Part shown: piece after piece, positions 1-64,000 of the stretch
How the letters are laid out: every line of letters begins with the position of its first letter
Position numbering within the stretch: the stretch's first letter is position 1
DNA from: Phalacrocorax aristotelis
Taxonomy: Eukaryota > Chordata > Aves > Suliformes > Phalacrocoracidae
DNA: 64,000 nucleotides
Direction of reading: 5' to 3'
Assembly (NCBI RefSeq): GCF_949628215.1
Contig: NC_134281.1
Coordinates: forward strand, 6,272,501 to 6,336,500
Program-made: the position numbers and the translations under genes
The notes under the pieces: generated by a model
The model's database searches: none
The model's input: only the letters and a program-made list of their open reading frames with translations
What the model was told of the DNA's origin: nothing

Positions 1-2243
1 AATCTGGGAATAGATTTAATGTAATAGGCTTTATATGGGGATACAAGCCTGGGTATTGCTACTTGAAAAAATGCAGTGCTTGGCCACAGACCACCCCCAC
101 CACAAAAGCTCATAAACCCCTACAGCACCACCAAACCCAAAACAACATGATTTTTCCCTTCCTTCCCCTTCCGGTGAGGCTGATGACCTCTTTGCTGGTC
201 ACTAAGGGATGGAGCTGGCACTGCGAATTAAAGCACTCACAAGTGTCTGCATGGGCGTGTGCGTGGGCACAAGTGCATGGGAAGCAGGGGACAGGGAAAA
301 TTAATGCAAGAGAAAGATCGAAGCTACAGGAAGTTCTTATCTTTCTTTTTAAGTATTTTTCCACATTTTCCTGAGCATTTCCATGGCATTCATCCTTTCC
401 CTGCTCAAGATCGAGTAGAGGATGATGAACTTCAGTGATAACTTTTACACCAATCTGGTGCAATTTTATCCTCTTGGTTGACAACTTGCCATTCAAAGAC
501 CCAGAGGCACGTTCTTCCTGCAGCCTAACTCTGGTTTCAGTTCCTCCAGCGTCCCCTGGGCTGTCATCAGGTGAAGTTTTTCTGGCAAAGGGAAGAAATT
601 TCAACATTATGGTAACAACCAAAATCTGAGTATGCTGCATTAAAAAAAAAAAACCAGCAACCAAGAGGGAACTCCTGGAAAAGGTCCATCTGTGCACGAG
701 CACGACAAATCAGCTCAGAAGCATTACAAATATCCCTAAATTACAGTGCTAAGAGGACCAGGCTTGACAATAGGCCCGTCTCAGTGCTGGCAGCCCCTCC
801 AGCCATAGGGGCTTGGGAAGAAGGGGTTGTGGGACCGAAGGACCCACTGTTCAACCCCAAATCTTTCCCATTTCCAGTTGGTCCCAGACAGGTGCCTATC
901 TGTCTGCTGGTTTGGAGTAAAAGGCTCCAGCTACCCTGGCCAGGTGTTGTGCAGCTCTAGGGTTATTTTTTTTTTTCAGCCAAAGAAATGTTGCATTGCA
1001 GAATAGAGGGAAAGATGTCAAATCTCAAATATTTTGCAAGACAGAAAAAAAAATGGTTTTCCTCGTAAACTGCTGAGAAAAGCAGGGCATCTCCAGATGC
1101 TATTTCACAGAAGCCAGGCCTGTGACGATGTCTCTGGATGAAGTGAGATGCTACCCATTACAAAGAGAAAGGAATAGATGACTGGAAGAAGTCCATAGCC
1201 TCCAGACAGATTAGATTACCCTATCTGAAGAAAGTAACCACCAGAAATGGCTGGTGATACTTCTGCAGGCCAGAATTTAGAGCCATTTCACCTTCCCCCC
1301 CCACCCCCCGGCTCCCCCACCACTCCTCAGTAAAATGAGAAAGAATTCATAACCCGTGTCAGCCACACTCAGATAATCTAAGACTTAAAGAGTAGAACAT
1401 TTCATATAACCTCTTTTCTGCCCCTCACAAATGCTTTAACAACTTTAATAAGATAATGTATAGCTATTATCGTACAGCAAGCGTAAGTCAAACAACTATC
1501 AGCTATTATTTCAGCAACAGAACGAACGCTCAGCGTTCCCGTAATCCACAGCCTGGAACAGTTTACACATTGTCAATTTTAGACAGAACTGGCTTTTTCC
1601 ACGTATCAAAATGTACACTGATAAATGGGAATTGTTTAGCAGACCCCACATGGCTGGGTGATATACTGTAGCTCAAAAAAGAATAATGAGGGTATCAGTT
1701 GGACTTCTGAATTAATGATACCTTAAATTAGTTTAATTAATTAGTTTAGTTACTAGAGTAATTTAGTTAGCAGGTTAATTAATGTTTGTTGAGCACTTGG
1801 AGATAAAAGCCGCATATAAAGGCTGCTATTATAGGGTGGATCCAGAGGTGCAGGTTTTCTTCGGTCTTTGTTTATTCCAGCATCAATTTGATGCAGGGCC
1901 TCATTCTTTGAGCCTTTCAGCAGGCACAGTGTGGAGGCTGGCTTGCTGATTTTTCATAGGATACGGTCCAACACAGCTATTGCCACAGTCAATATTCAAT
2001 TGGGAGAATATCTTCCCAAATTTAGTCAGGACTTTTTGTTCTCACCTCCTCTCCTTGAGGCCACAGGCGCACACAGACACACACAGGTCCTGCACACTTT
2101 GCTATGTATTTGGGTACAGCTAACTCTCATTCTTCTTCCTTCCACTGTCCCCCACGTATATGGCGTATTCTGAACAGAAAATCTAAGAACATATTCATAC
2201 AGTCCCAGGAAAGAAGCAAAGGGTTACACAGGAGCATCCATAC
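1..2243 (-). other. MT-Ox intron after exon 2 (partial, runs off left edge)
   Basis: The exon at 2244-2403 ends in a GT donor and must splice to something further left. I searched the minus strand here for the expected start of the methyltransferase domain and found none, so the next exon is presumably beyond base 1. The stretch has an A/T-rich low-complexity patch of repeated TTAG/TTAAT units near 1720-1790. A 197-codon open frame at 110-703 (minus) resembles nothing I know. Confidence 0.5.
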
Positions 2244-2403
2244 CTCTTCGAAATTGCCATTGCATCCAGGTAAGGGTCTAGTCCAAGAGCAACATCAAGA
2301 GCTTTTTGTAAGTAATTCCTGAGCTGTTCAGGAACACGAGAGTCATTGAGGGCTATTTCTTTGGCTTTGAGAAGGTTCTCAGCAATAAGTCCAGCTGGGG
2401 TTT
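2244..2403 (-). CDS. MT-Ox: MT-Ox coding exon 2
   Basis: On the minus strand a pyrimidine-rich acceptor (TTTTCCCTTTCAG) ends at 2404, and the exon runs 160 bases to AAGAG|GTATGG at 2244/2243. It enters in phase 1 and leaves in phase 2. The translated core is ETPAGLIAENLLKAKEIA, then LRNYLQKALDVALGLDPYLD and AMAISK. It is amphipathic and strongly helical, and corresponds to the N-terminal helices that precede the methyltransferase fold. Confidence 0.85.
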
Positions 2404-5400
2404 CTGAAAGGGAAAATAAAAGGAAGAGCAATGATTTCCTAACTGCTCAAACCAGCAGAAGAGGAATTTAGCCTGAAAAAAACAAATGCATTTTTTTTCC
2501 AAACAAAATACAGGTTTTTGAAGGAATATTAAAACAATCATGGAAATCTTTTCAAACTGAAAAGATATTATCCTTCTAATTAATTTTTGTCTCCTACATT
2601 CTCCCTTTTCTCCCCCACTGCTGATCCTTTTCTGAGAGGAAAAGTATAAGAATATTTCAGAAACATGAATTTTTGGTTTTGAAGCTCTGAGACGATGACT
2701 GAACCCTGAAAAACTCCATACAAAACCCACCCCTCTACGTAACTTTCTCCTTGGAGAAAACAGAGCACTTCTCAAACAGCTTTTGCAAAACCAGGCAGAT
2801 CCTTTCAGGCCAGGAACGTGCAGACACTGGGTCTACCTTTGTAAAAAGGAGGATCTCCACTACCTGCATGCCCATGGGCTGCATGAGCCCCCAACACGTG
2901 TCTGTGCCATGGAGGCTGCTGTGCAGAGTCTGCAGAGCAACCCATGATGTTCCTCTCTGAAGTACAATTACACCTGTCCTAATGTAGCTGAACTGACAAA
3001 TACTCAAATAAAATATTTTGCCAAAACCATGATGGCATAAAATCAAAGATACTCTTCAACTAATGATTTCTAAGGAGGTGATGTAGCAATCAACCTGGCA
3101 GGACCACAACCTCCTGACCTTTCTTCTGCCTTCAACCTGCCACAACAGCTTGCAGTGGAGACACACCATCCTGAACTCTCTGTTTCTCAGGTCACAAAAA
3201 CTATGCTTGAGCCCATCAGCACCACGTGGCAAATCTCCCAGCATCTTTTCACAAGCCAGACCCTGCCAAAAGCTGATTATTCAGGTAGAGAGAGAGAGAG
3301 TTATGCACGACAACACATGTCAGCATCTCAAAGGCTGCAAAAACACCTCTAGGAACAAGATAGCCTGTCCTGGGGGCAAAAGCCATGTTGCCCATGGCAC
3401 TGTACTTGCCCTGAGACCCCAGAAAACCTGTATCACCACGTGGCAGCAATGCAACGGTAGGCCCTGGTGAGCTATGGCCCCATGGAGCAGCGAGACATGG
3501 TTCAGAGAAACTCCCCCTCTTCTCAAGTGTAACAACACGTGCAGGGTTATGAAAGCACCAGCGAGGGCAGATTTCAGAGACACAGGGCAAGCAGGCTGTG
3601 AGTATCACTGGGGTGGAGCAGATTGCCCCTGGCAGGATTTTATTCCCTATGTTAGAAAAGCTGCAGACAACTAAGTGAAGCAGGTGAAAAGAGGACATGT
3701 TTCCCTCTGGAGGACTGGCCCGGACTAGCCCAGCAGCTGTGGGGCGAAGCCCTGTCCATGTGGAACTGCTGCTGCTGCAGGCACCACATCCCCATCCCAG
3801 AACAAGTTTCTGGTGGACCCTTGGACACCACAGAAGGCATCCAGCTGCCCCACGGTCTGCTGGCAGACCTGTCGTATGAAGGCACTGAGGACATCAGAGC
3901 ATCACCTCATATAGCCTGCTGTTGAGAAAGACTGTGTGAAGGCAAATGCAACTGCATATTTTAGGAATAACTTTTAATCAGAAGATCGTTAAAGGATCAG
4001 ACTGCAAAGTAGAGATACATATGTGCCTCTGACTTCTCTGTTCTCCACTTCTTTCCCATCTACTTAAAATGCCACCTTGGATATATTCCCCAAACACTGG
4101 GTCTTATGGGTGTCCTAACCCAGCTTTGGTGGTGGTCTGCTGTTGGCTTCTAGCCAAGGGATAGAATGACAGGAAGGTGTTTGATTTTTTTATTGTCTTC
4201 TCTGTCTGAGCATTTCAAGGGATAAATCTGAGATAGCTGCACTGAGCAACTACATCCTCAACCCAGCATGTGAGGATAGTCAAGCCTCCTCATTATGGAT
4301 GTGACCACTTTGAGTTCCTCTTCCTTCAGCTCCCCCGCACACCAAGCTGAAGGGAGATGCAGCAGGTGACCCCAGCACCAAAAAAGCACCGGGGATTCCA
4401 GTTGCTGGAGACCTTCCCCTGGTACCAAGGGGCACCATATGAAAAAACTCATGCCTTTGGGAACAGGGGAAGGTCTAAAGCTCCCCAAAGATCTGGTTCT
4501 CAGAGCAGCATTTCTCAGCTTTCTGTAGCTACTGAGATGACAACTCTTTTGTTTTCTGAGACAATTTCACTAATTTTCATTACCCAAATTACAAAAAAAA
4601 TATGAAAGCAGACAAGGAACATAAAATATATGTGCATTTTACATGGGAATTGCCAGCCTGGACCAGACTTAGAGGTCATCTAAACAGCATCATGCTCATG
4701 GCATTAGCCCAACCTGACATATGAGGAAGGCAGATTTAGGCTAGCTATTGCAGCCCCTGATTTACGTCTCATGCCAATCTCTCACCACCAGGGGCAGCTT
4801 ATATCTCTTTCAGCAGTTTTATAACTAATTGCAAGCGCAGGAATAACCATCCCCTTCCCAGACCAAGTTGGTTTGTTCACCACAGCCCAGCTACGCGTTA
4901 TGTGGAGACACGTTGTCTTTTTGCAGGGTTTTCAGCACCTCATGAGCGAGCATCTCCGGGCTCCCGCTGTACAGCTGCAGGATGCTGGAGGTCAGGATCT
5001 GCTCATCCTCCCTGCCAAGCACTCTGAGGCTTTTTGCTAACTTAGAGCAAATAACATGTTTATAATCCATGTTGGATTTTAGTAATTATCATGTTATGTT
5101 TCTGGGTGAATAACAGACAGGAATCCTCTGTCACTCAAGGGGGAGGGAAACAAGATTTTCCTCCTGCCGTTTTGTAACCTGTGTTACACCACCAACTGCA
5201 AGCGCCAAGAACTGCTACCAGGGAGAGAGAGCATGCAGTGCACGCAGGTGCCAATACGCTATATCTAAGATTATACAATCCTTTTAGGAAGCGCTGCATT
5301 TTTTGAAGCCTGATGATGCTTTGGGCCAACAGCAGAGGTCAGAATTGCCTTCATTTAGCAAGCACCGACAAGTCGGAGCAGAGCTCAGGGCTGGCTGCTG

Positions 5401-7918
5401 GGCCTGGCCAGGCTGCACTCAAGGCTTTGAGACCTCCGGTGAGTGAAAATTTATGTAACTACTGAGGGTTTTTTGGCTACTGCAGGGAAAGTGCTTCATT
5501 TTTAGCCCACAGTTTTGCACAACCCCAGCAAAGCCGTTGGACCATATTAAGCACTAAACGAAATTGCCTGGTTGCCCCCCCATGGCTCTATCTATGCACA
5601 GATATCTCCCTTTCCCACTTAATTGTGCATCATCATCTTCATGCATATAAGGGGAAAAACAAAAGAAAAAAGGGAGCTCACTCAGAGGAGGAAAATGCTG
5701 CCAGGTGCAAAGCAAAGGAGTTCAAGCCCTACCAAGAAAGAGCAGGAAAGCCTCCATCAGCTTCATAAAAAAGGTAAGGTGACAGTTCTTAAAATGGACC
5801 ACAGCTGCCAGCAAGATGGTTCCCAGCATTTTCTTTGGTAGATGCTGAGAGCAGAGTCAGCCTTTTTTACGATGAAGCCAAATAATAGATTGCAGCTTCT
5901 ACTTTTTCCAGAATAGGCACTTTTGGTTCCAGCCAGGATGAGTCAGGATTGCAGGTGGGGGCTGTATGTGGGGGATACTGGCGTCCCCTGCGCAGGCGGG
6001 CAGTGCAGCACCATGGAGGGACATGCTGCTCCAGAAGCCGAATTAAACTCAGCAGCTTGGGTTTAGATGGTGCTTTTGGGGTTGAGGGAGCTCAGTCAGG
6101 AAAGGGGAGGGCACTGTATTGTTTTTGCAGGGGACTGACCAGAAGAAAGCCTGGAGACAAGCACACAGGAAGGCAGTCTGGATTTGGCAAAAACAAAGAA
6201 AGCAAAAACGCCACATCCAAAGATGCAGACCAGATCTTTGGTTCCCATTTTTGGGCTATCCTCATTTCACCTTCTAGCCTTTAGATCTATTTTGCAGCCC
6301 CAGCAACGACTTCCAGAAGAGGTCCCCTTCCCAGCCAGGGCAGAGCACTGAACCTGATCCACGCGAACACCATGCGGTCAGACAGCTTGGTGCTCGGGTG
6401 CTGAGCACTTCGGCAGGAGCTATTCAGAAGTAAAAACTTGGAAATCCAGTCTGATAAAATCTTCCCAAACAGTTCCAGCCATTACATTCACCAAAGCACC
6501 TCAGGCATTGACAACAGCTTATCACAACACTCACCTCTTCACCTTACCGTGTAAATACACCTCAGCTGCTGCATTTTACCAGGCATTCCTGTTTATGGAA
6601 ACAGCAATGCAATACTCGAGCTATTTCCTTACCCCACCAGAGCCCAGCACACAAAACTGCAGCCTTTTAGGAAGACCCTGTGCTACTGCTTGACCCAAAT
6701 ACATTAAACCCAGCTGTGATGGACACCCATCGTATGGATGGAGCTGTAGCAGAAGGAAGCAGGAGTGTGGCTGTGGCACAGCTGGGGCTGTTCAGTGGCT
6801 CCAAACCCACCACCCATGAGCCCGGGCCATGCACCGGGGCACAGGCATGCCTTAGCTCACGTGGGGCTGAGAGAAGGCTGGCAGCATGGGCCAAACACAA
6901 CTGCCTGGCCATTAAACATTGCAGGGGGTCCTGAGCACAGCCAGCTGGGTTCAGCTTAATTTATCAGCTTGGCCTTAGCATCAGTAGTGCCAGAGCGTGC
7001 AGCAAAGTCAGCAGCAATGGCAAGGGGAGAGGTAGCAGCTTTGGGGTGGAGTGGGAGCACAAGGAGGATGAGGGGGAGGAAGCATCCAGGGTAGGGAAGC
7101 TGCAGCTCATGGCAGGAACCAGGGTGCTAAACTCTGCCTGAACTTCATGGGAGGAAAACATACACCAGCCAAAGTGTTTTCTACAGTCTCTACTGCTGGA
7201 AAAGTAGTAGAAAAGCTGGATGCTCCGCAGCACTCCTCTGCTTGCATTAAGGAGGCTCTGGAGTCACTGGCAGAGAGTATGCGAAGCATAATTTATTTTC
7301 ATAGATAATAAAGGATGCCGTGTGTGGCAGGAATAAGCAGTACCCACTGACAGTCAGATCCAAAACCCAAGGCAGTTGAGGGGAGTCTTTTGATAGCTTC
7401 AATGGGCTCTAGATCAGGCTGTAAGAGAACAAAGTCTCTCCGTTCAGAGAAGCCTGGATTCCCACATGCAGCTGTTTATTTTAAAAAATGGCCAAAAAAA
7501 GGCAGCAAATGCCTCACTGGGTGCCACACCAGGCACACGTGGCGATCACAGAAAGCACCAAGACAAGGTTAAAGCTGCAGAGAAAAAAAATATTTCTAAA
7601 AACAAGCATCCCAGTCCATCAAAATTAGTCACAGCCAAAGCTGTCTTGGCACTGGGACTGTCCACCTTCCCACCCATCCCTTTCTCCCGGAGCATCCACT
7701 TCAGGTTCCTGCAGCCCCACCTCCCCTGCTCAGCCTCAAACTCCTCTCCCCAGTAAACCCTATCTCTCCTCCTTTCTGCCAAGCCACAGAGCCTGCAGAT
7801 CACACCTCTGCAGGGCAGTGGGGGATCCAGAACCATTCACATGGTGTCCCCTCCTGTCACACCGTCTCTCCTGGAACTCCCCACCCCACACAGCGAGTTT
7901 ACCTGCAGGCTTATGCAT
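2244..7918 (-). CDS. MT-Ox: MT-Ox (gadusol-forming methyltransferase-oxidoreductase), 5' part only
   Basis: MT-Ox is a two-domain enzyme, with an SAM-dependent O-methyltransferase followed by an NAD-dependent short-chain oxidoreductase. It converts 2-epi-5-epi-valiolone, the EEVS product, into gadusol. Only the N-terminal leader and first helices are in this window: coding pieces 7903-7918 and 2244-2403, 58 codons plus two bases. The peptide of the second piece (core LLKAKEIA, LRNYLQKALDVA, GLDPYLD) matches my recollection of the start of zebrafish MT-Ox (LLKAKEIA, LQKALDIA, GLDEYLE). The gene is divergent from EEVS, with start codons about 3 kb apart, as expected for the vertebrate FRMD4B-MT-Ox-EEVS-MITF synteny. 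Neither catalytic domain can be checked here, so I cannot say whether the gene is intact further left. Confidence 0.8.
2404..7902 (-). other. MT-Ox intron 1 (5.5 kb)
   Basis: This lies between the inferred first exon and exon 2. It contains five CACGTG E-boxes (3223, 3437, 3536, 6858 and 7536; one more, at 2895, lies near exon 2) and a same-strand 59-codon ORF at 4891-5070 with very GC-rich third positions. I see no transposon or RNA gene in it. Confidence 0.5.
4891..5070 (-). CDS. Orphan 59-codon ORF or terminal exon inside MT-Ox intron 1
   Basis: The frame opens at an ATG in a good context (CCAACATGG) at 5068-5070 and ends at TAG 4891-4893. From about codon 14 it reads like coding sequence: SLRVLGREDEQILTSSILQL, then YSGSPEMLAHEVLKTLQKDN, with nearly all third positions G or C and an amphipathic helical pattern. 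The first dozen codons are A/T-rich and look intronic. A possible acceptor (GCTCTAAGTTAG, ending 5037) would enter this frame in phase 1, the phase of the MT-Ox first-exon donor, so it could be an alternative terminal exon. I do not recognise the protein. It could also be a decayed exon of another gene or chance. Confidence 0.3.
   Translation of the reverse strand: MDYKHVICSKLAKSLRVLGREDEQILTSSILQLYSGSPEMLAHEVLKTLQKDNVSPHNA
7903..7918 (-). CDS. MT-Ox: MT-Ox coding exon 1 (inferred start)
   Basis: On the minus strand an ATG with A at -3 is followed by four codons and one base, then a donor (GCAG|GTAAAC). This gives MHKPA plus the first base of a Glu codon, exactly the phase 1 that exon 2 needs, so the joined start is MHKPAETPAGLIAENLL. 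The leader length is close to what I recall for fish MT-Ox. The call rests on phase, donor and start context only. Another first exon anywhere upstream would also be possible. Confidence 0.5.
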
Positions 7919-10869
7919 GTTGCTTCTTGTCCCCCAGCCTCAGAGGATGCTGCTGTGGGTTTGCTGCCTCTGCAGAGAAGCACGTTGGTGTTCAGGTGTC
8001 TGTAGAGGGGATGGGCTCCTCCACCCGTGCTCACCTGGGCACACCAGCCCCAGCTCTGTGGAGAGGCTGTGCAGGGAGGATGGCCCCGGGCTGGGGCTGC
8101 ACCCGCTCCAGCTGCACCCACCTGCCCCCACCCAGAGCACAGGCAGCAGATGAGATCCAACAGTATCTGACATGACAAAAAGAAAACAAAAAAAGTCAAC
8201 ATTCACTGCCTTTGCTTTACGTAAGAGCAATGTTCACATCTTTACCTCAGGAAGCTGCTGGCTCTCAAGGAGATAACTGACAGTTTCATAACCTTCTGGT
8301 TACATAGCACGGGCATATGTCCCAGCTAAACTATCAGGTATGAGGCAAAAAAAGTTCCAGGACTTTGAACCCTAGATTATGTACAAGCAGTCCGTAGCTA
8401 CGAGGTCACTGCTGCTGCCCTGCACAGCCAAACGTCGGAGCAGCCCCTGCGCTGGGGTCCAGCTCAGAGGCCAGATCTCTGCATGGGATGGGGGTGGTTG
8501 TGTGACACACGTACCAGTGGCCCTTCACCCCCAGAAAGGGTCCCAGGAATGCACCCACAGGAGGAACCAGTGGGAACATCCAAGGTATCCAAAAGCCTAA
8601 GCTGGCCTGCAGAGTTGGAGCAGAAAAGGCTGGTGAGGAATTAAAGCAAAGCAATTAAAGAGCATGTGATGGAGCTGAGGTCGGCTGGCTGTCTCCTTTT
8701 CATGCACGTGAAACACAAACCGAAGCTAATGAGGAAACGTGGACTACCACATAACCAAAACAGCACCTTTCACTTGTGGGATCTATCACCCTGGGCTTGT
8801 TCTGTCAAGGACTGACTCAACATACCTGCAAAGCCTGCCAAGAGAGCTCAGGGCTGGGCTGAGGAGGTGAAGAGGCTGCGGGGAGCAGGTCCTTGCTGTA
8901 AGGCTTTTGGCAGCCCCTCTGCAGGAAGGATGTACAAGGACATGACAGTCATCGGCTATGGCAAGCAGACAGGCATCGGAAAGTCAATTTGTCAACTTCT
9001 AAAATGAAACAGAAGACATTTCAAAGCCCCCAGAATAGAATGGGGATGTGTAAATGGAAAATAAGTAAATGCACAGGACAAAAGCATAAAAGAAAGGTAA
9101 ATGAAATCAGTCCCAATGCTTAGCAGATTGCTATTAATCAAAACAAATAAACAAGGCAAAGAGGACAGACCTCCTTGCATACCTAAGATTATTTCATCTT
9201 ATGATTTAGTAAACAACAAACTGCATTAGACCTGCAGTGCCCGTGAAAAGCAATCCAAATTGTGTTTGGATTGGGAGTTAAAATTTCAGGCAAGTATTTG
9301 GTAACAGGCTAAGAGCTTTAGTATGCCATCTAATCCATCTTCCAGCAGCTTTGGAGGTGACTTTGGGCAAGTTGCTTCTCTTCTGGTGACTCTATTTTCC
9401 TCTTCTGTAAAATGTGGATAACAGTCTGTCCCCTTTGCAAAGCGCTTTGCTATCTGGAGATGAAGCCAGCAGTGAGAACTACATGTTAGGAGTTATTACC
9501 CTTCCTGGAGCAGGGCTACATGGCTTTAAAGTTTATCCTTGTAGCTTTTTCCCCAATATTGATTTTGAGATAAGTGTAGGCTCCTAAGTGAGTTTGGCTC
9601 CAATTAAGCCTTCAATGCAATGAAGGGGTTTTGTCCGGTGGGCTCTTGAAGAACCATTTTTTCCAGCCTCTGCTGTTATGTCTGTTTTCAGTTTTCTTGA
9701 TCTTTGTTTCTGAACAAGGACAGCTTTCAGAAACACAGCCAAGAAGGCGGCAAAGATGGGTTTGTACCTTCAGGCACTGCTGGTGAAAAAAGGGAGACCT
9801 TCCCCTGTGCTCAGCACACACAGCTATATGCCAAGGGAACGTTTGGTGTGGCAAGCTGAGCCCAGGGCCCTCCAGAAGGTTCAGCTGGAAGATCATATAG
9901 AAAGGTGAATTGTGCATCCCTCGATCACGTGGGGAGCAGCAGGGTGCCGGCCGCCATTGCCAGCACCTGCTTCCTACCACCCCCCACCACGCCATCGCTT
10001 CCTAGAGAAGGGGAATCCATCCCTCTGGCTGAGCCCACCCTACAGGAGCAATGTCCCTTGGGTCCAGGAGATGGGGTCTCCCCAAGTACGCATCAGGGAT
10101 CTGGCATAGTCTTAAGACAAAGAGGTGACAGTTGCAGGAAAGCGTGGGAACCAAAAGGCAGAGCCATCAAGGCTCAGGTACCAGTGCCTGGACAACACTG
10201 CTGATCCTGAAACAACTCCACCACAGAGAAACCTCAGCATCTCAGGGTCCCACAGATAGGTAGGCAAATGAATCAAAACTTAGCTCATCCCCCAAACAGC
10301 CCTTCAGAGGAAAAACTCCCTGATTATTTTTTTAAACTCACCATAAAAGCTAAAAACAATGACAAAACCATTCTGTTCCTCAACACAAGAGAATCCCATG
10401 AATCTGAGCTCAAAAGAGGTTTAAGCAGCTGGTATCGATCACGTTTCCATGCTCCTGCTCCTGTCTCACCCCATAAAAGCAGGTTAGAGCTGCAGCCAGA
10501 TCAGAGGCTCCACACAGCAAAGGAGTTTCCTAAATGTCATTGAGAATCACACAAATTGCCTTTCATAACTTTAAATTTGCTGTAGGGCATCATGCTGGAA
10601 GTTAATATATGCACTCCTATTGTACTTCTTAAGCATTATAAAACTAGCTGATTATACAACCCCATCCTGGTACTTGCACGTGTCTTCAAATGCTCCTACC
10701 ACCCTTAACGTGCATCCCAGATTAGATAACCTTAGTTTTGTAATTGGTCTCCCCCGTGGAGGCAAGACCTCCCCTTCTAAAACCTGGTCACCTGGAGCCT
10801 TTAAAAAGCACCTCAAAAGCACCCAGTTACGGGAGATCTCTCAACAGGGAGATTTTACCTTCTGAAAGC
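7919..10869. promoter_or_regulatory. Divergent MT-Ox/EEVS intergenic region
   Basis: About 2.95 kb separates the two start codons, so the two gadusol genes probably share promoter or enhancer sequence here. It holds three CACGTG E-boxes (8705-8710, 9926-9931 in the form ATCACGTGG, and 10677-10682, about 190 bases before the EEVS ATG). The part next to MT-Ox (about 7921-8160) is G/C-rich. I see no convincing TATA box and cannot place either transcription start. Confidence 0.45.
10677..10682. promoter_or_regulatory. CACGTG E-box upstream of EEVS
   Basis: A perfect palindromic E-box lies about 190 bases before the EEVS start codon. This core is bound by MITF/TFE, USF and MYC family bHLH-Zip factors. 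Occupancy is not shown by the sequence. Confidence 0.35.
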
Positions 10870-11039
10870 ATGCCAGTGTCAGAAGAGGCCTTTGCTGGAG
10901 CAGCCCCAGCCATCATGCCCCAGAAGTGCCGGCAGACAGACTTCCAGCTGGTGCGAGTCAAGAGCACGTGGTGCCGGATCAAGAAGGGAGAAGACCTTTC
11001 TGACTGCGAGGACAAGATAACGCTCTCCGAAGCAAAAAT
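10870..11039 (+). CDS. EEVS: EEVS exon 1
   Basis: Starts MPVSEEAFAG and ends GCAAAAAT|GTAAGT in phase 2. The frame is open upstream to about 10744 without an ATG. A CAG at 10845-10847 could be the acceptor of a non-coding first exon, so the 5'UTR may be spliced. A CACGTG lies inside the exon at 10965. Confidence 0.93.
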
Positions 11040-14000
11040 GTAAGTACAGGAGCCCACGTTGCTCCTTGCCGACTGCGCTGGATGGCTCTGCCTAGCCAAA
11101 CTGTGCAGTCTCCTTAGTGGGATGAATGTCAGATGGAAAAAACCATCTTGCATGCCGTTGTGGCTTAAACCCACCATTACGTGTACAACCCTGTGCAAGT
11201 GGGCTTCGAAAGGGGTGCAGTAGGGCAGCACAGGTATTTGCTGTTCTCCTTGGCATGACTTGGCAACTTAGCCAAGGTACGGAGGGAATTGAATCAACAG
11301 CCTCAATTTTTGTAGATGGGAAATTTCTTTAAACTTCTGAAAAGCTTAGGCAGGAACTTCTGAATGCTGTACTAGGGCTTTTTTTTCCCCCCCTGTATGT
11401 ACATGAAAACTTTGTGTGCAAAAGCTCATGCAGCAGCATAGGAGAACATGTTTGTAGAGGTGGTTGCAGATAAATGAAATGCTTAGATGCAAAAAATAAA
11501 CACAGTAGGTCACTGACAAGAACAAAAACCATAGCACATCTTTCAAACTGTGGAAGTCACCTACTGCTACTTCAGCCAGAGGAGAGAGAGGAATTTTCCC
11601 CAGGGATACACGGAGCTCTTTGCTGATATCACATCTCTCCAGTTAATTATCCTTTAATTACAGGATAGTCCTTTTCATGAGCACATGGAGCCCCGTTTGT
11701 GATGCATGTCAGAAGTTTTCTAGCATTTCTCATCCTCAGGTTTTAATGTCACAAAGTCTAACCCTTTTCTCAGTCAGGTCAGAGGGATCTTCACCAGCGC
11801 TGGCAGTGGGCAGCGGCTGCACGCGAGCATCGCTCGGGCAGAGCTGCAGTAGATAGAACAGGACTTCAGTAGACCCAAAGGCAGTCTGCCGGACCTCAGT
11901 CAATAAAAGGATGACCCTAGGGCCCAGAGCACTCCCAGAAAAATCCTCAGCTGACATATGCTTCAATAAAGGTATATTCAGCCCCAAATTCACTACTATT
12001 TTTGTACAGCAGAGGGGTTGCAATGGGTGCTAGTTGTGCCATCCAGCACTCAAAGCTGATTCCACCAACTAACATTCAAAAACATCCTGTCTCTTAGAAG
12101 GGTTACGTGCCAGAGATGGATGCACATGCAGTTGAAGTATAGCTGTAAGGTATATACTTGGTGCATTAAGATGTACACAATGATTCTTTTTGTAATACTG
12201 CATTCCTAAAGCCCAGAAGAAATTTTCTGGAAGGTATAAGTCCTTATTGTCTTTCTTTAACACTTAAAAAGATTAAGGATAGTCTTAGAGGCAATTTGGT
12301 AAAGAAAGCAGAGAAGCATCTATTTAGACCTGTAAGAGAAAGTACAGTCATGTCAAAAGAAATTGGGTGTGTAAGGAAACCTGATTATCCAATGAGCCAT
12401 CTGCTCATTCAAAAAACAAAACAAAGGTTCACAGAAACGGTCAACTTTTACCCAACTGCAGCTCAAGGAGAGGTCTTGTATAAAATACGTGTTGCAGTTT
12501 CTGTCTTCCCCCACCCTCCTTGATTCCCAACAAACTAAAAAAGCCACTTGTTTTCCCCCTGGCTCCCCCTGCCCCACAGAAGTAATAACAGGGCCATGTT
12601 TTAGACAGATACTACATCCTGGCTTTGTAGGCTTTTATTTATCCTTTAAAACTCCTGTATGGAATTTTTGCCAACTCTCAGTTTTCTTTTACTGCCTGGG
12701 AGCAGTTCCTATTTCTGTCATACCTGTTTCGAGGTAGAGAGATTCACTGTTTCAACTGGAGCATTGCAGAGACACTATTATGTACAGAGGTGTGTGGCTG
12801 TGTGTAGATAGACTGGAATAAATCAACTCTTATCACCCAGATATAGTGGGCAGAGGATGTTTCCTCCACAAATACTTCGGAAAATTTTGGCAATGTCTTC
12901 CCCACACACTTTTGGGAAGCTGAAATGACTGGTCTGGGGTTTTCTGCTGGGGTTTTCCACTTCCAGCATGAATAACATGCTCCAGCCCTTCTAGCTTTCT
13001 TTTTTATCATTACCATGTAGAAGTTCAGCCATGTACCTGTTCTCTAAGACAGGGCAGGGTTTATCTGGTGCCAAAGAAATTGAGCCCCAACAGCCAGGAG
13101 AGCCATCCCACCCTCGCAGCCCCACACTTTTGCAGTGCACAGACGGGAAACTCCACATTCCCCACCTTCCGGCTACATCCTTAAACTTGTTCAGACATGC
13201 AAAGTACAAAAGAGGAATATAGTAATCTCAAACCATGTTTTCTAATCCTTGCCAGAGGTGAATGCATCTCCGAAGGTGGGATTTCCTGGACAATAGAAGC
13301 ACCCATCTATTTTTGCTACAAAGTGGTAGAAACATACAATATTCTGGATCCCTCTAACACTACTCTGCTCTGGGGTCACATTACTGAACCCCAGCAACTA
13401 GAGCTAGCCACTAGCGCCAAAAGGAAGCTGAGGCGCTTTATTGTCATAGATGAAGTTGTTGATGAACTTTACGGCTCCAAAGTCAGAGAATACTTTGAAG
13501 AGAACAACGTTCAGCACAAAATCCTTGCCCTGCCTACCACTGAAGAAACGAAATCCATGGACCTCGTCTTGAACATCTTGCAAGAAGTCCAGAAATTCAG
13601 CATTGACAGGCGAACCGAGCCCATCATCGCCATCGGAGGTGGCGTCTGCCTGGACATCGTAGGACTAGCCGCGTCGCTCTATAGAAGACGTACCCCTTAC
13701 ATTCGGGTCCCAACAACCCTCCTCTCTTACGTTGATGCCAGTGTGGGTGCAAAGAACGGGGTGAATTTCCTGCAGTGTAAGAACAAGCTGGGGGGCTACA
13801 CTCCCCCGGTAGCCAGTTTCCTGGATAGATCCTTCATTCAGAGCATTCCTCGGCGACACATCTCCAATGGCCTCGGTGAAATTTTAAAGGTAAGAACTTT
13901 GTAACTGCAGTTTTCAAACCCAAAATATTGATAAGACGTCCATCAGCATCCATGGTGTTGTATAAACTGCCTTATAGAAACAAAGATGGGCCCTCAAGGC

Positions 14001-16995
14001 TGCATGGGGACTTTTAACTCTCAGTGTGCCTACATATATCTTTCCAGCTGCTAAACTTGTTAGAATATCCCTTACAAGCAGTGCCTAGTGCTGACCCTGC
14101 AGAGTAACCTCTAAAACTCAAGGCCAGATGTAGACATGGCAAAACCAGGGAAGAAAGCATCTTCCCATCGAGGCTGATCCGCAGCACTCTAAAATGAACC
14201 GCTGGTCAAGAAATTGAAGCTCATTATACTGGAGATTAATAATCTGCAAGATCATTTGCACCTACCTCGTGGGCAATGTCGAGTGTGGTCAATCAATCTC
14301 CTGCCAGACAAATTCTACTTCTAAAATTACCTGGGAAGTTCACAGTAAATGGTTTTATGCCTGAAGAGCTTTCAAAACTTTTGATAAAGCAGAGTTCAAG
14401 CTATTAAAGTTCATTAGAGATGAGCTCATCAGTAGTATTTCTCAGTGCTTGCACAATGGGAACCCCTCAGGATATCTGGAGGTTTCTGGCAGGTACTGGG
14501 AATCCCAGAGATCACCATTCCTCACTGCAGAAGTGGGCTAATGCCTGAGTCAGAGGGTGAAAAAATACGTACTTGTAACTATGAAACCGCTTCTGAGCCC
14601 TTGTATTCCCCATACAGCAGTGCTTTCCCACCTTCCCTTGCTCAAAAAGCAATCCCAAGGTTTAGATGAGAGTTATCTTGGGGATGTCTACCATCCTGTA
14701 CCTGGCCTGGGGATGGCTACTTCTCAGTACTATTCAGCTGAGACAGTCTCGAGTTTCCTGCCAGGCACACAAATAGCCAAAGCTCGTACAAACCCTCTGC
14801 TGGGCCACCGGAGCACGTAGCGAACACACAGAATGGTCAGAGCTGCCCAGCAGCAAGGGAACTTGCCCACCAGCGTTCCCATCATCTCTTTTACCAAGTG
14901 TGCAGGTATTTCTTTGCTACATATGATATTATAGTTCAGTCTAATGAAACTCCTAAGTTTAGCACAGCACATGCAAAGATCACATAATTATCTTTAATTA
15001 CCTCTTCTCCTCTTTGTCCTAGATGGCACTCATGAAACACAAAGGGCTGTTTGACCTGCTCAAGAGCCATGGGAAATACCTTCTGGACACCAAGTTCCAG
15101 TCCTACAGTGGCTGTGCTGACTACAGGGATGCTGCACTGCAGACCACCAGGATTGCCATTGAAACCATGTTGGAAGAGCTGGCTCCCAACCTCTGGGAGG
15201 ATGACCTGGACAGACTGGTTGATTTTGGTCACCTTATAAGCCCAGAGCTGGAAATGGTGAGTGACAGACTCGGTATGGCAACATCAAAAAAAAAAAAAAA
15301 GTTTTCAATCAGCAGCATGAAAACTTTGTGCAAAAGGGTCTGAGCTAAACTCCAGATCTGCACATTCCCTCAGATCACCCAACGCACCCAGCCTGGTCCT
15401 GTTGTATAAAGGGACCCCTTTCCCAGCCCTGTTTCCCCCACACCTCCACCCATGATTCCCATTGAGACCACAGGCCAGTTACTGCTTCTTACCAGGCATT
15501 TACCAAAGCACAAAGATGTCTGGATTTCAGTGAAGCCACTAGAAATCACCAACATGAGCTATAACGGTGCGAAGGTATGGAGACTGTAGCCTCCATAGCC
15601 TGTATTACTGGGCAGAAATTGCCACTGTGGAAAGAGGGGAGACGACTAGCCCTTATGCAACATTCAGAGCTCTTCCTTCCATCCGACGGTGCTCTTCGTC
15701 AGTGATTTGAATGGGAGGAGAATTAGATCCTGGATCACTACAGGAGATTTTACTTACAATTAATCATGTGTAAAACAGATCATTCTCTGCATCCCATCAA
15801 TCACAAGATGCTAACGTCCAGCAAATCTGTATTTCTACTGCTGCAAGTCAAATGTCAATTTTCAGGAGTAATTTTAGAAACAAAGCTACTTATTTACTAT
15901 TTGTTAACCCTAAGCCTTTTCTCCCATCCGCCTTTGCTCTGTTTCAGAGGGTTTTGCCATCGCTGATGCATGGAGAAGCGGTGAACATCGACATGGCATT
16001 CATGACGTACGTCGCCCATGCGCGGGGGCTCATCACCGCCGAGGAGAAGGAGCAGATCATCCAGTGCATGAGGGGCCTGGAGCTGCCGGTCTGGCACAGC
16101 GGCTGCAGCTGGCCCCTCATCAAGAAAGCCTTGATGGAGCGCCTGAAGCACAGCGGGGGACAGCTCCGGATGCCTCTCCCCACCGGCCTCGGGGTAGCAG
16201 GTACTGCGGCGAGGGACAGCGGGGAGCCCCCGGGAGCGGGCGCGTGGGGGGCGGCCGGCATCCCGGCACACAGACGTGCTGGAATACGTGCCCTGCAGTT
16301 CTGCAGCGGCGCATTCCTGGCTTTACTTGTGCTTCTCTTAACATCGCAATAAACCCACCGAGAGACAGGATCCCTCTCTTGCGTGTAACCACCAGAACTC
16401 AGTTAAGGACTGAGGCCTAATTAATTGCATTACGATTGACCAATTCACTTTGCAAACGTGTTTGCAAACAGTCTAAACGCAGTGCTCTGGCAGATAAACC
16501 AGCAATGTCATAAGGGAAAAATAATTCCTTTGTTATTGAAAATAGTTAAGTCATCCTTGGCCAGAAGAGTTTAATATCTCACTGTGGCTAGAACTAATAC
16601 CTGAAAACTAAATAGCATCTGTTCAATATCTGGGGTGAAACATTCTTTCTTCTGAGACTTTTTTTTTTTAAAAAAAAATCAACCCCTAACATAGATACAA
16701 TGCATGGGACCAGGTTGTGATCTCTTGCATCAGTATTCATCCAGACTATTTCCATCCAGCTCAGTCTCTACACACTCAGTAGAAAACTGGCTCTCAAACT
16801 GTTTGGAGGAGCTACTCTTCTCCTAGAGAATTAACGTACACAAGCAGGAGAAGCTTCCCTGAATGTCCAATTAACGACAAGCCTTACTTTACAGAGATAT
16901 TCAATGACACTAGCGAAGAGACCCTGGAAAGAGCATACCACCTGTGGGTCAGGGACTGCAAGACGATGCTGGAAGAAGAGCCGGCTGCCCTGTGA
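10870..16995 (+). CDS. EEVS: EEVS: 2-epi-5-epi-valiolone synthase (complete, 5 exons)
   Basis: The spliced coding sequence is join(10870-11039, 13256-13889, 15023-15256, 15948-16200, 16895-16995), 1392 bases and 463 residues. All junctions are GT-AG and phases match (2, 0, 0, 1). The product is a sugar phosphate cyclase of the dehydroquinate-synthase fold, which uses NAD+ and a divalent metal to cyclise sedoheptulose 7-phosphate to 2-epi-5-epi-valiolone in the cytosol. Visible residues are the NAD-binding GGG at 184-186 (IIAIGGGVCLDIVG), the VPTTLLSYVDAS stretch at 208-219, and the presumed metal ligands Glu265 (GLGEILK), His354 (LMHGEA) and His370 (VAHARG). The 16-residue spacing of the two histidines is that of dehydroquinate synthases. 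The first ATG is used because no ATG lies upstream in frame; Met16 is an alternative. Nothing is broken. It is divergent from MT-Ox and convergent with MITF. Confidence 0.97.
11040..13255 (+). other. EEVS intron 1
   Basis: It has a GTAAGT donor and a TCTAATCCTTGCCAG acceptor. I see no repeat or second gene in it. Confidence 0.85.
13256..13889 (+). CDS. EEVS: EEVS exon 2 (NAD-binding half)
   Basis: It encodes residues 57-268, from the split Ile codon through GLGEILK, and ends AAG|GTAAGA in phase 0. It holds the nucleotide-binding GGG, the substrate-contacting VPTTLLSYVDASVGAKNG region and the first presumed metal ligand, Glu265. Confidence 0.97.
13890..15022 (+). other. EEVS intron 2
   Basis: It has a GTAAGA donor and a TCCTCTTTGTCCTAG acceptor. 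Nothing else was recognised. Confidence 0.85.
15023..15256 (+). CDS. EEVS: EEVS exon 3
   Basis: It has 78 codons in phase 0 at both ends (residues 269-346), beginning MALMKHKGLFDLLKSHGKYL and ending SPELEM|GTGAGT. It is part of the helical C-terminal domain of the cyclase fold. Confidence 0.96.
15257..15947 (+). other. EEVS intron 3
   Basis: It has a GTGAGT donor and a TTTGCTCTGTTTCAG acceptor, with a short poly-A run near 15285-15300. Nothing else was seen. Confidence 0.85.
15948..16200 (+). CDS. EEVS: EEVS exon 4 (metal-binding histidines)
   Basis: It encodes residues 347-430 and one base of the next codon, and ends GTAGCAG|GTACTG in phase 1. It carries His354 and His370, the expected second and third metal ligands, and the conserved PLPTGLG. 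It is much more G/C-rich than its neighbours. The frame stays open past the donor for another 50 codons. Confidence 0.96.
16201..16894 (+). other. EEVS intron 4, with a possible intronic poly(A) end
   Basis: The exon 4 frame reads through to TAA at 16350-16352. That stop sits inside an AATAAA (16348-16353). A transcript that failed to splice could therefore end here with a hydrophobic tail (FLALLVLLLTSQ). The regular acceptor is CCTTACTTTACAG ending at 16894. Confidence 0.6.
16895..16995 (+). CDS. EEVS: EEVS exon 5 (C-terminus)
   Basis: This exon is too short to show as a long ORF. It enters in phase 1 (GCAG + AG gives Ala-Glu), reads EIFNDTSEETLERAYHLW and ends LEEEPAAL before TGA at 16993-16995. 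IFNDT followed by an amphipathic helix is what I expect of the EEVS C-terminus. Confidence 0.93.
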
Positions 16996-18688
16996 GAGCT
17001 GCGAGCCCGGGCTGACGGTCCTGCCCCACGTGAGAAGTTGTTTGACATCGTAAGTTAGCAGGCAGGACTGAATTTTAAGAAAAGATAAATACAGCATTAC
17101 CTGTGAAACCACATACACCCCAGAGCTGGGTGGAACAAGGATATTGGCACCTGACCTGATTTACCTCTTTCAGTTGTTCTATTTGAAAAGTAATTCATTA
17201 GACCTGTGTAGTGCTCAAGAAGCGATTGCTCGGAAGTGAAACCACCAAGTGCCTGTAGCATAGTTCATAGCAAGCTGTCTTTTTTGGGGGAAAGTGAGTG
17301 GCATTTACTCATTCATTTGGTTAATCCAACCTGGGGGCTGCCATGGCCTTGCACAGCACTGTCTCACCACTGCTTGTTGCTGGATCCCTGGAGTCAGTAA
17401 GTGTATCTGGCTCACAGACCACATAAAACAAGTGGGGCCTCCTGACAGCACCATGCAAAATTTCCATGCTATATAAAATGTTTGAAGTGGGTTATCTCCT
17501 CCACTGGTTTTGGCATTCTGAGTTCTTGTTTTCTCAGCTCCTTCAAACTAGCAAAAAAATAAAAAACCCACTCAGCTGCCAGTCTTTGCTCCCAGTGTAA
17601 GGAGAGGACACACTCCGATTACAGGCACTGTCACGTAGCTGCAGAGCAGCAGCTACCGCCGCTGTGAAGCACAATGGGAGCTGTGTCTTGACAGCATGAT
17701 GGTCCCATGTCTTGGGACTCTTAGATACTGAGGACATGCTGGCAAGACTCATCTTGCTGCCAAAAAGTATAGCGGTGGTTTTACTGCATAACCCCTACAA
17801 ACCATCGGTGTGACAAATACAGTGTGGTTTTGCATCAGTGCTGCCTATGAACAAAGTTGAGCTCCAGGGTACCCTTCAGAACCCCCCTGAGCATCCATCA
17901 CGGGCCTACTCGTACCTGGCTGGCCGGGCTCCTTCCCCATCGCAGTGCTTTCCAGGTAGATAAGGTCAGCTGGGGAAAACTGAGAGAAATTGGGGGATGC
18001 CAAGTGAGTTTAACATCTTCAAGCAGCCTCAGTGTCATGTCTCAGGATCCTGGAAGACACAGAGCAGGTTATGTTTCAGATGCTGACTGTGAAAAATGTA
18101 AAGGCAATGTCATCCTTCTCCCTGGAGGCTGAATCAAAGGAATCGCAATCAACAAACAGCCTTTGAATTATTTACAGCATTATCATATTATTTTTTTCCT
18201 TATGTTGTACAAGTTTGTGCTGATGTGCTGGCTTCTGTTTTGCTGAAGTAATAAAAGCTATTAAAACTGGAAAACTTTTAAAATAACAATTCCACTGCTG
18301 CACTTAGTGCGTGCCCGTGTACATTTGCACGTGCTCAAGGGACAGAATGACACGGGAGGAGTGAGGAACAGAGCTGACACAATAAATCCCTTTTCCTCTT
18401 GAGCCTGAAGAAGATGCACCTAAAAATACACAGAAAGATTTTCCTGGCCCTTCTCCAGAGCCATGCATTTCTCTAGCTTCAGGGCAGGGTTTCGCACAGA
18501 TGGTACCACCTTACCAAGCAGACCTCTCGTAGAGCTCCTGCAGCATCACAACACATCCTCACAGCCACTTCTTCCCAGAGAAATAATCCCTTAATGCCCT
18601 GAGTTTGAGTTAAATAAGCCTGTGGCTGAGGATATCAATGAAATTTTGTCCTTTTTCCAGACTGTCAAACATAGGTTCATTCAGTGGT
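16996..18688 (+). other. EEVS 3'UTR and flank
   Basis: Candidate plus-strand poly(A) signals AATAAA lie at 17558-17563, 18250-18255 and 18381-18386. I cannot tell which is used. No further coding sequence was recognised. Confidence 0.5.
17558..17563 (+). terminator. Candidate EEVS poly(A) signal
   Basis: This is the first AATAAA after the EEVS stop, about 560 bases downstream. It lies in an A-rich run, so it may be fortuitous. Confidence 0.35.
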
Positions 18689-18766
18689 TCATAGAATCGT
18701 TAAGGTTGGAAAAGACCCTTAAGATCGCCGAGTCCAACCGCTAACCTATCACTGCCAAGTCCACCA

Positions 18767-19210
18767 CTAAACCATACCCTCAAGCACCACGTCTGCCCTT
18801 CTTTTAAATACGTTCAGGGATGGAGGCCCAACCACCTCCCTGGGCAGCCTGTGCCAACGTTTGACAACCCTTTCGGTGAGGAAGTTTTTCCTAATATCCA
18901 ACCTAAACTTCCCCTGGCGCAGCTTGAGGCCATTTCCTCTCATCCTATCGCTTGTTACTAGGCAGAAGAGACTGACCCCCGCCTCGCTACAGCCTCCTTT
19001 CAGGTAGTTGTAGAGAGTGATAAGGTCTCCCCTCAGCCTCCTCTTCACCAGACTAAACACCCCCAGCTCCCTCAGCTGCTCCTCATAAGGCTTGTTCTCT
19101 AGACCCTTCACCAGCTTCATGGCCCTTCTCTGGACACACTCCAGCACCTCAATGTCCTTCTTGTCCTGAGGGGCCCAAAACTGAACACAGCATTGGAGGT
19201 GCAGCCTCAA
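18767..19210 (-). pseudogene. CR1 polymerase C-terminal segment after frameshift
   Basis: It continues the same protein in another frame: [40 protein letters not shown] and the end [13 protein letters not shown]. These are standard CR1 C-terminal blocks, so this is a single insertion with a frameshift and not two elements. Confidence 0.9.
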
Positions 19211-20078
19211 CCGGTGCCGAGCACAGGGGCACGATCACCTCCCTGCTCCTGCTGGCCACAGTATTGCTGATACAAGCCAGGGTGCCATTGGCCTTCTTGG
19301 CCGCCTGGGCACACTGCTGGCTCATGTTCAGCCGGCTGTTGACCAACACCCCCAGGTCCTTTTCCTCCAGGCAGCTCTCCAGCCACTCCTCCCCAAGCCT
19401 GTAGCACTGCATGGGGTTGCTGTGACCGAAGTGCAGGACCCGGCACTTGGCCTTGTTGAATCTCATACCATTGGCTCTGGCCCAACGATCCAGCCTGTCC
19501 AGGTCCCTCTGAAGGGCCTTCCTGCCCTCCAGCAGATCGACACTTCCACCCAGCTTGGTGTCATCTGCAAATTTACTGAGGGTGCACTCAATCCCCTCAT
19601 TCAGATCATCAGTGAAGATATTGAGCAGGACCGGCCCCAACACTGAGCCCTGGGGAACCCTGCTCGTGACTGGCCACCAACCGGATTTGACTCCATTCAC
19701 CACCACTCTCTGGGCTTGGCCATCCAGCCAGCTTTTAACCCAGCTCTTGTCCAAGCCATGAGCAGCCAGCTTCTCCAGGAGAATGCTGTGCGAGACCGTG
19801 TCAAAGGCCTTACTAAAGTCCAAGTGGACAACGTCCACAGCCTCTCCCTCATCCACTAAGCGGGTCACCATATCATAGAAGGAGACCAGGTTAGTGAGGC
19901 AGGACCTCCCTTTCATAAACCCATGCTGGCTGAGCTTGACCCCCTGGTTGTCCCACATGTGCTGCGTAATGGCATTCAAGATGATCTGCTCCACGACCTT
20001 TCCCGGCACCGAGGTCAGACTGACAGGCCTGTAGTTCCCCGGATCCTCCTTCCAACCCTTTTTATAGAGGGGCATCAC
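19149..20078 (-). pseudogene. CR1 reverse transcriptase, main open segment
   Basis: About 310 codons of the CR1 polymerase stay open, containing the RT core with FADD at residues 170-173. There is no genuine start: the first codon in the frame is GTG within continuous homology. The frame is lost near 19210, and the sequence after that is out of frame with the family. Confidence 0.9.
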
Positions 20079-20262
20079 ATTCGCTAGTTTCCAGTCACCT
20101 GGGACGTCCCCGGTTGACCAGGACTGCTGATAAATGATGGACAGTGGCTCAGCGAGCTCCTCTGCCAGCTCCCTCAGGGTCCTTAGGTGGATCCCATCTG
20201 CCCCATGGACTTGTGAACATCCAGGTGAATATCCTGTAGTTCCTGACAGCAGCTACCACGTG

Positions 20263-23200
20263 GGAAAAGCATCACTCCTGCTCACAGGGAAGCCATCTGC
20301 ACCATCAGCCTTTCACTAGAACAGAAAGGGAGAGCACAACACAGGACTAGATGAGGGCGTGAATTTTTCTGGAGCGCGAGAGCGCCCTAAGGACAGCAGT
20401 GCTGAGGGACAGTGCGCTGAGCGCCTCTGGAGGAGTGTGTTGTCTCTGCCCCATCTGGTGCTGGCCACCTCTCGGAGGTGATCTAGGACCAGAGCCCTGT
20501 AGCTCTGGTGCTCCTCTCCCAGAGTTTAGGGTGATCACCTGGGTACGCTGGCGACCAGTTTTCCTCCTCTCCAGGAGCTGGATGGGCCATTTTTCACTTC
20601 AGATAATTTAGAAATGAATGAAGCACAGGATTATCAGCTGCCCAACAGTCAGTCTCCTTCAGTGCAGGAGTCCTACTCCCATCTACCCACGCGGAAGAGG
20701 TAAAAAACATACATCAACTTGAATTCTGAATTTTAAATGGCCAGGGAGAGACCCCTCATGGGCCCAAAGGCATTTAGCACCCCAGTCCCACGAAAAGCCA
20801 AGCAGCAGCTCAGCAGGGTCCGGCCAAACTGAACCCAGAAGTCACAAAACCCCACGTACCCATTAAAAGCCCAACACCTAAGGCTGGTGTGCTATTGGTG
20901 ACAGTGACGTGGCTGTGGGTCACCTGCCAGCCAATCTCACACGCTGGCTTTGCCTCCGTCTTCAGGAGTCAGTGTGTGTGTGTAACAACATATCAAAGCA
21001 GCTGAAGCACAATTAAGACTGAAAAGTGAACACATTATTATTTTTTACGCTCCCTTCTGCCGTGGGTGAGAGAATACAATCAACCCCTGACATGCTTGGT
21101 TGCTTAGTAGCAGACAGCCACATTTTTAATTATACACTAAAATATGCTAAAGAACATAAACGGCTGTGTGACTAATACGTGTGTATCAAGAAAGGCATAT
21201 GACAGCAGCTAAATTGCTTCAGTGTCTGACAGAGTGCCTCTGCCAGGCTTGTCATCGGAAGATCAAGGGAAAAAGGTAGAAAGTATTATTAATAAAACAG
21301 CGTCTTTAAAATACACCTGATGGTTTGCAGTGCATTTTTTTTAATGCCTAGAATGAATTTAACTTTTTTCCATTTATTCAGCTTTCATTTAATTCCTACA
21401 TTTTCGAACGGAACTATTATCCTTAGACCTAAAATCTGTGCTTATTTTCTTATTATCTTCAATGACTTATTACTCCAAAGAGAAAAGTGGAAAGCCGCGC
21501 GGGACCCAGCTGGGTTCTCTGCAGCGCAAGTTCTTCATGGGTTTGTTTGAACAAAATTACTTTAGTTGTCAGAGAACAAGAAATTATTTTATTATTTACA
21601 TGTCCTGAAGTTGTTTCTTTTGCAACAAGCTGCTCTGGAAAGTGGTGTGGTTTTTTTTTTTGGGGGGGGGGGGGGGGGCAGGGGAGAGATAAGCTCTGAT
21701 ATTCTTAATAAAGGAGTAAATACACAGTTATTACTCATGTCCAGTCAATAGCAGCATTAAATATACCCAATGTAAAATGAGAATCAGGCCAGAGGTCTTG
21801 AAGACTAAGAAGACTCGGAAGACTAAAAGTCTTTGAACGTATTTAAAGTGGCTAAACAAACAGCGCTGAACTTAACAGCAACTGCCTTATTCCTCATACC
21901 GCACAACATGTGCTCAATGGTGCTGTGCTTGTCTGCCTGGAGCCATTACCGCTGGTACAAATTACATGCTGCATTCAGAGAAAATGACTTGTGAATGACA
22001 GTATTAAATCATAACTCGCCTTAGAGCAAGCCAAGTTTGCTGGCCTTGGAGCTGGGTTGGAGGTGCCGGGCTGGAGCTAACACGGTGCCGCAGGGGGTGC
22101 CGCAGGGGATGCCGCCTCCGCCTGTGCCGGGATGCAGCCGAAACCATCACTGCCGCAGGGTCTAAGCCCACCGAGGGAAGCCTGCCATCATTAAAGCTTT
22201 GCAGCCGGCAGGAAAGGACGCAGCCCTACAAGAGCGTGCTGTTGCCCACTTTTGTAACTAATGTCTAACTCTTGCTGCCGTCAAAGGCAAGGAGGAAAGC
22301 CAGCGGGAGCAGGGAGCTCTGGAGGGGCACTGCTGAACTGCGAGAGAGCAGGCAAAGCATTTGAGCGAGACCAGAGCCCCCAGAGCTGTGTGCCCCACGT
22401 ACCGAGGCCCGCTCAGAGCCCAGAGCACACCCCGGGGGCCCAGCGCAGCCCTGCCAGCACCCGGCCCTGCCTTCCTTCCGTGGGACGAGCACCACGCTTG
22501 GACGCCACGTCTTGTGCTGGAGCCAGGCACTTGCCCTCACTCCCAAATAACTGTGGCTGCTCCACCGATGGCTACAGCAAGGTGACCGCTGGCGGGCTGT
22601 GCCCAGCTCCCAAAGCCTCTGATGGTGCCCTACAGCCACCCTGGATGGCCAGTGCATCTCCCATGGCTCACAGCAAATCCATCAGGACATTTAAGGATTT
22701 CTCCCATAGCTCCTTTGAGACAGTATCCACAATATGCAACTGTGCACATCAACCCCGTGGTGATTTTTCTAAATACATTAAAAGAGCAATTAACATTTAG
22801 ATGATTTGCATGCCCTGGCTCATCCTACGCACCGTAGCAGCCTTCTCATTGCCTCGCACAGCTCTTGGCCAGCATTTAGCACAGAGGTCTGGCGCAGGAT
22901 CCATCGTTCCCTCTACGACCAGAGTACAGCAGTGCCTCAGCCCTGGTAACTCCAGCCCCAGGATGTGCAGGGATGGGGTAAAAGAGTGCCAGCACGAGGG
23001 TCTGGGAGCTGCCTTCTCTCTAGGGAATCACAAACCAGAGGACCCGTCCATGTTCGGTTTGCCAAGTTCGACAGAAACCTTCTTGCTCCGTTACGATCCA
23101 GGTAAGAAAGGAAGATTTGTGCTGAAAACGCATCTTCAGGCCTCAGTAGAGATGGTAGCCTTGACACACACGTTAATAGAGTTGCTTTCAAAAGCTTAGT

Positions 23201-25144
23201 TAAAAACAGAGCCATTTTAAGTAAGGGTGCGAGTTGGATCACAGGCAAAGACCATGGCGATGGTCAGGGCACATGGATTTAACCTGCAAGCCAGCATCCT
23301 ATTAAGCCTTATTGGTTTTAATAAGTCAGGCACACTTTTTCAAGCCATTCCCCTGCAATTTTAAGCAAGTGCATTTCAAAGGAGCTGGAGGAACAGACTA
23401 TGACCACCGTGCCGTGCCGGGACTACCCCCAGATGCGACACCAAAAGGAGCAGCAGCTGCTGAACCTGCGAGGCAGCAGAATCACCATCTCCTTCCCAGC
23501 ATCGGGAGCTGCCGAGCTCCCAGCTGTGTCTCCTCGGGAGGAAAGCACCTTGTGGTGACATGGTAGCAGGGTCCTGGTGTGCGCCGAGCCCCACAGCATC
23601 CTGCAGCCTGGCCACCGGGCTTTCCAGCAAACCAGACCCCACTGGGCTTTGGCAGCATTATTTTTAACATCCACTTTCTTACCCTGCACAGAATTTTTCA
23701 GGCTTGTCCAAAGAAACTAAAAGCCTTCTACGCAGACCTGCTACCACCTCTTTGCTGACACATATGGAGCAACTGCTTACAGACATTAACCCCATGACGG
23801 GTTTTCTCCCGGCTCCTCCTGGGTTCTGTCGCCCAGCCGAAGCCCGCAGCTGCTCCCACCGACAACAAGAAATCCACTCCCAAAACAGCGCTGGCAGAAC
23901 CGACCACCAAAAGGAAAGCCAAAATACGTCCAAAAACTCAAACTTAAATTAGAAATTATATTCTAGGCTGCTGATAAATAGATTTTCTATTGCAATACTA
24001 TAATGCCACATTCAAACATGGTGCTGAATTTCTAAAGAAACAGCATTACAAAGCTTGCTGGAAACACTCACAAGGCTTCAACTCTAGTACCTTCTCCAGA
24101 GAGGGTGCAGGGCTTTTCTACTCTATTCCCAACGAAGTCAGGTAGCTTCACCCAGCATTTTTCTGTTTGGTTGGTTTTTAAATTGAGTGATGCAGGACAC
24201 CTAGTCATTTTTAATTGCAGATGAATTTCTACCCCTTAATAGGGTATCAGATTTTCAAAACAGGCCAAATTCAAAGCTTCTGTTGTTCGTATTCAGGGCT
24301 TAAAACCCATGAGATAATACGCATTAACCACCACTGCTGTGCAGCAATGTCCACAGAGACGGCGAGGACTCCACGCTGTGAGCACAGGAAGCGACAGCCT
24401 GCCGAAGAACATGACCAGAAGGGATGAAAGCAACAGAGAGGCAGGGAAAAATAATGGAGATGGGAAGACAAAAACGAGACCCCAGCTGGTTCCTACCCGG
24501 CACTAGCCGCAACTCCCAGCACAACTCAGGAGCGGCTGTTGGCATGTAGGGTGAGCGGAGGTTTCGGAGGAGTGACCCGGGGGTGAGCAGAGCCAGCACT
24601 AGGATCTCCCCATGCACAGGTCAGAGGAGGTGTTTCTGGGTAGGACTGCTGTGGGTAGGTGACCTCGCAGGAGCGACAGCATAGCAAAGAGGTGTAGGTA
24701 CCCCAAGGCCTCACCGAGCCTGTGCCTGACACGGGGCAGCTGGTGGGAGGGCAAGGGCAGTGCAGCCGGGGGCGGTTTTAGCAGACACCCCTTTGAGAAG
24801 AGAGGGAGGCAAAAGGCAAGAGCCCACGGGAGGGGAAAGGCAATGACATTTTTTCATGTCTACCTATTTTGTTCCTTATGCTGGACTGCAAGCTTTGGGT
24901 TTATCCACTTTGGCGTGTATTTCCAAAGCCCAAGCGCGGCCTGATCCGTAGCTCTGTCCCCGCTGTGCTACCGCAATACAGACACAACCAGACAGCTCTG
25001 GGGCTAGCAGGGATGCTGACTGACACCAGCTCAGGAACACGGAGACATCCACCACCAAGTCACAGACACAGGAGCACTGCTGGGCCTTCAAATGCACAGA
25101 AAAAACAAGGTTCACGTACATGGAAAACGAGTGGCTTACACAGA
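20263..25144. other. EEVS-MITF intergenic region (convergent genes)
   Basis: No gene was recognised. It has a T11-G17 run at 21651-21678, a G/C-rich patch at about 22040-22660 with a short tandem of GGTGCCGCAGG-like units near 22083-22112, and a 179-codon plus-strand ORF at 22261-22800 of proline/serine/alanine-rich, unfamiliar composition that is probably chance. Confidence 0.5.
21651..21678 (+). repeat. Poly-T/poly-G run
   Basis: Eleven T followed directly by seventeen G. Length is likely to be variable or misread. Confidence 0.9.
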
Positions 25145-25165
25145 CACATGTGAAAAACCAAATGC

Positions 25166-25171
25166 TTTAAT
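25166..25171 (-). terminator. MITF: Candidate MITF poly(A) signal (ATTAAA)
   Basis: ATTAAA on the minus strand is followed 15-20 bases later by a T-rich/CACA cleavage-like site and TGTGTCTGTG. Other upstream signals may give shorter 3'UTRs. Confidence 0.5.
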
Positions 25172-25259
25172 CCATCTATCAAGAACAACAGTTCAAATTA
25201 TTTCATTGGATACATTAATATTGATCCATAATTTACAGTGCTATGGACCATACACAAAT

Positions 25260-25266
25260 TATTGCT
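25260..25266 (-). promoter_or_regulatory. miR-137 seed match in MITF 3'UTR (distal)
   Basis: The minus strand reads AGCAATAA, an 8-base match to the miR-137 seed. miR-137 is an established repressor of MITF. Confidence 0.45.
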
Positions 25267-25388
25267 GCAGTCAACAGCAGATGAATATCAACATTACAGT
25301 ACCAAGCATCATAGCAAGAGGCAGTAATTAATGTCACTTTTTCAAGAAATATAGGTATTTATACTATTATCAACATCAGCTTCCCCCC

Positions 25389-25395
25389 CAGTGCA
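25389..25395 (-). promoter_or_regulatory. miR-148/152 seed match in MITF 3'UTR
   Basis: The minus strand reads TGCACTG. miR-148 is reported to act on the MITF 3'UTR in mammals. Confidence 0.45.
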
Positions 25396-25491
25396 TTTTA
25401 TGTCAAACAACATAAATGTAAGTGCATTATTTTGTGCTTTGTGCTTTCCTTATGTACCTTCTTTTTGCTTTTACAGGTTGTAAGAGTTAAA

Positions 25492-25498
25492 TATTGCT
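25492..25498 (-). promoter_or_regulatory. miR-137 seed match in MITF 3'UTR (second)
   Basis: The minus strand reads AGCAATA, about 230 bases from the distal match. Confidence 0.4.
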
Positions 25499-25564
25499 TT
25501 GTAGGCCAAAAGCAGTAAGGAAGAACTTCGTGGTACTCTGCATGTTCCTGCTTGTTGCATGGCT

Positions 25565-25571
25565 TTGGCAA
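25565..25571 (-). promoter_or_regulatory. miR-182 seed match in MITF 3'UTR
   Basis: The minus strand reads TTGCCAA. miR-182 is another reported MITF regulator. Confidence 0.35.
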
Positions 25572-28484
25572 AGTGAGAACTGGTAGGAATCCCATCCACC
25601 CGCTCAGGGAAGCTACCGCCGGCCCAGTGTCACACAGGACACCGTCACCCGACTGTGCAACAACTTCTGTCCATCTCACTCCACCTTGTTCATGCCAAAT
25701 CCTGCCTTTAACTGCCGTCTCTGTTCTCTGCCATTGATCCCCTGTAAAACGTCACGGCCTCACGTTCCACCATGCGCAAACGGGCAGAGACATCTCCAGT
25801 TCACACCCGCCTGGAGGTCCGTGTCTCCTGGAGACGTCCCCACCGCAGCAGCGTCAACATGCTTCCACTCCAAGGGTGGGCAAACTCAGAGGAGGGCTGT
25901 AGCTTAAGGAAACACGGGGTGAAGAGCGAGCAGAGCACAGCCGAGTCATATGTTACCCCAGAGCAACACAACGTACAGGGAACACACAACCCAGCTGCTG
26001 GGGCCACAGCGATTTTTATCAAGAAATCCAGCTCTTGATACAACAGTTTTCCTTGAATCCTAACTCATCTCCACACAGCACGTAGCCAAAAATCAGAAGT
26101 CACGGCTGTCAGCAAGTACCAGTGTTTCATGTAAGCTTGAAAAATATTTATATACCACAGTCTAGACTTCAATTTCTGAATGCCCAGCATGGGCATCAAA
26201 CCAAAAGCCTTATTCAATATATTCAGTGGTTTTCAGTCACCACACTCGAGCATGCACACCCTGATTCCGTACAATGCTGCAGAGCTGTCCCATTTTAATG
26301 GGGAAGGGTAACGCAACCTTGTGTTACAGCTACAAGCATTTTACAGCCCTGATTTTCTTTACTTGTCACCGTTACCAAACGGCAGCACCAGAAGCCTGTA
26401 CCTGCACGCTTGACTCGGAGCTAACTACGGCACGGCTGCCTTGCAGGGGATTTCCCTGCCCCGGGAGCACGTGGGCTGCAGTGCACCCTGCAGGCTCCCA
26501 GGTCCTGCCCTGGGCCAGAGCTTCTGTACCCTAGGAAAGACACATTCCCAAAAGCTGTCTGGGGTGGGGGGGGGAAGGCATCATTATAATCTAACTCCAG
26601 CTCCTCCTTCAAAAAAATAAAAAAAGAGGAAAAAAAGCCACAACCCGGTGGTTGCATCAATGCTAACACATAGCTCGCCGCTCAAGCGGGAACGGAGACA
26701 GCTGGACACAGCCAGCAACAGCCACAGGAACAGCAATGTGAGCGCAGACCCCAGAGCACCGTAACAGCAAGCGGCGTCCCCGCCAAGCCCCGCGCTCTTG
26801 CCATCAGCGCGAGGACGCCTGATGATCGGAGCGGTGCCAGGCAGGGGACGCTTCCAGAACCCTTCCGTGGGGAAACGTTTGGGTGAAAGCTCAGCGAGCC
26901 ACGCCGCAGGCTACGGGAACTCCCGACGTTGTCCCCAGCTGTGCCATCCCTACCCAATTCACATTTGATTTCTGAACACTAACGCTGCGACCAAGGTTTC
27001 CTTATAAAGCTTGCCAAACTGGCACTCAAGTCACTAACCATTTCACTTATCCTATGGAATTTCCAGTGTAGCACAAGGGAGAACAGGAAGCTCTTGTTCT
27101 CTATACGTAGGCACCATGCTACACTTCAGCGTCCTATAAAACATCACTCTAAAGCTCTCTCCTATGCCACACTTCAGTCAGTGCTAGTCGAGGAAGACTA
27201 CAACTAGAGTTTAAGGCACTTCATTCTGAACGAGCTGTGCTTGCCTGCCGCTTGCGAGTCAGCTGGAGGCTGCTACTGAGAAATCCATTCAGTCCGCCTA
27301 GCTCGGAACACCACATGTCACCTCTGTAAAACACCTAGGCTCGATATAATACAAGTATAACTACCGTTATTGCATAGGACTACACTTGAGTAGATAATGC
27401 ACCGAACTACTTTTACAACATTGTTGCATGTTTAAAGTTAATAACATTGTTATCAAGTAACAGTTATTTGCAGATACAGTAATTTACTCTTTTTTTTGTT
27501 TGTTTGTTTTTTTCTTACGTCAGCTCCAGTGCTGAAATAAACCACAAATTACTATAACGGGTATATTAACTACATAGTTATGTTTCCAAGCATATTACTA
27601 CCTTTTCTCTGTATCACTAAAAATAAATATGTAAGTTCAGTTTCTCTACAGAGTTGCTTTATTACCTAATCTAAATCTGTACTCTACCTTAAATGTGTTT
27701 AAAAACATTTTCAAAGTGAGACTGTAATATACAAAATATTCTCAAAATCTCTCTTAAAACACAGAACCCTGCATAAAAGCTTCCTTTCAAGTGTTTACAA
27801 AGAACGCAGAAAACTTCCAATGAGTTTTAAAAATGTCAAAAAATTGTTGCAATATTAAGAGGCAAAAATCTTACAAATGAAATACAAATGTATTTAAAAC
27901 AAAAAGTTGAGGATAACTAAGGAATCCATGCAAATCAAAATAAACTGTACAACGCAATTTAAAAAAAATAAAGCCAATTCGATATGTACAACATAATGTG
28001 CCCAGCTGATAAAATGTATTAATTTTTTTTTGTCCAAAGAGCGTATACCCACTTACAGTGCTCCTGCTTGGGTTACTGTTGGCGAGCCACCAACGTATGC
28101 TACAAAACAAAATGAAAATCTAAGAAAAACTGGAACCATGATCAAAAGGAAAACCCAAATCAGCTCAGAGTAAAATTAAATGGCACTCAGAGAGAGACTC
28201 GCATCTCCCTGCAATTTTCAGCAACAGCATTTTATGTCACAACCAACACAATCAGGATGTCTTAACACCTTTCTCTGCTTGCGTGTGTTCTGAGTGGAGT
28301 AGGGTGGGTGGGTATTTTTCCCTAAACACTTGTCATGTAAAGACCAACAGTTTGAGGGACACTGTATCTTTAAGGCAGCACTATTCAATTAATACAATTA
28401 CAAATTGGACTTTTTTGTTTCTTACATTCTTTAACTTTACATTTTGTTTCCAGGTAAATAGGTTGCATTTACAATTCTACGATT

Positions 28485-28504
28485 CCCCCCCCCCCCCCCC
28501 CCCC
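28485..28504. repeat. C20 run (G20 in MITF mRNA)
   Basis: Twenty C on the plus strand, about 330 bases after the MITF stop, so the transcript carries a G run able to form a quadruplex. Confidence 0.9.
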
Positions 28505-28680
28505 GTAGAAACAGACTCTTCATTTGTAATTCTATTGCTTTGAGTAGATTTGACCAGTTCAAAGTTCTTGGCGAATCCAGTTCACAGACACTGTACATAT
28601 GCTGTACAATATGTTGGAGGCATTGGTAGTTTTAAAATAGAATATACAAGTTTCTTCACAAAAAGTCTAAAAAAAATCCT

Positions 28681-28717
28681 ATATATATATAATATATACA
28701 CACGCACACACACACAC
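28681..28717. repeat. AT/CA microsatellite in MITF 3'UTR
   Basis: Alternating AT passes into CA repeats, about 110 bases after the MITF stop codon. Confidence 0.85.
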
Positions 28718-28830
28718 TGGGCTACTGATAAAGCACAAGGAAAAAAAATCAAAAAATTCTACAAAAGGTAAATTATTTAATCTACTGATCAAGAAACAAA
28801 ACAGTTTATGAAAGATGTGCCAAGTATATG

Positions 28831-48111
<19,281 letters not shown>

Positions 48112-48222
48112 ACTACTTATAGGTTGCGAGAGAAGCGATTGCAATATCCTTTGCTCTATGCTACTCCAGTTTGAGGGATTCACATATGGAAGCACCATAA
48201 ACAAGCTACCCCAAAACAGCAG
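48112..48222 (-). other. MITF: MITF-M 5'UTR (estimated)
   Basis: The 5' limit is estimated from a TATA-like TATAAGT at 48248-48254. A GGTAGCTTGTTTATGGTGCT stretch inside resembles the human M 5'UTR as I recall it. Confidence 0.5.
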
Positions 48223-48430
48223 AAGCAACTTGAATGCCACTGCTCAGACTTATAGTAACCTACACTCATTAGCCATGCATGCAAAGAAACAAACAGTTCA
48301 CACAGGGGCTCTTCTTGAAGCTATGCAAGTTTAGCCCTGAGTATTGGTATTATTTTTTTTCCCTCTGGCTTTGACGTCATGCTTTTTCATAAACATAAAA
48401 GGACCTTTTAAGTGATGGGCTATCAAAGTC
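48223..48430 (-). promoter_or_regulatory. MITF: MITF-M promoter
   Basis: In transcript order it holds a LEF1/TCF-like CTTTGAT (48422-48428), a perfect CRE TGACGTCA (48372-48379), a TTTGCAT octamer-like element (48279-48285) and a TATA-like TATAAGT (48248-48254). The mammalian M promoter has a CRE about 140 bases before its start, with LEF1 sites upstream, so the arrangement looks conserved. It answers alpha-MSH/cAMP/CREB and Wnt signals in melanocytes. Confidence 0.8.
48372..48379. promoter_or_regulatory. CRE (TGACGTCA) of the MITF-M promoter
   Basis: A perfect palindromic cAMP response element lies about 260 bases before the M start codon. It matches the known CREB site position of mammalian MITF-M. 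Confidence 0.85.
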
Positions 48431-49980
48431 AGATTGACAGTTCGCTCAAGGCTAATTCGCTATTCATCTTTCGTTCCAGTCATACTAACAGACAATGGTA
48501 TTTTTCTTTAGCAGTAAGGTTAAAAGTTTTTAAGTACAGAGTAAGAAATAACTGAACAAATGTCCTACGGCCCTCATGCATATCCCCTGGCAGTGGGGTG
48601 CACTGGATAAACCCATGCGGCTACACAGTCCTATCTTCAGCTTCCAGGCTGAGCAGTCGGCTGCCCTGCCCATGCAGACACCAATCCACCCCGGACCTGC
48701 AGCTGAACACGAAGGATCTGAAGAAGCTCTACCACATTCACAGCCTCCCTGGTGCTTCAGAGACCGTTAATTCTGTCCCAGCCTACCACTAGAAGAGGCT
48801 TTCCAGTTCAGGAATGGTTGACAATGGGCTAAAGCACGTCCCAAATACACTTATCTGCACTTGTCACGGTGCTGTGCACAGTTCTACACCTTCCAGAACT
48901 TACTTTTTCTTTCTATCCAACACCTTCACAAAAGCTCATACCCAAGCACAGGAATCAAAAGCTGCTCAACTTGCATTATTTTCCAAAGTGTCTGCTGTAT
49001 AGGGAAGCACACTTAAGATAGTGTTTCTAGAGAGTTTAATCTGATTTGTTCCACTAAATCTCAAGACAACACAATACAGAAGTCTGCTGTGATAAGTACA
49101 GCACTTGCTTTGTCAGTCCTAAACTGTGTTATCAATTTTCCTATCACCAGCGGTAAGAGTTATGCTGCCCAGATAAGTCTATTTTTCACTTAAATTTTCA
49201 TCTTCCGAGTAGATAAAGTTATCAGTAAACGAGTTATTTTCGTAACACTTATCTTTGAATATGTTATTTTAAAAACAAGCCCTACTTGTCTGACAGAATT
49301 TGCACATTTCTTTTCCTCCACAGATACCATGGCTGTTCTCCCTTGACCCTGCCAGGGCAATGGGATGGAACAAAGCCTCTCCCCTCCGCTCCCACCTCCT
49401 ACCCACCCTTCCAGGCTCCCAGGAGATGGACCAGCAACATTCCGAGATCCACGCCTCAGCTGTGTGTCATCAAATATTAAATTATTTATAATATATTCTA
49501 ATATACTGAACTGACTCTCCTACATGTCAAGTTTTGAATCACACACTGCCTAACTGACATAGGATTTTTGTTGGTAAAATACATACTTATTTCACAGGAA
49601 CATACCTTCCCCAAGACTTTGTTGTATTATCCTACATTAGAATAGCTTGTGTTATTTTGCTACTCTATTTTTTTCCTCCTTTTGGCATTTTGTTTGGTTT
49701 TGGGGTTTGTTTTTTTTTCTTTGGTTGGTATGGTTTGTTGTTTTTTTTTACTGTGCTGTGCTGCCCTCAGTGTGCCAGGGAAGGCAAGGGAAAAAGGTTG
49801 TGAACCTTAAATAAAGAGCTGCATTCCTTCTTAAACTTTTCAGTTGAAGATTTCTACTTAATACAGATGTGTAACTCTTGTCTGAGAATTTTAAGTAACT
49901 GAGAAGTCTGTTCTCTTTGGTTCAGGGCAACAGATTTCAGCTGCAATTCAGAAGCTATTGTGTGCTTTTTCTTTTCCTCC

Positions 49981-49982
49981 TT

Positions 49983-50014
<32 letters not shown>

Positions 50015-50020
50015 GGGGGG
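49981..50020 (+). repeat. Poly-T/poly-G run
   Basis: Twelve T, then twenty-one G, one A and six G, followed by more G-rich sequence. Quadruplex-forming and probably length-variable. Confidence 0.9.
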
Positions 50021-52898
50021 CGGGGCGGGACACACAGAAAGGGTAACGGGGGGGAAGGAAACTGTCTTCCTCTGCCCACCCTCACAGTGAATGTAACAGC
50101 TAGATAAACATCGCTGCATATTTGCACGCAGTATAACTGCAAAGGCAAATTATAATCTAGTCAGTTTAATTCCTATCACACCACACAGTCGCTTTGGCTC
50201 ATGGAAAAGGTATATCCTTCTGTAAGTGTTTGGAACACAGTTAACCAGTAGATCACGTTTTCATGTAGAATCAACTCTTGCTCCACATGGGCAACAAAGT
50301 GACTCTGAGGAAATTCATTTACTGTCAGGTCTCTGGGCTTCAAATCACCAGAAGCGGAGAAGATGCTCTATTGCCTTTACAAAAAAACCTACCAGAAGAA
50401 CCAGTCATTACACGCTAGGTACGCACCGTTCTCCAAGGATGTGTCACCTTCTCACACGAGTCTAGTAGTGAACCAAAGAACACTGAGAACTGCTTTTTCT
50501 GTCACTAAATTGCTCCGAAACGATGCAAAGGAAAGATTCAGGGACTGAACATTTCCTTTTAATCCACAGCTGGTCAAACATACTTTCACATTTGAATACA
50601 AGAACATACAATTTTTCTCCAGATGGAGAATACAGCCTAACTGCTCCCACAGTTGCATGTCAGTGCAACAGGACAGGAGATCCCACAGGATGGAAGCAGC
50701 TTCACACACATTTCTTTTTGGACAGATGCACCAGTTTCAACTACCAACTACTCTGGCCCAGTGTGAGGCCCAGCAGGCTACACAGAAGGCATCCAAGAAA
50801 CTTCAGTTTGATTATTTGTTGTTTCACTTACTGCCCTCTTGAGCTGCCTTACAAGCTCCATCATTGAAATCTGGTGGGGGCTACCTTCAAGAACTCAGTG
50901 TTTTTTGTTGAGACTAACTCTTTGGCCTAGAGCATCCTCTTCTGCAGTCTCTACATCAAAGAGAGCCCAATGTGTCTACTTGGGTAAACGTCCCAAGATG
51001 TATCAGTCACGGTCAGCCTGTAGATAAGTCATAAGGCAGCCTTACTCTTTGACAAAATATCTCACAAGCAAAGAGCTGCAAAACAAACCCTAAACAGAAA
51101 TTCCACTGCCCCAAATTTGAAACTGTGAATAAAAGCTTTGACTTAATTAAGATCTAATTTTGGTCTTCAGCCCCTTCTTGCATTTGGGGTGAAGAATAGT
51201 TCTTGTTGTTCTTCCAAACTGATGAGACACGAAGTACAAGATGACAATTTATTGGTTTGGATACAGTCCTGAAGAAATGAGTCTGAATGGGGACATGCAA
51301 GAAAAATGGAAAAACATGAAACTACATCCTCTGTATCCTCAACCATCTATCTCCAGGAATCTCAACCCAAGCTTTGCTGTAACATTACTAAACTGAGTAG
51401 AAAATTGGTTTGGGGGCATTTTGCTATTGGCAAGCAAGTAAAAAAATGGAAGAATCATCTGCAGAACTCTGGAAATTATTTAAGACAAATTTAGCTGCTT
51501 TTGCCATCTTATCACACCATGGTAACAGAAGAATTTGGCTACAAGGAGCTACAGATCAAGGATGGCCAAGTGGCAGCCCACAGCCCGAACTTGGCAAAGG
51601 AACCCCTGGAAGAAAGCTGTACTTTCAACTGTATTCAGGTGCATTTTCAATCTGCTCGGTTATCAAGGTTCTGCTTACATGGGTAATACAGAATAACACT
51701 GCCTCAAAGTAGAGGCCCAGAACTGGTTTCATGTTAGAACAGCCTCCAATGCCACCTCAGCAGCATCTCCACTAATCTCCATGGGCTGGCTCCATGCACA
51801 GTTAGAACTATCACTGCATCAGGTATTCCTGCACTACGAGTCTCATCGGACAGCAATTCAAGCTCCATCCATTCTTGCCACGCTGACACTGAGCTAGTAG
51901 GCTGCTTCTTGAGCTGAAGCACTGAGAAAAACAGTATGAAGAAATCAGTTTTACTGTGCCCTACAAGGCTGAGCTGGGCTGGAAATTTTTGGATGGAGCC
52001 ACACTGATTACTCAGCACTCATCCCTCGCCCTTTGGAATATCCTGGAGAACAATGTTATCTCAAGCAGGGGAAAGGTTTTCTCATACCTTCACTAATCTC
52101 AACATCTGACTGCTAATTCCAGTGCATACATCCAGTTCAAGTATCTGAGTAGGGGAAAAACAGTTCCTGATAAGCTGCTCATTTTCTTCCCCATCACAGA
52201 AACAATAGCAATAACCAATATACATAGAGTAGATTTTTCCCAGCCCTTGGGTCTAGAGTCAATCAAGCAAACATTTAATCAATGGCTTTCACTTGCTTTA
52301 AGCATACACACCATATCAGTAGGAATTTTAGGTGTACTTCAGACTACGTTCTTCAAAATCCTTGTATTATATTACACATCAGTGACAGGGCTACTGAGTA
52401 GACCCATATACTTCCTTCAATTTGAAAAACTAAAAATGCTTCCTATTAAGGTCATCAGGGGCTCAGGAATTTAAACACAAAGCACAGCTGTGTGCTTAAG
52501 CACAAATATCTTGGCTCAAATAGCTCCTCTGTATTCAGCCAACACAAGCAACTGAAACAATACTTCTGATACTTGCTCCTCCTGGCAAATCTTGCTGGCA
52601 ACCACTCAGGCTTAATTTACTAATAACTTGCTAACAACAGCAAGAACTTGGGACAGTGCTACATGGCAACAGATCAATACAACCCCACTCCCAGTGGGTA
52701 TGCAGGGACCAAATCCCTTTTGTAGAGGCACACAGGAGAGTTCACTCTTGGGCTTGGCCAATGCGTTTTGCATAGTATAATCAAGAAACTAAATGGCTAA
52801 TGATTAAAATAATGGGGAACTTACACCAGAATAATAATAATAAAAAAAATAATCAGTAATTAGCTCTGGCTTTACTACCAATCATCCTCTTCAAGTCC

Positions 52899-52948
52899 AG
52901 AGAATCATTTAGGTTGGAAAAGACCTTAAAGATCATCAAGTCCAACCA
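52899..52948 (-). mobile_element. CR1 3' tail fragment (minus orientation)
   Basis: The plus strand reads TTTAGGTTGGAAAAGACCTT followed by AAAGATCATCAAGTCCAACC, the reverse complement of the CR1 3'UTR. Only the tail is present. Confidence 0.8.
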
Positions 52949-55900
52949 TAGTTGGAAGTTGAATAATTGCTGTAGGATCAAGCTTTGACCCACCAGTACT
53001 TCTGGATAAAGGTCATGAGGCTAAGTTAGTTGGCCTGGTTTACTTATATACTTATGAATTTGTCCATGCATGGGTTTGGTTTGAAATGGGTAACTGCAGG
53101 AAGCAAGCACAAATCCAGCATATCTTGTGTTCAGAGTATTTCTTCAAGCTAGAACACTGCTTCTTGGTTTTGCCATCTCAGTTACTACTGAAAATCACAA
53201 TATGTTGCTTGTCACATCTCCAAGTACCACTGCTTTCAAGCTTCTCTTACCATCCAGGGAGAAATATGAGAAGAATTATCTATTTCTAGCTTAGGTGCTG
53301 CATTATTAATAAAACAAACAATACAAAACACCAAAGCACCCAACAAAAACACCCACTCAAACAACACCCCCCCCAAAAAAAAACAATCCCCTTCCCCAAC
53401 CCTCCCCCTCCACTGAAGTTATAAAACTCTGAAGTACTTAATAGTTGTTCTACTCACTTATGGTCTTTCGTATAAGTATTGAACAATTTAACATGTAAAT
53501 TCATCGCCAAAACTTCTGCAGATATCCACACTACTACTCGCTTACTCATGTTCCCCCAACATTCGTGTGAAGCAAAGAAAAGGGAGCCACGCCAAGCAGA
53601 AAAACCATCAGGAACGAAATGTTAAATGAATTTGAGGAGAACAAAGCCAGTTCTGAACTAGCCACACTTGAAAACGAGATGTCAGAGCAGGACTTGTCCA
53701 CCCTGAGGATGGGGATCATGTCCCACCATCCAGGCCTCCTTGCCCCTCCAGCCCCAGCCACCACCTGGCCCCAGGACTTCCTTTGCCACCTCCTCATCTT
53801 CTCCACTTTTCATCTCACCCTCTTTTCACAGCAGATATCACACCGCCATCGGCAAAGGCCACCACCACTCCAGAGCCCCCAGCCATCCCTGTGTGTGGGA
53901 TGCACCGTGGGTCCTGCCTAGAGCTGGCACCATGCTCAGCCTTTGCCGCACTCAGGCCTAGCCGCTCAGACAGGAACCATCTGTGCAGCCCAAACAGCTT
54001 CCCCTGCTTTCCTCCTCCCATTTGAGCTTACAGGACACAACACCCGTTTCCTAGCAAAAAGCAAATTGCTAAGAACCAGGCCCTGGAGTTAAGTGGTGAC
54101 GACCTCCTGCATGCAAAGCTGAAGATGTCCCAAATCCTCCGTTGGTGCAACACAAGTGACAAGAGGCCATCATGATGCTGCTGCTCTGGGCTGCCCGACT
54201 CCTCTGGCCCCCAAGCGCTGGGAAGGAGCATATTCCCATTCCCCAAAAGACACAGAAGGAGATTCTCCTCACCAAAAACATCACTGAACTTTTCTGTCAA
54301 AGTAAAGCCAAATCACTTAATGCTTCATTTAAGTAGAGATACACTTGGGCACAGGGACACACCAGAGATTGACAGAGGACAGCTAACCAAGGGGGAAGAT
54401 GACTTTTCTCCCAACTGACACCCCCTCCCTCTTTTTTGCCTTTTTTTTTTCTTTTTAAATTAAAAAGACCATTTGTTTCAAGCAAATTGCCTAAGGACTT
54501 AGAGTTTATAATTACAAATAAAATACTTTTTGGTCAATTTTCTCATTTCAATAGAACTTTTTGTTGCTTAGACAGCTAAATGTCATGAGATTTTTAAGAA
54601 AGGTTAAAATTCTGTGCCATTTAACAGTTAATGGTACCCAAAGAAAAACGATACAAAACCACATCCACTGAAGTATGCTGCGAGGGCTACAGGCTTCTGC
54701 TGGGTCCACTCCACCAGAAAGCCTGTTCAACATGCTACTCCAAAGCTGCTTTTTGAAGCTGCTTCAACCCATCACTTTCAAGGATAAAAAAATCCCAACA
54801 GCAGCAGCAGCAACAACAAATTGTTCTCTAGGACTTTGAATAAAAACAGAAAGCTCTATAAACAGGTGCCTATGCTTTCAGGCCAGCAGGAAGAAAAGAA
54901 TTTAAGGAGAATGGCATAGGAGAAAAATAATCAATTAGTGCCTCTTGCATTAAGAGTGATTTATTCTCCTGAAGTTTTCTAATCCAGGTTCAAGACTCTG
55001 CAAGTCATATTCACTACAGCTTGATCCACTAAGCCTAAAAATCCCGAAGACCATAAAAAACTTCAATTATTTCATTAAAATATTGATCATGGGTTTTACC
55101 GTAATTGCAGGAAGAACCCTTCAACCACCCAACTCAGAGCAATCCAAATAACCAGCCAGACAAAGGTTTAACTCATTCTCGAAGACATTTTCCCACATGC
55201 AACATTCAAACAATAAGCAACGGTATCACATTTTTCCCCCTAAGGACATCAGTGGCCTGAAGGAGCTTCACATGAGAAGTTCAGTCCTCCTGCTTCCTGA
55301 AGCCTTTCTAGTCCTCCAAGATGGAACAGCTACCTCAGTTGAAATGTAATCAAAATTAAGTTGGTAGGGTTGGGATATATCATTTCCCATAGGGCCACTG
55401 AGAGTTTAATAATAGATAAACCTATTCAGTAACTTCTCCAGCTGCCATTCTCCCCTTCCCTCTGTCTTTTCTAGATCATATTTGCTCCCCTTTCTCCTAG
55501 TCCATAACCCAGGAAGAGTGGCCAGAAGAACACTGACCAGAAAAAGCCCGACAGCAGGAAAAAGGTGAAGAGTTACTTGTATTGACCAGGGAATGACATG
55601 CAGGATGAGCCGATTCCAGCATTTTACCTTAGGACATACCCAACACAAGGAACCAACATCAGTTAGCACAAAAAAAGTCCCTGATTACTTAACTCAGCCA
55701 AAAAAGTCCCTCTGAACTTGAAAATCAAGGCAGGTATAAGAAAGTTATTTAAGATCTGGCATCATGATTGCAGTCTAAGTGGATCCAACAGTCATCTTCA
55801 AGCACAAATAGTTATGAAAAAGAAAAGGCACATTGTACAGAATGAGCATCATTTATACAACTTGGGGTTGTTTTGCCCATCACCAAAAATTCCTCTGCGT

Positions 55901-58900
55901 AACGTGACTTTTTATCCAAGGGAAAGACATGAAGCAGACAAAAAGAACAAAGTTTTTATGGATTAGTATTTAAAAACTGTGCTTTAGCTATAGAAGCACA
56001 TGACAACAGTATCTAAGGAAATTAAAGAGAGGTTAGCCAAATTTGCTTAAGGCGACAGGAATTGATGTAATTTGCAGGTTAGTGGCATGCTAGCTGCCGT
56101 TCCACAAGTGTGGCTTTCAGACAGGATTTAGTCCTCTGAACCCCTGCATTTTTTTTGTTAAGAAACCAGCATTTCAGCTGTTTACTTCCTAACCCACATG
56201 CCATAAATTTTTATTTTACACAGTTACTGAGAGGATACCAGAAAGCACTGCAACACTTTTAGGACAGACAAGTAATTGACTCCATAAAATGTCAGACACA
56301 CACCTTTTGCTATGATTTCACCTACCCCAGGTGCTTCAGAGCGTAAATATTTTATGACTAACAGGCAACAATATCAGCCACACAACTGCATCTGACAGGC
56401 AAGTTTGAATTATGGTACTACGACAGTAAAAAGCTTAATGCAAACATCTCATATTTACGTCGACTTCTGCCATCCTCCTCTCATAAGGAAGCTGGGCAGC
56501 ACTTTCATCAGCACTAGAGGGTCTGAGATTGCTCACAGCAGGACACAAATGACTCTTCCTTACAGGACCTGTCAAAGATGAAGTTGCGTCCAAAACCTCT
56601 TGCAAGACCTGGCATAGAGAGAGACGTGAACTCAAGAGGGAGCAGAGTCATAGGACTACGGACATTTCAGCTGCTCGAGAGCCCAAAGCCAGTACAGACA
56701 GTCTGAAGCCACCTCTGCTCCCAGCTTCCCCTTGCAAAGCCTTTCATAGCCCAAGCACAATCATCCACCTTTCCTACAGCCCAAGCAACACCAAGACAAG
56801 ATTTACCAGACCACTCTAACACAGTTCACTATCAACTTGAAAAAGTCCCTTTAGAGAGGTAAAAGTGTTTGTCCAACCTTATCTTCCTCCTAACGTTGTC
56901 AAGAACAGTGTTAGCCAGTGCCAGCTTTGACTTGCAGTCACGTATTTAGAGCCTGAGCAAGACTATCGGTTACATTTCACAGAGGTTACTAATCCAGCCA
57001 CTGTTCTAGCCCTCAGTAACCCCTGCTAGACCTGCATAACAGAGTATTTCACTTCCAGGTCCCCGTTTCACTGCAAGCCTGCTAGAAGAACCGGTGCCTT
57101 TAAATGACTTCACCCTACTGCATTTCCCATGGCAGGGAAGAGGTGCAGAATACCGACCCTTCTCCCCAGCAAGGCCTTGACAGGTCACAGTATTTCTTAA
57201 AGCACATCAACTTTCACATGTGCAAGTGAGTTAGAGATACCAGGTATATCTGTAGAGCCCACACCTGAGACAGTATGTGCTTTGCTATATAAGAGGTGGA
57301 ACATCTTCAAGTCCTGCAGTGCCCTGAGGAGACATTTTCCACAGGTTAGGGGAAGCATCCTTCTCCATACCTGGTTTTGCTCAGGTTGCTCGTTTATCAA
57401 ATGTGAAGAATGCTGCTGATAGGATTGGGTAAAAATAATGGCATATTTTGTAGAAAATGAACAAAGGAGGAAACAGAAATCAGTTTTATACAAGGTGTTG
57501 AGTAAAAAAAGTGATCAGAGCTACGCTTCAAACAGAAGGAGAGACAGCACACGCTGACTTTAAAATAAAAATCCGTATTACCAGCTTCCTAGAGACGTGG
57601 ATTTGCACACACAGAACAGGACAGGTTGTTTGCTTGTTCAGACTTCAATAACTATAATTCATAAGCTTCAAGTCCCCATGCCAAAAGCAGATTTTAATGC
57701 AGTAAATCTACTTTGCCCCTGCATCGAGTTCTCTTAATGTGAAAAGTCAGCGGTGCATGACACACAAGTGAAACAGAAGCTAAAACAGGCTATTTTGCCC
57801 AAACTGTGAATAAAATGTATCAAAAGGGACAAAACCCAACCTGTTACTTTCACAAATTTTAAAAACCCATACCCTCAACACTAGTCTCATTTGTCACTAT
57901 GAGGTTTGTGAAAGGTTGCTCAATTTTATAGTGTATGAGATTCAGTTTCGAGCCAAGATAACTTCAAACACTAAGGAATGTAATCTTCGGCACTTTGAGG
58001 CTAAGCAAGAAGTGAGTTTGATTTAAAAGTCTTTCAAGTCCACAACTCCAGCTTGTGAGAAAGATTTGGTGTTCAAAATATTGCCTGTGGGCTACTGAAG
58101 TACTTATTTACAAAATTTCAACATTCAGCACTGAAACACAAGATAGGGAGAGCGACGTGAAGATGGCACTAGATCAAAATATGTCAAACACCCAAAAGCC
58201 ACAAACAGGAACAGTTTTATCCTTCTCCTTTTTAAAAGTAAAATCTATTTGTAAACTCAAATACAACTCTTGGATTATTATGTTCAAGGCGGGGTCCACC
58301 CACAGCAAACCTGCTTCGGAGGCACACTGCATATCAGAAGGACATCTAACACTTGTTGCATACTTAGTCTAAAAATGATCTAGGTGAAAGACTGCTACGC
58401 TCATTGTTCACATAATTACATGGGCACTGTGAGGTTGGCAGTGTGCTCTCAAGGTCACTTACAAAGCACATATCAAGAACATGCCACCAATCACGACCCA
58501 AATGTGAAAACGAGAAACAAATACACCAAGCCCAAGCAGTGGTACGCAGTGCCTGCTGGAACAGCTAGGCCTGTGTATCTGCAGAAAGGCTTCCTATGGG
58601 AACTTTTAAAGAAGCGTCCAAAAATAAGAGTGAAAATAATTTCAAAAGGACCATTTATTTTAACAAACCACGTCGCAACACACTGGCTACAGGACAAAGG
58701 ACACTTGTTCTGGAACACGCCTGTTTTGAGGCTATGCGCTTTACGACAAATACACTGCACCATGAGAAAAAGTTATCAAAAGAAAGAAGATTTTGTTAGT
58801 TCAAAACAGTTTTAAGCTGTTAACATGCCCTGAGCTTCTACATGTCACAGTTAATAAAGAATTAGAAAGACTTAGCTGAGCTCTATACCACTTTGCTCAC

Positions 58901-61900
58901 TGCCAATGATGTCTCATGTCAGCCCCAATATGGAAGGCTTGAATAACCAGAAGAATAAAGCAGTCTAGATACATCCTTTTTATTCACACTACTAATGTGA
59001 TCATTAGACACAGCCTAAAGTAATAATAAATCGCTGGCTTCATTTAAGTGAAGGAAATGCAAGCTGGCTTACCACCGAATGGCTTGATTTTTATCCTTCT
59101 GCTCAACGAGCTATGATGTTATTTACGACTGTATTAAAACCGACTGAGTTGTAATAAAACAGTTTCAGTACCTCAGAGTGCTTGATCATCATGTTCTCTA
59201 ATGTAAGATAATCCAAGTCACCTTCATGCAAACTCAACGGGGTACTATCTGAAGCATTCAGCTAAATACCAGAATTGGGATTTTTGGGGGGTCTTTGGCA
59301 GGCCACAAAGGTGGATATGCTACTTCTACAGGGTGGCAAGCCACCGCTCTGGCGGAAAATTAACCCAGGGGAACAAATTGATGCCATAGGGCATCAAAAC
59401 TGAAAATCAACAGTGTCAGAGTTACTATTGAACAGTGGTGGTTCTTCCTAGGGAGGAGCGTGCTAATATTTGACACTTCCATTAAGCAACATTACAAATT
59501 TTATTTCCTGACTTCTCACTCACAAAGTAGGTGCCAGAGCAGACATTACGGTAGCCACAAAAGACTAAAGGTAACAACAGTAAGAAATTAAGTATGTTTA
59601 TTCCACTAATTTTAAACCCAGAAACCACAATGAAACCTAGTGTTTTAGTTATTTCTTAGCTAAAGGAATGCTGCCATAATAATTCTGCAACAAAGACGTA
59701 TTTAAGGCAAATAGCCACTAGGTTGCATGACCTCACCTCTACACCCCATGATGTTATTCCCACAACAGACAGTAGCTATCATCTGGCTGTCAGGAAAAAC
59801 AAGACTAGCATTAACCCGTTTATTAAAAAAGGATGCCAACATTTCAGCCCTTCTAAGATCTCAGGCCTTACATACATAGAGACATGGCATCACAATCTAT
59901 TTTATACTTACACAGAAAAAAAAAAACCACCATCCAGACGCTTGGCCATTTTTGTAACCTTCCCCACACCTGCCCCTCCACGTCTTCCAGAGATGAGCTG
60001 TTGAAAACCCTTCCCCTCATGTTATTTCACATATGGTAGGGAAATAATTAGTTACACTGCGGTATGATAAGCTCCTTGTCCACGTAAATGACCCTTGATC
60101 AGGCCAGAGGATGGGACACTTGCAGGATCATCACCTGAACCAGTGAAATCTTCTGACAAAACACGAGTTAGCCGTCATTAGCCCTGTTTATATTGCAGTT
60201 GCAACGAAAAGCTGCAGTTAGGATCATCACTTCAATAGATATTGCACATCCATGTTCCTTATCATGAAAATTTAAAGACTGAAAAAAAGATAGTCTAAAC
60301 TTCTGCCATGATGCTCTTCCAGCATACACGCATACCCTGGCACAGCAGCATTTTCAGCGTGCAAGCACATAAGACCTCCAGCCTGCAAAGGACTACAAGC
60401 TCCTGATTCTCTACTGCATGGAGTCCTACCAAGGTCAGGGTCAGGGCTCTGTCTGCAGGACTGCAATCACATTTTATTACACGACACCAGACAAATTCCA
60501 CCTTCCCAAACAGCTTACAGAAAACTCTCTTCAATGGTTTCATCTGAACTTCAAAAAAAGCACAAGCCAACAACTCACCAGGAGAGACACATTCACAAAA
60601 CACAAAGAAGAGTGTGTGTTATCATTCCAGTTCTCCAAAGGTTAGTTGCATATAAGAATTGCCAAGAAATTCAGAATCGTTTTGTCAGAAGATCAAAACG
60701 CCTTTTGAGGAAGAAATCCAGGGCCTCCAGGCTTGGTCTCAGAAGAATCCTATTTTAAACCGCACTTGACCCACACTAATGTAACCCTTGAAGTGCTTTT
60801 TCAAGAACAGAACTACGTTCACAGAGGGAAATAGGCATAGTATCTTCTACCAATGCCGTATTTATTTAAGTAAAAAAATCATGCATCTCCTTTTAACACT
60901 GAAAAATCTACAGATAAGATAACATGTATTTTACAACATACCTCTCATTGCTGATTGATAGCATACACAAGGTTTTAGCTATCCAAGAAATAGTATGTGA
61001 ACGTAACCCAGTTCAAGGCAACCAGATGATAAGAGTTAGGTGGATGTAATTAGAGATTAAATGTGAATTAACCAGATCCTAACTCAATCTTCCCCACCTT
61101 CCTCACCCTTTCTTAAACCCCAAGTATAAACCCGTTTTAGCATATCACTACTTTACAGCATGGAACAAATATTTTTAAAGATCTTAAAGCTTCAAAAATA
61201 CAAATAAGCTTACATTAGATGTCATTTATTTTAAATGAAACAAAGTTTCAACAGAGGAAAAGTAAAAGTTTGGGTCTTTTTAGCATCTGCTAGGAGCCAG
61301 AGGAGACGCCGGCACATCCACGATAGCGAACAGTAGGGTTTGACAATGGCAGATGTAGCTGCAGCCGGTCCCAAGGACACCACAGCTTGCTGTGCCCCCT
61401 CAACCAGCAATGTGCAAGACGTGGGACCCTGTAGGAGAACGGGTCAGAACACTGTACGCATTTCAAGCTGTTGATGTCAGACTGGCTCTAGTCTGCTCTC
61501 ACAGACTGAACTCCCAGTAGTGGCTGAAGAGCACAAGGTCTTCTCATTTAATTTCCTCTGACAAGAATCTAATTAGTACTCATCAACAGCACTGTGCAAA
61601 AATAAGCTAATACGTAATAAGTGTGGGCAACTGGGAATTTACTTCAAAATCACATTGTTGCTCCACACTGAAGGGAGAGCTACTGATGTCTGGCTGCTTG
61701 TTCTTGCCCTACCACACCAGCTCTTACCACTCAGTTACGCAGGCACAGCTGTTTGCACGGCTACATTGACCCAGGCGATCACAAGCACTAAGCCAATTTT
61801 TTAAAAAAAAAGTCACCTTTCCAAAAACAGACTTTTTTTTTTTAAATCTCAAACTGCCTCAACAGTCCCACAGAGTTTTTAGCGTAGCCCCACAGATGCA

Positions 61901-64000
61901 CATGTTGGGACACCGCAACCACAGGGGCAGCAGCTACCGGGGCTGTAAGGGACATCATCAGCCACCGTTGCTGCCACAGGCAATGTATCACAGAACCGTA
62001 ACCAAAAGTGGCCACAAATAAGGAATTGACAGAGTAACAGCCAAAGCTGCTTCTGCCGTACCCCATCTGGTGGCCTATTGCTTATATACAGCTGGTAGCA
62101 ATAGCTATTTCGGCACGTTATCTGGAATTGCAGCTACTAGAGAAGATGACACAAAGCTGGATTAACTGTGTTCCTCTAATAGTTATCTGACGTTATTCCC
62201 TTAGTCCGGTAACAGTCAGCACATTCCTCACTCCGCAGCCAAAGTGGAGCGTCTAGACACTGTGCTCAGATCACACCGAGCCATGAAGACCTGACTCAGT
62301 GCTTGCAGCCTGCCACCTTTAACCAAAGCAGATAAATGGAATTAATAAATTTTCTTGGGGAAGGTACAAATTCAGAGAGGAGGCTTTTCTAAGGATAAGT
62401 CCTGAGAACAGGCAGAAGCCCTGGCTGGAAACTTTTCCCTCGTTACTTACATTAAGCACCACAGGGACAGGCAGAAAGCAGTTCTGAATAGCGACCCACG
62501 TAGGAAGCGGCACTTCGTATAGAGCCACCACTTATTCAATAACCGGCACTCTAGAACACAAGGCACCACTTTTCTTCCCTCAAAAAGCCAGTGTACATTA
62601 GAAAAGGATAAACTCTTTTGAAAAGTCACAGTAGCATGATTAAATACTGTTTCTCCTTTTACACAGCAAACCATACAGAGCTGAACCCTTAAGGAATATA
62701 TGAACTTTTATGTGAATGGAGCCCATTAACTACCACGCAATGAATGGTGCCTGGGGTCCAGAATTCATTTCATTTTAGAAAGCAAAGAGGACAGAAAGCT
62801 TACGATTGCTACACACAAGTGCTGACTCATTCAAGGTCATTTTACTCCTTCCCTGAACAAATTGTTTCTTTGAGACCCAGGCTATCATGGTATTTCACAA
62901 GAGTATAGGAGTAGGTAGCAGTCAGGAAACAGAATTTTAAAATAGTCAAATGGCACAGTAAAATAGCATTAAACTGCTCAGAGGAAGACTTTTCAATTAA
63001 TAAGTTATGATAATACAGATTATTGCCTTTTTTTTTTCTTAAACACAAGTCTCACTTCTCAGAATTTTCTGTGTAACAAGACAGGAATTAACTTTAAAGC
63101 AGTTCCTGAAATGCTAGCAGAGCACCATATTACTTCAGTAGAACAGCCCTACTTCGCAGAAGGCTGTAGCAGCACTAGGAGCAGCTCTGCCCCCCAGTAA
63201 AAACAAGCTTCTCACCAAATGCAGCTTTATCAGTCAGCTGCTGTTGGGACAGAGATGCTGGTTAAGGGCAACAACTGTTACGATCGCTGATATAAGGGAA
63301 TAAGTCCTTCCTGAGAATATCACCCCCTCTAGCCAGGGCTCCCCAAACCCAGAAGAAACAAAAAACTCACATGCCTAAAGAAAATACACAAGCAGAGAGA
63401 AAAGTCACAGCCTTAGGTAGCTGTAGCCGTTTTAACAACAAGGTTTAGTGTGTTGCCTATAGGTCCTCGACAGGACTGTTACAAAGACCTAGGGTAGGCA
63501 GACGGGCTGTTTTCCACACGTCAGTCTTGAAATATGTTCCTTGCAAGGAAGGGAGTATTTTTTAATAAGGAGACTTTCCATTAGTTGCTTGTTTATATTT
63601 TTCTCTGAAAAAAAAAAAAAAAAACAGAAAGTTTTCATTCATAGCCTACCATTAAGTCCACAAACTGAATTTTGATTGTTTCAACCAGGGATTTCCTGCT
63701 GATTTTTAGGAAGGAAGCCTGAAATACAAGCTTTGATTCACCTTCCTTGACATATGAACTTCCTTCAAGTTCACAAATTATTTTTGACTCCAGGTCAGAA
63801 TAACTTCTGGTTCGATACCACTACCAGCTTATTTTAATATAGCTGTTTACTGGCAGGGCTTTTGCAACGTAACTATGAAAGAAAAAATTGTCAGTGTAAA
63901 ATAGGGAGGGAAAAATACTTAGAAACTCACTGTTAGGATTTTCTGGGGCTTGCAAAGAAGCCCTAGACCTTTTAAAGATGCTTAGATGCCTGACTGCTGC

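Follow-up and report, generated by a model that had tools for sequence, protein, structure and literature searches.

The window analysed here, a 64,000-nucleotide stretch of Phalacrocorax aristotelis DNA (C6:6272501-6336500 in assembly coordinates), carries an unbroken five-exon EEVS gene with its metal ligands in place, which is linked to the MT-Ox gene and is the one locus of its kind found in the genome. Judging by sequence, the gene is very probably an EEVS orthologue closing sedoheptulose 7-phosphate into 2-epi-5-epi-valiolone. The further conclusion of the earlier note, that the bird makes a sunscreen-type product, is unsafe because MT-Ox is also needed for it, and the methyltransferase half of this partner appears to have lost conserved catalytic residues. 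Below, we take the two genes in turn and then the possible outcomes of the pathway.

Structure and class of the EEVS gene

The gene model of five exons and 463 residues put forward in the earlier note is borne out. The exons (10870..16995, plus strand; Table 1) join in matching phases into 1392 nt of coding sequence, that is 463 residues and the stop codon, without an internal stop, and all four introns have GT-AG borders. A search of the whole genome (1.279-Gb assembly, 352 contigs) gave one PF01761 match, a lower bound on the number of such loci, and this match is the EEVS locus. The gene is flanked by MT-Ox exons on the left and by an exon encoding a DUF3371 domain on the right, which we take to be the C-terminus of an MITF family protein. 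The size of the assembly, the MITF linkage and a LINE fragment are in keeping with a bird genome. A tRNA scan of the 64-kb window found none.

Table 1. Exons of the EEVS gene, of its partner MT-Ox and of the MITF-type neighbour
Feature	Window position	Assembly position	Strand	Remarks
EEVS exon 1	10870..11039		+	start codon 10870; second in-frame ATG 10915; residues 1-56
EEVS exon 2	13256..13889		+	NAD-binding GGG, residues 184-186; metal ligand Glu265, codon 13878-13880
EEVS exon 3	15023..15256		+	Asp335 at 15221-15223; metal ligand His338 at 15230-15232
EEVS exon 4	15948..16200		+	metal ligand His354 at 15969-15971; His414 at 16149-16151; His370 at 16017-16019, not conserved
EEVS exon 5 and stop codon	16895..16995		+	
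MT-Ox exon, N-terminal methyltransferase helices	2244..2403	C6:6274744-6274903	-	TPAGLIAENLL...LGLDPYLD
Probable short MT-Ox linking exon	490..581	C6:6272990-6273081	-	joins N-terminal helices to SAM domain
MT-Ox exons outside the window		C6:6271744-6271976, 6264354-6264590, 6262852-6262929, 6261368-6261584, 6256539-6256747, 6255941-6256013, 6251322-6251439, 6244930-6245125	-	
MITF-type neighbour, open frame with last exon	28834..29256		-	DUF3371 domain, E 5.6e-33

The assignment of the protein to the EEVS class, also proposed in the earlier note, agrees with the comparison to solved structures. The best match is ValA (4p53; E 1.2e-96, 327 bits), which covers residues 57-445 and leaves the N-terminal 56 residues of the bird protein unmatched. 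It is followed by 5tpr (E 1.1e-61), a DDGS whose entry title reads 3-dehydroquinate synthase, and DHQS (3okf, E 1.6e-37) comes third. Pfam recognises DHQ_synthase (E 3.7e-30) and DHQS_C (E 1.8e-18) in the protein, and these values together with the 327-bit ValA match exclude a chance match. A scan of bacterial genomes using the single EEVS protein as a query found no relative.

For residue-level analysis, the bird protein was aligned with 27 non-vertebrate sugar phosphate cyclases (24 fetched loci and three PDB chains). Asp335 and His414 of the bird protein are common to ValA and to three plasmid proteins (from S. clavuligerus, R. rhizogenes, and A. vitis) annotated as sedoheptulose 7-phosphate cyclase, while the DDGS-type rows, represented by 5tpr and the genes located beside MysB-type genes, have Ala at the Asp335 site (20/20) and Thr at the His414 site (18/20). 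We take these residues to be the two published sites separating EEVS from DDGS. A legend in Osborn et al. mentions two sites and gives no residue names (PMC4426668). The pair is not exclusive to EEVS: both residues also occur in L014, a Deinococcus protein carrying a DHQS annotation, and another cyclase (L015) has Asp and Arg. At position 342, Pro occurs in 25 of the 27 cyclases and His in both DHQS-type rows. In the phylogenetic tree, neither the supported DDGS-type group nor the supported DHQS-type one includes the bird EEVS; its branch is long, its fork with the other EEVS is drawn open, and a program warning marks the join with ValA as possibly false.

It is very improbable that the gene encodes some other sugar phosphate cyclase (DDGS, DHQS or another): this would fit the common superfamily, the imperfect exclusivity of the class-separating residues and the NCBIfam results, which comprised only DHQS-type and related models, all far below their cut-offs, but ValA leads by a wide margin, Asp335 and His414 are unlike the DDGS-type rows and Pro342 is unlike the His of the DHQS-type ones, and on the ValA lead and the alignment both DDGS and DHQS were rejected as the class of the bird gene.

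Metal ligands and unusual residues of EEVS

The NAD-binding GGG as well as Glu265, His338, and His354 are invariant in all 27 cyclases, and the bird protein has the same metal ligands as ValA of Streptomyces hygroscopicus. The GGG, Glu265, His354, and His370 lie exactly where the earlier note placed them, but its pairing of His354 with His370 at the active site does not stand: the position of His370 is occupied by His in only 2/27 cyclases, compared with 27/27 for His338 and His354. The latter two are likewise 16 residues apart, which may explain the misassignment. In the proposed reaction, the enzyme with bound NAD+ would convert sedoheptulose 7-phosphate into 2-epi-5-epi-valiolone, with the metal presumably held by Glu265, His338, and His354.

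Out of 54 near-invariant columns in the cyclase alignment, the bird protein deviates at 10, the two DHQS-type rows at 9 each and the others at 0 to 5, although with columns picked on bacteria the bacterial misses are low by construction and any animal protein looks odd. Because of this bias, we added same-genome paralogues, discussed below, and a leave-one-out count on sets of five sequences, scoring each one at the positions common to the other four. In this count, the bird EEVS departs at 21 of the 112 positions (19%) shared by its four EEVS-type relatives, ValA and the three plasmid proteins; for these four the figures are 3 to 12 of 94 to 103 positions (3 to 12%). Two of the changes, A264G and F340I, are close to the metal ligands, which are all untouched, and R415S is located elsewhere; EEVS activity is thus not to be taken for granted. 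The two counts suggest that a relaxed constraint on the bird EEVS itself is possible.

The partner gene MT-Ox and its methyltransferase half

MT-Ox is located to the left of EEVS on the minus strand, in a head-to-head orientation, and lies mostly beyond the window. Our model comprises ten exons which join into 536 residues without a stop, so that the 999 modelled codons of EEVS and MT-Ox contain none. The exon at 2244..2403 is the only genomic match found for the N-terminal helices. The putative short linking exon is the weakest part of the model: it keeps the frame, which breaks without it, but it is eight residues shorter than the equivalent stretch of MysB and has a GC donor (AATG|GCAAGT) instead of GT. 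Searches for a linking exon with a canonical GT donor gave no credible candidate, and the GC-donor exon was chosen because the alignment with MysB pointed to it. For the first exon, carrying the start codon and necessarily upstream of 2244..2403, there were three candidates, none of them convincing.

On the joined MT-Ox protein, Pfam detects Methyltransf_3 (E 1.3e-36; 126 bits, cut-off 22) followed by adh_short_C2 (E 4.6e-60). The exon 2244-2403 taken alone gave no Pfam match, and the methyltransferase pieces gave none in NCBIfam. The oxidoreductase half retains the SDR cofactor and catalytic motifs TGGGQGIG, NNAG, SMAS, and YNTSK and looks intact.

The closest plasmid match of the methyltransferase half (E 4e-51, query residues 2-255) comes from Nostoc sp. 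HK-01 (L010). It is recorded as an O-methyltransferase family protein, and we take it to be MysB because its gene adjoins a DDGS-type gene. The bird sequence is 44% identical to this MysB, and many bacterial relatives are less so, from 36%. For comparison, we used the best 80 of 570 bacterial loci encoding a relative; six of the 80 were dropped because of a stop in the matched stretch, and the remaining 74 together with Nostoc HK-01 gave 75 aligned sequences. At the 39 near-invariant columns of this half, defined by at least 90% agreement, the bird departs 11 times and the 75 bacterial relatives 0 to 5 times.

In MysB numbering, the changes include E121L at the motif I acid (E or D in the relatives), K199Q at the catalytic-position lysine, D224E at the metal-site aspartate, and D268S in the DG pair, each of these residue types being held in 75/75 bacterial relatives. 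Roles were assigned to E121, K199, D224, and D268 by analogy with catechol O-methyltransferase. The conserved catalytic residues of a class I O-methyltransferase, as expected in a working MT-Ox, are replaced at four sites in the bird. R267Q also occurs, at a position with Arg in 75/75 relatives.

The readable exons of three class I O-methyltransferase paralogues from the same genome retain the acid (2/2), the lysine (2/2), the metal-site Asp (2/2), and the DG pair (1/1) where these are covered; in one paralogue (L096), the acid position is uncovered because it precedes the start of the exon, which has AG directly before it. In L096, moreover, the R267 position is occupied by Gly, and in another paralogue (L098) the ribose-acid position is occupied by Ala. 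Since the paralogues deviate there too, E147A and R267Q were not counted as evidence.

In the leave-one-out count, the bird departs at 15/72 positions (21%) in the oxidoreductase half and at 19/57 (33%) in the methyltransferase half, with 7 to 16% and 5 to 10%, respectively, for the other rows. With two alternative sets of methyltransferase partners the bird departs at 16/52 and 15/53 positions, which gives a range of 28 to 33%. The numerical excess in the methyltransferase half is thus moderate. This half is set apart by its departures at catalytic positions, while EEVS keeps all its metal ligands and the oxidoreductase half its motifs.

Possible outcomes of the pathway and the known vertebrate loci

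MT-Ox, encoded on the opposite strand, would act as the next enzyme after EEVS, with its oxidoreductase half presumably oxidising the cyclitol. A loss of methylation in the bird MT-Ox is possible: the methyltransferase half probably performs none, and the end product may not be gadusol itself. We tentatively prefer the reading in which this half persists as a non-enzymatic scaffold and the pathway ends in an oxidised cyclitol lacking the methyl group (a reductone resembling desmethylgadusol) instead of gadusol, although we regard this as plausible rather than probable. In its favour are the Leu, Gln, Glu, and Ser found at the acid, lysine, metal-site Asp, and DG Asp, the retention of the usual residues in the same-genome paralogues, and the open frame combined with an intact-looking oxidoreductase half. 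Nevertheless, the choice of columns on bacteria favours departures in any animal protein, the excess over EEVS (19%) and the oxidoreductase half (21%) is moderate at 28 to 33%, and the D to E change is conservative. The argument, drawn from bacterial and same-genome sequences, would also fail if active fish MT-Ox had the same residues. The fuller version of the scaffold reading, in which EEVS and the oxidoreductase half are kept, the methyltransferase is a pseudoenzyme and the product in this bird lineage is a cyclohexenone reductone without the methyl group, is a shade more doubtful.

A complete gadusol pathway working as in fish, with the methyltransferase substitutions tolerated, seems rather unlikely. 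The Methyltransf_3 score, far above its cut-off, and the identity to the cyanobacterial MysB speak for it, as does the stated presence of the pathway in birds (PMC4426668), but the changed positions include ones held by all 75 relatives.

We consider it more unlikely still that the whole pathway is decaying, with EEVS and MT-Ox open yet no longer maintained and the methyltransferase half the most decayed. The departures at 11 of the 39 near-invariant positions, the short linking exon with its GC donor, and the unusual substitutions of EEVS would agree with such decay, and there are precedents, since the EEVS/MT-Ox pair is described as lost in catfish (PMC6173838) and in pufferfish, coelacanth, and mammals (PMC4426668). 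However, old neutral decay is expected to break reading frames, and the absence of stops in both genes, as well as the retained motifs of the oxidoreductase half, argues against it.

The bird EEVS gene is already known, and the novelty implied by the earlier note is out of date. The vertebrate EEVS, LOC100003999 in zebrafish, and its orthologues in birds have been in print since 2015, when Osborn et al. reported that zebrafish EEVS and MT-Ox make gadusol in vitro and that both genes are kept in birds and lost in mammals, the last point in agreement with the earlier note; in the text version of their table of 11 birds, including chicken, no bird row has an absence dash, the presence marks being blank (PMC4426668). 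Our gene adds one more bird to this pathway. It is of the same class and has the same linkage to MITF and MT-Ox as the vertebrate EEVS, judged on the published descriptions (PMC4426668).

In a study of owl genomes, EEVS-like and MT-Ox are among 19 light-associated genes examined, and they are absent from the inactivated genes named in its section 35 (PMC5629816). Among the literature matches listed from the main texts of open-access articles, and in the papers cited here, there is no account of a methyltransferase half that has degenerated in the MT-Ox of birds. If this half is catalytically dead in birds, what the pathway does in land vertebrates can be put to a direct test, and an unmethylated reductone, if it is the product, might serve as an antioxidant or an ocular filter.

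Zebrafish MT-Ox (zgc:113054) and the bird protein both have a methyltransferase domain followed by an NAD oxidoreductase domain, and both genes adjoin EEVS. The bird methyltransferase half lacks catalytic residues that are conserved in its bacterial relatives. In Nostoc sp. HK-01, MysB is a separate protein which keeps E121, K199, D224, R267, and D268. A study of green algae finds a close relationship between the algal EEVS and MT-Ox and those of vertebrates (PMC7826186). The five exons of the bird EEVS are matched by those reported for teleost eevs-like genes (PMC8294118), whereas the head-to-head arrangement of EEVS and MT-Ox in the bird differs from the tail-to-tail one which the catfish paper gives for fish (PMC6173838).

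Orientation and coding state of MT-Ox

EEVS and MT-Ox are divergently transcribed in Phalacrocorax aristotelis (interval at window 2403-10870), whereas passages of the catfish paper (PMC6173838) term the fish pair tail-to-tail; this mismatch possibly reflects either a change in orientation or loose wording in those passages.

Two MT-Ox methyltransferase exons carry catalytic-site substitutions (ILLIGKLKGYS, FIDADQ, and CVEN), the gene being open apart from these. The probable MT-Ox exon with a GC donor is shorter than its bacterial counterpart.

Features located, all on the minus strand (L002, locus holding the two methyltransferase exons; C6, assembly contig)
Feature	Window	L002	C6
MT-Ox methyltransferase exon		9244-9476	6271744-6271976
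MT-Ox methyltransferase exon		1854-2090	6264354-6264590
Probable MT-Ox exon, GC-AG donor	490-581		
Open frame, 367 residues, between EEVS and MITF	19152-20252		
Short frame, 32 residues	44052-44147		

The region right of EEVS

The 367-residue frame contains a reverse transcriptase domain (RVT_1, 1.9e-35) and is a LINE-type fragment, which we take to be probably CR1. The short frame, for which a Pfam search returned no match, is presumably an MITF exon. A period-1 tandem repeat (37 copies, mostly G) was called at window 49993-50029.
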